A stretch of DNA of 64,000 nt, taken from assembly GCF_027622875.1 (NCBI RefSeq), contig NZ_JAPZVP010000007.1:124001-188000 (forward strand). Direction: 5' to 3'. The position numbers were made by a program, and so were the translations under genes. This stretch comes from Glycomyces luteolus (GTDB taxonomy: Bacteria; Actinomycetota; Actinomycetes; Mycobacteriales; Micromonosporaceae). The notes below the pieces were generated by a model. It saw nothing but the letters and a program-made list of their open reading frames with translations, was not told the origin of the DNA and searched no databases. Numbering within the stretch: position 1 is the first letter of the stretch; every line of letters starts with the position of its first letter. Below are positions 1-64,000 of the stretch, one piece after another.

Positions 1-724
1 ACCGGTCGCTCAGCCCGTCGGCGAGCGCACCGAGCCCGCCCAGCAGGACCAGCCGCTCATCGGCGTCCAACGCCTCGTAGATCGGGGCGTCGAGCCGGTT
101 CGTCTCGGCCTCGATCGCCTCCCGCTCCGGGCCGGGCTCCAGCGCCTGGATCTGCTCGACCGTCAAACCCGCAGCGCCCCAAGCGGCCCGGTGCGCATCC
201 GCCCGGTGGTGCCGCAGCGCCTCCAGCCGCGAGGCCAGCAGCGCCGAAGGCGACGCACCCACCGGTTCCCACACCGGCGTCAACGCCTCGAACACCGGAC
301 CGCCCGTCGCCTTCCCGGCCTCCAGCAGCCGCTGCACCAGCGGCAGGACCGCCTCGACCGCGGCCAGTCCCGGCATCGACGGACTGGGCCGGTAGGACCA
401 CAGCCGCTCCGCGGTCGCCGCGAAGACCCGGTCGGCCTCCAATGTGATCGCGCGGCCGGCCTCGGTCAGGTGCCAGTACCCGTCGATGCGCTCCACCAGG
501 CCCGGCGCTTCGGCGGCTTCCGGATCGAACGGCCAGTACGCCATCCGCGCCGCCAGCGCCGCCTCCGGCACCGGGTGGTCCAGCAGTGCAGCGAACACGT
601 CGATCTCCAGGCCGGGCGTCAACCCGCGGCGCGCGTACAGGTCCCGGACCTCCGCGCGGGCCCCGGCGCGCAGCGACACGTGGACGCGATCGATCACAGG
701 ACGGATCACGGCGGCATACAGCAT
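1..724 (-). CDS. HTH-like (MarR/SCO6745-type?) protein, 3' end off the window
   Basis: An uninterrupted frame runs from an ATG (complement of 722-724) to the left edge, giving about 241 visible residues. The start has a good ribosome site (GGGAG, five bases upstream). The visible protein is Ala/Leu/Glu-rich. Residues 40-105 read like a winged-helix module: a helical stretch, then a turn with an 'RIDGYWHLTEAG' segment typical of a wing followed by 'LT..G'. The later part is helical with no clear catalytic motif. It is divergent from the MDMPI-type gene, the two starts lying 30 bases apart, so the pair may share control. I do not recognise the exact family; a MarR-like DNA-binding protein is the best guess. 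The codon bias is strong, so coding status is fairly safe. Confidence 0.6.
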   Translation of the reverse strand, partial: MLYAAVIRPVIDRVHVSLRAGARAEVRDLYARRGLTPGLEIDVFAALLDHPVPEAALAARMAYWPFDPEAAEAPGLVERIDGYWHLTEAGRAITLEADRVFAATAERLWSYRPSPSMPGLAAVEAVLPLVQRLLEAGKATGGPVFEALTPVWEPVGASPSALLASRLEALRHHRADAHRAAWGAAGLTVEQIQALEPGPEREAIEAETNRLDAPIYEALDADERLVLLGGLGALADGLSDR

Positions 725-754
725 CGGCACTCCCAGGGACGCAAGACGATTAGG

Positions 755-1435
755 ATGCCGCCCATGATCCCATCCGCGCTCACCGCACTCAACCGCGAAT
801 CCGAGCAGCTCTCCACCGTCCTCGACGGCCTCGACCACGGCGACTGGACCGCACCGACACGCTGCACCCCATGGGATGCCGCAGCACTCGCCGCGCACAT
901 CACCATGACCCTCGCGCGGCTGTGCCCGATGCTCGACGCCCCCGAGCCCCCCGAAGCCGCCGTCGACGCCGCCGGCTACTACCGGCCCGACGAACGCTTC
1001 TCGCCCGACGTCAACGAGATCCGCATCGACTCGGCCGCCGAAGCGGCCGCAGCAGGCGGCCCGGCCGTCGCCGCCCGCTTCCACGCCACCCGACGCACAC
1101 TCGAGCGGTGCGCGAACGAGGCGCCCGGGCGGCGCGTCACCACCCGCCACGGCGACCCCATGACCCTCGAGGACTTCCTCACCACCCGCGTCGTCGAAGT
1201 CGCCGTGCACGGCATCGACCTCGCCGACGCGCTCGACCGGCCGCGCTGGACCACCCCCGAGGCCGCCGCGCACGTCGCCGCGCTCCTCCTCGGCCCCGAC
1301 CACGCCACCGTGCTGGCCGGCCTCGGTCTGGGCCCGGTCGCTTTCATCGCCAAGGCCACCGGCCGCGACGATTTCACCGCCGCCGAGCGGGCCGCGGTCG
1401 AGGCGCGCGGGATCACCTGGCTCGCGCTCGGCTAG
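755..1435 (+). CDS. Maleylpyruvate isomerase family mycothiol-dependent enzyme
   Basis: 226 residues. Members of the MDMPI N-terminal (DinB-like four-helix) superfamily use mycothiol and a divalent metal to isomerise or transfer thiol substrates in the cytoplasm. Metal-ligand positions expected for the fold are visible: His48 ('AAHIT') and Glu148/His152 in 'EVAVHGIDL'. Length and the N-terminal 'TAPTRCTPWD' segment fit the family. The ATG at 755 and a second ATG at 764 are both possible; the second has AGGA at better spacing. The stop overlaps the convergent stop of the nuclease lipoprotein gene by four bases. The substrate cannot be inferred; maleylpyruvate itself is unlikely, since no gentisate genes are nearby. 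Confidence 0.85.
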   Translation: MPPMIPSALTALNRESEQLSTVLDGLDHGDWTAPTRCTPWDAAALAAHITMTLARLCPMLDAPEPPEAAVDAAGYYRPDERFSPDVNEIRIDSAAEAAAAGGPAVAARFHATRRTLERCANEAPGRRVTTRHGDPMTLEDFLTTRVVEVAVHGIDLADALDRPRWTTPEAAAHVAALLLGPDHATVLAGLGLGPVAFIAKATGRDDFTAAERAAVEARGITWLALG

Positions 1436-2136
1436 CAGGCCGAGGCGGTGTAGTCCAGCAGCGCGGCCTGCTCGGCCTCATCGACGGCGAGGTGCCATTC
1501 GGTCTTGACCTCGACCCACGCCCAGATGTAGGCGCACCACACGGTCTCGTCCTCGGGCATCCACTCGGCGGGGTCCTGGTCCGATTTGGAGCGGTTGGAG
1601 GAGGCCGTGACGGCGATGAGGTGCCAGTTGTTCTCCTGCCAGTTCGCGTAGGCCTGGCGGTCCTCGGTCGTCCAGTCGACCGCGCCGGAGCCCCACGCCT
1701 CCTTCAGCGGCACGAAGTGGTCGATGTCGATGTCCCCGGAAGCGGTCACGGTCTCGCCGTCGTACATCGAGACCCATTCGCCGGTCATCGCGCCGTCGCA
1801 GTCGGCCTCGGTGAGGGCCCCGGTGCGGTCCTGCTTGACGAGCACGTCGTCGCGGGCGTCGCAGCCGTTGCCGTCGTCGTCCTTCCAGTGGGGGAACAGG
1901 GACCGGTCGTAGCCGCTGTCGCGCTCCTCGGCGACCTCGAGCGCTTCGATGCCGGCGGTCAACGCGGCGGGGTCGACGGTGACGGTGAACGGCGCGGTAG
2001 CGCTGAACTCGTTCGACACCTGGGGGCCGGTCCCGGACGGGGCGTCGGTGGTCGCCTCGTCCACCAGACCGGACAGATCGGAGCAGCCCGCGGCGAGCAC
2101 GAGGGGGAGCACGAGGAGCAGACGGGAGGCACGCAT
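1432..2136 (-). CDS. Secreted HNH nuclease lipoprotein (DUF1524, GmrSD C-terminal type)
   Basis: 234 residues. The N-terminus is a lipoprotein signal: MRASR, a short hydrophobic core, then lipobox LAAGC. The mature protein carries the DUF1524 HNH module: 'DIDHFVPLKEAWGSGA' near residue 145, followed by 'NNWHLIAV' and 'NRSKSDQDPAEWMP', the His/Asn positions of a metal-dependent HNH site. Secreted DUF1524 proteins are common in actinomycetes and are thought to be extracellular nucleases; the same fold occurs in the GmrSD restriction enzyme, but no N-terminal DUF262 is present here. The ATG at 2136 was chosen because the signal peptide begins there and AGGA lies upstream. Convergent with the MDMPI-type gene. 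Role in nutrient scavenging is inference. Confidence 0.86.
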   Translation of the reverse strand: MRASRLLLVLPLVLAAGCSDLSGLVDEATTDAPSGTGPQVSNEFSATAPFTVTVDPAALTAGIEALEVAEERDSGYDRSLFPHWKDDDGNGCDARDDVLVKQDRTGALTEADCDGAMTGEWVSMYDGETVTASGDIDIDHFVPLKEAWGSGAVDWTTEDRQAYANWQENNWHLIAVTASSNRSKSDQDPAEWMPEDETVWCAYIWAWVEVKTEWHLAVDEAEQAALLDYTASAC

Positions 2137-2256
2137 GGGCGACGTCCTAACGGGACAGCGAGAGGGGCACGGCGGCGCACCAGTGCGCCCGGGATGTTCG
2201 CAACGTAACACAACGCGGTCCGCCCGAACAGGCCCGCGCCTGCTAGATTCCCCCGA

Positions 2257-2775
2257 ATGATCGTCTGGCTCAACGGCAACTTCGGCGCCGGCAAGACCAC
2301 CACCGCGCGCCTCCTCAAAGACACCCTCCCCGCCCGCGTCTTCGACTCCGAGCACATCGGATACCTCCTGCGCCCCATCATCGGCGACATCCCCTGCCAC
2401 GACTTCAAAGAATGGGCGCCCTGGCGGGGCCTCACCATCGAGACCGCCCGCCAAGTCCTCGACTTCGTCGGCGGCACCCTCGTCATCCCGCAATCGGTCC
2501 TCCAACACGGCTACTGGACCGAACTCACCGACGGCTTCGCCAAAGCCGACATCCCCGTCCGCGCCTTCACCCTCCACGCCGACCGCGACACCTTCCGCCA
2601 CCGCGTCGAACACGACACCGACGAACCCACCGCCAAGCAATGGCGCCTCGACCACCGCGAACGCTACGAGACCGCCCTCGACGCATGGATGCGCGACCAC
2701 ACCGAGATCATCGACACCAGCCACCTCACCCCCGACCAGGTCGCCGCCCACATCACGACCGCCGTGACCGGCTGA
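2257..2775 (+). CDS. TmrB-like P-loop ATP-binding protein
   Basis: 172 residues. A P-loop 'GNFGAGKTT' occupies residues 7-15, straight after the first strand, and a 'FDSEHIGYLLR' segment follows at about residue 30. This is the arrangement of the TmrB family, whose Bacillus member gives tunicamycin resistance, and of related small kinases. No second substrate domain is present. The gene is monocistronic in appearance: the next gene begins 84 bases downstream with its own ribosome site. Phosphorylation of a small molecule or antibiotic tolerance are both possible; the substrate is unknown. Start ATG follows a TAGATTC-like AT-richer stretch and leaves room only for a short leader. Confidence 0.8.
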   Translation: MIVWLNGNFGAGKTTTARLLKDTLPARVFDSEHIGYLLRPIIGDIPCHDFKEWAPWRGLTIETARQVLDFVGGTLVIPQSVLQHGYWTELTDGFAKADIPVRAFTLHADRDTFRHRVEHDTDEPTAKQWRLDHRERYETALDAWMRDHTEIIDTSHLTPDQVAAHITTAVTG

Positions 2776-2859
2776 AACCCGCAACCGCCTGAAAACGTCA
2801 CACCCTGGCGCGACGATGGGAGCGAAGCAGCCACACACCGCACGGCAAAGGAGCCCGCC

Positions 2860-4002
2860 ATGGCCTACCTCGTCCTCATCGGCACCCGCAAAGGCCTGTT
2901 CACCGCCCAAAGCGATGACCGCGTCCACTGGTCCGTCGACGGCCCCGCCAAACTCGACGACGACGGCTTCACCGCCGTCGCCGAAATCTACGCCGCCGCC
3001 TGCGACCCCGCCACCGGCCGCATCCTCGTCGGCGCCTCCACCTTCTTCGGACCCTCCATCTGGCGCTCGAACGACCGCGCCCAGACCTGGTCCGAACCCG
3101 AGAACGCCCCCATGGCCTTCCCCCAAGACCTGCCCTACCGGCCCCTCGACTTCTCCGACACCGCCGGCCTCGACCAACCCGACACCGACCAGACCAACAC
3201 CGTCAAACGCATCTGGCAACTCACCTTCGGCCCCGGCCAGCGCGTCTGGGCCGGCGTCGAACCCACCAGCCTCTGGACCTCCGACGACGGCGGCCAGAGC
3301 TTCACCTTCAACCGGGCCCTGTGGGAACACCCCGAACACACCACCTGGGCCTCCGGCGCCGGCGGCCCCGCCGTCCACACCATCGTCCCCGACCCGAACA
3401 ACCCCCAGCACCTCACCGTCGCCATCTCCTCAGGCGGGATCTACCAGACCGACGACGACGGCAAGACCTGGAACGGCATCACCAAAGGCATCACCGCCGA
3501 CTACAGCCCCGACACCGAACCCGACTCCGGCCAATGCATCCACAAAGTCACCCGCGACGCCGCCGGCACCCTCTTCGCCCAATCCCACGGCCCCGCCTAC
3601 CGCGCCACCCGACCCGACGGCGGCTGGACCAACATCTCCGCCAACCTCCCCTCCGACTTCGGGTTCGCCATGGTCGCCCACCCCACCGAACCGGGCACCG
3701 TCATGGCCTGGCCCGTCGGCGAATCCATGGACCGCACCCCGCCCGACCACCACATCAGCGCCTGGCGCACCACCGACGGCGGCGACACCTGGAACCCCTG
3801 GGGCACCGGCCTCCCCGCCGAGCCCTACTTCGGCACCGTCATGCGCGACGGCGCCTGCACCGACGGCGCCACCCGACCCGGTTGGTACTTCGGCACCCGC
3901 TGCGGCGACGTCTGGGCCGCCGACGACCAGACCGGCGAATGGCACCTCATCGCCGCCCACCTGCCCGACGTCCTCTGCGTCCGCGCCATGGAGACCCCGT
4001 GA
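2860..4002 (+). CDS. BNR/Asp-box repeat beta-propeller protein (sialidase-fold)
   Basis: 380 residues, starting at ATG after AAAGGAG. At least three Asp-box motifs (S/T-x-D-x-G-x-T-W) are visible: 'TSDDGGQSF', 'TDDDGKTW' and 'TTDGGDTW', with a fourth degenerate copy 'SNDRAQTW' near residue 75. This indicates a multi-bladed propeller like exo-alpha-sialidases, but no signal peptide is present, so it is probably cytoplasmic and not a secreted sialidase. The stop TGA overlaps the ATG of a MoaD-like gene, which points to co-translation. This propeller plus MoaD-like pairing recurs in actinomycetes to my recollection, but its function is not known to me. Confidence 0.85.
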   Translation: MAYLVLIGTRKGLFTAQSDDRVHWSVDGPAKLDDDGFTAVAEIYAAACDPATGRILVGASTFFGPSIWRSNDRAQTWSEPENAPMAFPQDLPYRPLDFSDTAGLDQPDTDQTNTVKRIWQLTFGPGQRVWAGVEPTSLWTSDDGGQSFTFNRALWEHPEHTTWASGAGGPAVHTIVPDPNNPQHLTVAISSGGIYQTDDDGKTWNGITKGITADYSPDTEPDSGQCIHKVTRDAAGTLFAQSHGPAYRATRPDGGWTNISANLPSDFGFAMVAHPTEPGTVMAWPVGESMDRTPPDHHISAWRTTDGGDTWNPWGTGLPAEPYFGTVMRDGACTDGATRPGWYFGTRCGDVWAADDQTGEWHLIAAHLPDVLCVRAMETP

Positions 4003-4280
4003 TGGTCGACGTGAAACTCCCCGCCGCACTCGCCTCCGAATGCGGCGGGGCCCGCCACCTCGGCATCGACGTCCCCGCCGAAGCGACCCTCGCCGACGTC
4101 CTCGACCAGATCGCCGCCGAGCACCCGCGCCTGGGCCGCCGATTGCGGGACGAAGCCGGGAAACTGCGCCGCTACGTCAACATCTACATCGGCGACGACG
4201 AAAGCCGCCGCCTCCAAGGCCTCGACACAGCCGTCGACGGCCGCGACATCCAGATCCTCCCCTCCATCGCCGGAGGCTGA
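4002..4280 (+). CDS. MoaD/ThiS family small sulfur-carrier-like protein
   Basis: 92 residues with a beta-grasp pattern: an N-terminal strand 'MVDVKLPAAL', a helix 'TLADVLDQIAAEHP', a strand 'RYVNIYI', and 'DIQILPSIAGG' at the end. The C-terminal Gly-Gly is the thiocarboxylate or conjugation site of MoaD, ThiS and relatives. The start overlaps the preceding stop (TGATG), so translation is coupled to the propeller protein. No MoeB/ThiF activating enzyme or moaE lies nearby. It may serve a pathway other than molybdopterin, with the propeller as partner; this is inference. Followed by a strong hairpin. Confidence 0.86.
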   Translation: MVDVKLPAALASECGGARHLGIDVPAEATLADVLDQIAAEHPRLGRRLRDEAGKLRRYVNIYIGDDESRRLQGLDTAVDGRDIQILPSIAGG

Positions 4281-4290
4281 CACACGAAAT

Positions 4291-4320
4291 CGGGGCGCCG
4301 CGCACCAGCGCGACGCCCCG
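4291..4320. terminator. Bidirectional hairpin between convergent genes
   Basis: CGGGGCG and CGCCCCG pair, and an inner CGCG/CGCG pair extends the stem around a short loop with one mismatch. It lies 10 bases after the MoaD-like stop and before the stop of the convergent FKBP gene, so it can serve both strands. There is no clear U-tract, as is usual in high-GC actinomycetes. Confidence 0.7.
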
Positions 4321-4336
4321 CAACACCCTGGGGGGA

Positions 4337-4888
4337 CTAGGACTTGCCGTTGATCGACACCACGTCCACCACGAACACCAGCGTCTCGTTCGGACCGATC
4401 ACGCCACCGGCGCCCGCCGCACCGTAACCCAGCTCCGGCGGAATCACGATCAGCCGGCGGTCGCCGACCTGCGCACCCACCAGGCCGTCGTTCCAGCCCT
4501 GGATCACCGGCGCCGAACCCAACGGGGACACCGAGAACGGCTGCGCGCCCCGGTTCCACGACGCATCGAACTCCTTGCCGTCCGACCAGTTGAACCCCGC
4601 GTACTGCACCGCGACCGCATCCCCGGCCTTCGCCTCCGCACCCGAACCCTCGACCACATCGAAGGTGAACAGCGCCGCCGGCGGCTGCTGGTCACTCGGC
4701 ACCGACACGACCGGCTTCGCATCCGTCTCGGCCGACACCGACACCTCGACACCGTCACTGATCTGCACCACGTCAGCATTCCCTTCCTCGGCGGCGTCGT
4801 CATCCACGCCGCAACCCGCCAGCAGCCCCACGCTCACACACGCGACGGCCACCGGCTTCCAAACTCGACTCAGCAGGCTAAAGGCCAC
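4337..4888 (-). CDS. FKBP-type peptidyl-prolyl isomerase lipoprotein
   Basis: 183 residues. The signal peptide has a lipobox LAGC with the lipidated Cys at 26, followed by an acidic linker. The FKBP domain covers about residues 85-183: 'VQYAGFNWSDGKEFDASW', 'VIQGWNDGLVGAQVGDRRLIVIPPELGYG' and the final strand 'VFVVDVVSI'. The active-site aromatic and Asp positions look complete, so cis/trans prolyl isomerase activity on exported proteins outside the membrane is expected. GTG start preceded by TAGG. Divergent from the rhomboid gene across 130 bases, which should hold both promoters. Confidence 0.9.
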   Translation of the reverse strand: MAFSLLSRVWKPVAVACVSVGLLAGCGVDDDAAEEGNADVVQISDGVEVSVSAETDAKPVVSVPSDQQPPAALFTFDVVEGSGAEAKAGDAVAVQYAGFNWSDGKEFDASWNRGAQPFSVSPLGSAPVIQGWNDGLVGAQVGDRRLIVIPPELGYGAAGAGGVIGPNETLVFVVDVVSINGKS

Positions 4889-5018
4889 CGAGGGAACCTA
4901 CCACCCGCCCCACCCCGCCCCCGCCCACACGCCGCACCCGAGCGAGCAGCCGCACACGCCCGCCACCGACTACCCTTCAACACAACGACCCCGACTGCAC
5001 CACACCACAAGGACGACG

Positions 5019-5621
5019 ATGACCGGCCCCACCACACCCGCACCCATGCACCCCCTCCGCCGCGCCCTCACCCTCTGGGGCGCCATCATCGCCCTCCTGT
5101 GGCTCATCCTCATCATCGACATCGTCCTACCCGCACACCTCACCGGCTACGGCATCACCCCGCGCACCACCGAAGGCCTCTTCCCCGGCATCCTCGCCGC
5201 ACCCCTCCTCCACGCCGGCGCCCCGCACCTCATCTCCAACACCATCCCGCTCGCCGTCATGGGCACCATCGCCGCCCTCCGCGACTGGCGCGGCATGTGG
5301 ATCGCGCTGGCGTGCTCGCTCGTCGTCTCCGGGCTCGGCGTCTGGCTGCTCGCGCCCGCGTGGTCGGTGACAGTCGGCGCTTCGGGGATCGCCTTCGGGC
5401 TGTTCGGGTACCTGCTCGCCCGCGGCGTCTTCATCCGCAGCATCGCCGACATCCTCATCGGCGTCCTCATCGTCATCGTGTACGGGTCGCTGATCTGGGG
5501 CGTGCTGCCGTCGCATCCGCACGTGTCCTGGCAGGCCCACCTGTTCGGCTTCATCGGCGGGATCCTCGCCGCGTTCGCCACCGCGAAGGCCGCCCGCCGC
5601 GCGGCGAGCCCGGCCGCGTGA
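5019..5621 (+). CDS. Rhomboid family intramembrane serine protease
   Basis: 200 residues with six predicted membrane segments. The catalytic Ser122 lies in 'VGASG' and the catalytic His174 in 'WQAHLFGF'; the upstream 'HAGAPHLISN' segment matches the conserved His/Asn of loop and TM2. These are the signature residues of active rhomboids, which cleave membrane proteins near the extracytoplasmic face. The start ATG (5019) follows AAGGACGACG; a longer frame upstream is not used. The stop overlaps the GTG of a small downstream gene, suggesting coupled translation. The substrate is unknown. Confidence 0.88.
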   Translation: MTGPTTPAPMHPLRRALTLWGAIIALLWLILIIDIVLPAHLTGYGITPRTTEGLFPGILAAPLLHAGAPHLISNTIPLAVMGTIAALRDWRGMWIALACSLVVSGLGVWLLAPAWSVTVGASGIAFGLFGYLLARGVFIRSIADILIGVLIVIVYGSLIWGVLPSHPHVSWQAHLFGFIGGILAAFATAKAARRAASPAA

Positions 5622-5842
5622 GCGCCCCGAGCGGCTTCAGCTACACGGCGCGGCGGGACGGCACCGTCGTCATCGCGCATCGCGGGCGGGCCGCCGCGAC
5701 GCTCCGCGGGGCCCGTGCAACGAAGTTCCTCGACGAGATCACCGCAGGGGACGAGCAGCTCGTGATGGCCCGCTGGACCGGCGCGTACAAGTTCGGCAAC
5801 GAACGCGCCGCCCGCCGCCACCCCCGCAACCAGGGACGATAA
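5618..5842 (+). CDS. Small conserved protein coupled to the rhomboid gene
   Basis: 74 residues starting at a GTG that overlaps the rhomboid stop (GTGA). The pattern 'SYTARRDGTVVIAHRGRAAATLRG..A.KFLDEI..GDEQLVMARWTGAYKFGNER' resembles a small actinobacterial protein family seen in Streptomyces, with short strands then a helix and a C-terminal 'TGxYKxGNER' motif. No known catalytic residues. It is too short and basic to be a membrane protein. The function is unknown to me; coupling to the protease is the only lead. Confidence 0.72.
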   Translation: MSAPSGFSYTARRDGTVVIAHRGRAAATLRGARATKFLDEITAGDEQLVMARWTGAYKFGNERAARRHPRNQGR

Positions 5843-5887
5843 GCCGGAGCGGGGGAGGGGCGGGCCCCCGGGATCGACGGCGCACCC

Positions 5888-5932
5888 CCATAGCCCTATA
5901 GTGCTAACATCCTAGTGAAATAGAGAAACTTC
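5888..5932 (+). promoter_or_regulatory. AT-rich leader of the GntR/ABC operon with a TAGTG direct repeat
   Basis: In a region otherwise above 70% GC, these 45 bases are AT-rich and contain TATAGTG and CTAGTG about 14 bases apart. Such a position, just before a GntR/YtrA-type gene, is where autorepressor binding and the promoter are expected. TAACAT could be the -10 element. The assignment rests on position and composition only. Confidence 0.35.
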
Positions 5933-6318
5933 GTGATCGACTTCCACCTCGAACCGCGCTCAGGCGTGGCCCCGTACATGCAACTCGTCCACCAGGTCCA
6001 GCAAGCCCTCCGACTCGGGATGCTCGACGTGGGGGACCAGCTGCCCACGGTCAAACAAGTCGTCGCCAAGATCGCCATCAACCCCAACACCGTCCTCAAG
6101 GCCTACCGCGAACTCGAACGCCAAGGCCTCGTCGCACCGCGACCGGGACGCGGCACCTTCGTCACCGCCACCCTCGCCGACGCCAGCCTCGACGCGCACG
6201 CCGAACTCAAAACCGCACTCCAGCAATGGATCGCCAGCGCCCGAGGCGCCGGACTCGACGACGAGGCCATCCAAGCCCTCTTCGACACCACCATCAGAAA
6301 GGCACCGCAGGCAACCCC

Positions 6319-6322
<4 letters not shown>
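5933..6322 (+). CDS. GntR family (YtrA subfamily) transcriptional regulator
   Basis: 129 residues, GTG start. The N-terminal winged helix is clear: 'APYMQLVHQVQQALRLGMLDVGDQLPTVKQVVAKIAINPNTVLKAYRELERQGLV..RPGRGTFV' is the GntR DNA-binding domain. The short C-terminal helical tail (about 45 residues) is the YtrA type, not an FCR/UTRA ligand domain. YtrA-type regulators usually repress their own operon with an ABC transporter and respond to cell-envelope-acting compounds. The stop overlaps the ATPase ATG (ATGA), so the three genes form one coupled operon. Confidence 0.91.
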
Positions 6323-7208
<886 letters not shown>

Positions 7209-7212
<4 letters not shown>

Positions 7213-8198
7213 TCTGGCTGACCTGGCGCCAAATGCGCGCCCAGACCCTGTGGTCCGCCGGCATCATCGCCGCTGCCGCCGCCTACCTGCTGTACCTCGG
7301 CGCCGACATCCGCGACGCCTACCGCCTCAACATCACCGACTGCACCACCGGCTGCGACGACGCCGTGCACACCCTCGCCGACCAGTTCGGGTCCGGCCTG
7401 CTCCTCATCGGACTCTTCCTGCTCGCCGCACCGGCCCTCATCGGCGCGTTCTGGGCCGCGCCCCTCATCACGCGCGAACTCGAGACCGGCACCCACCGCC
7501 TCGTGTGGAACCAGTCGGTCACCCGCACCCGCTGGCTCGCGGTGAAACTCGTGATCGTCGGGGGAGTGAGCGTCCTGTTCACCGGCGCGCTCAGCTTGCT
7601 GTTGACCTGGGCCGCAGGGCCGTTCGACAAGGTCGTCGACAGCCGGTTCGAGCCGTTGACGTTCGCCGCCAGGGACCTCGCCCCGTTCGGGTACGCCCTG
7701 CTGGCGTTCACCCTCGGCCTCGTGGTCGGCGTGCTGGCCCGCAAGACGCTCGTGGCGATGGCGGTGACGCTGCTCGTGTTCGTCGTCTTCCAGCTGCTCA
7801 TGGCGAACGTGCTCCGACCGCAGTTCGCCGAGCCCGTCACCGAGACCATCGGCTGGGACGACGCGAACACCGTGGGCCATATCGACTCCTTCGGCATCGG
7901 CCCGCAGGGCGCCGGCATCCAGGAGTACCAGATCCCCGGCGCGTGGGTGGTCTCCGACTACATCGTCGTCTACAAAGGCGACGGCACCGAGTTCACGGAG
8001 GCGGACCTCAAGACCTGCGAAGCCCAGGGCGGCACCCCGGACGACTGCTTGATCGCGCTGGATGCCACGTTCGACGTGACCTACCAGCCCGCCGACCGCT
8101 ACTGGGACTTCCAGTGGATCGAGTTCGGCGTCGCCGCCGGGCTGGCGGCCGTCCTGGCCGGGGTCGCGTTCTGGCGGATCCCGCGCGGACTCTCGTGA
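7209..8198 (+). CDS. ABC transporter permease
   Basis: 329 residues with about six hydrophobic segments: one after the N-terminal 'MIWLTWRQMRAQ', a pair at 60-90, others at 110-130, 155-200 and near 310. A long extracytoplasmic loop of about 90 residues lies before the last segment. The start 'ITRELETGTHRLVWNQSVTRTRW' resembles the ABC-2 type permeases that partner YtrA-regulated ATPases. Encoded last in the three-gene operon with a four-base overlap; a perfect 15-bp hairpin lies 58 bases after the stop. The substrate is unknown. Confidence 0.86.
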
Positions 8199-8256
8199 GC
8201 CGCCGCAGCCGAACCACACCGACCTGGCGAGATTCCCGCAAGTAATGAAGGAGGAG

Positions 8257-8288
8257 GCGGGTGTCCGGCCCTAGGGCCGGACACCCGC
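8257..8288. terminator. Perfect 15-bp bidirectional terminator hairpin
   Basis: GCGGGTGTCCGGCCC and its exact reverse complement are separated by only TA. It sits between the convergent ABC permease and VOC genes and can stop transcription from both sides. Confidence 0.86.
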
Positions 8289-8304
8289 TGACGTTTCATC
8301 GGCG

Positions 8305-8709
8305 TCACTGGTCGGTGATGTCGACCATCCAGTTGATGCCGAACCGGTCGACCAGCGCACCGAACTCGTCGCCCCACATCTGCTTCTCGAGGGGCATGGT
8401 CACCGTGGCGCCCTCGCCGAGGCCCTCCCAGTAGCCGCGGAGGCGGTCGGCATCGTCGCCGGAGATGCTGATCGAGATGTTCTGGCCCGGCTTGTGCTCC
8501 ATGCCCGGAGGCATGTCCGAGGCCATGATCATGTAGCCCGCCTCCGAGTTGAGCGAGGCGTGCATGACCTTGTCGGACCCCGGGCCGGGCATGCCGGACT
8601 CGCCGAAGGTCATCACCTTCAACTCGCCGCCGAGCACGCTCTGGTAGAACTCCATGGCCTCCCGTGCGTTCCCGTCGAACTGGACGTACGGATTGAGGAT
8701 CGAACCCAT
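8305..8709 (-). CDS. VOC family (PhnB-like glyoxalase fold) protein
   Basis: 134 residues. 'LNPYVQFDGNAREAMEFYQSVLGGEL' at the start, 'MASDMPPGM' in the middle and the end 'MWGDEFGALVDRFGINWMVDI' match PhnB/3-demethylubiquinone-like VOC proteins, which are paired beta-alpha-beta-beta-beta units, often metal-binding. The residue pattern 'WGDEFG..VDRFG..W' is the conserved second half. Many are annotated as epoxidase subunit or methyltransferase-like without proof; the reaction here is unknown. Monocistronic, with GGGAGCCC before the ATG. Confidence 0.9.
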   Translation of the reverse strand: MGSILNPYVQFDGNAREAMEFYQSVLGGELKVMTFGESGMPGPGSDKVMHASLNSEAGYMIMASDMPPGMEHKPGQNISISISGDDADRLRGYWEGLGEGATVTMPLEKQMWGDEFGALVDRFGINWMVDITDQ

Positions 8710-8866
8710 TGCGGGCTCCCTTCGTCGTAGCGGTCTACCGCCATACTCGCAAGCGGGGCCGACGCGGGACCGCGATTCGCCGATTCCGGCATGCGCGGGG
8801 GATCAGGACGCGGCGCGTTTGACCAGCTGGAACAAGGCGACTTCCTGGCTGCGGAACATCACAGGC

Positions 8867-9703
8867 TCAAGACCCGATAGGACACGAGAGTACGTAGACG
8901 CGATCGCTGAGTTTGCCGATGAGCCGATAGATGTGCCAGAGGCAGTCACCGAGGGCAATCTGATAGTTGTCGTCGCCGAACCGCTGGATGTAGCGGTCTG
9001 GGTCGCTCAAGAGCCGGGCGGCGTGAAGCAGGTTCCTGCTGCCTTTGCCCGAATGCTCCTCGCCGTATTGGCCCCATTCGGTTCCGAGAACGTGGCACTC
9101 ATCGATCTGCAACCCGGCAGCGTGCATCGCGGCCTCTGCGTAGTCCGGCCGCATGTTCTGCTCGACGCATCCCATCGTCGGCAGCAGCCAAGCCGCCTCT
9201 CCCGGCTCCAGCCTGTCGGTGCAGAACATCTGATAGACCAACGCCCGGCCTCCAGGGACCAATGCCCGGCGAAATTCGGCGAATGCTGTGGGAAGGGCGT
9301 CGACGTGTACCAATACGTCGCGACACCAGATCAAGCTCATCGAGGCGTCGGAGACAGGAAGCGCCTCGGCTCTCCCTAGGTCAAAGGACACGGCGTCTTC
9401 CAGTTCTGGTTGGGTCTGAGCGCGGTCGGCAAGGTCCTTCCGGGCAATATCGATGTGGCGTTGAACCGGGTCGATGCCACGAATCCGCCAGCCAAAGCGT
9501 TGAGCCAGTTCAAGAGTGTGCCGACCTTCGCCGCATCCGACATCGAGAACGTCTGCGCCGGGTTCGAGTCCGAGCCGCTCCGCGGTCTCGTAGAACATGC
9601 TGGGACCTCGGGGGCTGAGGCTCTGATCCAGTAGCTCCTTGTATTCCTCCTCAACCTGCGCGAACGCGTCGTAGCTGCGGGAGAGGAACGCTTCGTCCGC
9701 CAT
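8867..9703 (-). CDS. Class I SAM-dependent methyltransferase
   Basis: 278 residues from an ATG with GGAG five bases upstream. Motif I 'VLDVGCGEGRHTLELA' near residue 60, an acidic end of strand 2 ('IRGIDPVQRHIDIA'), motif 'IWCRDVLVHVD' near 130 and 'FRRALVPGGRALVYQMF' near 150 are the standard SAM fold. The remaining 110 residues form a substrate domain. The last residues may be wrong: a coding-like stretch continues in another frame past the stop (complement of 8813-8890), so the natural C-terminus may be longer. Codon bias is weaker than in neighbouring genes, in keeping with the lower-GC segment 8.8-12.6 kb. The methyl acceptor is unknown. Confidence 0.84.
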   Translation of the reverse strand: MADEAFLSRSYDAFAQVEEEYKELLDQSLSPRGPSMFYETAERLGLEPGADVLDVGCGEGRHTLELAQRFGWRIRGIDPVQRHIDIARKDLADRAQTQPELEDAVSFDLGRAEALPVSDASMSLIWCRDVLVHVDALPTAFAEFRRALVPGGRALVYQMFCTDRLEPGEAAWLLPTMGCVEQNMRPDYAEAAMHAAGLQIDECHVLGTEWGQYGEEHSGKGSRNLLHAARLLSDPDRYIQRFGDDNYQIALGDCLWHIYRLIGKLSDRVYVLSCPIGS

Positions 9704-9922
9704 GGTCACTCCAGTCCGATGATCCCGGTTCAATTCCGCCCCAACGACGACGTCCCGGGTCTCCTGCGGAACCTAGTGGAGGTGTTGTTGGGCAGCAAGC
9801 CTTTTGCCGTCTCACGGATATCCCGTTCTGTCACCGATCGAAGACTCGGTCGCAGGTCGCGGAGACGGGGGCTTCGACCATCACCCAGTGCCAGTAAGGG
9901 AAGCCAGGAACGTTGCCAGTCG

Positions 9923-10528
9923 CTAGAGAGCGTCGGCGAGTTTGGCGGTGAAACGGTGCAGATGCGGATCGAGGATCTCGATCGGTTCGTCGAGCACTTG
10001 CGTTAGCGCCAGCCACTTGATGCTGGAGAACTCCTCTTCGCTGAACCATGTGATGGTCTCAGGGGTCGAGCGGATGAGGTGCCAAAGCGAAACGTCGGTG
10101 TGCTGGCCGGGGCCGCGAGTGTCCGTGACGGTCAGGAAGAGCGGTTGTTCGCCGAAGACTGCGGAGGGGACGGCCGTGATGTCGAGTTCTTCCTGGCATT
10201 CTCGTTGGACGGTTTCCCAGGGAGATTCGCCGGGTTCGACATGCCCGCCCGTTGGCAGCCAGAGACCGGCTTTGCGATGTTCGACCAGCATCACCTGCGC
10301 CCGAGCCTCATCGAGTACGACGAAGTAGCTGACCAGATGCATCGGTGGCGTCGCCGGCTTCACGGTGCGATAGAGCGGTGCGCCGCTTGCAATCCATGCT
10401 TGAGCAGTGGAGATGTGGCGCTGCTCCAGATCGTCCCAGGGTCTGATGCCCTGGAGGAGGTCTGAAAGTCGAGCGCGGCTGGTTCGATCTGGCGTTGAGG
10501 ACGCATCGACGATTGTCACGTGGGACAT
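9923..10528 (-). CDS. NUDIX hydrolase
   Basis: 201 residues. The NUDIX box is intact at about residues 96-118: 'GGHVEPGESPWETVQRECQEEL', fitting G-x5-E-x7-R-E-x2-E-E. The first 60 residues are a helical N-terminal extension, and the strand before the box is 'VMLVEHRKAGLWLPTG'. These enzymes hydrolyse nucleoside-diphosphate-linked compounds; the specificity cannot be read from the sequence. GC3 is lower than the window average, so the gene may have been acquired with the surrounding segment. Confidence 0.9.
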   Translation of the reverse strand: MSHVTIVDASSTPDRTSRARLSDLLQGIRPWDDLEQRHISTAQAWIASGAPLYRTVKPATPPMHLVSYFVVLDEARAQVMLVEHRKAGLWLPTGGHVEPGESPWETVQRECQEELDITAVPSAVFGEQPLFLTVTDTRGPGQHTDVSLWHLIRSTPETITWFSEEEFSSIKWLALTQVLDEPIEILDPHLHRFTAKLADAL

Positions 10529-10950
10529 GATGCCACCCGCCTCCGGCGGTCTCGCGCCCTTCTCGAATCTCAGAGTTTGAATGTGTGATGGCCGCAGTTT
10601 CATCGGCCGACCCGCCATCGGGACAACAGGAAGGCGCCGCCGATAGCGCGGGTGCACCCGCTCCGAGCAGATCCGCAGCCGGGACATACGACTTCCCTCA
10701 GGGTCATGGCTACCTGGATGCCAACACGTCGAGCCACCCCGATTACGTCATCGATGGTGATATCACGGAGGCTTGGAAGGAGGACAGTGAGGAGATGGTC
10801 GCACCAGATCCTTGTTGCACCAATGCATCTCGTGATCAACTGGGTCCGAGACTGTTACGGGAGGCGTAGTTAGGGTTGTGACCCATGAGGCGAGATGGTC
10901 CGGTGGGTTTGGTGATGGAGCACATCGGTGCTTACCCGAGCGGCAGATAA
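10529..10950. other. About 420 bases without a convincing gene
   Basis: Short frames exist on both strands (for example 10588-10869 on plus), but GC3 is only moderate, no motif is recognisable and the reading frames on both strands look equally good. The sequence lies beside a broken transposase and is most likely degraded or intergenic. Confidence 0.4.
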
Positions 10951-11148
10951 GGTTCGTGGTTCTTCGCCGCCGTCTTTGCCATCGTCGTCGCAGCCATGCT
11001 GGTCACCGAGCTGAACACGGGAAGCCGGCTCGATCGGAAGGTGGCGCGGTGGCGGGACCACATCGTTGGCTGGTTGGGCGAACGGTGGCACGATCGGGGG
11101 CCGAGCGTCCGGCTCAGACCACTGGCGCAAGGCGCCGCCAGCAGATGA
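10951..11148 (+). pseudogene. Possible truncated membrane-protein remnant
   Basis: After an in-frame TAA, this frame reads a hydrophobic helix ('WFFAAVFAIVVAAMLVTEL') followed by a basic amphipathic tail ('RLDRKVARWRDHIVGWL') and a TGA at 11146-11148. GC3 is high, as in real genes here, but there is no plausible start or N-terminal domain. It ends where homology to the IS5-like transposase begins on the other strand, as if an element cut a gene. It could be chance. Confidence 0.25.
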
Positions 11149-11149
11149 G

Positions 11150-11530
11150 ACAGCGGCGAGTTTGGTGAATCCCTGATGCATGGACAGGTGGCGGTCCCAG
11201 CGGACGGCGAGGCGTTTGAACTGGTGGAGGTGGGCAATGGCCTGTTCGACAACCCAGCGGATCTTGCCCAGGCCGATGATCTTCTTGCGACCGCGCTGCG
11301 GAATGATCGGCTCGATTCGTTTGGAGCGCAGCCAGTCACGAAAAGCCGCGGAGTCGTAGCCGCCATCGGCCAAGATCGCATCCGGCCGACGACGCGGACG
11401 GCCAACCCTCCCCGCCACGGGACCGATCGCCTCGACAAGGTCGACCGCAGCCATGACGCCGCGTCTTCCCCGATGTCGCAGGCCAGAACGGCTGCGGCGC
11501 ATACGCGATCACCTTGGGATCGAAGTCCAA
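11150..11530 (-). pseudogene. IS5-family transposase remnant, frameshifted
   Basis: The recognisable part is the C-terminal half of an IS5/IS1647-like DDE transposase: 'GRPRRRPDAILADGGYDS' (second catalytic Asp region), 'PQRGRKK', 'IRWVVEQAIAHLHQFKRLAVRW' with the catalytic Glu in 'VVEQ', then 'MHQGFTKLAA'. Upstream, matching sequence is split over other frames and no N-terminal DNA-binding part or matching inverted repeats can be found, so this is a dead fragment. It lies in the lower-GC segment, next to a MITE-like repeat copy. Confidence 0.62.
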
Positions 11531-11805
11531 GCGAATCGCGTGATCGCGTTCGAGCCAGGACTCGTAGCCGACATGGCGCCCCAGCGTCGCCGACCACCAC
11601 AGGCCCGGGTGGTTCCGCTGCTCCCGCCAAGAGGGAAACGTCGCACCGGTCGCCTGTCTCCGGTTTGAGCCGTTGCGCCCCAGTCAGATCGACCAGCTGC
11701 TCAACGCCTTTTCTGGTGAGGTCGGGCGTACCGCCACCGAGCGCCGGTGAAGCAGCACAGCTCACCGGCTTGGGATGAAAGCTAGGTCCGAACGATGCAC
11801 GACCC

Positions 11806-11928
11806 CTGTTGAACGACATCGACTTGTCAGCGGGAACCGACATCTGATGTCAGCGCTGCCGGTCGCCGTCGTGCGCCCGCTCCCTGCTGCGAGACGGCGT
11901 TCGCTGTCATCCCGATGTCGCTCAACAG
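11806..11928. repeat. MITE-like element, copy 1
   Basis: 123 bases with imperfect terminal inverted repeats: CTGTTGAACGACATCG at the left and CGATGTCGCTCAACAG at the right (one mismatch when inverted). It shares near identity over most of its length with copy 2 at 12695-12830, differing by a deletion and a few substitutions near the right end. Internally it contains GACATCTGATGTC, a second palindrome, so the RNA or single strand could fold. It ends one base after the stop codon of the secreted-protein gene. No coding capacity. No target-site duplication is clear. Confidence 0.77.
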
Positions 11929-11929
11929 C

Positions 11930-12571
11930 TCACCCGAAGTAGGTTGGCTCGTCGTTGACATCTTTGGTGGGATCGCCGCCGAAGTCCCCGTAGGGGTTGT
12001 TCTGCTCGGTGGTTCCCTCGGTGTACACCGGGGCACTGGCATGGACGCTGTGGCCGCCTTCGCTCCCGAAGCGCCCGAGGTCTTTCGCTTCGAGGTCGAC
12101 CGGGTCACGGTTGACCAGGACCAGGGCTTCGTCGGTCGGGGAGGTCTCGGTCTCGATGCGGAGGTCGAAGCCGCCTTCCTCGGTCTGGTGGAGGTGGAGG
12201 CGCACGTGCCCGTAGTCGCCGGCTTCGGCGGCGGGCGGTGTGGCCAGGTGCAGGTCCGCCTGTCCCCAGGCGAGGGCCCCGTCGGCGCCTTCGGCGCACG
12301 CCGAGCTGTCTAGGTCGAGCGCCTTGTCGGTCGCCAGGGGCGCGGTGCAGGGGACGGCGAGCATGTCAAGCGACCCGGTCAGCTCACCCAACTGGTAGTC
12401 GCTCCCCTCGACGGTGATGGCCCCGTTGTCCATCACGATCGGGATTCGGGCTTTGAACAGGTCCGCTGGTGCGGGCAGGTCCGTGCCCGGCAGGGGTGCG
12501 GCGTTTGCGGCGCCTACTGCGGCCAGCAGGAGCACTCCGGTCGCGGCGGCGGTGGTGACGATTTTGCGCAT
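11930..12571 (-). CDS. Secreted protein of unknown family, bracketed by MITE-like repeats
   Basis: 213 residues from an ATG with AGAAGGGA seven bases upstream. The N-terminus is a Sec signal peptide (MRK, hydrophobic core, cleavage after 'GAANA'). The mature part is acidic, with two Cys residues (in 'AVPCTAP' and 'SSACAEG') about 15 apart that could form a disulfide, and a beta-rich middle ('GHVRLHLHQTEEGGFDLRIETET'). The Asn/Pro/Gly-rich tail ends 'NDEPTYFG'. I do not recognise a family. Both flanks carry copies of the same 120-136-base repeat, so the gene could be moved or duplicated as a unit. Confidence 0.8.
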   Translation of the reverse strand: MRKIVTTAAATGVLLLAAVGAANAAPLPGTDLPAPADLFKARIPIVMDNGAITVEGSDYQLGELTGSLDMLAVPCTAPLATDKALDLDSSACAEGADGALAWGQADLHLATPPAAEAGDYGHVRLHLHQTEEGGFDLRIETETSPTDEALVLVNRDPVDLEAKDLGRFGSEGGHSVHASAPVYTEGTTEQNNPYGDFGGDPTKDVNDEPTYFG

Positions 12572-12694
12572 GATGGTCCCTTCTCGACGATCGATTCCTC
12601 GCCGACCGTAAACGAACGTGCAGCGGCCCGCAGGCCAACGCGGCAACTCCGACTACCGGAACAGCGACATCACCAGCCCGGGCCGGCAGCTGAG

Positions 12695-12830
12695 CTGTTG
12701 AACGACATCGACTTGTCAGCGGGAACCGACATCTGATGTCAGCGCTGCCGGTCGCCGTCGTGCGCTCGCTCCCTGCTGCGAGCCTGACGATCCATGTCAG
12801 CGTTCGCCGTCATCCGATGTCGCTCAACAG
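12695..12830. repeat. MITE-like element, copy 2
   Basis: 136 bases in the same orientation as copy 1, with the same ends (CTGTTGAACGACATCG and CGATGTCGCTCAACAG). It contains about 13 more bases than copy 1 near the right end, where another CATGTC motif occurs. It lies 123 bases upstream of the secreted-protein start, with no gene between. The rest of the gap 12572-12992 holds only promoter-like sequence and nothing that I can identify as a gene. Confidence 0.77.
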
Positions 12831-12943
12831 GGTCAACTCGGACTAGACATTCGCTGGAGGCCGTGTCAGGCCCCTGATCATCATTACTTGCGGGAACGGC
12901 ACTTCTCGTGAGTTATATGCCGTGATGGGACACGCCTGTTTTT

Positions 12944-12980
12944 CCATTATTTAAATATTAAAAACGGAAATTAATAATGG
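12944..12980 (+). promoter_or_regulatory. AT-rich inverted repeat in front of the zinc-finger/coiled-coil gene
   Basis: CCATTATT and AATAATGG face each other across 21 bases made almost only of A and T. This is the most AT-rich spot in the window. TAATAAT inside the right arm would serve as a -10 element about 15 bases before the ATG, so a protein bound to the arms would block transcription. Autoregulation by the downstream protein is an inference. Confidence 0.5.
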
Positions 12981-12992
12981 TAGGTTGTGTGC

Positions 12993-14102
12993 ATGACGAA
13001 ACCAGGTACGACCACCGGCCCTGTCCCGACGACCCGGACGGCCGCCAAGGGCGCGACGCTGTGCAAGCGGTGCGGGACGCCGATCCCGCAGCAGCCCGGG
13101 CGCGGACGACCGCGCCTGTATTGCGCCGAAGGCGACTGCGCCGCCCAGGCCAAACGCCAGCGCGAGCTGCGCCGGTCCACGCCCGGGCTCGAAGGCGCTC
13201 TGGCGAGGGCCGAGGAGCTGTACGAGCAGATCGAGCAGTCGATGGCGTCGGCGCTGGCGCCGCTGGCTGAGGCGCTGCGGGCGGAGACCGATCCGGCCGA
13301 GGTCGAGGCGCGGCTGGCGGAGGTGCGGTCGGATGCGGCCTCGACCGTGGCGGCGGCGCGAGCGGAGCGGGACGAGGTGGCCTCGCGGGCGGCGGCGCTG
13401 CGTGAGGAGCTCGAGGCTGCGCAGGGCGAGGTTGAGCGGGCCGCCGGCGCATTGGAGGCGGCGGAGGTTCGGGCGAAGGAGGCGGTGGCGGCGCGGGTGG
13501 AGGCCGTGCGCGCGGCGGAGGCGGCTCGTGAGGAGACTGCCGGGGCGGTTGCGGAGGCCGTTGCCGCCGTGGCGGGTCGGAAGGAGGCTGAGGCGCTGGC
13601 GCGGGCTGCTGAGGAGGCGCGTGCGGCGGCGGTGTCCGAGCGGGAGGCTGCGGTGGCGGCTCGTGAGGAGGCCGAGCGGGTGGCGGTCGCGGCGCGGGGT
13701 GAGGCGGAGGCGGCGCGGGCGCGGGCGGATCAGGTGGCCGTGGAGGCTGCGGAGGCGCTGCGGGCCGGTGAGGCGGCGCTGGAGCGAGCCGAGGCGCGGG
13801 CGCTGGGGTTCATTGGTGAGCGGGACGCGGAGCGGTCGCGGGTGGAGTCGCTGGTGGCGGAGGTGGCGGTGGCGCGGCGGGACGCGGAGCAGGCGGCCGC
13901 GCGGGCGAGCGAGCTCGGTGGGGATCTGGATCGGGTCCGGGGTGAACTCGCCGACGCGGTGGCTGATGCGCGGGTGTCGGTGTCGCGAGTGGAGGCGGCG
14001 GAGGCCGCTGGTGTCGAGGCGCGGGCGGCGGTGGAGTCGTGGCGGGAGCGGGCCCTGGCTGCGGAGGCGCGGTTGGCGGAGCGGGAGGGCGGCGGGAAGT
14101 AG
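12993..14102 (+). CDS. Zinc-finger/long coiled-coil protein
   Basis: 369 residues. Residues about 24-55 look like a small zinc-binding DNA module: 'CKRCGTPIPQQPGRGRPRLYCAEGDC' offers four Cys, followed by a basic helix 'AKRQRELRR'. From residue 65 to the end the protein is one long Ala/Glu/Arg-rich coiled coil with heptad periodicity and no Pro. A DNA-binding head on a coiled-coil stalk resembles KfrA-type plasmid proteins in architecture, though not in sequence of the head. The similar head is common in actinomycete mobile elements. ATG 12993 preferred over GTG 12987, because TAGG is correctly spaced. Followed by a hairpin terminator. Confidence 0.8.
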   Translation: MTKPGTTTGPVPTTRTAAKGATLCKRCGTPIPQQPGRGRPRLYCAEGDCAAQAKRQRELRRSTPGLEGALARAEELYEQIEQSMASALAPLAEALRAETDPAEVEARLAEVRSDAASTVAAARAERDEVASRAAALREELEAAQGEVERAAGALEAAEVRAKEAVAARVEAVRAAEAAREETAGAVAEAVAAVAGRKEAEALARAAEEARAAAVSEREAAVAAREEAERVAVAARGEAEAARARADQVAVEAAEALRAGEAALERAEARALGFIGERDAERSRVESLVAEVAVARRDAEQAAARASELGGDLDRVRGELADAVADARVSVSRVEAAEAAGVEARAAVESWRERALAAEARLAEREGGGK

Positions 14103-14149
14103 TCCTACTCCCCCGCGCGATGCCGCGTGGTTTGTCTGTTTTGGAGGGT

Positions 14150-14174
14150 CGGGCCCCGGTGCTGCCGGGGCCCG
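14150..14174. terminator. Hairpin between convergent genes
   Basis: CGGGCCCCGG and CCGGGGCCCG pair perfectly over 10 bp around a five-base loop. It lies between the coiled-coil gene and the convergent DinB gene. Confidence 0.78.
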
Positions 14175-14180
14175 GTGCCG

Positions 14181-14759
14181 CTAGATGCCGGCGGCTTTGC
14201 GGGCGTTCTGTTCGACGAGGTCGAAGTATGCGGTTCGGGACTGCTCTTCGACCCAGAGGTTGTCGTTGCCTTGGCGCATGCCGGCGGCGCCGTCGATGCC
14301 TTCGCGGACGATGTCGGCGTGTCCGGCGTGGCGGTGGGTTTCGGCGATCATGTGGGTGAGGATCTGGCCGAGGGTGACGGTGGCGCGGTCGGTGGGCCAC
14401 CAGGGGACGTTGCCTTGGGCGTCGAGGTCGAGCTCGCGGATGGTGGCGTCGGCGTGGTCCCAGACGCGGCGGTAGAGGTCGGTGACGTAGTCGCGGCTCT
14501 CGTCGGGGGTGGCCCAGAGGTCGGCCTGGGGATCGTCGTCGTCCAGCCAGGGCAGGGTTTCGGGGAAGGGGCGGGCGAAGGTGTCGCCGAAGTAGCCGAC
14601 TTCAGTGCTGGCGAGGTGCTTGACGAGGCCCAGGAGGTTGGTGCCGGTGGGGGTGAGGGGGCGGCGGATGTCGTACTCCCCCAAGCCTTCGAGTTTCCAG
14701 AGGACGGCGTCGCGGCCGGACTGGAGGTAGCGGCTCAGGTGGGTTTTGAGGTCGGTCAT
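14181..14759 (-). CDS. DinB/DUF664 family protein
   Basis: 192 residues. The four-helix bundle metal-binding pattern is visible: His49 in 'GLVKHLASTEVGYFG', and the pair in 'HMIAETHRHAGHADIVRE' with His/His near residues 137-145. 'RRPLTPTGTNLLGL' near residue 33 is the typical DUF664 lead-in. These proteins are metal-dependent and often thiol (mycothiol or bacillithiol) transferases, but most are uncharacterised. ATG start; the upstream sequence is divergent from the methyltransferase at 14829, leaving 69 bases for two promoters. Confidence 0.88.
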   Translation of the reverse strand: MTDLKTHLSRYLQSGRDAVLWKLEGLGEYDIRRPLTPTGTNLLGLVKHLASTEVGYFGDTFARPFPETLPWLDDDDPQADLWATPDESRDYVTDLYRRVWDHADATIRELDLDAQGNVPWWPTDRATVTLGQILTHMIAETHRHAGHADIVREGIDGAAGMRQGNDNLWVEEQSRTAYFDLVEQNARKAAGI

Positions 14760-14828
14760 GGGTGCGAGTGTCCCATCGCGGGCAATCGGATTGCGGGGCT
14801 GGGGCCGGTGTTGTTACCGTGGCGTCCG

Positions 14829-15575
14829 ATGACTTCTCATGACGGGCCGTCTCGATACGGCTTTCTGGACTGCAACTCCCCCATCGCCGCTTGGCGTCTC
14901 GACCGGCAGGTCGAGGAGTGCGCGGCTGCCGCGCCGCAGCTGATCGTCGACATCGGGTGCGGATGGGGCGAGCTGCTGCAGCGCGTCACCGCGAAGGTGC
15001 CGGGCGCGCAGGCGTACGGGATCGACTCGGACCTGGAACTGCTGGAGCGCGGCCGTGCTGGTGCGGCGGCCAAGGGCATCGCCGACCGGGTCGAGTTCGT
15101 CGAATACCAGGGCAAGGACTGGGAGACCCCGGCCGACCTGGTGGTCTGCATCGGTGCGGCGCATGCGTTCGGCACGGGCGCGGAAGCGCTGCGCGCGTTG
15201 TATCCGCTCGTGAAGCCCGGTGGGCGGCTGCTGTTCGGCGACGGGGTCTGGAACCGGGTCCCGACCGAGTCCGAGCTGGAGCCGATGTGGCCTGGTACGA
15301 CAGCTGAGGAATTCGTGCTGCTCCCCCGCCTCGTGGACGAGGCGGTCGCGACCGGGTTCCGCCCGCTGAGGGTCGAGTCGGTCGAGCAGTCCGAATGGGA
15401 CGACTTCGAGTCGCAGTTCCTGGCGGACAAGGAGTCCTGGCTGCTGGCCAATCCCGGTCACTCGAGGGCTGCCGAGATCCGCGAGCAGGCCGACGCGCAC
15501 CGGGACTGGTGGCTGCGCGGGCACCGGAGGCTCCTCGGGTTCGCTTACCTGACGCTGGGCCGACCGGTCGCATAG
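14829..15575 (+). CDS. Class I SAM-dependent methyltransferase
   Basis: 248 residues. Motif I 'IVDIGCGWGELLQRV' near residue 42, acidic strand-2 end 'AYGIDSDLELLERG', 'DLVVCIGAAHAFGTGAEAL' near 110, and 'LVKPGGRLLFGDGVW' near 132 give a standard SAM fold. The C-terminal half is rich in Trp and helices and ends 'LGFAYLTLGRP', a tail seen in small-molecule methyltransferases of this type. ATG start without a clear ribosome site, possibly a leaderless mRNA. A 17-bp perfect terminator follows immediately. The substrate is unknown. Confidence 0.88.
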   Translation: MTSHDGPSRYGFLDCNSPIAAWRLDRQVEECAAAAPQLIVDIGCGWGELLQRVTAKVPGAQAYGIDSDLELLERGRAGAAAKGIADRVEFVEYQGKDWETPADLVVCIGAAHAFGTGAEALRALYPLVKPGGRLLFGDGVWNRVPTESELEPMWPGTTAEEFVLLPRLVDEAVATGFRPLRVESVEQSEWDDFESQFLADKESWLLANPGHSRAAEIREQADAHRDWWLRGHRRLLGFAYLTLGRPVA

Positions 15576-15581
15576 GCGTAT

Positions 15582-15620
15582 GCCGAAGGCCCCGAACCGA
15601 TGCGGTTCGGGGCCTTCGGC
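15582..15620. terminator. Perfect 17-bp terminator hairpin
   Basis: GCCGAAGGCCCCGAACC pairs with its exact reverse complement around the loop GATGC. It lies seven bases after the methyltransferase stop and before the stop of the convergent DoxX gene, so it can serve both. Confidence 0.88.
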
Positions 15621-15643
15621 GTGTCCGGTCCCCCGCCGTGCCC

Positions 15644-16081
15644 TCAGAGGGCGGCGAGGACGGCGAGGCCGATGAAGAGGATCTGCTCGGCGGTGCGGAT
15701 GCCCAGCGGCGTGGCGGGTTTCCCGGCGAGCGGGATGCCGCGGCGGGCAGCCGAGACGTTCGCGGGGAACATCGCGGCCAGCAGGAGCGCCAGGCAGATC
15801 GCGGCGGCGGGCGCGGTGGCGGGGATGAGGAGTCCGGCGGCGCCGGCCAGTTCGAGGACGCCGGTGAGGGCGACCAGCGCGGCGGGTTGCGGGAGGCGTT
15901 CGGGGATCATGCGGATCATGTCGTCGCGGAATGCGGGGACGAAGTGGACGATGCCGGTGATGAGGAACATGGCGGCGAGGCCGATGCGCAGGGAGGTCTG
16001 CCAGTCGAGGGCGTCGACGCCGAGGAGTCCGGTGAGGCGTGCGAGGAGGGTGGCGGCGGTGAGGGTGATGATGGGGACCAT
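15644..16081 (-). CDS. DoxX family membrane protein
   Basis: 145 residues with four hydrophobic segments. The pattern 'SLRIGLAAMFLITGIVHFVPAFRDDMIRMIP..LPQPAALVALTGVLELAGAAGLL' is the DoxX fold: first helix, 'G..HF..', then a Gly/Glu-rich helix 'GVLELAGAAGLL'. DoxX relatives act in oxidative-stress or thiol-related membrane functions, but most are unassigned. ATG start with AGAAAGG nine bases upstream. Two identical palindromes lie in the promoter region, so a repressor of TetR type probably controls it; no such regulator is encoded nearby. Confidence 0.86.
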   Translation of the reverse strand: MVPIITLTAATLLARLTGLLGVDALDWQTSLRIGLAAMFLITGIVHFVPAFRDDMIRMIPERLPQPAALVALTGVLELAGAAGLLIPATAPAAAICLALLLAAMFPANVSAARRGIPLAGKPATPLGIRTAEQILFIGLAVLAAL

Positions 16082-16120
16082 GGGGGCGGGCCTTTCTGGG
16101 GAGCGCACCAGTGCACGCTT

Positions 16121-16169
16121 CTTGACAGTGTCAAGTTCATGATGCAGCAGGGATCTTGACACTGTCAAG
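16121..16169. promoter_or_regulatory. Twin palindromic operator upstream of doxX
   Basis: CTTGACAGTGTCAAG at 16121-16135 and CTTGACACTGTCAAG at 16155-16169 are each perfect 7+7 palindromes with one central base, 34 bases (about three helical turns) centre to centre. Each contains TTGACA, so they probably overlap the -35 region of the doxX promoter on the minus strand. Spacing and symmetry fit two dimers of a TetR-like repressor. Confidence 0.75.
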
Positions 16170-16191
16170 TGTTGGTGGTGTGGGCTCGGCC

Positions 16192-16578
16192 TCAGGAGCG
16201 CCGTTCGCGCCAGGCGCGCACCTCGGCGTCGACGTCGCGCAGGCCGAACCGCAGCGGCGGGCCCTCGATCGGGCCGATGAGGGCTTTCCTGATGCGCACG
16301 TTCAGCGCTTCGACCGCTGCGCGCACGGCGGCGTCGTCGCCCAGCGCGTCGAGGGTCGCAGGGAGCGCTTCGATTTCGCGGGCGAGTTTGAGTGCGGGCG
16401 GGAGGGCGTCGAGCCCGATGTTCTCGCGGGTGGCCTGCTGGTGGAGCCACCAGTCCTCGCGCAGCGGCTGCCCGATGCCCGGCAGGGGTTTTCCGGCCCC
16501 GGGGAGGTTCTTGAACTCGCCGCGGCCCTCGGCCTCTTGGATCTGGCGGTCGACACCGCGCGCCTGCCTGTCGCTCAT
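16192..16578 (-). CDS. DUF1992 (DnaJ-homologue C member 28 domain) protein
   Basis: 128 residues. 'RQIQEAEGRGEFKNLPGAGKPLPG' followed by 'DWWLHQQATRENIGLDALPPALKLAREIEAL' is the diagnostic DUF1992 pattern. Despite the name of its eukaryotic relatives, no J domain is present. The function is unknown. ATG start with GGAGG eight bases upstream. It is transcribed toward doxX, but the operator in between argues for separate control. Confidence 0.9.
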   Translation of the reverse strand: MSDRQARGVDRQIQEAEGRGEFKNLPGAGKPLPGIGQPLREDWWLHQQATRENIGLDALPPALKLAREIEALPATLDALGDDAAVRAAVEALNVRIRKALIGPIEGPPLRFGLRDVDAEVRAWRERRS

Positions 16579-16660
16579 CGCAGCCTCCTCGCTAGGGGCT
16601 CAATGGTAGCGATGCGGCCGCCTCAGCGGCGAAACCTGGGAGCGGCACGGCGGCGAGCCG

Positions 16661-17314
16661 TCAATGGGCGGCGTGGATCACCAGCGCGACGGCCGTGAAC
16701 TGGGCGGCGTAAGCGGCGACGGTGAAGGCGTGGAAGACCTCGTGGAAGCCGAACCACTGCACGGAGGGGTTGGGTCGCTTGAGGGCGTAGATGACGCCGC
16801 CGGCGGTGTAGAGCACGCCGCCGGTGATGATCAGGGCGGTGGCGGTGGTGCCGGCGCCTGCGAGGAGCTGGGGCATGACGAAGACGGCTGCCCAGCCCAG
16901 GGCGATGTAGAGGGCCGTGGAGAGCCAGCGCGGGGCGCTGAGCCAGAGGGTGCGGAAGGCGACGCCGGCGAGGGCGCCGGTCCAGATGGCGGTGAGGAGT
17001 GCGGTGCGGGCGGTGCCGTCGAGGGCGAGTGCGGCGATGGGTGTGTAGGTGCCGGCGATGATGAGGTAGATGTTGGCGTGGTCGAGGCGTTTGAGGCGGG
17101 TGGTGGCGCGTTCGGAGAGGTTGGTGCGGTGGTAGAGGGCGGAGATGCCGAAGAGGGCGGCGGAGGTGGCGATGTAGACGGCGGTGGCGAGGCGGCCGGT
17201 GAGGGTGGGGGTGGTGGCGATGAGGATGAGTCCGGCGATGATCGCGGTGGGGAAGGCGGCGAGGTGGATCCAGCCGCGGAGGTGGGGTTTGGTGTCGGTG
17301 ATCGCCAGTGCCAT
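16661..17314 (-). CDS. trhA: Hemolysin III family (PAQR-type) membrane protein
   Basis: 217 residues, seven hydrophobic segments. The conserved PAQR/TrhA residues are present: 'GISALYHRTNL' near residue 62 (Ser/His), 'RLDHANIYLIIAGTYTPI' near 80 (Asp/His), and 'FHEVFHAFTVAAYAAQF' near 192 (two His). These residues form a metal site in the family. Bacterial members are linked to membrane-energetics homeostasis and not to hemolysis in most cases. The start ATG was placed where the family begins; a longer frame upstream is Pro/Ala junk. Confidence 0.9.
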   Translation of the reverse strand: MALAITDTKPHLRGWIHLAAFPTAIIAGLILIATTPTLTGRLATAVYIATSAALFGISALYHRTNLSERATTRLKRLDHANIYLIIAGTYTPIAALALDGTARTALLTAIWTGALAGVAFRTLWLSAPRWLSTALYIALGWAAVFVMPQLLAGAGTTATALIITGGVLYTAGGVIYALKRPNPSVQWFGFHEVFHAFTVAAYAAQFTAVALVIHAAH

Positions 17315-17360
17315 GGGTCGACGGTATCGCTGTTGGTTACTTGCCGGTAGTGCTGCTGCT

Positions 17361-17397
17361 CCCCCGATCGGGGGTGGGGTTAAGCCCCGATCGGGGG
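17361..17397. repeat. Two near-identical CCCCGATCGGGG palindromes
   Basis: CCCCCGATCGGGGG (17361-17374) and GCCCCGATCGGGGG about 23 bases later lie between the divergently oriented trhA and antiporter genes. Either could be an operator dimer site, or the two arms could fold together as a hairpin. Nothing else indicates the role. Confidence 0.5.
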
Positions 17398-17430
17398 TCT
17401 CTTGGCTGGTGGGGCCGTTAGGCTCCGGCC

Positions 17431-18350
17431 GTGGGCGAGGTGTGGGGCGCTGGCGTGTCGGTGCAGTTGCTGGTGCTGGCGGTGGCGGTGGCGGCGGTGG
17501 TGGCGCCGTTGCTGGTGGACCAGTTGGAGCGGTGGGTGCGGTCGCCGAGCGTGGTGGTGGAGATCGTGCTGGGGATCCTCGTCGGGCCGCATCTGCTGGG
17601 GTTGGTGCAGGCGCATCTGCTGTTCGAGACGGTGTCGCAGTTGGGGTTGGCGAGCTGTTCTTCCTGGCGGGGTTTGAGATCGATGTCCGGGCGGTGCGGA
17701 GGCGGCCGATCACGCTGGCGTCGGTGGGGTGGGGGTTGTCGTTCGCTTTGGCGGCGGGCGGGTTGGCGGTCGCGGGTGCGGGGGCCGCGGTCATGATCGC
17801 GGCGATCGGGTTGTGTTCGACGGCGTTGGGGACGATCCTGCCGATCGCGCGGGGTTCGGGTCTGCTGGCGGGGCCGGTGGGGCCGCATCTGATGGCGGTG
17901 GGGGCGGTGGGCGAGTTCGCGTTGCTGGCGTTGCTGTATTCGGAGGGGCGTCATCCGGGGTGGACATCGCGTTGGGGGCGTTCGCGGCCGGGGTGCATGC
18001 ATGCGCTGCTGTCGGCGTTGGACGAGCGGGAGGAGGCTCTGGTGCACTCGAAGCTGGACGGGATCGGGTTCGGTGCGGTGGTGCCGGTGTTCTTCGTCTA
18101 TGCGGGGGTGACGTTCGATCTGGACGAGTTGCTGGGGTCGGCGCTGGCGTTGGTGCTGATTCCGGTGTTCTTGGCGGCGTTTGCGGCGACGGGGCTGCTG
18201 ATCGTGGTCGTGGCGGCGTCGACGGCGGCGGAGCGGGGCTTGGTGGAGGAGTCGATCGCGGCGGCGATGCTGTCGGTGCTGCTGTTCCCGCTCATCGGGT
18301 TGCGGTGGGCGCGGATGGATACGAGCGCGGTCACGGCGGAGGCGATCTAG
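17431..18350 (+). pseudogene. Frameshifted CPA2-type cation/proton antiporter
   Basis: Translation from GTG 17431 gives antiporter-like TM1-TM2 ('VVVEIVLGILVGPHLLGLVQAHLLFETVSQLGLA'), then the frame breaks near 17652, where one G appears to be missing (GCGAGCTG instead of GCGGAGCTG). The next frame reads 'FFLAGFEIDV', 'LCSTALGTILPIARGSG' and 'AVGEFALLALLYS', and breaks near 17945. A third frame gives 'GVDIALGAFAAGV' (17959-17998) before the second frame resumes with 'LSALDEREEALVHSKLDGIGFG'. About 60 residues normally found between the two halves are absent. The total of roughly 300 residues is short of the family's 380-420. Sequencing error could explain one shift, not the deletion. Confidence 0.72.
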
Positions 18351-18431
18351 CGGGGGTCAGCGCTGGGGCGTAGGCGCGAATACGTTCGTGTGCCGATGCG
18401 GGCTCGCGGCGTGGGCGGCGATGGTGGTGGC

Positions 18432-18947
18432 ATGTTCAAGCTTCGCAGGGGCGCGTATCGGGCGCTCGTCATCGTCCATGTGGTCTCGTCGGTCGCCTGG
18501 CTGGGGCTGAGTCTGTGTCTGCTGGTCCTCGGTGTGCGGGCGACGGGGGCCGGGGATGCGGCCGGGCAGTATGCGGCCGGGACGGCGATGTCGGCGCTGG
18601 CGGGGGCGCTCGCGGTGCCGTTGGGGGCGGCGGCGCTGGTGTCGGGGGTGGTGCTCATGCTCGGCACGAAGTGGACGATCGCGTACACGTGGGTGCTGGT
18701 GAAGCTGGTGGCGACGGCGATCACGTTCGCGCTCACGGTGTTCTCGCTGCGGCCGGGGCTGGCCGCGACGGCGGCCTCGCTTGACCCGGATCGTCTGCAG
18801 GTGCTGGACAACCAGATCCTGGCGGCGCCGATCGTGTCGTCGTCGGTGTATCTGGGGGCGGTGGTCCTGTCGTACGTCAAGCCGTGGGGACGGCGAGGCG
18901 CGCGCGTGCCGGCCCCAGCGCGAGTGCCCGCTCGTAGTGGCCGATGA
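18432..18947 (+). CDS. DUF2269-like four-helix membrane protein
   Basis: 171 residues with four hydrophobic segments: 'ALVIVHVVSSVAWLGLSLCLLVL' (with the conserved His-Val-x-x-x-x-W pattern), 'LAVPLGAAALVSGVVLMLGTKW', 'WVLVKLVATAITFALTVFSL', and 'IVSSSVYLGAVVLSYVKPWG'. This resembles DUF2269/CopD-like small membrane proteins of unknown role. ATG 18432 chosen for the position of the first helix; an upstream GTG/ATG would add 14 odd residues. The last 71 bases overlap the end of the glycosyltransferase gene on the opposite strand, an unusually long tail-to-tail overlap. Confidence 0.8.
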   Translation: MFKLRRGAYRALVIVHVVSSVAWLGLSLCLLVLGVRATGAGDAAGQYAAGTAMSALAGALAVPLGAAALVSGVVLMLGTKWTIAYTWVLVKLVATAITFALTVFSLRPGLAATAASLDPDRLQVLDNQILAAPIVSSSVYLGAVVLSYVKPWGRRGARVPAPARVPARSGR

Positions 18948-20016
18948 GCGCGTCGCCTTCGGCTTCCCAGGTGCGGACCTGGACTTTGAGGCGGCCTCGT
19001 TCGCCCCATTGGGCGAGGAGGTCGCGGCGTTCGGCGAGGGCCTGGACGGTGGCGGCCAGCGCGGGGGCGTCGCCGGGCGGGAAGTGGGTGCCGTCGACGC
19101 CGGGGTCGACGAGTTCGGCGGCGCCGCCGGCGTCGACGGCGACGACGGGGACGCCGGAGGCGTGGGCTTCCTGGATGGTCTGCCCGAACGTCTCGAAGGG
19201 TCCGGTGTGGACGAACAGGTCGAGGGAGGCGTAGAGGCGGGAGAGGTCGGTGCCGTGGAGGGCGCCGAGGAAGGTGGCGTGCGGGAGGAGGCGTTCCAGG
19301 GCGCGGCGGCGGGGGCCTTCGCCGGCGATGACGAGGCGGATGCCGGGGGTGGCGGCGAGGTCGGTGAGCCAGTGGAGTTGTTTTTCGCGGGCGAGGCGGC
19401 CGACGTAGCCGACGAGGAGTTCCCGGTCGGGGGTGAGGGCGTCGTGGAGGGCCTGGTCGCGGTAGCGGGGGTGGAAGCGGTCGGTGTCGACGCCGTGCGG
19501 GAGGACGGCGAGGCCGCCGATGCCTTGGGCGGCAAGGGCTTTGGCGGTGCATTCGGAGAGGGCGAGGTTGACGCGGGCGCGGGAGTGGATGGAGCGCAGG
19601 CGGTGCCATACGAGTTGTTCGAAGGCGGTGAGGTGGTAGGCGCGGGTATAGGCGGGCAGGTCGGTCTGCCAGACGGCGACGGTGGGGACGCCGCGGCGTT
19701 CGGCCCAGGCGGCGGCGCGGGCGGTGTAGCCGAAGGGGCTGGCGAGGTGGACGACGTCGGGGCGGTGGGCGTCGAGGGCGTCGTCGAGGGCGCGGGTGGC
19801 GAGTCCGGCGCGGAAGTGCTTGTAGGCGGGGAGCTGGATGGAGGGGACGTGGACGACTGGCCAGTCGAAGACGGGCCGGGGGCCGGGTCCGGGTGCGGGG
19901 GCGATGACGACCGGTTCGATCCCGCGGGCGGCCAGGTGGGCGGCGGCCCGGGCCACGGAGCGGGCGACGCCGTTGACCTGGGGAGGGAATGACTCGGTGA
20001 CCAGTGCGACTCTCAT
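18877..20016 (-). CDS. GT4 glycosyltransferase (MgtA-like alpha-mannosyltransferase)
   Basis: 379 residues. 'VALVTESFPPQVNGVARSV' opens the N-terminal Rossmann domain with the Gly-rich acceptor loop; 'VWQTDLPAYTRAYHL' follows near 130. The C-terminal domain has 'VGYVGRLAREKQL' (near 230), 'LVIAGEGPRR', and the donor-binding 'PFETFGQTIQEAHASGVPVVA' with E-x7-E near 305. The pattern is that of GDP-mannose-dependent alpha-mannosyltransferases such as mycobacterial MgtA, which act on glycolipid anchors at the inner membrane face. ATG start; cotranscription with neighbours is not apparent. Donor and acceptor are inferred only from similarity. Confidence 0.87.
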   Translation of the reverse strand: MRVALVTESFPPQVNGVARSVARAAAHLAARGIEPVVIAPAPGPGPRPVFDWPVVHVPSIQLPAYKHFRAGLATRALDDALDAHRPDVVHLASPFGYTARAAAWAERRGVPTVAVWQTDLPAYTRAYHLTAFEQLVWHRLRSIHSRARVNLALSECTAKALAAQGIGGLAVLPHGVDTDRFHPRYRDQALHDALTPDRELLVGYVGRLAREKQLHWLTDLAATPGIRLVIAGEGPRRRALERLLPHATFLGALHGTDLSRLYASLDLFVHTGPFETFGQTIQEAHASGVPVVAVDAGGAAELVDPGVDGTHFPPGDAPALAATVQALAERRDLLAQWGERGRLKVQVRTWEAEGDALIGHYERALALGPARARLAVPTA

Positions 20017-20301
20017 GGTCGGAGCGTAAGTGCCCAGGTGGGCGGGTGGGGGAACCCGACATGGCCCGGGTCTGAACCGCAGCCGATATTCCGGGCCGGG
20101 CGGGTTCGGGTGTGGGGGGCGGGTCGCGGTGGGGCGGTGGCGGTGTGGGGGCCGGGGCGGGCGTGGGCGACTTCGATGCGGGGTGGTGTCGTACCCGGAG
20201 GGTAGGTATTGGAGGATGCAGCAACCGGTCGGCCCTGGGCCGGCCCTGCGGGTGCCGTTCACTGCGGCGGTGCCCGCCGCAACCTTGTGAAGGAGCCCCC
20301 G

Positions 20302-21003
20302 ATGTCACTGTCGAGTGCCGACATCGCTCATCTCGAAGCGGTGCTGGCGCAAGGAAAGAAGCCGAAGGTGGTGTTCACCGACGCTGCCGGGCAGGTCGCC
20401 GGGCGCACCGGGAAGGTCGTCGCCCTCGATCCGGGCGGGGTGGACGACTTCGTCCATGTCGCATTCGGGTCCGACGAGCTGTCGTTCTCCGCCGTTGAAC
20501 TGCGCCTGCCCGCGCCCGGCGAGGGTGCGCGGCGCGCGCCGCGCCAGCGCTCGAGCGAGCCGGCCGCGCCGGTCGCGCCTTCGGGCCCGGGACTGCTGCC
20601 CGAGGAGCCCGCGCCGAAACCCAAACCAGCTGTGAGTGAGAGGAAACCCGTGACCGCACCTGAGGTGTCTCAGATGGCCGCCGCCGAGCCTGCGGCGGCC
20701 CCGAAGAAGAAGGCCGCCCGGCCGCGCGCCGCGGCCGCGAAGCACCCTGAGCTTTCGATCACGTTGACCTATGAGGACGGGGAGTGGTCGGTCGCGGCCT
20801 CCCGCGGCGCCCGCACGGTCGTCAAGGGCGCCAAGGTCGCGCACTCGAACGCGCTGGCGATGTGCCAGGCGTCGGGTTCCGATGAGGTGGCCGAGGTCGT
20901 CGACGAGGTGGTCGAGAAGATCCGCTCCGAGGCCGCCGAGGAGGCGTCGCGGCTGCGCCGCCAGCTCGAGGAGGCCGAGGCGCGCCTCGCCGAGCTGAAG
21001 TAG
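20302..21003 (+). CDS. DUF6319-like conserved actinobacterial protein
   Basis: 233 residues, ATG with AAGGAG upstream. Three parts: an N-terminal beta-rich module of about 70 residues ('PKVVFTDAAGQVAGRTGKVVALDPGGVDDFVHVAFG'), a Pro/Ala/Lys-rich low-complexity linker (70-150), and a C-terminal module ('LSITLTYEDGEWSVAASRGARTVVKGAKVAHSNALAM') ending in a charged coiled-coil tail. It resembles proteins labelled cell wall anchor/DUF6319 in Streptomyces, but there is no signal peptide or LPXTG motif, so it is probably cytoplasmic. The basic linker could bind nucleic acid. Followed by a strong hairpin. Confidence 0.8.
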   Translation: MSLSSADIAHLEAVLAQGKKPKVVFTDAAGQVAGRTGKVVALDPGGVDDFVHVAFGSDELSFSAVELRLPAPGEGARRAPRQRSSEPAAPVAPSGPGLLPEEPAPKPKPAVSERKPVTAPEVSQMAAAEPAAAPKKKAARPRAAAAKHPELSITLTYEDGEWSVAASRGARTVVKGAKVAHSNALAMCQASGSDEVAEVVDEVVEKIRSEAAEEASRLRRQLEEAEARLAELK

Positions 21004-21018
21004 CGCAAGGGAAGCCGA

Positions 21019-21048
21019 CGGGCCCGGTGCGGTATCGCACCGGGCCCG
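21019..21048. terminator. Perfect 13-bp terminator hairpin
   Basis: CGGGCCCGGTGCG and its reverse complement flank the loop GTAT, 15 bases after the DUF6319 stop. The 137 bases from here to the next stop (21186) hold nothing else recognisable. Confidence 0.82.
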
Positions 21049-21185
21049 GCTGTGTGCGGGGAGCCGCTCGCCCGTGGGGGTGGCTGGGGATGGCGGGCTG
21101 TGGCGGTCCGGAACGGACCACTGCCACACGGTTCTGGCATCGGTCGTTCGAGCAGGTCGCTGGCTTGATTTGGGTGCGTGGCGGG

Positions 21186-21698
21186 TCAGTCTCGGGCGTG
21201 CTTGATGTAGATCATGACCGCTTCGCGGGTGGTCTTGACGCCCAGGGATTGGCGGGCCGCGGCGATGCGGCGGTTGGCGGTGCGCAGGGACACGAATTCG
21301 GCTTCGGCGGCGGCGGCGATCGTGGAGCCCGCCGCGAGGCGTCCCAGCAGGGCCCGCTGCTCGGCGTCGAGGTCGAGGCCGTCGGCGGCTTCGGCCTTGC
21401 CCGGGGTCAACCCGAGAGGCCCGACCCGGCGCAGGTCCGCGGCGAGGCTCAGTGCGAGCGCGCCGGTCGCGACCGCGACGATCCCGGCCCCGCGCGCGGC
21501 CGCGAGGACCGCCTGCGAGGCCGTGTGGTCGTCGTTGACCTGCCCGTGGCACACCAGGTGCCGCTCGGCCAGGTCCCAGGCCGGCTCGAGCAGCGCGAAC
21601 CCGCGGTGCGCCGCCCAACCGGCGGCGGCGCAGCGGCGCACGATCGCGTCCGCGTCGCCGGACGCGCCGACCACGTGCAGCGGCACCTGCTCGACCAT
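21186..21698 (-). CDS. Short LuxR-type HTH regulator coupled to the LAL gene
   Basis: 170 residues. The N-terminal 100 residues have no recognised domain but carry several helices and a hydrophobic 'VLAAARGAGIVAVATGALALSLAADLRR'. The C-terminus has a LuxR-like four-helix HTH ('LDAEQRALLGRLAAGSTIAAAAEAEFVSLRTANRRIAAARQSLGVKTTREAV'). ATG 21698 touches the stop of the large regulator gene (TGATG), so the two are translated together. A truncated or degenerate partner regulator, perhaps controlling the same target as the LAL protein, is a reasonable guess. Confidence 0.78.
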   Translation of the reverse strand: MVEQVPLHVVGASGDADAIVRRCAAAGWAAHRGFALLEPAWDLAERHLVCHGQVNDDHTASQAVLAAARGAGIVAVATGALALSLAADLRRVGPLGLTPGKAEAADGLDLDAEQRALLGRLAAGSTIAAAAEAEFVSLRTANRRIAAARQSLGVKTTREAVMIYIKHARD

Positions 21699-24130
21699 CA
21701 CGCCTCACCGCTCTCGGCGGCCGTCAGCAGCACCGCGGCCTCGGTGCGGGTCTTCGCGCCGAGTTTGCGCATCCCCGAACGGATGTGGGTCTCCACGGTC
21801 TCGGCGGTGATGCCGAGGATCTCAGCGATCCGCCGCGACGGATGCCCGGAGGCGACGTGCCGCAGCACTTCGCTCTCGCGGTCGGTCAGTCCCCCGCCGC
21901 CGCGCGCCGACCGGCGGTCGCGGCGCACGTCGTGCTTGCGCAGGCCCCGGCGGGCCCTGCCGGCCAGGACGATCAGGCCGTGCTCGTCGGCGATCCGCTC
22001 GGCCGCTTCCAGGGCCGCGACGGCGGCCTGCGCGTCGCCCGCGTGCGCGGCGAGCGCGAGGAGGCAGCGGACCTGCTCGCGGGCGGCCAGGCCGTCCCAG
22101 GCGGTCGCCGCCTGCGCGAACGGGCCCGGCGCGGCCTTGTCCCACGCCGAGAGCGTCGAAGCGACCGGTACCGGCCACGGGGACTGCTCGGCGGCGACCG
22201 GCTCGGTCCCGGTGTCGTAGGCGATCCACCGGCCGGTGATGTGCGCGAGCCCGCCGACCAGGCCCGGCCGGGATTCGGGCGCTTCGGGTCCGGGCTGGCC
22301 GTCGAGCCAGGCCGTCTCGTGGTCGAGCCACGCGACGAGCCCTTCGAGCGCGGCAGGGGCGTCCTTCAACCGCGCCAGGCGGGCCCGCGCGGCCCCTAGC
22401 GCGCCTGTGTCGGCCTCGGCGAGGGCGATCGAGGCGTCGATGAGCGTGTCCGCGACCGCCGGGAGCGCGTGGTCGGCGAGCGACTGGGCGGCGGCGATGA
22501 CGTTGTCCAGGCCCGTGCCGGAGAGGACCAGGCACCACGCGGCGGCGGCGAGGAACCGCGTCTGCCACGAGTAGGCGCCCGCGGCCCCGGCCCGGTCGGC
22601 AGCCTCGTGCGCGACCGCTTCGGCCTCGACGAGCCGCGCGGCGTCGGCGAGGGCGATCACCCGCGACCACGCGCACCAGAACGCGGTGGTCGCATCCCCC
22701 GCGTCGCGCGCCAGCGCCTCGGCGAACGCGAGCGCGTCGGGGTCGTCCCCGGCGAGCGCGGCGGCCAGGCCCGGGTGGGTCAGGTCGGGGTGGGCCTCCC
22801 GCAGCGACGCGATCAAGTCGTCCTTTTCAGAGGGTGGGGCGGTGAGGAGGCGGAGCTGGTCGGCTTCGGGCCCTTCGGGTGCGCTTTCGAGGGCGGCGCG
22901 GGACTGCGCGGTTTCGCCGAGCGCCAGGAGCGCCCACGCGCGCGCCAGGGCGGCCTCGGGGTCGTCGGGGGCGCGGTCGAGGACGGCGAGCGCGGCGCGG
23001 GTGCGTCCGGCCGCGAGCGCGGCGCGGGCGGCGGGCACGGCGTGGGACGCATCGAGGTCGGCGGCGAGGAGGAGCGCTTCGGCGCGGGCCTGCGGGCCCG
23101 CGGACTGGGCCGCGTCGAGGGCGGTGGCGAGGGCGCGGTCGGCCAGGCCCGCGGCGTGGGCGTGGCGGGCGGATTCGACGCCGACAGTGGCGTCGGCGAG
23201 GCGCTCGTGCATGGACAGGCGGGCGTCGTGGTCGAGGATGCCCGCGGCGACCTCGGCCATCCACGGGCTGGCGGCCCGCAGGTGGGCGCCGTCGGGGACG
23301 GTCAGGCCGGCGTCCTGGAGGACGGCGGCGCCGTCGCCGAGGAGGCTCGGGTGCGCCGGCCGGCCCAGGAGGCCGAGCGCGGCGAGCGCGGTGCGGCCCG
23401 AGCGCGGCAGGTCGGCGATCGCGGCGGCCGCCGCGGCGGCGGGGTCGCCGGGGGTCTCCAGGTCCAGGTCCTCGCCGGGCGATTCGAGGTTCGCGGCGCG
23501 CTTGGCGAGCGCGGTGAGGGCGAGGGGGTTGCCGCCGGCTCGGACGGTGAGGGCGGCAGCGCGCGAGGGCGGCAGCGCGGGCGCGGCCTCGGCGACGAGC
23601 CGGGCCGCTTCGGCGTCGGTCAGGTCCGGGACCGGGATGACGGTGGCGGATCCCAGGAGCCGGGCCAGCGCGGTCTCGCTCAGCCGGTTGGGGGTGCGCA
23701 GGGCCGCGGCGACCGGGAGGCGCTCGGCGAGGATCGGGAGGACGGCGAGGGTCGCGGCGTCGCACCACTGCAGATCGTCGATGACGAGAAGGCCACCGCG
23801 AGTGCGGGAGTAGACCGCCTCGGCCAGCAGCGGCAGGTCGTCGGCGGGCATCCGCGCCCGCGTCGCCCGCTCCAGGGCCAGCGCGGGGGCGCCGGAGAGC
23901 ATCGCGAGGCCGCCGCCGGCGTGGACCGGGCGTTTGGAGGCCTGCGCGAGCCGCTCGAGCAGGCGCGTGCGCCCGCAGCCGGGAGGGCCGGTAACGACCA
24001 CCAGGCCGGGTCCGGCCAGCGCTTCGGCCATGGCGTGGAGCGCTTGATCGCGGTCGCCCTGGCCGGGGTCGGCGGGCGCGGAGTCGACGCGTGGTCGGGC
24101 CAGACCGGGGGTGGGCGGCGGGGCGGCCAA
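21698..24130 (-). CDS. Large LuxR-family (LAL-type) regulator with AAA+ domain
   Basis: About 810 residues. Residues 48-55 are a P-loop 'GPPGCGRT' in which Arg54 replaces the usual Lys; Walker B is 'LLVIDDLQWCD' near residue 120. An AAA+ NTPase module and a long Ala-rich helical (TPR-like) middle follow, and the last 65 residues are a LuxR HTH ('LTDRESEVLRHVASGHPSRRIAEILGITAETVETHIRSGMRKLG'). This is the architecture of MalT/LAL regulators. TTG 24130 is the likely start, because AGGAG lies seven bases upstream and no ATG/GTG precedes the P-loop closely enough. Divergent from the dynamin operon over 177 bases, which it may control. The target is unknown. Confidence 0.86.
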   Translation of the reverse strand: MAAPPPTPGLARPRVDSAPADPGQGDRDQALHAMAEALAGPGLVVVTGPPGCGRTRLLERLAQASKRPVHAGGGLAMLSGAPALALERATRARMPADDLPLLAEAVYSRTRGGLLVIDDLQWCDAATLAVLPILAERLPVAAALRTPNRLSETALARLLGSATVIPVPDLTDAEAARLVAEAAPALPPSRAAALTVRAGGNPLALTALAKRAANLESPGEDLDLETPGDPAAAAAAAIADLPRSGRTALAALGLLGRPAHPSLLGDGAAVLQDAGLTVPDGAHLRAASPWMAEVAAGILDHDARLSMHERLADATVGVESARHAHAAGLADRALATALDAAQSAGPQARAEALLLAADLDASHAVPAARAALAAGRTRAALAVLDRAPDDPEAALARAWALLALGETAQSRAALESAPEGPEADQLRLLTAPPSEKDDLIASLREAHPDLTHPGLAAALAGDDPDALAFAEALARDAGDATTAFWCAWSRVIALADAARLVEAEAVAHEAADRAGAAGAYSWQTRFLAAAAWCLVLSGTGLDNVIAAAQSLADHALPAVADTLIDASIALAEADTGALGAARARLARLKDAPAALEGLVAWLDHETAWLDGQPGPEAPESRPGLVGGLAHITGRWIAYDTGTEPVAAEQSPWPVPVASTLSAWDKAAPGPFAQAATAWDGLAAREQVRCLLALAAHAGDAQAAVAALEAAERIADEHGLIVLAGRARRGLRKHDVRRDRRSARGGGGLTDRESEVLRHVASGHPSRRIAEILGITAETVETHIRSGMRKLGAKTRTEAAVLLTAAESGEA

Positions 24131-24307
24131 AAGGGGGCTCCTAACGCTGTGGCACGAATGGGGGAGGCGGCCGGGCGGCTGCGGTTTGTATCGTCGTCTT
24201 GTCGACGGAACGCCGACGCCTCTCATGATATTGCGGAACCTTCGATGCCGCAGACCGGCGTCGGCGCCCAGGTGCCGAGAGAACGACGAGAGGGCGGACG
24301 CGGGAGC

Positions 24308-25798
24308 ATGGTGGCAGGGCAACTCACCACGAGTGTGGCGGGCATGTGCGAAGAGCTGGCCGGCAAGGTCAGCAGCGCGTCTCGCCCCGTGGTCGAGGAG
24401 GTGGCCTCCAGGCTCGGGCAGCCGTTGCGCGTCGCGGTGGCGGGGCGGTTGAAAGCGGGGAAGTCCACGCTGGTCAACGCTTTGATCGGGCGCAGGGTCG
24501 CGCCGACGGCGGCCGGTGAGTGCACGCGCGTGGTGACCCAGTTCCGGTACGGCCCGGCCGACCGGGTCGACGTGATCGCCCGCAACGGCACGAAGCACGC
24601 GGTCCCGTTGGACGCCAACGGGATGATCCCCACCACGCTGCCGATCCCGGCCGACGAGGCCGCGATGATCGACGTGCAGCTGTCCTCGGACCGGTTGCGG
24701 GACTTGACCGTCGTCGACACGCCCGGTCTGCAGTCGGTCAACACCGACATCTCCGATGCGGCGCGCGAGATGCTGTTCGCCGCGCCCATCGCCGACGACG
24801 TCGACGACGACTCGCGCGCGGCCGTCGAATCGGCCGAGGCGATCATCTACGTGTTCACCCAGCAGGTCCGCGCCGACGACGTCGAGGCGTTGGAGGCGTT
24901 CGCGAAGGCCTCGCAGCAGCTGGCGTCCTCGCCGATGAACGCCCTGGGGCTGTACAACAAGGCCGACAAGCTCGCGCCCGGGCCCGGCCAGGACCCGTGG
25001 CCCGTCGCGGGCCCCATCGCCGGCGACCAGGCCGCGGTGCTGCGCCGCTCGGTGTGCGATGTCGTCCCCGTCGTGGGGCTGCTGGCCGAGACCGCCGAAG
25101 CGGGCCTGCTGACCGCCGCCGACTGCGAAGCGCTGCGGACCCTCGCGGGACTCGACGAGGACAAGCGGGCGCTCATGCTCGCCTCCGCCGGCCTGTTCCT
25201 GTCCACTGAGGGGCCCGTCGACAAGCACCAGCGTCAGCGCCTGCTCGAGCGCCTGGACTTGTACGGCATCCACTTCGCGATCGCGCACCTCGGCGCGAAT
25301 CCGCACCTGGCCACCGGTGAGCTCGTGCGGCTGCTGTTCGCCGCCTCCGGGTTCCCGCGGCTGCGCACGACCCTGCACCAGATCTTCGGGGTGCGGGCCG
25401 ATGTCATCAAGGCGGGCTGGGCGCTCGGGCGCCTGGACGCGGCCGCCGCCTCCGGGCCCGCCGCCGACCGCGACCTCTTGAGGGGCGCGGTCGAATCGAT
25501 CGTCGCCCGCCCCGAATACCACCGGCTGCCGCTCCTGGAGGCCGCCGCGCAAGTCACCACCGGGCAGGTCGCCCTGCCCGAAGCCATGGAAGCCGAAGTC
25601 GCGCGCCTCGCTTTGACCGACGACGCCGGCGTCGTTCTCGGCCTCCCCGGCGAAGCCCGCCCCCAGCTGCGCCGCGCCGCCATCGAAGCCGCCGCGCGCT
25701 GGCGGGCCTTCGCCAACGGCGGCGCCACACCGGCGCAGGCGCGGGTGGCGAACGTGGTGCATCGTGGTTTCCATCTACTCGCCCAGCGGCTCGGATGA
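24308..25798 (+). CDS. Dynamin-like GTPase, IniC-like
   Basis: 496 residues. G1 'GRLKAGKST' at residues 46-54, G2 Thr in 'ECTRVVTQ', G3 'DTPG' near 140, and G4 'NKAD' near 218 form a complete GTPase domain. Helical segments follow. The size is close to that of mycobacterial IniC, and the next dynamin downstream matches IniA in size. Bacterial dynamins remodel or stabilise membranes. ATG 24308 has GGGAG almost touching it; GTG 24311 is an equally good start. First gene of a four-gene operon, oriented away from the LAL regulator. Confidence 0.86.
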   Translation: MVAGQLTTSVAGMCEELAGKVSSASRPVVEEVASRLGQPLRVAVAGRLKAGKSTLVNALIGRRVAPTAAGECTRVVTQFRYGPADRVDVIARNGTKHAVPLDANGMIPTTLPIPADEAAMIDVQLSSDRLRDLTVVDTPGLQSVNTDISDAAREMLFAAPIADDVDDDSRAAVESAEAIIYVFTQQVRADDVEALEAFAKASQQLASSPMNALGLYNKADKLAPGPGQDPWPVAGPIAGDQAAVLRRSVCDVVPVVGLLAETAEAGLLTAADCEALRTLAGLDEDKRALMLASAGLFLSTEGPVDKHQRQRLLERLDLYGIHFAIAHLGANPHLATGELVRLLFAASGFPRLRTTLHQIFGVRADVIKAGWALGRLDAAAASGPAADRDLLRGAVESIVARPEYHRLPLLEAAAQVTTGQVALPEAMEAEVARLALTDDAGVVLGLPGEARPQLRRAAIEAAARWRAFANGGATPAQARVANVVHRGFHLLAQRLG

Positions 25799-25851
25799 GC
25801 CCTAGAACCCGGCCCCGCAGTGGGACGCCTGCACGACCGAAGGAGAGCATT

Positions 25852-26430
25852 GTGACGAATCGACTCGGCGGACCGCTGGTGGGAGCCCTCGTGGGCCTCG
25901 CCGCCGCCGCCCTGGGCGCGGTGTTCCTCACCGGCGGGTTCGATCCGGTGACTTTGGCCGTCGCGGCCGGGTCGGTCCTCGTCACCGCCGTGGTCGCCGT
26001 CCTCACCGGACGGTCGATCGCGCCCGCGCCGGCACCGCAGGCGGCGCCGCCGGTCTCCGGTGTGCCCTTCTCCCCTGGGCCGTCGGGGCCGATCCCGGTG
26101 CAGCAGCTGCAGGAGCCGGCCCGTGCCGCGCAGGCCATGTCCGACCGCAACGCCCTCGTCGAGGCGTGCATCTGGATGCGCGACCGCGCCACCTCCCCCG
26201 CGCTCGCGCAGCACCTCGACGGCGCGTTCGCCCGCGTCGGCGTCGCCCAGGTCGATGCGACCGGGCAGCGGTTCGACCCGGCCGTGCACGAGGCCGGATC
26301 CACCATCGCCGCCGGGTCCCCCGCTGAGGACGGCATCATCGCCCGCACCGAGCAGATCGGCTACACCGACCGCGGCCGCCTCCTGCGCCACCCCATCGTC
26401 ACCGTCTACCGGGGCCAGGTGCGGGCATGA
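25852..26430 (+). CDS. Membrane-anchored GrpE-like protein
   Basis: 192 residues, GTG start with AAGGAG nine bases upstream. Two hydrophobic helices occupy residues 5-55, then a Pro/Ala linker, then a helix 'AMSDRNALVEACIWMRDR' and a beta module: 'GVAQVDATGQRFDPAVHEAG', 'IARTEQIGYTDRGRLLRHPIVTVYRG'. This last pattern (a 'D..G..FDP..HEA', then 'GY....R.LR...V.V') is that of the GrpE beta domain, the part that opens the nucleotide-binding domain of Hsp70. GrpE proteins are normally soluble, so a membrane-bound form between two dynamins is unusual. No Hsp70 is encoded here. Its stop overlaps the start of the second dynamin gene. Confidence 0.76.
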   Translation: MTNRLGGPLVGALVGLAAAALGAVFLTGGFDPVTLAVAAGSVLVTAVVAVLTGRSIAPAPAPQAAPPVSGVPFSPGPSGPIPVQQLQEPARAAQAMSDRNALVEACIWMRDRATSPALAQHLDGAFARVGVAQVDATGQRFDPAVHEAGSTIAAGSPAEDGIIARTEQIGYTDRGRLLRHPIVTVYRGQVRA

Positions 26431-28343
26431 CCGACACCGCCACCCCGCCCCCGGCCGCGAAGCCGGCCACGGTGAAGAAGGCCGCGACGCCCGCGAAGCC
26501 GAACCCGGCCCAGCAGATCCACAAGCTGTGCGCCCGCGCCGCCAAGGCGGGCAACGCCTCCCTGCGCACCGTCGACGCGAAGGCCGCCGCCGAAGTCGAC
26601 GAGGTCTCGCGCTGGCAGCCCGACAAGCCCGTCGCCGTCGTGGTCGGCGAGACGAAGCGCGGCAAGTCCTCGCTCGTGAACGCCCTCCTCGGCATGCCCG
26701 GACTGTCGCCGGTGGACGCCCAGGTGGCGACCACGGCGTACCTCGAGTTCGCCTGGGCCGAGCAGGCGTCGGTGCGCGCCTGGCAGCCCGGCGCGGCCGA
26801 CCCGATGCTCCTGGGCGTGGGCGACCTGCGCAACTGGGCGACCCGGCTGGGGACGATGCCCCCGGGCATGGTGCCGCCCAGGCGGATGCTCGTGGGCCAC
26901 CCCTCGGCGCTGCTCAAGCACATGTCCGTCGTGGACACGCCCGGGACGGGCGGGCTCGACCCCGACCACGCGCAGATCGCGCTCGAAGCGGTCGCGCGCG
27001 CCACGTGCCTGATCATGGTCACCGACGCGTCCTCGCCGATGGCGAAGACCGAACTGGACTTCCTCACCGAGGCGTCCAAGCGCGTCAACTTCGTCGTGTT
27101 CGCCCTGACCAAGACCGACACCTACCCGGGGTGGCGCACGGTCATGGAGGAGAACCGCTCGCTGATCGAGGCGCACGCGCCGCGCTTCCGCAACGCCCCG
27201 CACTACCCGGTGTCGGCGATGCTCGCCGAGCACGCCCTCAACTCGCAGGGCCCCACCCGCCAGGCCCTCGCGAAGGAGTCGGGGATCGGGAAGATGCAGC
27301 GGGCCCTCGTCAAGGTCGCCACCGCCGGGAAGGCGCTGGTCGCGGCGAACGTGGTCCGCGCGGTGCGCACCGAGTTCCAGCGGCTCGCCGTCTCCGCCGC
27401 CGCCGACATGAAGGCCTACGACCCCGACCCTGAGGCCGCCAACCGGCTCAAGGAGGAGAAGAAGCAGGCCCTCGCCTTGCGGCGCACCGAGACGAAGAAG
27501 GCGAACCTCGCCCTCCGGGTGGAGACGCAGCGGGCCAAGATCGAAGTCCAGGGCCGCCTGCGCACCCACTTGCAGGAGCTCGAGGAGGCGCTGCTCGACG
27601 AGGTCGAGAAGGCCAACAAGGCCGCGCTCGAATCGCTGCCGAACCGGGTCGACATCGCCCTGCAGGGCATCGCCGCGCGCCTCTCGGGCGAGCTGCACCA
27701 GCGGTTCGTGCTCCTGGCCGAACGCGTGCTGCGGCAGGTGTTCAACGACGACGAGCTGCGCCAGGCCACCAACTCGATCTCCGCGGGCCTGCGCACGGCC
27801 GCCTCCGGGCGGGCCCGGCGCGGCGACAACTCCGACGGCGCGCTGCTCGTGGCGTCCTCGGCAGGTGTGGCGATGATGGCCGGACGCGCGGTCACCATGG
27901 GCGCCGGTGCGATCGGCCTCGGCGCGGTCGCCGGGGTCGGGGCCATCGCCCTGACCGCCTCCGGTGTCGGCATCGGCCTCGCCGCCGCCGCGTTCCTGCT
28001 GTACCGCCGCAAAATCCAAGGCAACCGCGCCGCCGCGAAGCAGTGGGTCCAGCGGGTCATCGCCGAAGCCCGGGCGAACCTCAACGAGGAGATCAGCTTC
28101 CGCTTCACCGAGGTCGAGTTCGTGTTCAACTCCACGCTGGACGACGCCCTGGAGCGCCGCGCCGCCGAGTTCGACGCGCGGATCTCCGCCGCCGAGAACG
28201 CCCAGAAGGCCGACCAGGCCGCCAGGGCGAAGAAGCAGGCGGCGCTCAAGCAGCGCCGCGACTCCATGGCCGCCAAGGTCAAACAGCTCGACGAGGTGCT
28301 GGCAAAGGCCCGCACCCTCGTCCCAGGCGAGGAGGATGCGTGA
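26427..28343 (+). CDS. Dynamin-like GTPase, IniA-like
   Basis: 638 residues. After a Lys/Ala/Pro-rich basic N-terminus, G1 'GETKRGKSS' is at residues 74-82, G3 'DTPGTGG' near 170, G4 'TKTD' near 228. A long Lys/Glu/Arg-rich helix (about 330-420) precedes a Gly/Ala-rich hydrophobic stretch at about 471-530, a likely membrane hairpin or paddle, and a charged coiled-coil tail. Layout and length fit IniA, whose mycobacterial form has been shown to be a dynamin that acts on membranes. The start overlaps the previous stop and the stop overlaps the next start (TGATG). Confidence 0.87.
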   Translation: MTDTATPPPAAKPATVKKAATPAKPNPAQQIHKLCARAAKAGNASLRTVDAKAAAEVDEVSRWQPDKPVAVVVGETKRGKSSLVNALLGMPGLSPVDAQVATTAYLEFAWAEQASVRAWQPGAADPMLLGVGDLRNWATRLGTMPPGMVPPRRMLVGHPSALLKHMSVVDTPGTGGLDPDHAQIALEAVARATCLIMVTDASSPMAKTELDFLTEASKRVNFVVFALTKTDTYPGWRTVMEENRSLIEAHAPRFRNAPHYPVSAMLAEHALNSQGPTRQALAKESGIGKMQRALVKVATAGKALVAANVVRAVRTEFQRLAVSAAADMKAYDPDPEAANRLKEEKKQALALRRTETKKANLALRVETQRAKIEVQGRLRTHLQELEEALLDEVEKANKAALESLPNRVDIALQGIAARLSGELHQRFVLLAERVLRQVFNDDELRQATNSISAGLRTAASGRARRGDNSDGALLVASSAGVAMMAGRAVTMGAGAIGLGAVAGVGAIALTASGVGIGLAAAAFLLYRRKIQGNRAAAKQWVQRVIAEARANLNEEISFRFTEVEFVFNSTLDDALERRAAEFDARISAAENAQKADQAARAKKQAALKQRRDSMAAKVKQLDEVLAKARTLVPGEEDA

Positions 28344-28849
28344 TGGATGAGTTCGACGCCTTCGAGCCCGAAGGCAACGCGGACTTCGACACCGGCGACC
28401 TCGATGACGACGCGGACGCCCCCGCATTGGACGAGTTCGACGACGGCGAGGTTCCCGGCGACGACGACCTCGAAGGATTCGCGTTCGACGGAGCCGAGAC
28501 CGACTTCGACGGCGACGAAGCGCTCGAGGAGGACTTCACCGTCGACGCCGAATTCGACGACGACGCGGTCGAGGACGAGGCCCCCGCGGGCGACGAGACC
28601 GCCTACGCCGCCACGTACGAGGATCTCCTCGTCGACGAGGCCGACAACCCGCCGAACTTCCCGCCCGAACTGGACCTCGACGTCCCCGAACCGGTCGACG
28701 GCTACCCCTGGGTCGACCTTGACGTGCTCGGCTCGGCCGAGGCCGAGCCGTGGGTGAACTCCGGCTCCTCGGTCGACGCCTCCGAGTACGCGATCGCCGA
28801 CGTCGACGACCCCGCCGCTTCCGCGCTCGCCCGGTTCTGGCAGGGCTAG
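28343..28849 (+). CDS. Extremely acidic protein, last gene of the dynamin operon
   Basis: 168 residues, of which 59 are Asp or Glu; only one Arg and no Lys. The first 95 residues are nearly all Asp/Glu/Phe/Ala/Gly and must be disordered; the rest has short hydrophobic and Trp-bearing patches ('DGYPWVDLD', 'AEPWVNSG', 'ARFWQG'). ATG 28343 overlaps the IniA-like stop by one base (TGATG). No family is recognised. The opposite charge to the Lys/Arg-rich helices of the dynamin suggests an electrostatic partner or chaperone; that is inference. Confidence 0.78.
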   Translation: MDEFDAFEPEGNADFDTGDLDDDADAPALDEFDDGEVPGDDDLEGFAFDGAETDFDGDEALEEDFTVDAEFDDDAVEDEAPAGDETAYAATYEDLLVDEADNPPNFPPELDLDVPEPVDGYPWVDLDVLGSAEAEPWVNSGSSVDASEYAIADVDDPAASALARFWQG

Positions 28850-29012
28850 CACCGGCGTCGGCGCGCCCGGCAGCCGCCGACCCGGCACCGCCCCGGAGCA
28901 CGTTCGCGGATGACGCTTGCCCGAGGGGCCGAGCGGGCCGTTCGCGCGGTTGTTTAGCGGATCGTAAGCACGGTCGCCGACGGTTCGGCGCGGGAAGCGC
29001 GATGATGGAGGG

Positions 29013-30518
29013 GTGAACACCACGCACCCCGCCAGCGCCCGCGCCTGGGCCCTCGCCGGATCGGTCGCGGCCCTCGCCGGCCTCGCCGTCGGGCATCTCG
29101 CCGCGGCCTTCGCCGCGCCCCGCTCCGCGCCGCTGTCGGTCCTCGCCGACGCCGTGATCGCCGTCGTCCCCCTCGAGGTGTCGCACTGGTTCATCGACCT
29201 GGTCGGCACCGCGGACAAGCCGCTGCTCATCGCCGGCCTCGCCATCGGCGTCGCCGTCGCCGGAGCGGTCGCGGGCCTGGCGTGGCGGCGCTCCCCGCAG
29301 GTCGGCCTGGCCGTCTTCGCGGCGCTGGGCGTGATCGGCGCGGCCGCGGCGGTCTCGCGTCCCGGACTCGGCGCCGCCGCCGCCATCCCCTCGATCCTCG
29401 CCGCCGGTCTCGCCGCGCTGGCGTTGACCTGGTGGGACGTGCAGGGCCGCAAACGGACCGTGACGGGCCGCCGCGGGTTCCTCGGCCTCACCGCCGCGCT
29501 CGGCGCGGCCGCGGTCGCCGGATCCTGGTGGGCCTCCAGGCTCGGACCGGCCGCGATCGAAGCCGACCGCGACGCGCTCGTCCTCCCCGAACCCGACGTC
29601 CCCGCGGTCGAACCGGGCCCCGGCGCCGACTTCGAGCAGGCGGGCCTGTCCTCGTACTGGACGCCGAACCGCGACTTCTACCGCATCGACACCGCCATCA
29701 CCGTCCCGCGTATCGACGTCGACGACTGGTCGCTGCGCGTCCACGGCATGGTCGACCGCGAACGCACGTACACGATGGAGGAGCTCCTCGGCCGCGAGCT
29801 GATCGAACGCGACATCACCTTGTGCTGCGTGTCGAACCAGGTCGGCGGCGAACTCGTCGGCAACGCCCGCTGGCTGGGGGTCTCGCTCGCCGAACTCCTC
29901 GCCGAGGCCGGGGTGGACCCGGCCGCCGACCAGCTCGTGTCCCGCTCCTCCGACGGCTGGACCGCCGGGTCCCCCACCGACCTCGTCTTCGACGGCCGCG
30001 ACGCCATGATCGCCCTCGGCATGAACGGCGCCCCGCTGCCGGTCGACCACGGCTGGCCCGCCCGCCTCGTCATCCCCGGCCTGTACGGGTACGTGTCGGC
30101 CACGAAGTGGGTCACCGAGCTCGAACTGACCACGTTCGACGCCTACGACGCGTACTGGATCACCCGCGGCTGGTCGACCCCGCGGCCCATCAAGACCCAG
30201 TCGCGGATCGACACGCCCCGTTCGAAGGCCGACTCGGGCACGGTGGTCGTCGCAGGGGTCGCGTGGGCGCAGCACCGCGGGATCTCGGCCGTGGAACTGC
30301 GAGTCGACAATGGCGACTGGCGCGAGTGCGCACTGTCCGATGTCGCCACCGGGGACACGTGGCGGCAATGGCTCGTGGAATGGGAGGCCGAGCCCGGTGA
30401 GCACACGCTCACCGTCCGCGCCACCGACGGTGAAGGGATTCCGCAGACCAGCGAGGTGCAAGGGGTCGTACCCGACGGCGCCACCGGGCTCCACAGTGTC
30501 ACCGTCACCGTCTCGTGA
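29013..30518 (+). CDS. Membrane-bound sulfite oxidase-family molybdopterin oxidoreductase
   Basis: 501 residues, GTG start. The first 150 residues contain about four membrane helices, followed by 'GRRGFLGLTAALGAAAVAGSW', a twin-arginine-like segment internal to the protein. The catalytic part (210-390) has 'YRIDTAITVPRIDVDDWSLRVHG', the Moco-cysteine motif 'ITLCCVSNQVGGELVGNARW' (Cys271/272), and 'HGWPARLVIPGLYGYVSATKW'. The last 100 residues are the immunoglobulin-like dimerisation domain. Actinobacterial proteins of this type are probably extracytoplasmic and may reduce or oxidise sulfur or methionine sulfoxide compounds; the substrate is unknown. 163 bases separate it from the dynamin operon. 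Confidence 0.88.
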   Translation: MNTTHPASARAWALAGSVAALAGLAVGHLAAAFAAPRSAPLSVLADAVIAVVPLEVSHWFIDLVGTADKPLLIAGLAIGVAVAGAVAGLAWRRSPQVGLAVFAALGVIGAAAAVSRPGLGAAAAIPSILAAGLAALALTWWDVQGRKRTVTGRRGFLGLTAALGAAAVAGSWWASRLGPAAIEADRDALVLPEPDVPAVEPGPGADFEQAGLSSYWTPNRDFYRIDTAITVPRIDVDDWSLRVHGMVDRERTYTMEELLGRELIERDITLCCVSNQVGGELVGNARWLGVSLAELLAEAGVDPAADQLVSRSSDGWTAGSPTDLVFDGRDAMIALGMNGAPLPVDHGWPARLVIPGLYGYVSATKWVTELELTTFDAYDAYWITRGWSTPRPIKTQSRIDTPRSKADSGTVVVAGVAWAQHRGISAVELRVDNGDWRECALSDVATGDTWRQWLVEWEAEPGEHTLTVRATDGEGIPQTSEVQGVVPDGATGLHSVTVTVS

Positions 30519-30674
30519 AGCACCGAATGAGACGCATCCGTATGAAAATGTCGGACCTGGCGACACCCGAAGCGGCAATGCGGCGGTAGATTGACTCCAT
30601 TACCGTCGAGACCGACGCCCGACTCCCCTCACGGGCACCGGCCCGTCCCCGCACGACCGACCGGGAGCCGCGTG

Positions 30675-31937
30675 GTGAACGAACCAGACCACTACCGCGT
30701 CCTCGGGGTCAGCCCGCAGGCCCCGAAAGCCGACATACAAGCGGCCTATCGCCGCCGGCTGCGCGAGACCCACCCCGACCGCGGCGGCGACGAGGACGAG
30801 TTCCACCTCGTCCAAGGCGCCTGGGAGACCCTCTCCCACCCTGGGCTGCGCCGCGAATACGACCTGCTGCGCTTCGGCCGCCGCGCCGCCCGCCGCTACG
30901 GCAAGGCCGCCGCGAAACCCTCGCACCGCAAAGTCCGCGGCTGGAACGTCTCGCCCGCGCCGCAGCCCGCCGCGCAGGGCTTCCCCGCCGAGGGCGCCCT
31001 CGTCGCCGTCCCCTGGCACGCCAGGCTGCGCCTCACCCGGCCCGTGCACCGGCCCTCGGCCTGGGCCGCGGCCGCATACATGGCCGCGGTCGGCGCCGTC
31101 TGGGTCTTCTGCGGGCTCGGCTACCTCGGGCAGGCGCTCGCCGCCGACGGCTGGCTGTTCCTGGCCCTGGCCATCCCGGTCACGATCGCCGTCGCCATCA
31201 TCGTGCTCGTCCAGACCAGCCGCGCCCTCAGGCGCCGCCCCGACACCGCGCCGAACCCGCCCACCGGGCGGCTCATCATCGCGTTCCTGTTCGCCACCGC
31301 CGTCGTCTGGCTCGCCGGCCTCTCGACGCCGTGGGGCTGGGCACTGGGCGTCTACGTGCTCACCGGCACCGCCCTGGCGTGGACGGTGAAGCGCCTGCGG
31401 TACACGCTGGCGCTGCGCCGCTCCGTCGGCGGGGCCCTGCGCCAGTTCAACGCGTTCGGGCCCGCGGGAACCCGCCCGAAGGCGGACCGGTCCACGGGCA
31501 AGCTCCTGCGCGAAGTGCTCACGAACCTGCCCGCGGCGCGGCTGTTCGTGGCACTGCCGGTGGACCTGGAGACGCGCGTGCCGCATGCGATCGTCTGCGG
31601 CGACCGGATCGCGCTGCTGTGCGCGCCGGTCGGGCGCGACAGCGCCGATGTGGACTCCGTGAACCTCGCCGAGGCCGTCAAGGCCCTCGACGCGGCGCTG
31701 CCGGACGCGAACGTGCAGGGCTGGGTGCTGTGGCCGACTCTGCCCGAGACCGCCCGCGCGGGCGAGGCCGCCGCCGTCCACGACGTCGCGGTCGGCCAGG
31801 CCGCCAGCGATATCGGCCTGTGGCTCGCAGCGGGCGGCATGGTCTACGACCTGCCGGTGCTCCAGGCGCTGCGGATGCGCCTCGCGGCGGTGCCGGCCCC
31901 GCGCACCGGGGACCGGACCCCGGTCGTGCGCACCTGA
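30675..31937 (+). CDS. J-domain (DnaJ-like) membrane protein
   Basis: 420 residues. The J domain is at the N-terminus: 'DHYRVLGVSPQAPKADIQAAYRRRLRETHPDRGGD' with the essential HPD at 33-35. A basic linker follows, then two pairs of hydrophobic helices (about 135-190 and 210-245). The C-terminal 150 residues form a soluble domain with a nuclease-fold-like 'PHAIVCGDRIALLCAPVG' and no clear catalytic set. J domains recruit Hsp70, so this could place an Hsp70 at the membrane. GTG 30675 preferred to 30672 because of spacing from GGGAG. Its nearness to the GrpE-like gene (4 kb upstream) is suggestive. Confidence 0.84.
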   Translation: MNEPDHYRVLGVSPQAPKADIQAAYRRRLRETHPDRGGDEDEFHLVQGAWETLSHPGLRREYDLLRFGRRAARRYGKAAAKPSHRKVRGWNVSPAPQPAAQGFPAEGALVAVPWHARLRLTRPVHRPSAWAAAAYMAAVGAVWVFCGLGYLGQALAADGWLFLALAIPVTIAVAIIVLVQTSRALRRRPDTAPNPPTGRLIIAFLFATAVVWLAGLSTPWGWALGVYVLTGTALAWTVKRLRYTLALRRSVGGALRQFNAFGPAGTRPKADRSTGKLLREVLTNLPAARLFVALPVDLETRVPHAIVCGDRIALLCAPVGRDSADVDSVNLAEAVKALDAALPDANVQGWVLWPTLPETARAGEAAAVHDVAVGQAASDIGLWLAAGGMVYDLPVLQALRMRLAAVPAPRTGDRTPVVRT

Positions 31938-32060
31938 GTTCAGCTGCCTCAGTCCTTGTCCGCTGCCGCACCGCAGATCCGCTCCGCCGCAGCGTAACCG
32001 CACGCTCCGTGAGCAATCGCACCCTCCACACGGACGGGTTCCGCCAGTACAGTGCAGGCT

Positions 32061-33611
32061 GTGAACGCCACCGACCGAGCCGCCGAGGACGCCGCCGGAA
32101 GCACGGGCGCGGCCAGCGCCGGGAGCGCCAGCCGACCCGGCGCTGACGCCAGCGGGCCTATGCCGCTGGCCGCCGGAGACGCGGACCGGTCGCTCGCTCG
32201 ACACTCTGACGCGATCGTCGCCAAGCGCCCTGGGGCCTCGGCCACCGACAGCGTTGCGCCAGCCCTTGTCGCGCGCGCTGACGCGATCGTCGCCGACCGC
32301 CTCCGTGCCGCCGCCGCCCGCGAGCCCCTGCCGGGCGAGGCGGCCGGGACGAGCGCCGCCGAACTCGCCGCGTCCCTCAGCGCCGGTTCACCGCACTCCG
32401 CACGGTTCACCGCCGAGATCGCCGCGGCCGTGCGCGGCACCGCCCTCGCCCTGCAAGCGGCGCAACCCCACCCCGCCGACCTCTGGGCGGCTGCCAGCGC
32501 GGCGCACCCGGACCCGTCGGTGTGGTTCGAGCAGGCGGTCCTGCTGGGGCATCCGACGCATCCGCTCGCGCGTTCGCGCGGCGAGCTGACCGATGACGAG
32601 ATCCGCGCCTACGCGCCCGAGCATCGGCCGCGGTTCGACTTGCGGCTCTACCGGTTCGAAGGGCTCGACGAGCCGCCGATCTGGTTGAGCATCTGCGGTC
32701 GGACGGAGCAGCTGCCGGTCCACCCGTGGCAGGCGGCGCGCTACGGCCTGACTGCGGTGTCGCGGACCGTCTCGGATGCGGCGCCGCTGATGAGCCTGCG
32801 CACGGTCTCAGCAGGCGACCTCCACATCAAGACCGCCGTGGACCTGCAGTTGACCTCGGCGGTCCGGCACGTCTCCCCGGCGTCGGTGCACAACGGCCCG
32901 ATGCTGTCGCGGTATCTGGTCGATCCGGCCGCCGCGCAGGGCATCACGTTGCTGAAAGAACGTGCGGCCATCGCCCGCGGTCCGGAAGGCGAGCCGCTGC
33001 CGCAGCTGGCCGCGATCGTCCGCCCTGCCCCGCACCTGTCCGGACACCCGCGCGCGGTCCCGCTCGCGGCCCTGGCCGAACCCGACCCGGCCACCGGTCG
33101 GCCGATCGCGGCCGCGCTCGCCGGGGACGACCTCGAAGCCTGGTGGGACGCTCTCGTGGCGGTGGCGCTCGCGCCGGTGCGGCTGTTCGAGGCGACCGGT
33201 GTCGCGCTCGAGGCGCACGGGCAGAACGCCCTCGCGTCCTTCACCGGCGACCGTCCGACCTCGCTGGTGTACCGCGACTACGGGGGTGTCCGCGTCCCCA
33301 GGACCGGCTGGCCCGTGCTCCAAGGCGACCTGCAGACCGACGATGCCGACGAGCGGCTGCGCAAACTCACCGCCGCGCTCTTCCCGACCACGCTGACCGC
33401 GCTCGTGGATGCGCTCGCGACCTGGACCGGCACCGATCCGGGACGGTGGTGGCGCACCGTCGACCGCGCTCTAGCCGACATCGGCGGCAAGGCCGCACAG
33501 GCGATGCGGACCGAGTCGTGGACTATGAAGGCCACCACCGCGATGCGTCTGGCCGAGCGGCCCACTGACGACATCTGGGTGCCGATCGAGAACCCTCTGG
33601 CGGCGGTGTGA
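32061..33611 (+). CDS. NIS siderophore synthetase (IucA/IucC family)
   Basis: About 516 residues. Residues 1-90 are Ala-rich and variable. Then the NRPS-independent siderophore synthetase fold appears: 'LLGHPTHPLARSR' near 165 (nucleotide-binding 'GHPxHP'), 'LPVHPWQAARYGL' near 220, 'HIKTAVDLQLTSAVRHVS' near 260, and 'FEATGVALEAHGQNAL' near 380. These enzymes adenylate a carboxylate (usually citrate or 2-oxoglutarate) and couple it to an amine or alcohol in the cytosol. The GTG at 32061 follows TACAGT by eight bases, which suggests a leaderless transcript; GTG 32052 is the alternative. The stop overlaps the start of the fused enzyme gene. Confidence 0.9.
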   Translation: MNATDRAAEDAAGSTGAASAGSASRPGADASGPMPLAAGDADRSLARHSDAIVAKRPGASATDSVAPALVARADAIVADRLRAAAAREPLPGEAAGTSAAELAASLSAGSPHSARFTAEIAAAVRGTALALQAAQPHPADLWAAASAAHPDPSVWFEQAVLLGHPTHPLARSRGELTDDEIRAYAPEHRPRFDLRLYRFEGLDEPPIWLSICGRTEQLPVHPWQAARYGLTAVSRTVSDAAPLMSLRTVSAGDLHIKTAVDLQLTSAVRHVSPASVHNGPMLSRYLVDPAAAQGITLLKERAAIARGPEGEPLPQLAAIVRPAPHLSGHPRAVPLAALAEPDPATGRPIAAALAGDDLEAWWDALVAVALAPVRLFEATGVALEAHGQNALASFTGDRPTSLVYRDYGGVRVPRTGWPVLQGDLQTDDADERLRKLTAALFPTTLTALVDALATWTGTDPGRWWRTVDRALADIGGKAAQAMRTESWTMKATTAMRLAERPTDDIWVPIENPLAAV

Positions 33612-36262
33612 ACCTCGCCTCCCAGATCAAAGCGGCCGCCTGGCGCGAGAACCTGGGCGGCTTCCGCGACCGGCCCCTGCCTGAGGGCGCGCGTGAGCGG
33701 GCCTTCAACCAGCTCGACGTCGACGGGCCCGATGAGGACCCGGTCAAGACCCTCGAGGCGATCCTCGGCGGGGCCGTGCCCGAGCACCTCGCCGCCGAGC
33801 TCCACTCCGCACGCGAAGGCTTGGAGCACGCGCGGACCCGTGCGGAGCGGCGCGGCCGCCACCTCGCCGCTCTGGCGGCGCGGGCCGGGGCCGGGAGTCT
33901 CGCCGAGCTCGTCGCCTCGTGCGGGCGCGACGTCCACACCGTCGGGCGGCTGCTCGAGACCCTCGCCACCGAAGGGCATCAGCTGCATCCGTGCGCGCGC
34001 ACCCGCCTCGGCTGGGACCGGGCCGACCGGGAGCGGTACGACCTGGAGGCGACCCGGCCGATCCGGGTCCGGCTCGTCGCCGACCGCGCCGGGGTCCTTG
34101 AATACTCCGGCGAGGACTTCCGCGACCAACCGATGCTGCGCGGCCTCGACCTGCCCGACCCGGTGCTCCCGGTGCACCCGTGGCAGCTGGAGCACCGGAT
34201 CCTGCCGGGCCACCGGGACCTGTTCGACTCCGGGCGCTTGAAGGTCATGGACGAGTCGATCCCGGCCTGGCCGACCGCGGCGATCCGCACCCTCGCCGGA
34301 CACGACGCGCCCGGGTTCTTCAAGCTGGCCTTGGGCATCCACATCACCTCGACGCGGCGCGACATCTCCCCCGCGACCGCGCTGCTGGGCCCGCGCCTGT
34401 CCGCGCTCATCGGCCACATCCACCGCGTCGGCGACAACGGGACCGAGTCGCAGCACCGCATCGCCATGGACGTCTCGGGGGCGTGGCTGCCCGGTTCGCG
34501 CGACCTCACCGCACTCGCCCGGGCGCCGCTCGCCCGCTACGAGCCGAAGGGGACCGTCTACGTCCCGGCGACGGCCCTCACCGCGACCTCACCGGTGACG
34601 GGCCTGAGCCTCGCCGCCGAATACGCGCGCTGGTCCGGCGACCCCGACGCGTGGATCCACCGCTACGCCAAGCTGTTCGCCGGTCCCGTCCTGCGCCTCG
34701 CCGAAGGCGGCATCGGTCTGGAGGCGCACCTGCAGAACAGCATCGTCGCGATGCGCGGCCCCGAACCGGTCTTCCCCGTCTCCCGCGACCTCGGCGGCGC
34801 CCGCATCCACCTGCCGACCCTCCCGTGGGAACTCGAACTGCCGCAAGGCAGCCCGGTGAACGCGACGAGCATGGACCAAGTGCGGGCGAAAGTCGCCTAC
34901 ACGTTGTTCCAGAACCACTTCGCGGCCCTGGTCGCCGTCCTCGAACGCGACCTGGGACTGGACGGGGCGGCGTTCTGGGCGGACCTGGCCGACGAGCTCG
35001 GCGATCGCCTCTCCCAGGCCGAACGCGCCGCTTACCTCGCATCCGAGCAGCCCACGAAAGCGCTGCTGACCATGCGCCTGCACCCAGGCGAGGAGATCGA
35101 GACCCTCGTGGACAACCCGCTCGCGAACGCCCGCGTGCACCAGCACCCCACCCTCGACCGGCACGTCCGCGCACTGCGATCCCCCGCCAGCGCCTGGATC
35201 TACGACCCCGCCGGGGTCACCGCGTTCCTGGAATCCCTGCGAGAGCACCTCAGCGGGCACACGGTGCTGTACGCGATGAAGGCGTGCGCGAACCCGGCGG
35301 TGCTGGCCGCGGCCGTGCGGGCCGCGCACGGCGTCGAGTGCGCCTCCGGCGGCGAACTGGCCGCGGCGCAGGCGGCGGGGGCGGCGCGGCTGGCGTTCTC
35401 GGGTCCGGCGAAGACCCCGGACGATCTGGCCGCGGCGGCGGCGTGCGGCGTGCCGCTGTGGATGCACGCCGAGAGCGTGCGCGAGCTCGACGGGCTGGCG
35501 GCGGCCGGGTTCACCGGTCCGGTCGCGTTGCGCGTCAACCGGGGCCGGGCCCTGCCGGGGACGCATCAGATGACGGGCGTGCCGACCCCGTTCGGCATCG
35601 ACGAGGCGCAGGTCCCGGCGGCGATCGACCGGGCCCTGGGTCTGGGCCTGGACCTGGTCGGGTTCCATCTGCACGCGGTCTCGAACTGCCTTGAGGCCGA
35701 GGCGTACGCGCATCATGTGCGCGACTCGCTCGGGTGGTCGCATGCGGCGGCGCGGGGGCGGTTCGCGCTGCGGTACGTGAACGTGGGCGGCGGGCTCGGG
35801 TCCGATCCGCGCGGGGCGCGGATCGACGTGGCCGCGCTGGCGGCGGGCCTGCGGGGTCTCGATGCGGGCGGGGCGGAGCTGGTGTTCGAGCCGGGCCGGT
35901 ATGCGGCGGCACCGGCGGGCTGGTACGTGGCCGAGGTGTTGGATCTGAAGACCGTTGGGGGCCAGGCGTTCGCGGTGGTGCGCGGGGGGACGCACCATTT
36001 CCGGCTGCCGGCGGCGTGGGGGTACTCGCATCCGTTCGCGGTGGTGCCGGGGCCGCGCCGGGGCGAGGTGTGGTCGGACGTGGAGGTGCGGGTGTGCGGG
36101 GAGCTGTGCACGCCGCGGGACGTGCTGCACGGCGGCCAGCGCGTGTCGTCGCTTGCCGTCGGGGATCGGCTGGTGTTCGCCAATGCCGGTGCGTACGGGT
36201 GGGAGATCTCGCATGACCGGTTCCTGGGGCATCCGGGCCCGGAGCAGGTCGTCATCGGCTGA
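33608..36262 (+). CDS. Fusion of NIS synthetase and PLP-dependent decarboxylase
   Basis: 884 residues, GTG start overlapping the previous stop. Residues 1-515 are a second NIS synthetase ('LPVHPWQLEHRIL', 'FFKLALGIHITSTRRDISP', 'GIGLEAHLQNSIVAM'). Residues about 520-884 are a type III-fold PLP decarboxylase of the diaminopimelate/ornithine group: PLP Lys558 in 'YAMKACAN', 'GFHLHAVSN' near 680, Gly-rich 'NVGGGLG' near 720, 'EPGRY' near 760, and 'CGELCTPRDVL' near 838. Such decarboxylases (SbnH, PvsE, AcsE) act on citryl intermediates in staphyloferrin B, vibrioferrin and achromobactin synthesis, where they are separate proteins. Here both activities are in one chain. No exporter, receptor or iron box was seen nearby. 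Confidence 0.9.
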   Translation: MNLASQIKAAAWRENLGGFRDRPLPEGARERAFNQLDVDGPDEDPVKTLEAILGGAVPEHLAAELHSAREGLEHARTRAERRGRHLAALAARAGAGSLAELVASCGRDVHTVGRLLETLATEGHQLHPCARTRLGWDRADRERYDLEATRPIRVRLVADRAGVLEYSGEDFRDQPMLRGLDLPDPVLPVHPWQLEHRILPGHRDLFDSGRLKVMDESIPAWPTAAIRTLAGHDAPGFFKLALGIHITSTRRDISPATALLGPRLSALIGHIHRVGDNGTESQHRIAMDVSGAWLPGSRDLTALARAPLARYEPKGTVYVPATALTATSPVTGLSLAAEYARWSGDPDAWIHRYAKLFAGPVLRLAEGGIGLEAHLQNSIVAMRGPEPVFPVSRDLGGARIHLPTLPWELELPQGSPVNATSMDQVRAKVAYTLFQNHFAALVAVLERDLGLDGAAFWADLADELGDRLSQAERAAYLASEQPTKALLTMRLHPGEEIETLVDNPLANARVHQHPTLDRHVRALRSPASAWIYDPAGVTAFLESLREHLSGHTVLYAMKACANPAVLAAAVRAAHGVECASGGELAAAQAAGAARLAFSGPAKTPDDLAAAAACGVPLWMHAESVRELDGLAAAGFTGPVALRVNRGRALPGTHQMTGVPTPFGIDEAQVPAAIDRALGLGLDLVGFHLHAVSNCLEAEAYAHHVRDSLGWSHAAARGRFALRYVNVGGGLGSDPRGARIDVAALAAGLRGLDAGGAELVFEPGRYAAAPAGWYVAEVLDLKTVGGQAFAVVRGGTHHFRLPAAWGYSHPFAVVPGPRRGEVWSDVEVRVCGELCTPRDVLHGGQRVSSLAVGDRLVFANAGAYGWEISHDRFLGHPGPEQVVIG

Positions 36263-36377
36263 TCGGCGGATCCGCGCGCCGGTGCGGTGCGTCTACGATG
36301 AAGGGCCCGAAGCCGACGCGCCGCCCAGTGCCTTCCGCGGCGCGCGCACAGCCTCGATCCCTCATTGAGGAGTCCGC

Positions 36378-37583
36378 ATGCCCAATCGGCGCCATGCCCG
36401 ACGGACGCACCGCGATGCCGCGAAGTTGGCGGCCGCGGGCAACCATCAAGGCGCCCTTGCCGTCTACGCCCATGCCGAGGGCGAGTTCCGCGGCTGCCTC
36501 GCGGTCCACCCGGAGGATCGGGCCACGCGGAGCGACTTCGCGGAGCTCCTGGCGGATCTGGCGGCGTCGCACGCGGCCGTCGGCGAGGTCGGCGAGGCGT
36601 ATGCGGCGCAGCGGGAGCGGGTCGCGATCACGGCGAGTCTGCAAGCGGGGCCGGTGGAGTGGGCGGCGGCGCGCCTGGATCTGGCCGAGGCCGCGGTCGG
36701 TGCGGGGCGGCTGCTGACGGCGGCGACGGAGGCGGACGCGGCTCTGGGGCTGCTCGAGGAGGTGGATCCGGCGGATCCGTCGAGTCCGGGTTTCACGACG
36801 CTGGCGGACGCTATCGCGCGGGCGGCGCGGGTGTACGCCCGCGCGGCGGACCCGGATCTGGCGGTCGGCGCGGCGGATCAGGCGGCCCGGATGCTCATCG
36901 CGGCCCGCGAGGCCGCCCCTGGCGGGTTCGGTGCCGACGGCATCGGGCTGGACGGCACCGCCGGGTTGCTGCGCGACAGTCTGCGCCTGGCGGCCGCGCT
37001 GCATGCGGGTGCGGGCCGTGCGGGGCATGCGCGGGGCGCGGCCGATCTGCTCACGCGGCATTTCCCGGGGGTCTCGCCGCCGTCGGCGCCGATCCCGTTG
37101 ACGTTGCGGGCGGCGTTGGAGACGGCGATGCGCATGGGCGCGTTCTTCGATCCGGGCCTGATCGAGCGGTTGTGCCCGGATCCTGCCGGGCGCGGTGCGC
37201 CGGTGACGGTGAGCGCACGGTGCGATCCGGGGCTCGCGGCCGTCGCGCTCCACACCGTCGAGCCGGCGGTGGAGGGGCTGGCGCCGACCCATCCGAACCT
37301 GGCGTGGCGCATCGCCACCGAGGTCCATTATCTGCTGACCGCGGCCGACCGGGTCGGCGAGCGGAACCTGCATTTGAACTTCCGCGATCACGGCCCGGCG
37401 TGGCTGGCGATGCTCATGGCGCTGACGGCGACCGGCAAGCAGGGCCCGATCCTCCAGGACCTCGCGGCCGCGCTCGCGGAGCTGCGCGAGCGGCTGCGGA
37501 CGAGGCATGCGGCGGCCGACCACGAGCCGCTCGTCGTGGCGGCGAACCGTTTCATCGCCATGCACGGGGACCGGGTGCGCTGA
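36378..37583 (+). CDS. TPR-like helical protein of unknown function
   Basis: 401 residues, ATG with GAGGAG upstream. The N-terminal third reads as TPR-like helical repeats ('AKLAAAGNHQGALAVYAHAEGEFRGCL', 'LADLAASHAAVGEVGEAYAAQRERVAI', 'AAVGAGRLLTAATEADAALGLLEEV'). Later parts are also Ala/Leu helical. No catalytic motif and no membrane segment. It lies 115 bases after the siderophore genes with its own ribosome site; whether it belongs to that operon is unclear. Confidence 0.75.
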   Translation: MPNRRHARRTHRDAAKLAAAGNHQGALAVYAHAEGEFRGCLAVHPEDRATRSDFAELLADLAASHAAVGEVGEAYAAQRERVAITASLQAGPVEWAAARLDLAEAAVGAGRLLTAATEADAALGLLEEVDPADPSSPGFTTLADAIARAARVYARAADPDLAVGAADQAARMLIAAREAAPGGFGADGIGLDGTAGLLRDSLRLAAALHAGAGRAGHARGAADLLTRHFPGVSPPSAPIPLTLRAALETAMRMGAFFDPGLIERLCPDPAGRGAPVTVSARCDPGLAAVALHTVEPAVEGLAPTHPNLAWRIATEVHYLLTAADRVGERNLHLNFRDHGPAWLAMLMALTATGKQGPILQDLAAALAELRERLRTRHAAADHEPLVVAANRFIAMHGDRVR

Positions 37584-37605
37584 GCGCTGCACCGCGCGGG
37601 GCGGT

Positions 37606-38079
37606 TCAGCGGTCGGCGCCGAACCAGCCGGGAATGTCGAGCCGGAAGACCTCGCCGGGGGCGAGGGTGCGCAGGTCGGCTTGGAGGGCGGCGAGGCGTT
37701 CGGGGCCGATGGTCTGGGCCCATCGGGCTTGGATCGCGTCGAAGCTGCGGGCGGAGACGGCGAGCATGTCGACGCCTTTGGCGGTGAGGCGCACGAGTTT
37801 GCGGCGGGCGTCGCCCGGGTCGGCGGCGCGCTCGACGTAGCCCTGCTGCTCGAGGCCGGCGATGGTCTTGCCGGCGGCCTGCTTGCTGATGCCGAGGCGC
37901 TTGCCGAGTTCGACGGCGGTCGTGCCGCTTGTGCCGATGGCCTGGAAGACGAAGCCGTGCATGGGTTTGACGTCGGGGTGGCCGTGGCGGGCGAGGTCGG
38001 CGTGGGCGGCGTCGATGATGGCGCGGAACGCGGCGAAGAGCTGCAGCGGGAGTTCGTAGCCGGGGGTCGGCTCAACCAT
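37606..38079 (-). CDS. MarR family transcriptional regulator
   Basis: 157 residues. The winged helix is clear: 'GTTAVELGKRLGISKQAAGKTIAGLEQQGYVERAADPGDARRKLVRLTAKG', flanked by dimerisation helices at both ends. The ATG at 38079 was chosen over an upstream TTG. Divergent from a cupin gene with an inverted-repeat operator in the 59-base gap, so it most likely represses both itself and the cupin gene in response to an unknown ligand. Confidence 0.9.
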   Translation of the reverse strand: MVEPTPGYELPLQLFAAFRAIIDAAHADLARHGHPDVKPMHGFVFQAIGTSGTTAVELGKRLGISKQAAGKTIAGLEQQGYVERAADPGDARRKLVRLTAKGVDMLAVSARSFDAIQARWAQTIGPERLAALQADLRTLAPGEVFRLDIPGWFGADR

Positions 38080-38085
38080 GATCGA

Positions 38086-38117
38086 CAACCTGGTTTACTA
38101 TATGGGTAACCATGTTG
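38086..38117. promoter_or_regulatory. MarR operator between divergent marR and cupin genes
   Basis: CAACCTGGTTTAC and GGTAACCATGTTG are inverted with three mismatches in 13, around TATATG. The AT-rich centre should hold the promoter elements of both genes. It covers an ATG in the cupin frame (38112), which is one reason to prefer the later TTG start for that gene. Confidence 0.72.
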
Positions 38118-38138
38118 TCCATCTTAGGAGACGCCCCC

Positions 38139-38516
38139 TTGCGTATCGTCCGCAGCACCGAATCCCGCCGCTCCGAGACTCCCGCGGCGGTCATGACCAC
38201 CTTCGCCTCCCCCGACCTCGGCGGCGCCGCCGCGCCGCTGTGGAAGGTCGAGGCCGCCGCCGAGACCGCCGGTCCCGTGCACCACATCGACGCCGAGCAG
38301 GTCTGGGTGGTCCTCACCGGCGACGTCGCCGTCACGGTCGACGGCGCCTACGCCGATCTGGCGGCGGGCGACACGATCGTGATCGCCGCCGACGCGGCAC
38401 GCCAGTTCGCCCCGGGGCCCGACGGCTTCACCGCGATCTGCACCGGCCCGGCCGGGATGCGGGCCTACATGCCCGGCAAGGAAGACGCGAAGATGACCCC
38501 GCCCTGGACGGCCTGA
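38139..38516 (+). CDS. Cupin domain protein
   Basis: 125 residues from a TTG with AGGAG eight bases upstream. The single cupin barrel has motif 1 'GPVHHIDAEQVWVVLTGDVAVTVDG' (His-x-His, Glu) and motif 2 'DTIVIAADAARQFAPG', in which the usual final His is replaced by Gln in the region of the barrel strand. A metal-binding role is possible. Under probable MarR control; substrate unknown. Followed by a very strong hairpin. Confidence 0.85.
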   Translation: MRIVRSTESRRSETPAAVMTTFASPDLGGAAAPLWKVEAAAETAGPVHHIDAEQVWVVLTGDVAVTVDGAYADLAAGDTIVIAADAARQFAPGPDGFTAICTGPAGMRAYMPGKEDAKMTPPWTA

Positions 38517-38543
38517 GCCGTGGCGGCGCCGGTCCCGGACATC

Positions 38544-38586
38544 GAGCGGCCCCGGCCGGGACGCGAGGTCCCGGCCGGGGCCGCTC
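38544..38586. terminator. Perfect 19-bp bidirectional terminator hairpin
   Basis: GAGCGGCCCCGGCCGGGAC pairs with its exact reverse complement around the loop GCGAG, between the convergent cupin and SnoaL-like genes. It is the longest perfect stem found in the window. Confidence 0.88.
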
Positions 38587-38610
38587 TGGCGTGCGCATGC
38601 GCCTGTGGCG

Positions 38611-39033
38611 TCAGTTCGACAGCCCCAGCTGGCGCATGAACTCCGATTCGTCGAAGTACAGGTGGTGCTCGGTGATCTTGCCGTTCTCCACCGTCGCGAT
38701 GTCGCACGAGCGGAGTTTGACCTTCTTGCCGGTCGCCGGCAGCGTCTCGCCTGACGGCATCGTCAGCTCCCCGGTATGGGTGCCGATGAAGTACCCCTCG
38801 TCGACCGCCCTGCCGTTGGATTCGAGTTTGGCGATCGACTCGTAGTGGCTGTCGGGAAAACCGTCGATGAACTGGTGCCAGTACTCGGCGATCTTCATGC
38901 GCCCCTTGACCGGCCCCGCATCGGGCGTCATCACCACGGCGTTGTCGGCGTACAGGCTGACCGCCTTGTCGACATCGTGCATCTCGACTGCCGTATCGGT
39001 GAGTTTGTCCAACACGTCTCTCGCTTGGCCCAT
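38611..39033 (-). CDS. SnoaL/NTF2-like polyketide-cyclase-fold protein
   Basis: 140 residues. 'AVEMHDVDKAVSLYADNAVVMTPDAGPVKGRMKIAEYWHQFIDGFPDSHYE' and 'EGYFIGTHTGEL' match the SnoaL-like (NTF2) cone fold; Asp/His of the cavity look present ('IATVENGKITEHHLYFDESEFMRQLGL' at the end). Members act as steroid or ester-type isomerases, hydrolases, or only bind ligands. ATG start with a strong GAGGAGGTGAGG leader. Function unknown. Confidence 0.88.
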   Translation of the reverse strand: MGQARDVLDKLTDTAVEMHDVDKAVSLYADNAVVMTPDAGPVKGRMKIAEYWHQFIDGFPDSHYESIAKLESNGRAVDEGYFIGTHTGELTMPSGETLPATGKKVKLRSCDIATVENGKITEHHLYFDESEFMRQLGLSN

Positions 39034-39124
39034 GGCCCTCACCTCCTCGACCATGAGTATTCTTCGCTACTCGCGAGTCGGTGGGTCCTTCCGGAAAATC
39101 TCAACTCACGGCCCTGATCAGGTA

Positions 39125-39895
39125 CTATGCGCGGCTTGCGCGGCGCTTCGCGAAGTCGCGGAGCGCTCGAAGGAAGTCGATCTGCCGGAAGCCGGGCCAG
39201 TAGACGTCGCAGAAGGAGAGTTCGGCGCTCGCGGACTGCCACAGCAGGAAGCTCGAGAGGCGCCGCTCGCCGCTGGTGCGGATGATGAGGTCGGCTTCGG
39301 GCAGGTCCGGTGTGTACCGGTGCGCACCGATGTCGGCGGCGGTGAGGCGCGCGGCGAGTTCGGCGATCGTGGTGCCTTGGGCCGCTTCGGCATCGAGCAG
39401 GGAGCGGACGGCGTCGACGATCTCGTCCTGTCCGTTGTAGCCGATGGCTACCGTGAGGTGGCCGCAGGTGCGGTCGGCGGTGGCCTCGCATGCGGTCTTG
39501 AGGGCGTGGGCGGTGGAGTCGGGCAGGTCGTCGAGATGCCCGGCGATGTGGAGGCGCCACTGGTTGCCGGGGCGCAGGAGGCGTTCGGCGACGATCTCCT
39601 CGATCATGGCCATGAGGTGGGCGACCTCGCCGCTGTCGCGTTTGCGGAGGTTGTCGGTGGGGGCGACGTAGACGGTGACGTGGGCGATGCCGATCGCCGC
39701 GCACCAGTCGAGGAGGTCGTCGAGGTGCTCGGCGCCGTAGCGGTGGCCGATGCCGGGGTCGTCGAAGCCCTGCTGCCGGGCCCAGCGCCGGTTCCCGTCC
39801 ATGGCGACGGCGACATGCCGGGGCAGGAGCTCACGGTTCAGGTTGCGGCGCAAGCGCCTCGCATACCAGCGGTACAGGATTCGAGGTGCGCGCAT
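39125..39895 (-). CDS. Cis-prenyltransferase (isoprenyl transferase)
   Basis: 256 residues. 'HVAVAMDGNRRWAR' near residue 27 carries the catalytic Asp, and 'DLIIRTSGERRLSSFLLWQSASAEL' near 205 the allylic diphosphate site. The 'DGNRRWA' form (double Arg) is like mycobacterial Rv1086, a short-chain Z-prenyl diphosphate synthase, and not like the classical UppS 'DGNGRWA'. It would condense isopentenyl diphosphate units with cis geometry for the carrier-lipid pathway. A second, UppS-like enzyme should exist elsewhere. No strong ribosome site. Downstream on this strand is a SnoaL-like gene, upstream a homopolymer tract. Confidence 0.88.
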   Translation of the reverse strand: MRAPRILYRWYARRLRRNLNRELLPRHVAVAMDGNRRWARQQGFDDPGIGHRYGAEHLDDLLDWCAAIGIAHVTVYVAPTDNLRKRDSGEVAHLMAMIEEIVAERLLRPGNQWRLHIAGHLDDLPDSTAHALKTACEATADRTCGHLTVAIGYNGQDEIVDAVRSLLDAEAAQGTTIAELAARLTAADIGAHRYTPDLPEADLIIRTSGERRLSSFLLWQSASAELSFCDVYWPGFRQIDFLRALRDFAKRRASRA

Positions 39896-39922
39896 GCCGA
39901 ACAGCCTAGCGGGTGGAGGGTG

Positions 39923-39994
39923 CGGGGGGGGGCCCGCCCCGCGCCCCCCCCCCGGGGGGGGGGGGGGGGGGGGGGCCCCCCCCGCCCCCCCCCC
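39923..39994. repeat. Extreme G/C homopolymer tract
   Basis: A run of 22 G (39954-39975) is flanked by 10 C on one side and 8 and 10 C on the other, with shorter G and C runs before it. The stretch lies between the uppS-like start and the TipA-type regulator stop. It could be a terminator-like structure or G-quadruplex, or a sequencing/assembly artefact; the true length cannot be trusted. Confidence 0.7.
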
Positions 39995-40001
39995 GCTGCG
40001 G

Positions 40002-40760
40002 TCAGAGGCTGGCTTCGGCGTAGGCGTCCATGGCCGCTCGCATGTAGGCGGCGAAGCCGTCGCCGACCTGCTCGTAGGTGTCCTTGAAGCGGGGTTCGTC
40101 GGTGTAGAGCGCGCCGAGTCCGCGGTAGGCCTCGGCGGTGGGCTGGTCGCCCCAGTGCTTGGCGATGAGCCGGTAGTGGTCGACGACGACCTCCTGCACG
40201 TCGGGGTCGTCGGCGGCCTTGCCCGCCTGGCGGAGTGCGCTGAGTCGGGCATTGATGTCGTTGAACGCCTCGGGGATCGCGCGGCGCTCTTCGGGGGTGA
40301 GGTCCTGGAGGGTCTCCCAGGCGCGTTCGACGACGGCCTGGCCCCAGCGGCGGCGGGCCTCGTCGCGGTAGTGGGCTTCGGTGGCGGGGTCGAGTCCGCC
40401 GAACCAGGTTTCCGGTGCCATGGGCTGGCCTCCTTCGAGTTGTCGGATGGTCGCCTCGACGGTGGCCGCGAGGCGGTCGAGGCGGGTGCGTTCGGTGTCG
40501 ATCTCGGCGGCGTGGCGTTTGAGGGCGTCGACCGGGTCGAGGTCGCCTTGGAGGATCTCGGCGACGACGTCGAGGCGCAGGCCGAGCCGTTTGAGCAGGA
40601 GGATCTGCTGCAGGCGCAGCAGTTCGGGCCTGCCGTAGCGGCGCAGGCCGCCGTGGCCGTGGGAGGCCGGTTCGAGGAGCCCGATGGCGTCGTAGTGGCG
40701 CAGGGTGCGCGCCGAGACCCCGGCCAGGCGGGCGACCTCGGCGGTCGTCCAGACGTCCAT
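40002..40760 (-). CDS. TipA-type MerR regulator with TipAS ligand domain
   Basis: 252 residues. MerR winged helix at 1-70 ('TTAEVARLAGVSARTLRHYDAIGLLEP'), a long dimerisation helix (75-115), and the TipAS domain (120-252, 'HYRDEARRRWGQ', 'VQEVVVDHYRLIAKHWGDQPTAEAYRGLGALY', 'DEPRFKDTYEQVGDGFAAYMRAAM'). TipA-type proteins bind thiopeptides and other drugs in the C-terminal domain and activate promoters with an over-long spacer. ATG with GAAGGAGCG upstream. Its own promoter has such a spacer, so it is autoactivated. No separate target gene adjoins it. Confidence 0.92.
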   Translation of the reverse strand: MDVWTTAEVARLAGVSARTLRHYDAIGLLEPASHGHGGLRRYGRPELLRLQQILLLKRLGLRLDVVAEILQGDLDPVDALKRHAAEIDTERTRLDRLAATVEATIRQLEGGQPMAPETWFGGLDPATEAHYRDEARRRWGQAVVERAWETLQDLTPEERRAIPEAFNDINARLSALRQAGKAADDPDVQEVVVDHYRLIAKHWGDQPTAEAYRGLGALYTDEPRFKDTYEQVGDGFAAYMRAAMDAYAEASL

Positions 40761-40792
40761 TGATGCGCTCCTTCGTTCGTCATGCGGTTACG

Positions 40793-40823
40793 ACGGTATT
40801 GGCTGACGTAGCGTCAGCCGCAA
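40793..40823 (-). promoter_or_regulatory. MerR-type promoter with 19-bp spacer and dyad
   Basis: On the minus strand, TTGCGG (-35) and TACCGT (-10) are separated by exactly 19 bases, in which CTGACG and CGTCAG form a dyad extended to GGCTGACG/CGTCAGCC (40801-40819). This is the configuration that MerR proteins untwist to activate transcription. The site is 33 bases upstream of the regulator ATG, so it is the autoregulated promoter. Confidence 0.82.
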
Positions 40824-40968
40824 GGATCGCGAAAAGAGACACGGGTCACGGTCAAGCGCCGCGACCTCGCCGGGCCCGGGTCGTTGTTTACATGGGGCGG
40901 CATCACCTACTCACGTGGGGCGTACATCCCCCTGGGGTCTCCCCGCTCACGCGGGGCAGGAGAAACGA

Positions 40969-40998
40969 GAAGCCCCCCGGCGAACGCCGGGGGGCTTC
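40969..40998. terminator. Terminator at the end of the sdh operon
   Basis: GAAGCCCCCCGGC pairs with GCCGGGGGGCTTC around GAAC; the 13-bp stem lies 13 bases beyond the sdhB stop and is followed by TTTC on the plus strand. Nothing else of note lies in 40824-40968 apart from a second short hairpin (see rejected items). Confidence 0.85.
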
Positions 40999-41011
40999 TT
41001 TCACGTCCTCG

Positions 41012-41754
41012 CTAGGCGGCGCGGATGGCGGCCTTGCGGAAGTCGCGGTTGAGCTTGCCGATGACGTCGAGCCCGATCTCCTTGGGGCACGCGGCGGCGC
41101 ATTCGCCGGTGTTGGTGCACCCGCCGAAGCCGGCCTCGTCGTGGGCGGCGACCATGCCGAGCACGCGCGTGGCCCGCTCGGGCTGGCCCTGCGGCATGAG
41201 GCCCAGGTGGGTGACCTTGGCGCCCATGAAGAGCATGCCCGAGCCGTTGGGGCAGGCGGCGACGCAGGCGCCGCAGCCGATGCACGCGGCAGCGCTGAAG
41301 GCGGCGTCGGCGTCCTGCTTGGGGATCGGCACCGCGTGGGCGTCCGGGGCGGTCCCGGTCGGCGCGGAGATGTACCCGCCGGCCTGGATGATCCGGTCGA
41401 ACGCGGAGCGGTCGACGACGAGGTCCTTGATGACCGGGAACGCGCCCGCCCGCCACGGCTCGATGTCGATCGAGTCGCCGTCCTTGAACTTGCGCATGTG
41501 CAGCTGGCAGGTGGTGGTGGCGGCTTGCGGGCCGTGCGGCTGGCCGTCGATCACGAGCGAGCAGGCGCCGCAGATGCCTTCGCGGCAGTCGTGGTCGAAC
41601 GCGACCGGGTCCTCGCCCTCGCCGATGAGACGCTCGTTGAGCACGTCGAGCATCTCCAGGAACGAGGCGTCCTCGGAGACCTCGTCGATCTCGTAGGACA
41701 CCATCTTGCCCTCGGCCTGGGCGTCGCTCTGGCGCCAGATTCGCAGAGACAGCT

Positions 41755-41758
<4 letters not shown>
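41012..41758 (-). CDS. sdhB: Succinate dehydrogenase/fumarate reductase iron-sulfur subunit
   Basis: 248 residues, GTG start inside the sdhA stop (GTGA overlap). The plant-type ferredoxin domain has '[15 protein letters not shown]' and a further Cys in 'TTTCQLHMR' for the [2Fe-2S] centre; the C-terminal part has '[12 protein letters not shown]' and '[10 protein letters not shown]' with another 'GGCTNTG' for the [4Fe-4S] and [3Fe-4S] clusters. It passes electrons from the flavoprotein to quinone through the membrane subunit. Last gene of sdhCAB, before a strong terminator. Confidence 0.95.
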
Positions 41759-43692
<1,934 letters not shown>

Positions 43693-43693
43693 A

Positions 43694-44431
43694 TCACTTC
43701 ACCAGTCCGAACGTGACCGACAGGGGGACGATGGCGAACCCCAGGACGATGATGAGGGCGACGGCCAGGGCGGTCGCCTGCGTGCGCTTGCGCCACTTCG
43801 TGGTCGGGCCCGCGATGGTCTGCACGGCCGACCAGATGCCGTGGCGCAGGTGGAAGCCGAGGGCGGTGAGGGCGAGGAGGTAGAACACGGTGACCGGCCA
43901 GCGCTCGGGGCTGAAGGTGGCGACGACGGCGCCGTAGGCGTCGGGGACTTCCTTGACCGGATTGACCGTGCGCCAGGTCAGGTCGAGCAGGTGCCAGACC
44001 ACGAAGAGGAAGATGACGATGCCGCCCCAGCGCATGACGCCGTAGGCGCCCCGGCTTTCGCCGCGGTTCTTGTGGCGGTGCGCGTACCGGACCGGGCGGG
44101 CGTGGTGGGCGCGCCGGGAGAGGACGAGGCCCGACCAGATGTGGACGGCGATGGAGGCGATGAGGCCGATGCGCAGGATCCACAGGATGCTCTCGTGGGG
44201 CAGCAGCGGCTCCCCGAGGGTGCGCAGACCGTGCGCGTAGTCGTTCATCGACTCGCGGCCTTCGAAGATGTGGAGGTTCCCGGCCATGTGGGCGATGATG
44301 AACAGGATCATCAGGATGCCGGAGACGGCCATGGCGATCTTGAGGCCGATGTTGGAACGCCAGGGCGCCAGGGGCGCCTTGGGGCGTTTGTCCGGCCTCG
44401 CGGCGGGGCGGTGTTGCAGATCCGTAGACAC
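43694..44431 (-). CDS. sdhC: Succinate dehydrogenase cytochrome b subunit
   Basis: 245 residues, GTG start. Five membrane helices and haem-ligand His residues are visible: '[17 protein letters not shown]', '[23 protein letters not shown]', '[13 protein letters not shown]', '[19 protein letters not shown]'. This fits a B. subtilis-type single membrane anchor with two haems b and no SdhD. First gene of the operon, divergent from a LysR regulator over 71 bases. Confidence 0.94.
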
Positions 44432-44485
44432 GTCCAGAGGCTAGACGCGATGGGGGTCACGGGTCCAATTCATGGCGTGGCGGTC

Positions 44486-44507
44486 TTTCATGCCGTTAGG
44501 TTATGAA
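44486..44507 (+). promoter_or_regulatory. Putative LysR box between sdhC and the LysR gene
   Basis: TTCAT and ATGAA face each other across 11 bases (the T-N11-A form of LysR sites). A direct repeat of TTCATG(G/C)CG overlaps it (44469 and 44487). The position, over the start of the regulator gene and 55-70 bases from the sdhC start, suits autorepression and control of the divergent sdh operon. Confidence 0.4.
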
Positions 44508-45435
44508 GATGCGCCCGCAGCAACTCCAGGCCTTTCTCGCTGTCGCACAAACCCGGCATTTCACCCATGCAGCCGAAGAACTCGGTGTGACACAACCGTC
44601 ATTGAGCAAGCAGATCCAAGCGCTCGAATCCGAGCTCGGCGCGGAGCTGTTCACGCGTGCGCGGGGCCGGATCGAGTTGACCGACGCGGGGCAGACGCTG
44701 CTGCCGCACGCGCGCCGGATCACCGCGGCGGTGACGGCCGCCCGTTCCGACATCGACGACGTGCTCGCCGTCAGGGCCGGTCACCTGCGCTTGGGCGCGA
44801 CCCCGTCGCTGTGCTCGTGGCTGATCGCGCCGCTGCTGACGCGGTACTTGGAGGCGCACCCGGGCGTGACGGTGACGCTGACCGAGGACGGGTCGGGGCC
44901 GCTGACCGACCGGCTCACCGCCGGGGACCTCGACCTGGCGTTCACGGTGGGCGACATGGCCGAAGACGCCGGGCTGAGTGTGCAGCCGCTGTTGTCGGAG
45001 GCGCTCGTGGTCGCTTCGGCGGCGCACCTGCCGCCGCTGACGCGGCAGGGCTTCATCGGTCTGCCGCAGCTGCGGGAGCAGGCGTTCGTGCTGCCCGCGC
45101 ACGGCTACGACCTGCGGGACCTGACGATCGCGACGTGCGAGGGCGCGGGGTTCACGCCCCGGACGGGCGTCGACGGCGGCGCGACGGACGCGGTCGCGTC
45201 CCTGGTCGAGGCCGGGCTGGGGATCGCGCTCCTGCCGGCGATGATCGCGGCGGGCCGCCCGGGCCTGCGGGCGACGCCGCTGGCGCCGCCGGGGGCGAGC
45301 CGCACGATCGCCCTCGCCGCGCGGCGGGAGGCGCCGCTGACGAAGGCGGCCGGGGCGTTCGCGGCGACGCTGGAGGCGCATCTGACGGACCTGCACGCCT
45401 GGGGGCGGCTGCCGCAGGGCATGCAGGCCCTCTGA
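44503..45435 (+). CDS. LysR family transcriptional regulator
   Basis: 310 residues. N-terminal HTH 'LQAFLAVAQTRHFTHAAEELGVTQPSLSKQIQALESELGAELFTRARGRIELTDAGQTLL', then the two-lobed LysR effector domain ('GHLRLGATPSLCSWLIAPLLTRYLEAHPGVTVTL', 'VASLVEAGLGIALLPAMIA'). ATG 44503 or 44509 both possible; the second has TAGG at normal spacing. Divergent from sdhCAB, so it is a candidate regulator of succinate dehydrogenase; this pairing recurs in actinomycetes to my recollection. Confidence 0.92.
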   Translation: MKMRPQQLQAFLAVAQTRHFTHAAEELGVTQPSLSKQIQALESELGAELFTRARGRIELTDAGQTLLPHARRITAAVTAARSDIDDVLAVRAGHLRLGATPSLCSWLIAPLLTRYLEAHPGVTVTLTEDGSGPLTDRLTAGDLDLAFTVGDMAEDAGLSVQPLLSEALVVASAAHLPPLTRQGFIGLPQLREQAFVLPAHGYDLRDLTIATCEGAGFTPRTGVDGGATDAVASLVEAGLGIALLPAMIAAGRPGLRATPLAPPGASRTIALAARREAPLTKAAGAFAATLEAHLTDLHAWGRLPQGMQAL

Positions 45436-45510
45436 ATTCCTCGACGGCGCCCATTCCTCGACGGTGCTCATCCACGGGTCGCGAGCAGTCTCGGCGGCGC
45501 TTGCGAACCG

Positions 45511-45885
45511 TCAATCAGCGGCGCCGAGGCTGCGGTCGAACATGGCGGCGATCTGGCGGGCCGAGGGCGTGCCGGCGTCGGGGTCGGCTCCGGCTTCGAG
45601 GAGGGCGGCGACGGCTTCGCGGTAGTCCTTGAAGACCGCTCCGGCGAGCGGGGACTGGTCGCGGTCGTTGCGTCGATCCACATCGGCCCCGGCTTTGACG
45701 AGGGCGCGGACGGTGTCGGCGTGGCCGTGGTAGGCGGCCAGCATCAGCAGGGAGTCGCCCGAGCCGTTCACCAGGTCGACCGGGAGGCCGGTGTCGACGA
45801 AGCGGAGCAGCCGCTCGGTCTCGCCGCCCCGGGCCAGGTCGAAGGCGGCTTCGGCTATGTCGTTGAAATCCTCGTCATCGCTCAC
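45511..45885 (-). CDS. Ankyrin repeat protein
   Basis: 124 residues, GTG start. Three ankyrin units are visible: 'ETERLLRFVDTGLPVDLVNGSGDSLLMLAAYHGHADTVRALVKAGADVDRRNDRDQSPLAGAVFKDYREAVAALLEAGADPDAG'. The short length means a cytosolic binding module without enzyme. Convergent with the LysR gene; the 75 bases between contain a repeated ATTCCTCGACGG. Partner unknown. Confidence 0.9.
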   Translation of the reverse strand: MSDDEDFNDIAEAAFDLARGGETERLLRFVDTGLPVDLVNGSGDSLLMLAAYHGHADTVRALVKAGADVDRRNDRDQSPLAGAVFKDYREAVAALLEAGADPDAGTPSARQIAAMFDRSLGAAD

Positions 45886-46109
45886 GTCCCACAGCTTTTC
45901 ACACCCGTCCCGGTGACGTACGGGTTCGTGCGGGGCCTCCGCAATGGACCGCTCCCAGTGGAGTTCACCCTCGCAGGTGTCGGATCGGGTATTGACACGG
46001 CTGCGCGGGGGTGGGAAAGATTGAATGCGGGCCCCGCGGCCGCGTCGCTGACACGTCTAGATGCCGCGCCGCCCGACAACGGTGGGACACAAACGGTGAG
46101 GACTCGGGC

Positions 46110-46361
46110 ATGAGCGAGCCGAAAATCCTAGGGCAGTTCCAATTGGAACATCGCACTATCCAAGTGAGCGGCGACGACGGCAATGCCGGTACCGTGTGGC
46201 TGCGCCGCGTCCACCCCGATCCGCCGATGGCGCTCGGCTGCGTGGTCGAGCTCGACTCCTCGACGCCCCGGCTGCGCCTCTACCGGGCCGAGTGGCCCGA
46301 TGCGCTGCGCGAGCAGGCGAAGGAGCAGACCCTGGCGATCTGGCGGTCGGCCCGGCCGTGA
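46110..46361 (+). CDS. Small conserved hypothetical protein
   Basis: 83 residues from an ATG. The sequence mixes beta strands ('GQFQLEHRTIQVSGDDGNAGTVWLRR') with a C-terminal helix ('ALREQAKEQTLAIWRSARP'). No motif known to me. Codon bias supports coding. It is convergent with pabB, with one base between the stops, so the two messages may overlap. Confidence 0.6.
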   Translation: MSEPKILGQFQLEHRTIQVSGDDGNAGTVWLRRVHPDPPMALGCVVELDSSTPRLRLYRAEWPDALREQAKEQTLAIWRSARP

Positions 46362-46362
46362 C

Positions 46363-47511
46363 TCAGCGCAGGACCGCGGCGACGCCCGCGGCCTTCGCTT
46401 CAGCTTCGGCCACTTCGGCTTCGGGGTCGGAGCGCCAGGTGATGCCGCCGCCCGACCAGATGTGGGCGTGCTCGGCGTCGAGGGCGACGGTGCGGATCGT
46501 GACGCCCAGGCGCGTCTCGTGGCCGGTGAGGAACCCGAAGGCGCCCATGGCGGGCCCGCGGCCGACCGGTTCGATCCCGCCGACGAGGTCGAGGACGGCG
46601 AGTTTCGGTGCTCCGGTGACCGACCCGGGCGGGCACATCGCCCGCAGCAGGTCGGCGAAGCCGGTGCCGGGGGCGAGGTCGGCGGTGACGGTGGACTCGG
46701 CCTGCCACAGATCGGCCCAGCGGCCGATGTGGAAGAGGTCCTTGACCTCCACGGTGCCGGGGGCGGCGACCTGGGCGAGGTCGTTGCGTTCGAGGTCGAC
46801 GATCATGACGTGCTCGGCGCGTTCCTTCACCGAGGCGAGCAGCGCCGCCCGTCCGTCCTCTGTGGCCGGTGCGGTGCCTTTGATCGGATGCGTCGCCGCC
46901 GCCGACCGGTCGGCGGTGAGGAAGCATTCGGGCGAACCGGAGGCGACGAGCCAGTCGTCGCCGGCGAGCACCCCGCCCCACGACGCCCCAGCCACTGTGG
47001 ACGCCGCACGGGCGATGGCGGCGGGATCGCCCGACCAGCGGGCGCGCCGGTGGCCGACGACATTGGCCACGTACACGTCCCCCCGGCCGATCGCCTCCTG
47101 CACCGCGCTGACCGCCGCGGCGTGGTCCGCGCCGGACCACGAGGCCTCCCAAGGGCCGACCGTGAACGGCCCCGGCGGCGCCGCCTCGCGCGCCGGACCG
47201 TGGACGTAGGCGACCAGCGCCAGGTCCGGCACCGCGGGGACGGGACTGGGGGCGCCGATCGCGCCGCCGACCATGACCGCCCCGGCGGCGGCCGAGACGA
47301 GCACCGCGACACCGCAGACCGCGCCGTCCGCGCTCGCGTGCCCGCCCGCGTCGCCCTCGGCGAGGTGGCGGGCGCGGAAGTCGGCCGCGAGCGCGGCCGG
47401 GTCGCCGCCGTCGCCGATCCGCCACTCGAGCCGGTCGACCTCCACGAGCCGGTCCCGGCACGCCGCGGGCACGCCCGGCGGGGCGGGGCGGACGGCGCGG
47501 AAGTTCGGCAT
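46363..47511 (-). CDS. pabB: Aminodeoxychorismate synthase component I
   Basis: 382 residues. The chorismate-binding domain shows 'YVANVVGHRRARW', 'SPECFL', the PabB-specific 'HPIKGTAPAT' near residue 210 (the Lys forms a covalent intermediate in PabB, whereas TrpE has Ala there), 'HVMIVDLERNDLAQV', 'CPPGSVTGAPKLAVLDLV', and 'IRTVALDAEHAHIWSGGGITWRSDPE'. It makes 4-amino-4-deoxychorismate for folate, with glutamine amidotransferase PabA, which is not nearby. ATG start. Confidence 0.89.
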   Translation of the reverse strand: MPNFRAVRPAPPGVPAACRDRLVEVDRLEWRIGDGGDPAALAADFRARHLAEGDAGGHASADGAVCGVAVLVSAAAGAVMVGGAIGAPSPVPAVPDLALVAYVHGPAREAAPPGPFTVGPWEASWSGADHAAAVSAVQEAIGRGDVYVANVVGHRRARWSGDPAAIARAASTVAGASWGGVLAGDDWLVASGSPECFLTADRSAAATHPIKGTAPATEDGRAALLASVKERAEHVMIVDLERNDLAQVAAPGTVEVKDLFHIGRWADLWQAESTVTADLAPGTGFADLLRAMCPPGSVTGAPKLAVLDLVGGIEPVGRGPAMGAFGFLTGHETRLGVTIRTVALDAEHAHIWSGGGITWRSDPEAEVAEAEAKAAGVAAVLR

Positions 47512-47572
47512 GCCTCAAGTATCGCCGGGCCCGGGCCCCGCGGCCCGAGCCGTGTGGCTCACCTCACCGGCC

Positions 47573-49234
47573 TCAACTGCCGATGGCGTCGAGGACCCCG
47601 CCCTCGGCCGGCGCCTGGACGAACGAACCGCCCGTGGCCGTGGCCAGGGTCGTCAGGTTCGCCGGATCGGTCTCCCCGAACCCGACCGTGTACACCTTCG
47701 TGCTCGCCGCCAGCTGCGCGGCGGTGTCGTCGGCGGTCCCCTCGCTCACTTCGTCCTTGCTCGCGTTCGTGAAGACCACGATGACGCTCACCGCGCCGTC
47801 GGCGGCCTGCCCGTCCATGAACGCGCTGGCCGCGATGAGGGTGTCGTAGAGGGGCGAGCCGCCCTCATAGGAGTTCTCGGAGACGGCGTACAGGTCGGTC
47901 TCGAGGGTGTCGCGGCCGTCGTCGGTGAGCTCGGTCAGGCCGGTGACCTCCCGGTAGGGCTGCTCCTCCCCCGCGCCGACCCCGTACTCCCACACCCCGA
48001 CCTGGTAGGTCGACTCCATGTCCCGCACCGTGGCGATGGCCGCCTGCACGGCCGCGTCCCCGGCGGTGAGGTCCTGACCGCCGTACGAGACCGATTCGGT
48101 GTCGGTGGAGGAGGACCGGTCGACCAGGAACAGCACGCGCAGGGTCTCGCGGCCGACCTGCCAGGCCTCCACAGCCTCGCCCACGGTCTCCGGGGTGGTC
48201 TGGGCCAGCGCGGCCTCGGGGTCGTCCACGGCCGGGAACTCGGGGTCTTCGAACTCGCCGGCGTCGACCTTGCCTTTGAGGAAGTCCCCGAACTGCTCGG
48301 CGATCGCGGCGTCGGACTCGGAGACCCAGCCGCCGCTGAGCACGAGGTAGGTCGCGACGGCGCCGACGCCGGAGCCGTCCGGGATGACGGGCACGAGCGG
48401 GTCGGGGGGCGCGTTCTCGGCGTTGAAGTCCTCGACCTGGTAGTCCAGGGCGGTGATCGCCCGGGTGGGGTCGGGGGCCTCGGCGTAGGCGTCGAGGGAG
48501 TCGTCCGCGTTGGCGGCGAGCGAGCCGGTGCCGGTCGCGCCCTTCCAGGCGGTCATGGCGTCGGCGGAGAACCCGCCCGAGCCGTCCCCGGCGGCGTTGA
48601 GCATCGCGACGAGGCCTTCGGTGGAGGTCCGGGGGTTGGCGGCCGCGAGGGTGATCGTCCCGTTCTGCGCTTGGGTGAGCACGTCCGCCCAGGTGGGCGG
48701 TTCGCCGCCGACCCAGCCGAGCTCGGTGGCCTTCGAGTTCGGTACGGCCAGCACGGAGGAGGCCTGGCCGAGCACGAGCGGTTCGCCGGCGACGAACGCG
48801 GCGGTGGTCTCGCTCGCGGCGAGTTTCGACACCCACGCCTGCGAGTCGGGGACCCACGCGATCGGCCGCGGCCCGAATGTCTTCTCGTCCCAGTTGCCGC
48901 TGAACTCGCTGGAGGCGTCCGCGGCCGACACTTCGCGGATCTCGGCGCCGATGCACTGCCCGGTGGAGGCCTCGGGCCCGGTCGCCTCCCACTCGTGCGC
49001 GGCGTCGGCGATGCTCCCGGCGATGCTCGGCGCGGCCGCGATCGCCACCCGGTACATCGGCCCCGAGCAACCCGACCGCATCAAAGCCACAAAGCCCCAG
49101 GTCAAACCTGCCGCGACCAGCACGCACACGAGAGTGATCACGATCCAGGGGGCCACCACCATGCGGTTGCCGCCCTTCTTGCGTCGCCGCCCGAGCCGGT
49201 GCGACCTCACCTTGTGCGTGGTACCGAAAACCAT
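47573..49234 (-). CDS. Membrane-anchored substrate-binding and VWA domain protein
   Basis: 553 residues from an ATG with AGGAG eight bases upstream. A basic N-terminus ('HRLGRRRKKGGNR') leads into one membrane helix (about 25-50). Residues 60-330 look like an extracellular binding protein ('IAAAPSIAGSIADAA', 'EPLVLGQASSVLAVPNS', 'PPTWADVLTQAQ', 'GAVATYLVLSGGWVSE'). Residues 355-550 are a VWA domain: 'RVLFLVDRSSSTDTES' (a MIDAS Asp-x-Ser-x-Ser form with extra Arg), 'GGSPLYDTLIAAS', 'SVIVVFTNASKDEVSEG', and 'VYTVGFGETDPANL'. Extracytoplasmic metal-dependent protein binding is likely. Partner unknown; no operon partner nearby. Confidence 0.85.
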   Translation of the reverse strand: MVFGTTHKVRSHRLGRRRKKGGNRMVVAPWIVITLVCVLVAAGLTWGFVALMRSGCSGPMYRVAIAAAPSIAGSIADAAHEWEATGPEASTGQCIGAEIREVSAADASSEFSGNWDEKTFGPRPIAWVPDSQAWVSKLAASETTAAFVAGEPLVLGQASSVLAVPNSKATELGWVGGEPPTWADVLTQAQNGTITLAAANPRTSTEGLVAMLNAAGDGSGGFSADAMTAWKGATGTGSLAANADDSLDAYAEAPDPTRAITALDYQVEDFNAENAPPDPLVPVIPDGSGVGAVATYLVLSGGWVSESDAAIAEQFGDFLKGKVDAGEFEDPEFPAVDDPEAALAQTTPETVGEAVEAWQVGRETLRVLFLVDRSSSTDTESVSYGGQDLTAGDAAVQAAIATVRDMESTYQVGVWEYGVGAGEEQPYREVTGLTELTDDGRDTLETDLYAVSENSYEGGSPLYDTLIAASAFMDGQAADGAVSVIVVFTNASKDEVSEGTADDTAAQLAASTKVYTVGFGETDPANLTTLATATGGSFVQAPAEGGVLDAIGS

Positions 49235-49287
49235 CAGCTTCACTCCTGGGGGGAATCGTCGGCGCCCAGTGTAAAGCCCCAGCCTCA

Positions 49288-49315
49288 GGCCCCGCCCACT
49301 GTGGTGAGCGGGGCC
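49288..49315. terminator. gcvP terminator
   Basis: GGCCCCGC pairs with GCGGGGCC; the enclosed 12 bases can pair in part. It lies 10 bases beyond the gcvP stop. Confidence 0.7.
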
Positions 49316-49324
49316 CGCGTTCGG

Positions 49325-52147
49325 CTACTCCCCGAAGGCCTCGATCGGCGGGCACGTGCACGCCAGGTTGCGGTCCCCCCACGCATTGTCGATCCGGCCG
49401 ACCGGCGGCCAGTACTTGGAGGCCGAGACGCCGGCGGGCCAGGCCGCCTCGGTCCGCGAATAGGCCCGGTCCCACGCCTCGCCGGTGACGACGGCGGCGG
49501 TGTGCGGGGCGGCGCGCAGCGCCGAGTCCTCCACCGCGACCGCACCGGAGGCGACCGCGTCGATCTCGGCGCGGATGGCGATCATCGCCTCGCAGAACCG
49601 GTCGAGTTCGGCCAGGTCCTCCGATTCGGTCGGCTCGACCATGAGCGTCCCGGCGACCGGGAACGACATGGTCGGCGCGTGGAACCCGTAGTCGATGAGC
49701 CGCTTCGCCACGTCCTCCACCGTCACCCCGGAGTCCTTCGACAGGTCCCGCAGGTCGAGGATGCACTCGTGCGCGACGAGCCCGTGCTTGCCGGTGTACA
49801 GCACCGGGTAGTGCTCCCGCAGCCGCGCGGCCACGTAGTTCGCCGCCAGCACCGCCGCGGCGGTCGCGGCGGTGACGCCCTCGGCGCCCATCATCCGCAG
49901 GTACATCCACGGGATCTGCAGGATCCCCGCCGAACCCCACCGCGCCTGCGACACGGGCCCGACCGGACCCGCGGTCTCGGCCATCGGATCGGAGGGCAGG
50001 AACGGCACGAGGTGCTCGGCGACGGCGACCGGCCCGACGCCGGGCCCGCCGCCGCCGTGGGGGATGCAGAACGTCTTGTGCAGGTTCAGGTGCGACACGT
50101 CGGCCCCGAACCGGCCCGGCTGGGCCCAGCCCAGGAGCGCGTTCAGGTTCGCGCCGTCGACGTAGACCTGCCCGCCCGCGTCGTGGACCTTGGCGCACAC
50201 CTCGACGATGGTCTCCTCGTAGACGCCGTGCGTGGACGGGTAGGTGACCATGAGCGCGGCGAGCCTGTCGGCGTGTTGGCCGAGTTTCGCCTCGAGGTCG
50301 GCCAGGTCGACGTTCCCGGCGTCGTCGCAGGCGACGACGACCACGCGCATGCCGGCGAGGACGGCGGAGGCGGCGTTGGTGCCGTGGGCGCTGGCGGGGA
50401 TGAGGCAGAGGTCGCGGTCGGCGTCGCCGCGGGCGTGGTGCCAGGCGCGGATGGCGAGGAGTCCGGCGAGTTCGCCCTGGGATCCGGCGTTGGGTTGGAC
50501 GGAGACGGCGGCGTAGCCGCAGACTTCGGCGAGCCAGGTTTCGAGCTGGTCGACGAGGTGCTGCCAGCCGCGGGTCTGGTCGGCGGGGGCGAGGGGGTGG
50601 ACGTCGGCGAATTCGGGCCAGGTGATGGGTTCCATTTCGGCGGCGGCGTTGAGTTTCATGGTGCAGGAGCCGAGGGGGATCATGCCGCGGTCGAGGCCGT
50701 AGTCCTTGTCGGCGAGGCGTTTGAGGTAGCGCATCATGGCGGTCTCGGAGTGGTGGGCGGTGAAGACGGGGTGGGTGAGGTAGGTGCTTTCGCGGCGCAG
50801 CTGGACGGGGATGCGGTCGGCGACGGGTTCGTGGAGGTGGGCGCCGAAGGCGTCGCAGACGATGCGGAGGTCGCTGTCGGTGGTGGTCTCGTCGCAGGTG
50901 GCGGCGACGGTGTCGGCGTCGACGCGGCGGAGGTTGAGGCCGCCGGCGGCGGCGGTGGCGATGATCTCGTCGGCGCGGCCGGGGACGGCGGCGGTGACGG
51001 TGTCGAAGAGCGCGGCGGTGGTGAGGTCGATGCCGGCGCTCTGGAGTGAGGCGGCCAGTCGCGCGGCTTGCGCGGCGGTGTGCTCGGCGATGGCTTTGAG
51101 GCCCTGGGGGCCGTGCCAGAGGGCGTAGGACGCGGCGATGACGGCCGGGAGGACCTGGGCGGTGCAGATGTTGCTGGTGGCCTTCTCGCGGCGGATGTGC
51201 TGTTCGCGTGCTTGGAGGGCGAGGCGGAGGGCGGGGGCGCCGGCGCTGTCGCGGGAGACGCCGACGAGGCGGCCGGGCAGTTGGCGCTGGAGGGTGTCGC
51301 GGACGGCCATGTAGCCGGCGTGGGGGCCGCCGAAGCCCATGGGCATGCCGAAGCGCTGGGTGGTGCCGACGGCGATGTCGGCGCCGAATTCGCCGGGCGC
51401 GGCGAGGAGGGTGAGGGCGAGGAGGTCGGCGGCGACGGCGACGGTGGCGCCGTGCTCGTGCGCGGCCTCGACGGTGGGGGTCCAGTCGGTGACCGTGCCG
51501 TCGGCGCCGGGGTATTGGAGGAGGAGGCCGAAGGCGCCCTCGGGGATCGCGGCGGGGTCGGTGAGGTCGGCGACGGCGAGGTCGATGCCGAGGGGTTCGG
51601 CGCGGGTCTGGAGGACGGCGAGGGTCTGCGGGAGGACGCGGTGGTCGACGGCGAAGACGTTCCCTGCGGTCTTCTTGGCGGCGCGCCGGGCGAGGAGCAT
51701 GGCTTCGGCGGCGGCGGTGGCTTCGTCGAGGAGGCTGGCGCCGGCGGTGTCGAGGCCGGTGAGGTCGGTGATCATGGTCTGGAAGTTGAGGAGGGCCTCG
51801 AGGCGGCCTTGGGAGATCTCGGCCTGGTAGGGCGTGTACGCGGTGTACCAGGAGGGGTTCTCGAGGACGTTGCGGCGGATGACGGCGGGGGTGTGGGTGC
51901 CGTGGTAGCCGAGGCCGATCATGGAGCGGTGGGGGCGGTTCTGGGCGGCGAGGGCGGCGAGTTCGGCCTGGGCCTGGGTCTCCGCGATCGCGGCGGGCAG
52001 GGCGAGGCCGTCCGAGGATCGGATGAGGGCGGGCATGCAGGCGTCCATGAGGGCGTCGAGGCTGGGCTGCCCGACGGCTTTGAGCATGGCGTCCTGGTCG
52101 GCGCTGCTGGTGCCGATGTGGCGGTCGGCGAAGGTGCGCTCGGTCAT
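49325..52147 (-). CDS. gcvP: Glycine dehydrogenase (aminomethyl-transferring), P protein
   Basis: 940 residues: one chain of the homodimeric type. N-terminus '[17 protein letters not shown]' and the PLP-lysine motif '[16 protein letters not shown]' (Lys near residue 688) are diagnostic; '[15 protein letters not shown]', '[18 protein letters not shown]' and '[13 protein letters not shown]' also match. It decarboxylates glycine and passes the aminomethyl group to lipoylated GcvH. Under a glycine riboswitch 84 bases upstream, so it should be induced by glycine. ATG start. Confidence 0.97.
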
Positions 52148-52230
52148 GGGGAGACTCCGGTGACAGGTCGACGGCGGTTGCGGTCCCCTCGTCTGTCACC
52201 AGCGCCTTGCTGGCTTCAGAGCGGCCAATT

Positions 52231-52321
52231 CCGGGCGGTCCTGGTACCTGAGAGTTTGAAGCGAGGGACTTGCCCCTTCGGTGCCGTGGAGCGCATGTGG
52301 CCCACGATCTCTCCCGCCCGG
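52231..52321 (-). ncRNA. Glycine riboswitch upstream of gcvP
   Basis: On the minus strand the RNA starts with CCGGGCGGGAGAGATC and ends with GACCGCCCGG, forming P1. Inside are GGCACCGAAGGGGCAAGTCC and CAAACTCTCAGGTACCAGGAC, the conserved core (GCACCGAAGG and CTCAGG) of the glycine aptamer. One aptamer is complete. The following 80 bases before the gcvP ATG do not show a second full core, so it seems to be a singlet, possibly with a regulatory hairpin (GCCAGC...GCTGG, near 52200). Confidence 0.9.
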
Positions 52322-52347
52322 TTTTCCGGCTCTGCGGCCATGGTAGG

Positions 52348-52905
52348 TCAGGAAGCGGTCCGTCGGCGACCGGGCACGGTCCCGGTGTGGTGCCCTTGGG
52401 TCTGCTCGGGCGGGTGGAGGCGGGTCGGGGTCGTGACGGGGGCCTCGCCTGGGAGGGTGGCGAGGCGGCCCATGACTTCGGTGACGGTGGTGCGCACGGC
52501 GATGCCGAAGACGCCTTGGCCGCCGCGGAGGAGGTCGATGACCTCGCCGGCGGAGCGGCATTCGTAGACGGTGGAGCCGTCGGACATGAGGGTGATCTCG
52601 GCGAGGTCTTTCACGCCTCTGGAGCGGAGGGCTCCGACGGCTTTGCGGATGTTCTGGAGGGAGACGCCGGCGTCGAGGAGGCGTTTGATGACTTTGAGGA
52701 CGATGATGTCGCGGAAGGAGTAGAGGCGGTTGGATCCCGACCCGGAGGCGCGGCGGATGGAGGGTTCGACGAGTCCGGTGCGGGCCCAGTAGTCGAGTTG
52801 GCGGTAGGAGATGCCGACGACGCGGCAGGCGGCGGTGCCGCGCCATCCGCGGATCTGGCTGGGGGGGACGGCGGGCCGGCCTGCGGGTTCACTGTGGGCG
52901 TCCAT
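52348..52905 (-). CDS. MerR family regulator (Rv1828/Rv1830-like)
   Basis: 185 residues, ATG with GGGGAGG upstream. The MerR HTH is 'VVGISYRQLDYWARTGLVEPSIRRA.GSGSNRLYSFRDIIVLKVIKRLLDAGVSLQNIRKAVGAL'. A C-terminal domain with 'MSDGSTVYEC' and 'VIDLLRGGQGVFGI' is as in mycobacterial Rv1828/Rv1830; the tail of 50 residues is disordered. It sits between BFN nuclease and gcvP, the place of Rv1830 in M. tuberculosis. The family includes FtsR, a cell-division regulator of Corynebacterium, and this protein may do the same. Confidence 0.89.
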   Translation of the reverse strand: MDAHSEPAGRPAVPPSQIRGWRGTAACRVVGISYRQLDYWARTGLVEPSIRRASGSGSNRLYSFRDIIVLKVIKRLLDAGVSLQNIRKAVGALRSRGVKDLAEITLMSDGSTVYECRSAGEVIDLLRGGQGVFGIAVRTTVTEVMGRLATLPGEAPVTTPTRLHPPEQTQGHHTGTVPGRRRTAS

Positions 52906-53004
52906 GGCTTTCCTCCCCTTTGACGGTGTCGAAGGTGAGCGTAAGCTTCCGGACCCTCCACCATGGGCTGAACCAGAGAAAAGCTCGAACAGCTGGTCGG
53001 GGTG

Positions 53005-53475
53005 TTACTGGCTCTCGCCGAAGTCCTCAGGCGTGACGTCTTCGAGGAACTCGCGGAACTTCTCCACCTCGTCCTCCTGGGTGTCGGGGAGGACCACCCC
53101 GGCTTCGTCGAGGACGGCGTCGGCGCACCAGATCGGGGCCTCGGCCCGCAGTGCGAGCGCGATCGCGTCGGAGGATCGGGAGGAGACGCGGGTGCGCCCG
53201 TCGAGCACGAGCTCGGCGAAGTAGACCGTGTCGCGCAGTTCGGTGATCTCGACCGAGGTGAGGGTGACGTCGAGCGCGTCGAGCACGTCCCGCATGAGGT
53301 CGTGGGTGAGCGGACGGGAGAGCTGCACGTCCTGCTGCTGGTAGGCGATCGCGGCGGCCTCGACGGTCCCGATCCAGATCGGCAGGTACCGGTGGCCTTC
53401 GGTCTCCTTGAGCAGGACCACCGGCTGGTTGCTCGGGAGTTCCACCCGGACCCCGACCACGGTCATCATCCGCAC
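53005..53475 (-). CDS. Bifunctional nuclease family protein (DUF151/BFN)
   Basis: 156 residues. 'GVRVELPSNQPVVLLKETEGHRYLPIWIGTVEAAAIAYQQQ' followed by 'DVLDALDVTLTSVEITELRDTVYFAELVLDGRTRVSSRSSDAIALALRAEAPIW' is the DUF151 fold. The best start is GTG 53475, because GGAGG is well placed; ATG 53469 is the alternative. Named after a plant DNase/RNase; its bacterial role is unknown. Conserved in the same place next to garA and merR in actinobacteria (Rv1829). Confidence 0.92.
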   Translation of the reverse strand: MRMMTVVGVRVELPSNQPVVLLKETEGHRYLPIWIGTVEAAAIAYQQQDVQLSRPLTHDLMRDVLDALDVTLTSVEITELRDTVYFAELVLDGRTRVSSRSSDAIALALRAEAPIWCADAVLDEAGVVLPDTQEDEVEKFREFLEDVTPEDFGESQ

Positions 53476-53609
53476 CGGTCCGCCTCCAACGGGTCGCCTG
53501 TTCCTGGAACGGACCCGCACCGGGTTGGCCCCGGGCGGGTCCTCGAGACTCTCAGCCTACTCGCGGTCGGCGTCCGCGGGGCGGTCGCCGGGGGTCCGAG
53601 CGGGCGCGG

Positions 53610-54047
53610 TCAGGCCGCGTTGAGTTTGGGGCCGCTGACGAACACGAGGCGGAACTTGCCGATCTGGACCTCGTCGCCGTTGCCCAGGCCCGCGGTCTCC
53701 ACCCGCTCGCGGTTCACGTACGTGCCGTTGAGGCTGCCCACGTCGCGGACGGTGAATCCGGCCGCGTCGCGATGAAATTCGGCGTGTCGCCGCGAGACGG
53801 TCACGTCATCGAGGAAGATGTCGGAATCGGGGTGCCGCCCGGAGGTGGTCACCTCCTGGTTGAGCAGGAAGCGCGCGCCCGCGTTCGGCCCGCGGCGGAC
53901 GAGCAGCAGTGCGGTCCCCGCGGGAAGCGAGCTCGCCAGGTTCGCGGCGTTCGTCTCCGCGTCGACCTCGCCGCTCTCCTGGAGAGCGGACAGGTTCATC
54001 GTGGCCGTCACATCCGGCGGAGGGAACTCGTCATTCGAACGCGTCAT
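53610..54047 (-). CDS. garA: FHA-domain regulator GarA/OdhI
   Basis: 145 residues. The FHA domain covers about 70-140: 'GRHPDSDIFLDDVTVSRRHAEF', 'VRDVGSLNGTYVNRERV' and 'GDEVQIGKFRLVF', almost identical to mycobacterial GarA. GarA/OdhI binds and inhibits 2-oxoglutarate dehydrogenase and acts on glutamate enzymes until a Ser/Thr kinase phosphorylates an ETT motif in the N-terminus. Here the N-terminus reads 'PPDVTATMNLSALQE', with no ETT, so regulation may differ. ATG start with AAGGTGG upstream. Between gcvH and the BFN gene. Confidence 0.93.
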   Translation of the reverse strand: MTRSNDEFPPPDVTATMNLSALQESGEVDAETNAANLASSLPAGTALLLVRRGPNAGARFLLNQEVTTSGRHPDSDIFLDDVTVSRRHAEFHRDAAGFTVRDVGSLNGTYVNRERVETAGLGNGDEVQIGKFRLVFVSGPKLNAA

Positions 54048-54081
54048 GGATTGCCACCTTCTACAAGTCTGGACCCTCTGG

Positions 54082-54459
54082 TCACTCCGTAAGCTTCGCA
54101 TACGCACCGGCGTCGAGCAAAGCAGTGAGCGAGCCGGCATCCTCGACTTCGATGTCGAACATCCAGCCCGCCGCATAGGGGTCGCTGTTCACCAATTCCG
54201 GGGATTCCGACAATTCGTCATTGCACGAAAGAATCTTACCGGTCAACGGAGCGTACACGTCGGAGACGCTCTTGGTCGACTCGACTTCGCCGACCACCGC
54301 TCCCGCCCGAACCTCGGTGCCTGCCTCCGGGAGCTGGACGAATACGACATCGCCGAGCGCGTTCTGAGCGAAGTCGGTGATGCCGATGCGGACGATGTTC
54401 GCGCCCCGCTCCTCGACCCACTCGTGCTCCGCGGTGTAACGCAGTTGCTCCGGAATCAC
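54082..54459 (-). CDS. gcvH: Glycine cleavage system H protein
   Basis: 125 residues, GTG start with GGGAG six to seven bases upstream. 'RYTAEHEWVEERGANIVRIGITDFAQNALGDVVFVQLPEAGTEV' and 'VGEVESTKSVSDVYAPLTGKIL' with the lipoyl Lys63 are diagnostic. It carries the aminomethyl group between GcvP, GcvT and Lpd. It is directly followed by garA with a 34-base gap, so the two are probably cotranscribed. gcvT and lpd are outside the window. Confidence 0.96.
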   Translation of the reverse strand: MIPEQLRYTAEHEWVEERGANIVRIGITDFAQNALGDVVFVQLPEAGTEVRAGAVVGEVESTKSVSDVYAPLTGKILSCNDELSESPELVNSDPYAAGWMFDIEVEDAGSLTALLDAGAYAKLTE

Positions 54460-54575
54460 CTGGCGCTCCCCTCTTGGAAACCCCGCCGCGCGGCGGGTCG
54501 GACGATCATGACCGTATCGCCCGGGCCCGGGCCGCCTGCGGCGGGGCCGCGGCTCGTGATCATCGGCGCGCGGCC

Positions 54576-55184
54576 CTACGCGGGCACGCTCGGCTGCGGG
54601 CGGGGCGCGCGCATCACACGAGCGGCCTGCCTCAGGTAGACCACCGCCGCGAGCCAGTACAGGCCCAGACCCCACCACGCCAGGGCCCACCCCAGCGGAG
54701 TCGCCCACGCGTCCGCATCGGCCACCAGACCGGCGATGACGAGCACCGGGAACGACATGAACACCATCGCCGTCGCGCACTTGCCGAGGAAATGCACCTG
54801 CGGCGGCGCGTACCCGTGCCAGCGCAGCACGACCACCATCGACACCATGACCGCGTCCCGCAGCAGCACCACGGCCGCGAACAGCCATGGCAGCAGACCC
54901 AGGAACGTGAGCATGAGCAGCGAGGAGAGGATGTAGAGCCGGTCGACGAACGGGTCGAGCAGCCGCCCGAGCTTCGAGACCTGGCCCAGGCGCCGGGCCA
55001 GCTGCCCGTCGACCCAGTCGGTGCCGCCGCCGACGGCGAGGATGATCGCGGCCTGCCAGTAGTACTGGGTGGCCAGCAGGAGGTAGCACACCAGCGGGAT
55101 GCCGAGGAGGCGCACGGCCGTGACCAGGTTGGGCCATGTCCACACGCCCCAACCGGGGAGCGGCGCTGCTGCTGGTTTGCTCAA
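54576..55184 (-). CDS. CDP-alcohol phosphatidyltransferase (PgsA-like)
   Basis: 202 residues from TTG 55184, with GAGAGGA five bases upstream. The family motif is complete near residue 60: 'DWVDGQLARRLGQVSKLGRLLDPFVDR' (D-G-x2-A-R-x8-G-x3-D-x3-D). Several membrane helices follow. In M. tuberculosis the gene at this place is pgsA2. Substrates may be glycerol phosphate or another alcohol. Membrane-bound phospholipid synthesis. Two DUF881 genes that normally follow in actinobacteria are missing here. Confidence 0.88.
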   Translation of the reverse strand: MSKPAAAPLPGWGVWTWPNLVTAVRLLGIPLVCYLLLATQYYWQAAIILAVGGGTDWVDGQLARRLGQVSKLGRLLDPFVDRLYILSSLLMLTFLGLLPWLFAAVVLLRDAVMVSMVVVLRWHGYAPPQVHFLGKCATAMVFMSFPVLVIAGLVADADAWATPLGWALAWWGLGLYWLAAVVYLRQAARVMRAPRPQPSVPA

Positions 55185-55542
55185 GGCGGTCCTCTCGGCG
55201 GGGCCCGTGTCGCCGCGCGACTGCGGTCGCGGCGACGCGTGTCCTGGGTCGGTCTCCTCTCGCCGGCCGGTGCGGCGGGCGGTTCCGAATACTCTGCCAG
55301 TCCGGTTCGGTGGGTGTATCTGGATTCTAACCGGAGGCTCCGACACGCGTACCGCCGAATTTGCGCCCCGCCGCAAGGGCCGCCCGGCGCATTCGACCGA
55401 GGCCGCCCGAGCTGGCACCCCGAATCGTGCCTCCATTGAGGACTCCACCGGTGCCGGGGGCACCCGGAAAACGTGACAGGAAACAACCCCGAGCCAGCCC
55501 GTGCGGGCCGGCCCGGCACACCACGACACTCCAACCCGGCCG
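55185..55542. other. 358-base intergenic stretch, no gene seen
   Basis: Frames here are short and show no motif. GATTCTAACC near 55323 and GTGTATC suggest promoter sequence for the pgsA-like gene. Composition is slightly less G/C-biased than coding DNA. No repeats were noticed. Confidence 0.5.
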
Positions 55543-56151
55543 CTAGACCTCCCGCCGCGCCTCCTCCTCACGCGCGATCCGACGCCGCCGCACTGCCACC
55601 GCCGCACCCACCAGGCACCCGCTCATCGGCACCACCAGCAGCCACAGCGCCCACGCGCACACCGCCAGCACCGCCACCCCGCCCAGCAGCACGCCCGTAC
55701 CCGACACGTCCCCGCGCGCCTCCTCCAGCGCACCCGCCGACAGCGACCGCCACCGCACACCCGGCACCCACGCCGCCGCCGCCCGCAGCAGCACCGCCGC
55801 CGCCAGACCCGCCACCGCAAACGTCGCCAAAGCGAACCCCGGACGACCCGGCACCCCCTCCTGCGCCAGCACCAGCAGATTCAGCCCCAACAGCAGCCCG
55901 GCACCGACCACCGCCAGACCCGCACGCCACGACTCCCGCCATGCGACACGGAAATCCGCCCAGAAACCGCCCCACCCCGACGACTCGCCATCGACATAGG
56001 CCGCCACATGCCGCGCCCCCGCAGCCAGCGCCGCAGGCACCGTCACCACCGGCAACGCCGCCAACACCACCCACACACCGGTCAGCAGGCACTCGGCCAA
56101 GAGCGCGAACCCCTCACCGAACGCCTGCCGCCTACCAGCCGCGGACGCCAC
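55543..56151 (-). CDS. DUF624 (YesL-like) membrane protein
   Basis: 202 residues, GTG start one base after the permease stop. Hydrophobic segments at about 20-45, 75-95, 105-125 and 155-185. 'CLLTGVWVVLAALPVVTVPAALAAGARHVAAYVDGESSGWGGFWADFRVAWRESW' resembles YesL/DUF624 proteins, which are encoded beside sugar ABC transporters. Last gene of the transporter operon. Role unknown, probably in transporter assembly or regulation. Confidence 0.8.
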   Translation of the reverse strand: MASAAGRRQAFGEGFALLAECLLTGVWVVLAALPVVTVPAALAAGARHVAAYVDGESSGWGGFWADFRVAWRESWRAGLAVVGAGLLLGLNLLVLAQEGVPGRPGFALATFAVAGLAAAVLLRAAAAWVPGVRWRSLSAGALEEARGDVSGTGVLLGGVAVLAVCAWALWLLVVPMSGCLVGAAVAVRRRRIAREEEARREV

Positions 56152-56152
56152 G

Positions 56153-57043
56153 CTAACCCTTCACACCCGACGTCGCGATCCCCTTGATCAGGAACTTCTG
56201 GAACACCAGGAAGAACAACACCACCGGAACCAGCGACAGCAACGTCATCGCCATCATCCCGCCGTAATTCGACACCGCCTCAGTGTTGTTGTACGACTGC
56301 AGCAACCGCGGCAGCGGGAACTTCTCGATCTCATGCAGATAGATCAACGGCCCCATGAAATCGTTCCACGACCAGATGAACGTGAAAATCGACGACGTCA
56401 CGATCGCCGGACGCAGCAACGGCAGCATGATCGAGAAGAAGATCCGGAAATGCCCCGCACCATCGATCGTCGCCGCCTGATCCAACTCACGCGGAATACC
56501 CCGCAAGAACTGCACGTACATGAACACGAAGAACGCATCCAACCCCAAGAACTTCCCGATCACGAGCGGAAAGATCGTGTTCACCACATCCATCTCAGAG
56601 AAGATCAGGTACTGCGGAATCAACATCACCTGACCCGGCAGCAGCAGCGTCGCGATCACCACCGCGAACATCGCCTTCCGCCCCGGAAACTCCAGCCGCC
56701 CAAGCGCATACGCCGTGATCGAACACGACGCCAGAATCCCCACCACCGACAACGCCGCGATCACGAACGAGTTCCAGAAGAACCGCCACAGCGGCACCCC
56801 CGCCATCCCGTCGAACGCGCTGGCGAAGTGCTCCCACGTGATGGAGGTGGGGATGGGCGAGATGCTGGTGAGGATGTCGGCGTTGGGTTTGACGGCGGCC
56901 GTCAGGACCCAGAACGCCGGGTAGAGCACGACCACGAGGACGGCCAGGAGCGCGAGGTGCCAGATCACGGATTTGGCGCGCGCGCCCGCGGTGCGCTTCT
57001 TGCGCGCGATCACGCGCGGCTCGGTGGCGGTGGTGGCGGTCAT
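56153..57043 (-). CDS. Carbohydrate ABC transporter permease (MalG/UgpE-like)
   Basis: 296 residues, ATG with GGGGGAGG upstream. Six membrane helices; the EAA loop that docks on the ATPase is 'ELDQAATIDGAGHFRIFFSIMLPLLRP' near 205. The N-terminal 'YPAFWVLTAAVKPNADIL' is typical of CUT1-class permeases. It overlaps the other permease gene by four bases. Together with 57040-58029 it forms the channel. The operon has no ATPase gene, so a shared one (such as MsiK) must be used. Confidence 0.93.
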   Translation of the reverse strand: MTATTATEPRVIARKKRTAGARAKSVIWHLALLAVLVVVLYPAFWVLTAAVKPNADILTSISPIPTSITWEHFASAFDGMAGVPLWRFFWNSFVIAALSVVGILASCSITAYALGRLEFPGRKAMFAVVIATLLLPGQVMLIPQYLIFSEMDVVNTIFPLVIGKFLGLDAFFVFMYVQFLRGIPRELDQAATIDGAGHFRIFFSIMLPLLRPAIVTSSIFTFIWSWNDFMGPLIYLHEIEKFPLPRLLQSYNNTEAVSNYGGMMAMTLLSLVPVVLFFLVFQKFLIKGIATSGVKG

Positions 57044-58029
57044 CGGTTGTCCTCCCCCGCGTAGTAGACGAGGTTCTTGGCGGCGCGGAACATGATCAGC
57101 GTGACCACGCCGACGGCGAGCACGAGCATCCACGCCCACGCCGAGGCGTAGCCCATCCGCAGGTCCACGAACGCGAGCGCGTAGATGCGGACGGTGTAGA
57201 ACAGGGTCGACCAGGCCGGGCCGCCGGCGGTGCCGCCGATGATGAACGCGGGCCCGAACAGTTGGAACGCGTGCACGGTCTCCATGAGCACGTTGAAGAA
57301 GATCACCGGGGAGAGCATCGGGATCGTGATGTGCACGAACCGGTGCCATCTGCCCGCTCCGTCCACTTCGGCCGCCTCGTAGAGCTCGCTGGGGACCTGC
57401 AGGAGCCCGGCCATGAAGATGACCATGGGCGCGCCGAAGGTCCACACCGACAGCAGCACCAGCATGAGGATGGACACCGACGGGTTGCCGATGAACCCGC
57501 CGCCTTCCCACCCGAACCAGGACATGAACTGGTCCTGGGGACCGCCGCCGGAGAACAGGGCCTTCCAGACGATCGCGATGCCGACGCTCATGGCGATGAG
57601 CGAGGGCATGTAGAACGCCGCCCGGTAGAACCCGATGCCCCGCCGCGACTGCGTCAGCAGCATCGCCACCGCGAGGGAGGCGATGAGCTTCAGCGGCACG
57701 GCCAGGAGCACGTACAGGAGGGTCACCTTGACCGCCCGGCCGAACATCGGGTCCTCGAACATCGCCGTGTAGTTCGCCATGCCGACCCAGTCGCCGCCCA
57801 GCAGCAGGTGGTAGTCGGTGAACGAGAGGTACAGCGACCACAGCATCGGACCGACGGTGAAGACGAGCGACCCGATGATCCAGGGGGTCATGAAGGTGTA
57901 GCCGACGAGCCGCTCGCCGCGGCGGGAGATGGGGGCGCGGCGCTTGGCCGCCCCCCGGCTCCCGCCCGCGGGCGGCGCTTCGGCCCCTGTCGCCGCGGGT
58001 GGCGCGGTCGTTGAGGGTGAAGCTGACAC
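57040..58029 (-). CDS. Carbohydrate ABC transporter permease (MalF/UgpA-like)
   Basis: 329 residues. A Pro/Ala-rich cytoplasmic N-terminus of about 40 residues is followed by six helices; 'TPWIIGSLVFTVGPMLWSLYLSFTDY' is the first, and the EAA loop is 'ELYEAAEVDGAGRWHRFVHITIPMLSP' near 215. Stop overlaps the next start (ATGA). Position after the binding-protein gene fits the CUT1 sugar importer arrangement. Given the adjoining catabolic genes, L-rhamnose or a rhamnoside is the probable cargo. Confidence 0.93.
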   Translation of the reverse strand: MSASPSTTAPPAATGAEAPPAGGSRGAAKRRAPISRRGERLVGYTFMTPWIIGSLVFTVGPMLWSLYLSFTDYHLLLGGDWVGMANYTAMFEDPMFGRAVKVTLLYVLLAVPLKLIASLAVAMLLTQSRRGIGFYRAAFYMPSLIAMSVGIAIVWKALFSGGGPQDQFMSWFGWEGGGFIGNPSVSILMLVLLSVWTFGAPMVIFMAGLLQVPSELYEAAEVDGAGRWHRFVHITIPMLSPVIFFNVLMETVHAFQLFGPAFIIGGTAGGPAWSTLFYTVRIYALAFVDLRMGYASAWAWMLVLAVGVVTLIMFRAAKNLVYYAGEDNR

Positions 58030-58050
58030 GGTGAAGGTTCCTAACGGTGG

Positions 58051-59346
58051 TTACTGCTCGTTGGCCAGGAGGGTCTCGGCCTCGGTGAAGAACAGCTCGG
58101 CCGCCTCGACCGGGGTCATCTCGGCGTACTGCACCTGCTGGTACAGCTCACCGAACTTGACCTCGATCGCGCCGGTCGCGGCCGGCGGGGCCGGCGGTGG
58201 CGTGGTCAGGTACTGCGAGACGGACGCTTCGTAGTCGATGACCGCCTGCGAGGCCGCGTCGAGCTCGACGTTCGCCAGACCGGCGTTGGTGGCCGGGATG
58301 CCGCGGCTGGTGCCCAGGATCGCGATAGCCTCCGGGTCGCCCAGGAGGAAGTCGATGAGCTTCGCCGACGCCTCCGCCTGCTCGGTCGCAGCCGAGATCA
58401 CGAACTGCATCGAGGGCTTGAGGTACAGGCCCAGGTTGTTCGGGTCCAGCGTGGGCGGCGCGGCCAGCGCCAGCGTGCCGCCGTTGGCCTCCACGGTCGG
58501 CGAGAAGCCGGGCATGAAGTTGTCCCAGCCGATCTCGGAGGCGAGCAGATCCTGGACGAGGCCGCCCTCGACCCACTCGACCGTCGTCGCGACCGGCGGG
58601 ACGTCGCCGGCGGCGTACAGCGCCGCGGTGGTCTGCCACCATTCGGCGAGCTTCGCCTGGTCGAACGCGAGGGCCTTGCCGTCCTCGGTGTAGAACGAAC
58701 CGCCCTGCTGGCGCAACCACAGCTCCATGAAGTGGTACTGCCCGGCCCAGTCGCCGCCGCCCCACTTGCCTTCGCCGAGCCCGGCAGTGACCTTGGCGAT
58801 GTCGGCCGCGTACGCGTCCCAGCTGTAGCCGGGGGCGGGAGCGGCGACGCCGTGCGCCTCGAACCAGTCCGAGCGGTAGATCAGGCCGAGGGTGTTGCCC
58901 GCGGCAGGGACGGCGATGAGCTTGCCGTCGAGCTTGGCGGTCTCGAGGAAGCCCTCGCGGAAGTCGTCGGTCTTGACCACGCCTTCGAGGGGCAGCAGCA
59001 GTCCGGTCGTGCCGAACTGGCGCAGCCGCGAGTAGTCCATCTGGAACACGTCGGGAAGGTCCTGCGAGGCCATGCGGCCGGTCATGCCCTCCCAGTAGGT
59101 CGGGAAGTCCGCGAAGTTCGTCTGGACCTTGATGCCCTCGTTCTTGGACATGAAGAGGTTGACGGCCTCGGTGGTGATCTCGGCGCGAGCGTCGTCGCCC
59201 CACCATTCGAAGCTGATCTCGACCGGGTCGTCGGCGGTGCCGGCCGGGCCGTCCTCACCGCAGGCGGCGGCAGCGGCGAGCACAGCGGTAGCCGAAGCAC
59301 CGGTGAGGAGTGAACGGCGCCGGAGACCGTGGGGGTTGCGCATCAT
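58051..59346 (-). CDS. Sugar-binding lipoprotein of the ABC importer
   Basis: 431 residues. 'RRRSLLTGASATAVLAAAAACG' is a twin-arginine-type lipoprotein signal with Cys near 29. The mature part fits the family 1 extracellular solute-binding proteins: 'ISFEWWGDDARAEITTEAVNLFMSKNEGIKVQTNFADFPTYWEGM', 'LPDVFQMDYSRLRQF', 'LIAVPAAGNTLGLIYRSDWF'. Trp-rich sugar contacts are plausible. ATG 59346 with AAGGAG nine bases upstream; TATAAG just before that site may be a -10 element. Confidence 0.92.
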   Translation of the reverse strand: MMRNPHGLRRRSLLTGASATAVLAAAAACGEDGPAGTADDPVEISFEWWGDDARAEITTEAVNLFMSKNEGIKVQTNFADFPTYWEGMTGRMASQDLPDVFQMDYSRLRQFGTTGLLLPLEGVVKTDDFREGFLETAKLDGKLIAVPAAGNTLGLIYRSDWFEAHGVAAPAPGYSWDAYAADIAKVTAGLGEGKWGGGDWAGQYHFMELWLRQQGGSFYTEDGKALAFDQAKLAEWWQTTAALYAAGDVPPVATTVEWVEGGLVQDLLASEIGWDNFMPGFSPTVEANGGTLALAAPPTLDPNNLGLYLKPSMQFVISAATEQAEASAKLIDFLLGDPEAIAILGTSRGIPATNAGLANVELDAASQAVIDYEASVSQYLTTPPPAPPAATGAIEVKFGELYQQVQYAEMTPVEAAELFFTEAETLLANEQ

Positions 59347-59372
59347 CGTTGATTGCTCCTTCTTATAAGAGG

Positions 59373-59394
59373 GGTCCCGCCCCAGGGGCGGGCC
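59373..59394. terminator. Hairpin between rhaB and the transporter operon
   Basis: GGTCCCGCCCC and GGGGCGGGCC face each other with one bulged base and a very tight loop. It lies between the rhaB stop and the binding-protein start, both on the minus strand, so it could act as a weak terminator or attenuator that lets the transporter be expressed separately. Confidence 0.55.
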
Positions 59395-59427
59395 TTCGGG
59401 ATGTATTGAGTTCGCTTGCGCCGCTTG

Positions 59428-60870
59428 TCAGGCGACGCAGGTCGGGAACCGCGCCGCCGCGCTTCCCCAGGGCGTCTCGGGCCCCCGGGGATCGAAGCGG
59501 CGCGGACGGGCGGAGGCGCGGGCGACCGCGCGGCGCGCCGCGGGCCCCGGCGCGATCAGGCCGAGCGCCTGGGCCTGCACGAGGGCGTTGCCCAAGGCGG
59601 TGGCCTCGTCGGGCCCGGCCAGCACGGGCCGGCCGGTGGCGTCGGCGGTCAACTGGCACAGCAGCGCGTTGTTCGCGCCGCCGCCGACGATGTGGATCGT
59701 TTCGACCGCTTCCCCGGTGAGCTCCTCCAGCGCGGCGACCGCGCGGCGGTGGGCCAGCGCCAGCGAATCGAGCACGCACGCCGCGACCTCGACCGGGGAC
59801 TCGGGGATTGGCTGCCCGGTCTCGGCGCAGTACGCGCGGATCCGCGCGGGCATGTCGCCGGGATCGGCGAACCGGCCGTCGTCGGGGTCGACGACCGACC
59901 GCAGCCGCTCGGCCTTCGCGGCCTCGGCCAGCAGCGCGGCGAGCTCGATGTCGAGACCCTGCGCGCGCCAGGCGATGACCGACTCGCTGAGCAGCCACAG
60001 CCCGGCCACGTTGCGCAGGAACCGGATCGAACCGTCCGCTCCCCGCTCGTTCGTGAACCCCGCCTCGAGCGCCGCGACCCCCGTGATCGGCTCGTCGCGT
60101 TCGACGCCGACGAGCGACCACGTGCCGCACGAGATATAGGCGGCCCGGTCCCCCTCGTACGGGACGGCCGCGACCGCCGCGGCGGTGTCATGGCTGGCCG
60201 TCGCGACCACCTTGGCCGACAAGGCGAGCCCGGTCGCCGCGGCGACCTCGGGCAGCACCGGCCCCAGCACCGTCCCGGTCGGCGTGACCGGACCCAGCAG
60301 CCCCAGGTCGAGGCCGAGCCTGCCCGCCAGATCCGCCGACCAGTCGCCGGTGGCCAGGTCGATCAGCCCGGTCGTGGAGGCGTTCGTCGCCTCCCAGGCC
60401 GGGACGCCCGAGAGCCAGTACCCGATGAGGTCCGGAATCAGCAGGGCCCGGTGGGCGCTGGCGGTCTCGGCGGCGAGTTGGAAGATCGTGTTGAACGGCT
60501 GGGGTTGGATGCCGGTGGCCGCGAAGAGGTCGGCGGCGCCGACCTGTTCGAGGGCTTTGGTCTTGGCGGCGGCGTTGCGGTTGTCGCGGTAGCAGACGGG
60601 GTTGGCGGCCAGGTGGCCGTCGTGGCCGATGAGGCCGTAGTCGACCGCCCAGGAGTCCACGCCGATCGCGGCGGCGTCGCCGGCGGCGCGCAGGCCCTCG
60701 AGGATGCCGGACCACAGGCCGAGCACGTCCCAGTAGAGGCGTCCGCGCACGTTGACGGCGCGGTTGGGGAACCGGGCGGTCTCGGTGAGGTCGATCCGGT
60801 CCCCGCGCACGTGCGCGGCCATGACGCGGCCGGAGGACGCGCCGAGGTCGACGGCGGCCAGGAGCGTCAC
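59428..60870 (-). CDS. rhaB: Rhamnulokinase
   Basis: 480 residues. 'LLAAVDLGASSGRVMAAHV' opens the FGGY kinase fold; 'AIGVDSWAVDYGLI', 'CYRDNRNAAAKTKA', '[31 protein letters not shown]' and 'IHIVGGGANNALLCQLTADATGRPV' match RhaB. It phosphorylates L-rhamnulose at C1. GTG start overlapping the rhaEW stop (GTGA), so the two are coupled. Confidence 0.94.
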   Translation of the reverse strand: MTLLAAVDLGASSGRVMAAHVRGDRIDLTETARFPNRAVNVRGRLYWDVLGLWSGILEGLRAAGDAAAIGVDSWAVDYGLIGHDGHLAANPVCYRDNRNAAAKTKALEQVGAADLFAATGIQPQPFNTIFQLAAETASAHRALLIPDLIGYWLSGVPAWEATNASTTGLIDLATGDWSADLAGRLGLDLGLLGPVTPTGTVLGPVLPEVAAATGLALSAKVVATASHDTAAAVAAVPYEGDRAAYISCGTWSLVGVERDEPITGVAALEAGFTNERGADGSIRFLRNVAGLWLLSESVIAWRAQGLDIELAALLAEAAKAERLRSVVDPDDGRFADPGDMPARIRAYCAETGQPIPESPVEVAACVLDSLALAHRRAVAALEELTGEAVETIHIVGGGANNALLCQLTADATGRPVLAGPDEATALGNALVQAQALGLIAPGPAARRAVARASARPRRFDPRGPETPWGSAAARFPTCVA

Positions 60871-62891
60871 CGCAGGAATCCTTGCGGGTTGCCCGAGTCG
60901 ACGGGGATGTGGACGCCGGTGGTGAGGCCGAGGTCGGGGCCGACGAGCGCGTAGACGGCGTCGGCGACCGAGGACGGCAGCACCTCTTTCTTCAGGAGGG
61001 TGCGTCCGGCGTAGTACTTGCCGAGTTCGGATTCCTCGACGCCGTAGACGGCGGCGCGTTCGGCGCCCCAGCCGGAGGCGAAGATGCCGGAGCCGCGGAC
61101 GACGCCGTCGGGGTTGATGCCGTTGACGCGGATGCCGCGGCCCCCGAGTTCGGCGGCCAGGAGCCGGACCTGGTGGGCCTGGTCGGCTTTGGTGGCGGAG
61201 TACGCGATGTTGTTGGGGCCGGCGAACACCGAGTTCTTGGAGGCGATGTAGACGATGTCGCCGCCCATGCCTTGGGCGATCATGAGCCGGGCGCTCTCGC
61301 GGGAGACGAGGAAGGAACCCTTCGCCATCACATCGTGCTGGAGGTCCCAGTCCGCGGCGGTGGTCTCCAGCAGCGGCTTCGACAGCGACAGCCCGGCGTT
61401 GTTGACGATCAGGTCCACGCCGCCGAACGCGAGCGCCGCGGCGTTGATCGCGGCGGCGACGGCCGCCTCGTCGGTCACGTTGCAGGCCACGCCTACCGCG
61501 GTGTCGGCGTTCCCGATCTCGGCGGCGGCCGCCTGGGCCTTCTCGGCGTCGAGGTCGGCGATGACGACGCACGCGCCTTCGGCCGCGAGGCGTTCGGCGG
61601 TGGCCTTCCCGATGCCGCCGGCCGCGCCGGTCACGAACGCGATGCGCCCGGCGAGCGGCTTTGGCTTGGGGCGGCGCTTGAGTTTGGCCTCTTCGAGGTC
61701 CCAGTACTCGATGCGGAACTTCTCGGATTCATCGATCGGGGCGTATCGCGAGAGGGCTTCGGCGCCGCGCATCACGTTGATCGCGTTGACGTAGAACTCG
61801 CCGGCGACGCGCGCGGTCTGCTTGTCCGCCCCGAAGGAGAACATGCCCACGCCCGGGACGAGCACGATCGCCGGGTCCGCGCCGCGCATCGCGGGCGAGC
61901 CGGGTTCGGCGTACCGCTCGTAGTAGGCGGCGTAGTCCTCGCGGTAGGCGGCGTGCAGCTCCTGCAGTCGCTGGACCGTGGCCTCGATGGAGGCGGTCGG
62001 CGGGAGGTCGAGGACCAGGGGCCGGACCTTGGTGCGCAGGAAGTGGTCCGGACAGGACGTGCCGAGGGCCGCGAGCTCGGGCATCCGCGCCGAGGCGAGG
62101 AAGTCGAGGACGACCGGGTCGTCGGTGTAGTGCCCGACCTGGCGGTGGTCGGTGGAGGCGAGGCCGCGGATGACCGGCGCGAGCGCGGCGGCGCGCTCGG
62201 CGCGGGCCTCGGCGGCCAGCGGCTCGGCGACCCGCGCACCGAACGGGTCGGCCTTGCCGCGCTCGGCGATGAACGCCTCGCAGCCGCGGATGATCTCGAG
62301 CGAGTTCGCTTCGCACGCTTCGGAAGTGTCGCCCCAGGCGGTGATGCCGTGGCCGCCGAGGATGCAGCCGATGGCCTGCGGGTTCGCCGATTTGATCGCG
62401 GCGATGTCCAGGCCCAGCTGGAAACCGGGGCGGCGCCAGTCGACCCACACCACGCGGTCGCCGAAGCACTCCTTCGTCAACGCCGGACCGTCAGCGGCGG
62501 TCGCGAGCGCGATGCCCGAGTCGGGGTGCAGGTGGTCGACATGGCTCGCGTCGACCAGGCCGTGCATCGCCGTGTCGATCGACGGCGCGGCACCGCCGCG
62601 CCCGTGCAGGCAGTAGTCGAACCGCTCGACCATCGCGTCCTCGGCGTCGAGGCCCGGATAGGTGCCCGCCATGGCCCGCATCCGGTCCAGCCGCAGCACC
62701 GCGAGCCCCGACTCCGTCAGGGTCCCGAGGTCCCCGCCGGAGCCCTTGACCCACAGCAGCTCCACCGGCTCCCCGGTCACGGGGTCGGTCTCGGTCCCCT
62801 TCGCGGAAGTATTGCCGCCCGCGAAGTTCGTGTTCCGCTTGTCCGCACCCAGCCGGTTCGACCGGCCGATCAGATCCCCTACCGCACTCAT
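60867..62891 (-). CDS. rhaEW: Bifunctional rhamnulose-1-phosphate aldolase/lactaldehyde dehydrogenase
   Basis: 674 residues. The first 400 residues are a class II aldolase ('RNTNFAGGNTSAKG', 'LWVKGSGGDLGTL', 'HVDHLHPDSGIALATA' and 'LGGHGITAWGDTSEAC', with His for zinc). From about 418 a short-chain dehydrogenase follows: 'FVTGAAGGIGKATAERLAAEGACVV', 'NNAGLS', and 'YSATKADQAHQVRLLA' (Tyr-x3-Lys). It cleaves rhamnulose-1-phosphate to DHAP and L-lactaldehyde and oxidises the latter. Three bases after rhaI. ATG start. Confidence 0.95.
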   Translation of the reverse strand: MSAVGDLIGRSNRLGADKRNTNFAGGNTSAKGTETDPVTGEPVELLWVKGSGGDLGTLTESGLAVLRLDRMRAMAGTYPGLDAEDAMVERFDYCLHGRGGAAPSIDTAMHGLVDASHVDHLHPDSGIALATAADGPALTKECFGDRVVWVDWRRPGFQLGLDIAAIKSANPQAIGCILGGHGITAWGDTSEACEANSLEIIRGCEAFIAERGKADPFGARVAEPLAAEARAERAAALAPVIRGLASTDHRQVGHYTDDPVVLDFLASARMPELAALGTSCPDHFLRTKVRPLVLDLPPTASIEATVQRLQELHAAYREDYAAYYERYAEPGSPAMRGADPAIVLVPGVGMFSFGADKQTARVAGEFYVNAINVMRGAEALSRYAPIDESEKFRIEYWDLEEAKLKRRPKPKPLAGRIAFVTGAAGGIGKATAERLAAEGACVVIADLDAEKAQAAAAEIGNADTAVGVACNVTDEAAVAAAINAAALAFGGVDLIVNNAGLSLSKPLLETTAADWDLQHDVMAKGSFLVSRESARLMIAQGMGGDIVYIASKNSVFAGPNNIAYSATKADQAHQVRLLAAELGGRGIRVNGINPDGVVRGSGIFASGWGAERAAVYGVEESELGKYYAGRTLLKKEVLPSSVADAVYALVGPDLGLTTGVHIPVDSGNPQGFLR

Positions 62892-62894
62892 CGC

Positions 62895-64000
62895 TCAAGC
62901 CCCCCAGCCGGCGGCCTGGCCGCCCTGGCGGTCGGCCTTGATCTTCTCCGCATAACCCGAAGCGGCGTACGCGGCCATCGGATCCGCGTCAAGACCCTGT
63001 TCGCCGCGCAGCTCGGCCAGCAGGGAACGCACGTCCGTGTTGTAGGCGTCCATCAGGACCGCGTTGGCGCCCAGCACATCTCCGGCGGCCTGGGCCGCGC
63101 TCAGCGCGACGGTGTCGACGAGCAGCGCCTTCGCCGTCGCCTCCTGCACGTTCATCACCGACCGGATCTGACCCGGGATCTTCGGCTCGATGTTGTGGCA
63201 CTGGTCGAGCATGTAGGCGATCCCCGAATCCGGCCCCACCACGCCGCGCAGCGCCAGCTCGTGCATGATCCGGAACAGCTGGAACGGATCGGCCGAGCCG
63301 ACCATCAGATCGTCGTCGGCGTAGAACCGCGAGTTGAAGTCGAACCCGCCGAGCTTCCCTTCGCGCAGCAGCATCGCGACGATGAACTCGATGTTCGTGC
63401 CCGGCGCGTGGTGCCCGGTGTCGATCACGACCTGCGCCTTCGGGCCGAGCTTCAGGCAGTGCGCGTACGCCGTCCCCCAGTCGGGGACGTCCATCGTGTA
63501 GAACGACGGCTCGAACAGCTTGTACTCGAGCAGGAGGCGCTGGTGGTCGCCGAGCCGGGCGTAGACCTCGGCGAGGACCTCGGCGAGGCGGTCCTGGCGG
63601 TCGGCGATGGAGTCCTGGCCGGGGTAGTTGGTGCCGTCGGCGAACCAGAGTTTGAGGTCCGTGGAGCCGGTGGCGTCCATGATGTCGACGCATTCGAGGA
63701 GGTGCGCGGTGGCTTTGCGGCGGACGGCGGGGTCGGGGTGGCAGACCGAGCCGAGCATGTAGTCGTCGTCTTGGAAGGTGTTGGAGTTGATGGTGCCGAT
63801 CCGGATGCCGAGGTCGGCGGCGTGGGCGGCGAGCGCCTCGTAGTCGTCCACTTTGTCCCAGGGGATGTGGAGGGCGACGGATCCGGCGGCGCCGGTGTAC
63901 TGGTTGACCTGGGCGGCGTCGGCGAGTTTCTCGAAGGGGTCGCGGGGGACGCCGTGCTGGGCGAAGACCTTGAAGCGGGTGCCGGAGTTGCCGAACGCCC
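62895..64000 (-). CDS. rhaI: L-rhamnose isomerase, 5' end off the window
   Basis: At least 368 residues; the frame is open to the right edge, starting 'AFGNSGTRFKVFAQHGVPRDPFEKL'. Xylose-isomerase-like TIM barrel: 'VALHIPWDKVDDYEAL', 'IGTINSNTFQDDDYMLGSVCHPD', 'DLKLWFADGTNYPGQDSI', 'LLLEYKLFEPSFY', 'VVIDTGHHAPGTNIEF' and 'GGFDFNSRFYADDDL', with the Glu, Asp and His metal ligands. It is the RhaI type of actinobacteria and Pseudomonas, converting L-rhamnose to rhamnulose. A GTG at 63851 is internal, not the start. First visible gene of the rhamnose operon. Confidence 0.94.
   Translation of the reverse strand, partial: AFGNSGTRFKVFAQHGVPRDPFEKLADAAQVNQYTGAAGSVALHIPWDKVDDYEALAAHAADLGIRIGTINSNTFQDDDYMLGSVCHPDPAVRRKATAHLLECVDIMDATGSTDLKLWFADGTNYPGQDSIADRQDRLAEVLAEVYARLGDHQRLLLEYKLFEPSFYTMDVPDWGTAYAHCLKLGPKAQVVIDTGHHAPGTNIEFIVAMLLREGKLGGFDFNSRFYADDDLMVGSADPFQLFRIMHELALRGVVGPDSGIAYMLDQCHNIEPKIPGQIRSVMNVQEATAKALLVDTVALSAAQAAGDVLGANAVLMDAYNTDVRSLLAELRGEQGLDADPMAAYAASGYAEKIKADRQGGQAAGWGA

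Follow-up and report, generated by a model that had tools for sequence, protein, structure and literature searches.

The operon of the soil actinobacterium Glycomyces luteolus at 24308-28849 (+) of the window, which denotes the whole 64-kb stretch of DNA analyzed here, raises the question of why a gene for a GrpE-like protein should lie between the genes of two dynamin-type GTPases. As summarized in Table 1, the four genes proposed by an earlier sequence-only reading (IniC-like, GrpE-like, IniA-like, and acidic) were all confirmed at their place and strand. We tentatively favor, with a probability of roughly 0.4, the view that a membrane Hsp70/GrpE nucleotide switch controls the IniA/IniC-type dynamin pair.

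Table 1. Features of the operon and its flanks (positions in the window).
Feature	Position	Strand	Basis
LuxR-type regulator with AAA-like and TPR-like parts	21698..24226 (start uncertain, about 24031-24226)	-	GerE, 58.3 bits, above cut-off
IniC-like dynamin GTPase (P0001), 496 aa	24308..25798	+	Dynamin_N PF00350, 61.3 bits
Likely ribosome-binding site of the GrpE-like gene, AAGGAG	25840..25845	+	read directly
GrpE-like predicted membrane protein (P0002), 192 aa, GTG start	25852..26430	+	PF01025, 40.1 bits
IniA-like dynamin GTPase (P0003), 638 aa, long hydrophobic stretch (by eye)	26427..28343	+	Dynamin_N, 51.5 bits
Asp/Glu-rich protein (P0004) ending in DDPAASALARFWQG	28340..28849 (GTG 28340 or ATG 28343)	+	no family match
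J-domain protein, HPD motif, hydrophobic stretches (by eye)	30591..31937 (start may be GTG near 30675)	+	PF00226 DnaJ, 56 bits

Both GTPases scored above the Dynamin_N cut-off of 27 bits, and IniA (6J72) was the sole PDB sequence match of the IniA-like protein (E = 2.6e-22; matches considered up to E = 0.01), in good agreement with the claimed pair of an IniC-sized and an IniA-sized dynamin. The IniC-like protein was 58-98% identical to those of nine relatives and 43-48% identical to six further ones (alignment A1); its DTPG motif was invariant in all 16 sequences, and the Walker B glutamate of DO-GTPases was not encountered. The fission activity of IniA was measured as relatively low, and assistance by IniC was suggested (available text of PMC6715688). 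In PADLOC, both dynamins matched LeoA/LeoBC (best 61 bits), and the regulator gave weak matches; an anti-phage role was rejected as a candidate, these matches not being counted as evidence of defense.

The claim of overlapping starts held for two of the three junctions: the iniA reading frame overlaps the end of the GrpE-like gene by 4 nt (26427-26430), and the acidic gene overlaps iniA by 4 nt or by one base, depending on its start codon. At the first junction, similarity to the longer ATG frame among the same-genus matches began at residue 9-15 in 15 of 21 and at residue 1-4 in the other six, and the AAGGAG sits 6 nt ahead of the GTG at 25852. The GrpE-like gene thus most likely starts at this GTG, leaving probably a 53-nt gap after iniC, and an overlap there was rejected.

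The C-terminus of the GrpE-like protein matched PF01025 above its cut-off of 25.8 bits (profile positions 98-163 of 165), the counterparts of two relatives scoring 30.9 and 31.3 bits. In the predicted structure, two hydrophobic membrane helices (residues 8-26 and 32-51, pLDDT about 70) are followed by a low-confidence linker, helices at 83-112 and 116-128, and a GrpE beta-wing at 131-187 (pLDDT 93-97). The first 12 Foldseek matches of this model were all GrpE or GrpEL1 chains with a probability of 1.00, with TM-scores that were modest over the whole chain (0.31-0.46), and the next match had an E-value of 0.64. Profile and fold therefore agreed on the C-terminal GrpE beta domain, and the model contained the two N-terminal helices, that had been read from the sequence. 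Membrane anchoring is predicted for the protein of this operon, but was not universal among relatives.

As compared with GrpE (PF01025) in the available texts on the M. tuberculosis protein (PMC10803776) and human GrpEL1 (PMC11685456), the protein shares the beta-wing and short helices, but carries a membrane hairpin and, after the linker, a single 30-residue helix (83-112) instead of the long N-terminal stalk, which was absent from the model. We assessed the DnaK-contact residues listed in the available part of PMC10803776, except Asp110 and Ser118, which could not be aligned with certainty, in a structure alignment of 42 GrpE-like sequences (this one and 41 of the 46 from named loci, L070, L072, L079, L127, and L129 being left out). 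Pro144 was kept in 42/42, no sequence had Arg at Arg169 (0/42), and the position of Ser160 was variable, its contact not being kept. The family has invariants of its own, Glu186 and Asp192 (P0002 numbering; 42/42), which differ from the aligned M. tuberculosis GrpE, and several contact residues were altered on both the GrpE-like and the Hsp70 sides. Since the stalk helix is missing and several contacts are changed, exchange activity of the GrpE-like protein is at most putative. The beta-wing might instead only dock the Hsp70 ATPase domain as a tether or sensor, with no nucleotide exchange; loss of the stalk and of the Arg169 contact, together with the family-specific invariants, speaks for such docking, as do the M. 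tuberculosis stalk-helix changes (Mut-1), with which DnaK binding, exchange, and refolding all fell greatly (PMC10803776, available part), the stalk being required there for binding and exchange. We consider it unlikely, given that the retained beta-wing and short helices are the parts that contact and open the ATPase lobes (PMC10803776 and PMC11685456, available parts).

None of the 12 Hsp70 matches in the genome fell inside the window. The Hsp70 orthologue of G. luteolus is encoded some 58 kb farther downstream (G000 contig C47, 210616-211983), and the gene does not adjoin the operon in Glycomyces; its ATPase domain scored 148.7 bits on PF00012. For a cluster-linked copy from a relative (L091), all 50 listed fold matches were Hsp70 chains or Hsp70 ATPase domains. 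The profile match stopped at position 368-377 of 599 in the four linked Hsp70s tested, indicating no substrate-binding domain, and beyond the ATPase domain the model showed a low-confidence stretch and then one helix; a strong membrane segment followed this domain in all 21 linked ORFs examined. Every one of 22 linked pieces best matched the same one of the seven Hsp70 loci compared from this genome, a comparison that took in these seven rather than every Hsp70 match. The linked Hsp70s also lack 8 residues around DnaK Tyr257.

Of at least 325 loci found with IniC, we compared the best 80 that are named. IniA was present in all 80 and the GrpE-like gene in 46, whereas in 34 of these best 80 the stretch retrieved around the dynamin pair did not contain it, some stretches being cut by contig ends; with these and G042 (Hsp70-iniC-iniA), the notion that the gene is inseparable from the dynamins was rejected. 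The order iniC, GrpE-like gene, iniA was found in 13 of 14 distant loci, and an acidic ORF followed iniA in 81 of 93 loci. Gene order was kept in relatives, and neither of the two outcomes that the sequence-only reading had named as refuting it was seen. The C-terminal motif of the acidic protein was found in 73 of these 81 by a looser pattern fitted after seeing the misses of the first one (40/81).

The neighborhood search revealed that an Hsp70 adjoins the dynamin pair in many relatives: among 14 relatives picked for the GrpE-like gene, 10 had one no more than 10 kb from iniC (0.35 expected). The arrangement varies, either upstream on the same strand or downstream and convergent, and the linkage withstands rearrangement in several families; in G038 and G053 the cluster-side copy was the only Hsp70 found besides DnaK. 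Outside Glycomyces (39 relatives), the orthologue was present in 13 of 14 relatives with the GrpE-like gene and in 4 of 25 without it, and likewise in 5 of 33 genomes searched in which the iniC-iniA pair occurs without that gene (mostly Actinoplanes and kin), a computed joint absence whose counts, like those of linkage, ignore ancestry and stem from overlapping sets (G027 equals L096 in place and score; L057/L084 and L053/L134 are identical rows). Other matches to alignment A2, three of them at 54-67 bits, turned up in eight of the 33 genomes that have no linked GrpE-like gene. The Hsp70 and GrpE-like genes are not inseparable either, since seven relatives have Hsp70 and iniC without the latter (G027, G033, G042, L090, L098, L099, and L102).

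G. luteolus also encodes a complete DnaK next to a canonical GrpE, and GrpE-DnaK is the known pairing; the GrpE-like protein could thus serve ordinary DnaK, concentrating it at the membrane near the dynamins, while the tail-anchored Hsp70 has another job. This seems improbable, as the GrpE-like gene tends to occur where the tail-anchored Hsp70 does, DnaK matches also occurred in two genomes without that gene (L060 and L061, not a systematic count), and some DnaK-contact residues are changed in the family.

The divergent regulator showed AAA_16 (31.3 bits) and TPR_19 (21.7 bits) matches below their cut-offs, and its layout resembles that of mycobacterial IniR. Its homologue lay on the strand opposite iniC in 65 of the 80 named loci (best 80 of at least 325), and in 30 of the same 80 the retrieved stretch contained dynamin pair and regulator but no GrpE-like gene and no Hsp70. 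Both counts would fit an envelope-stress locus held together by shared regulation only, in which the dynamins on the one hand and the Hsp70/GrpE pair on the other would work on the membrane independently; we regard this as having little likelihood in view of the Hsp70 linkage that outlasts rearrangement in several families and the location of the GrpE-like gene between both dynamin genes.

That many relatives encode, next to these genes, a membrane-held Hsp70 with no peptide-binding part suggests that bacterial dynamins are coupled to an ATP switch of the chaperone type. In the favored Hsp70/GrpE switch, one part would be the Hsp70 ATPase domain, anchored by its C-terminal helix and devoid of a substrate-binding domain, and the other the GrpE-like protein, likewise membrane-held in this family, which would reset the Hsp70 nucleotide. 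Because the usual peptide gripping is impossible, the Hsp70 is most likely an actin-type ATP/ADP switch, whose partner at the membrane, bound and released in turn, may be the dynamin pair or else the acidic protein; this would set the timing of formation or disassembly of the dynamin assembly. Nucleotide exchange, direct dynamin contact, control of assembly, and regulation are what we infer from the computed fold, domain layout, and linkage. The sequence-only reading had placed an Hsp70-type exchange factor at the membrane that may load or disassemble the dynamin coat: the GrpE fold, conserved order, and linked Hsp70 sustain the first part, tempered by the changed contacts, and loading or disassembly by this system is conceivable, but disassembly via peptide binding is unavailable to an Hsp70 with no substrate-binding domain.

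The J-domain protein is a possible third member of the Hsp70 cycle, from which the hydrolysis signal may come; in 23 loci its gene had the orientation of iniC and lay 4.4 to 7.7 kb away from it, and it also stood beside iniC-iniA pairs without the GrpE-like gene in L149 and L150, the latter genome having no Hsp70 orthologue by the rule used. The divergent LuxR-type regulator would activate the operon, as IniR does for iniBAC. In an iniB-iniA-iniC locus (L153; IniB domain 63.8 bits), an Hsp70-type ATPase domain is encoded divergently to iniB. It is a rather doubtful extension that IniA/IniC are driven by a complete membrane Hsp70 cycle (anchored ATPase domain without peptide binding, anchored GrpE, and anchored J-domain protein) that switches the assembly of a GTPase coat instead of serving as a folding machine, with the same kind of Hsp70 switch beside iniBAC-type loci.

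Among known systems, mycobacterial iniBAC with IniR (available texts of PMC6715688 and PMC5760070) shares the IniA/IniC-type dynamin pair and, as judged by layout, the large LuxR-type ATPase regulator, but the Glycomyces order is iniC, grpE-like, iniA, acidic, with the GrpE-like gene inserted, and the acidic protein gave no NCBIfam match, also none to the IniB N-terminal domain (NF038175, in the library and able to find IniB in L153). Hsp70 and GrpE genes beside other GTPases are already known: in the available text of PMC7159879, actinobacterial DO-GTPase/GAP1-N2 neighborhoods combine GTPases with Hsp70, GrpE, and J-domain genes near the membrane, partly with the Hsp70 ATPase domain alone, devoid of the peptide-binding domain. 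Those GTPases, however, are described there as a TRAFAC family of their own, which has a Walker B glutamate and is partnered by GAP1/FNIII proteins, whereas the IniC-like protein has DTPG, and the word dynamin does not occur in that available text. Clathrin uncoating by Hsc70/auxilin offers at most an analogy, in which the ATP cycle of an Hsp70 acts on a membrane coat, the Hsp70 here having no substrate-binding domain. Our literature searches found no published description of a module of dynamin, GrpE-like protein, and anchored Hsp70.

For the on-off control of IniA/IniC dynamins, an Hsp70/GrpE pair dedicated to them would offer a candidate regulator. If the proposed switch is true, the Hsp70 ATP cycle would be used here without peptide binding, and actinobacterial Hsp70-type ATPase domains that so far carry only loose annotations would become testable in a defined setting.

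The ORF lists and translations placed four genes on one strand at 24308-28849, and Pfam assigned Dynamin_N to both large products (IniC-like, 61.3 bits; IniA-like, 51.5 bits), thereby confirming the two dynamins and the gene arrangement proposed in the sequence-only reading. The sole PDB sequence match of the IniA-like protein at E up to 0.01 was IniA (6J72), and judged from its sequence this protein is a relative of IniA. The three PDB entries matched best by a profile of 16 IniC-like proteins were 2J68 (a bacterial dynamin-like protein), 5OWV (a GTP-binding protein) and IniA. Family searches with the acidic protein gave no match.

Features of the dynamin operon, its surroundings and related loci
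Feature	Location	Strand	Remarks
IniC-like dynamin	24308-25798	+	
GrpE-like protein	25852-26430	+	
IniA-like dynamin	26427-28343	+	
Acidic protein	28340-28849	+	
Lys/Ala-rich protein	20209-21003	+	segments resemble near-cluster genes in L047, L091 (by eye)
Small gene	21186-21701	-	overlaps stop of LuxR-type regulator
J-domain protein	30591-31937		HPD motif; position downstream of dynamin operon kept in 23 loci
Two IucA/IucC-like siderophore synthesis proteins	32052-36262		second has decarboxylase-like half; both named by eye
Hsp70 orthologue, same genome	contig C47 210616-211983		455 aa; layout as in L091 protein
iniB-iniA-iniC locus	L153:972-8712 (genome G043)		IniB domain, 63.8 bits
Lsr2-like gene and second gene	L058:9397-10981		between GrpE-like gene and iniA; both identities judged by eye
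Two nearly identical 414-aa ORFs	L059:8605-11577		between GrpE-like gene and iniA; transposase-like by eye

The gene between the dynamins most likely starts at GTG 25852, which is preceded by AAGGAG. Its product, whose C-terminus had been read as GrpE-like, matched PF01025 with 40.1 bits over profile positions 98-163, exceeding the curated cut-off. The structure predicted from an alignment of 42 such sequences (mean pLDDT 80.3) begins with two membrane helices (pLDDT around 70). A linker modelled with low confidence joins these to a 30-residue helix, after which come a short helix and a beta-wing of six strands (pLDDT 93-97). The anticipated GrpE fold was borne out in Foldseek, where only GrpE and GrpEL1 occupied the first twelve places (E from 2.3e-7 to 1.1e-3; TM-scores 0.31-0.46) and match 13 was an unrelated protein (E 0.64). 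A canonical GrpE is encoded separately in this genome, on the same contig as DnaK. By hydropathy, two membrane segments were found in the GrpE-like protein of 7/14 distant loci and 29/45 measured named loci, and none in all 15 measured loci of L130-L145, mostly from Pseudonocardiaceae; by this measure membrane anchoring varies between loci.

Gene order was conserved: where a distant locus matched the GrpE-like protein strongly, iniC-GrpE-like-iniA was the order in 13/14 cases, the exception being L054 (genome G046), in which weakly matching dynamins sit on a different contig; two of the 13 ordered loci (L058, L059) carry genes inserted upstream of iniA. In 81/93 loci, a set including at least two duplicate pairs, iniA was followed by an acidic ORF, defined by a D+E content of 20% or more and a K+R content of 6% or less. 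The GrpE-like gene was present in 21/21 Glycomyces genomes, and the closest named loci by IniC (88-99%) were also Glycomyces. The named loci came from a search with an IniC alignment that had itself been made from loci carrying the GrpE-like gene, and of at least 325 matches the 80 best were taken, so that the set is biased to near relatives; all 80 have iniA, 46 the GrpE-like gene, 65 the regulator and 13 a linked Hsp70.

This linked Hsp70 carried a strong membrane segment in 21/21 cases examined. Its Pfam match ends at profile positions 368-377 of 599 (4/4 tested), which shows that it has no substrate-binding domain. In the model of the L091 protein, from Dactylosporangium, the ATPase domain reached to about residue 349 and was followed by a low-confidence segment (pLDDT near 40) and a single helix at the C-terminus; all 50 fold-search matches listed were Hsp70 chains. 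The motifs DFGTSNT and DLGGGTFD were intact in 6/6 Hsp70s compared. One of the seven Hsp70 loci compared in the G. luteolus genome, on contig C47, was the top match for 22/22 ORF pieces (21 genes), and an orthologue at that level of match was found in 21/22 Glycomyces genomes, missing from a 3.3 Mb draft (G020). By eye, three other G. luteolus loci (L034, L036, L037) encode Hsp70 ATPase domains that have no substrate-binding domain and run on into a hydrophobic stretch and then into large C-terminal regions that look repetitive; a relative, G032, had the highest count of Hsp70 matches (23).

The neighbourhood search for Hsp70 proposed beforehand was positive: among 14 genomes selected for a GrpE-like match (G046 included via a weak IniC), 10 had an Hsp70 match within 10 kb of iniC, as against 0.35 expected from Hsp70 match numbers and genome sizes, uncorrected for ancestry. 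With families as units, Hsp70 was adjacent in every genome of the family for 6/8. Under a rule set post hoc (match beginning at query residue 1, with E of 1e-100 or less), and again uncorrected for ancestry, the orthologue was found, among 39 relatives outside Glycomyces, in 13/14 with the GrpE-like gene versus 4/25 without it, and, in the 20 genomes where IniC matched strongly, in 13/13 versus 3/7. It was also found in 5 of 33 searched genomes drawn from 34 named loci without the GrpE-like gene, likewise uncorrected and at a cut-off (E at most 1e-118) possibly too strict for L139 (Halopolyspora). G027 and L096 are probably the same genome. G042 has an Hsp70-iniC-iniA arrangement from which the GrpE-like gene is absent.

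A wider link is seen in L153, where iniB-iniA-iniC is again accompanied by an Hsp70-type ATPase domain, encoded divergently to iniB and matched over positions 103-373 with 66 bits; an apparent membrane helix and a Thr-rich tail follow the domain, and its nucleotide motifs appear degenerate by eye. Of the 23 J-domain loci, 22 belong by name or by identity to Glycomyces, Stackebrandtia, Actinorhabdospora and Phytomonospora, the other being L047, and J-domain relatives also lie 3' of iniC-iniA pairs that lack the GrpE-like gene (L149, L150). The small gene overlapping the regulator, together with comparable ones seen by eye after it in L047, L049 and L057, suggests that the regulator may form a two-gene unit.

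As to mechanism, the long helix of M. tuberculosis GrpE described in PMC10803776, where changes in it (Mut-1) greatly lowered binding, exchange and refolding, is missing from the GrpE-like protein. Among the GrpE contacts listed in that paper, Pro144 was retained in 42/42 sequences and Arg169 in 0/42, and the Ser160 position was variable. In alignments by eye, DnaK Arg44, Asn56, Thr60 and Tyr106 were replaced by different residues in the G. luteolus Hsp70, the Glu236 position held Glu in 3/6 and Asp in 1/6 compared Hsp70s, and eight residues around Tyr257 were missing in 6/6. The missing helix and changed contacts argue against a plain GrpE-DnaK mechanism; the protein counts as GrpE only in its beta-wing and short helices, and departs from it in the stalk and the contact residues. 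These changes are compatible either with a rewired GrpE-like/Hsp70 pair or with lost exchange function.

Hsp70 and GrpE genes alongside a pair of dynamins are not described in the titles and abstract openings listed for open-licence papers. The nearest case, in PMC7159879, concerns GTPases occurring with HSP70, GrpE, DnaJ and an HSP70 without a peptide-binding domain; these are other GTPases than the dynamin pair here. Taken as a whole, the original observation proved real and extends beyond what sequence alone had shown, and the best-supported of the mechanisms considered is a putative membrane Hsp70/GrpE nucleotide switch that would act on the IniA/IniC dynamin pair.
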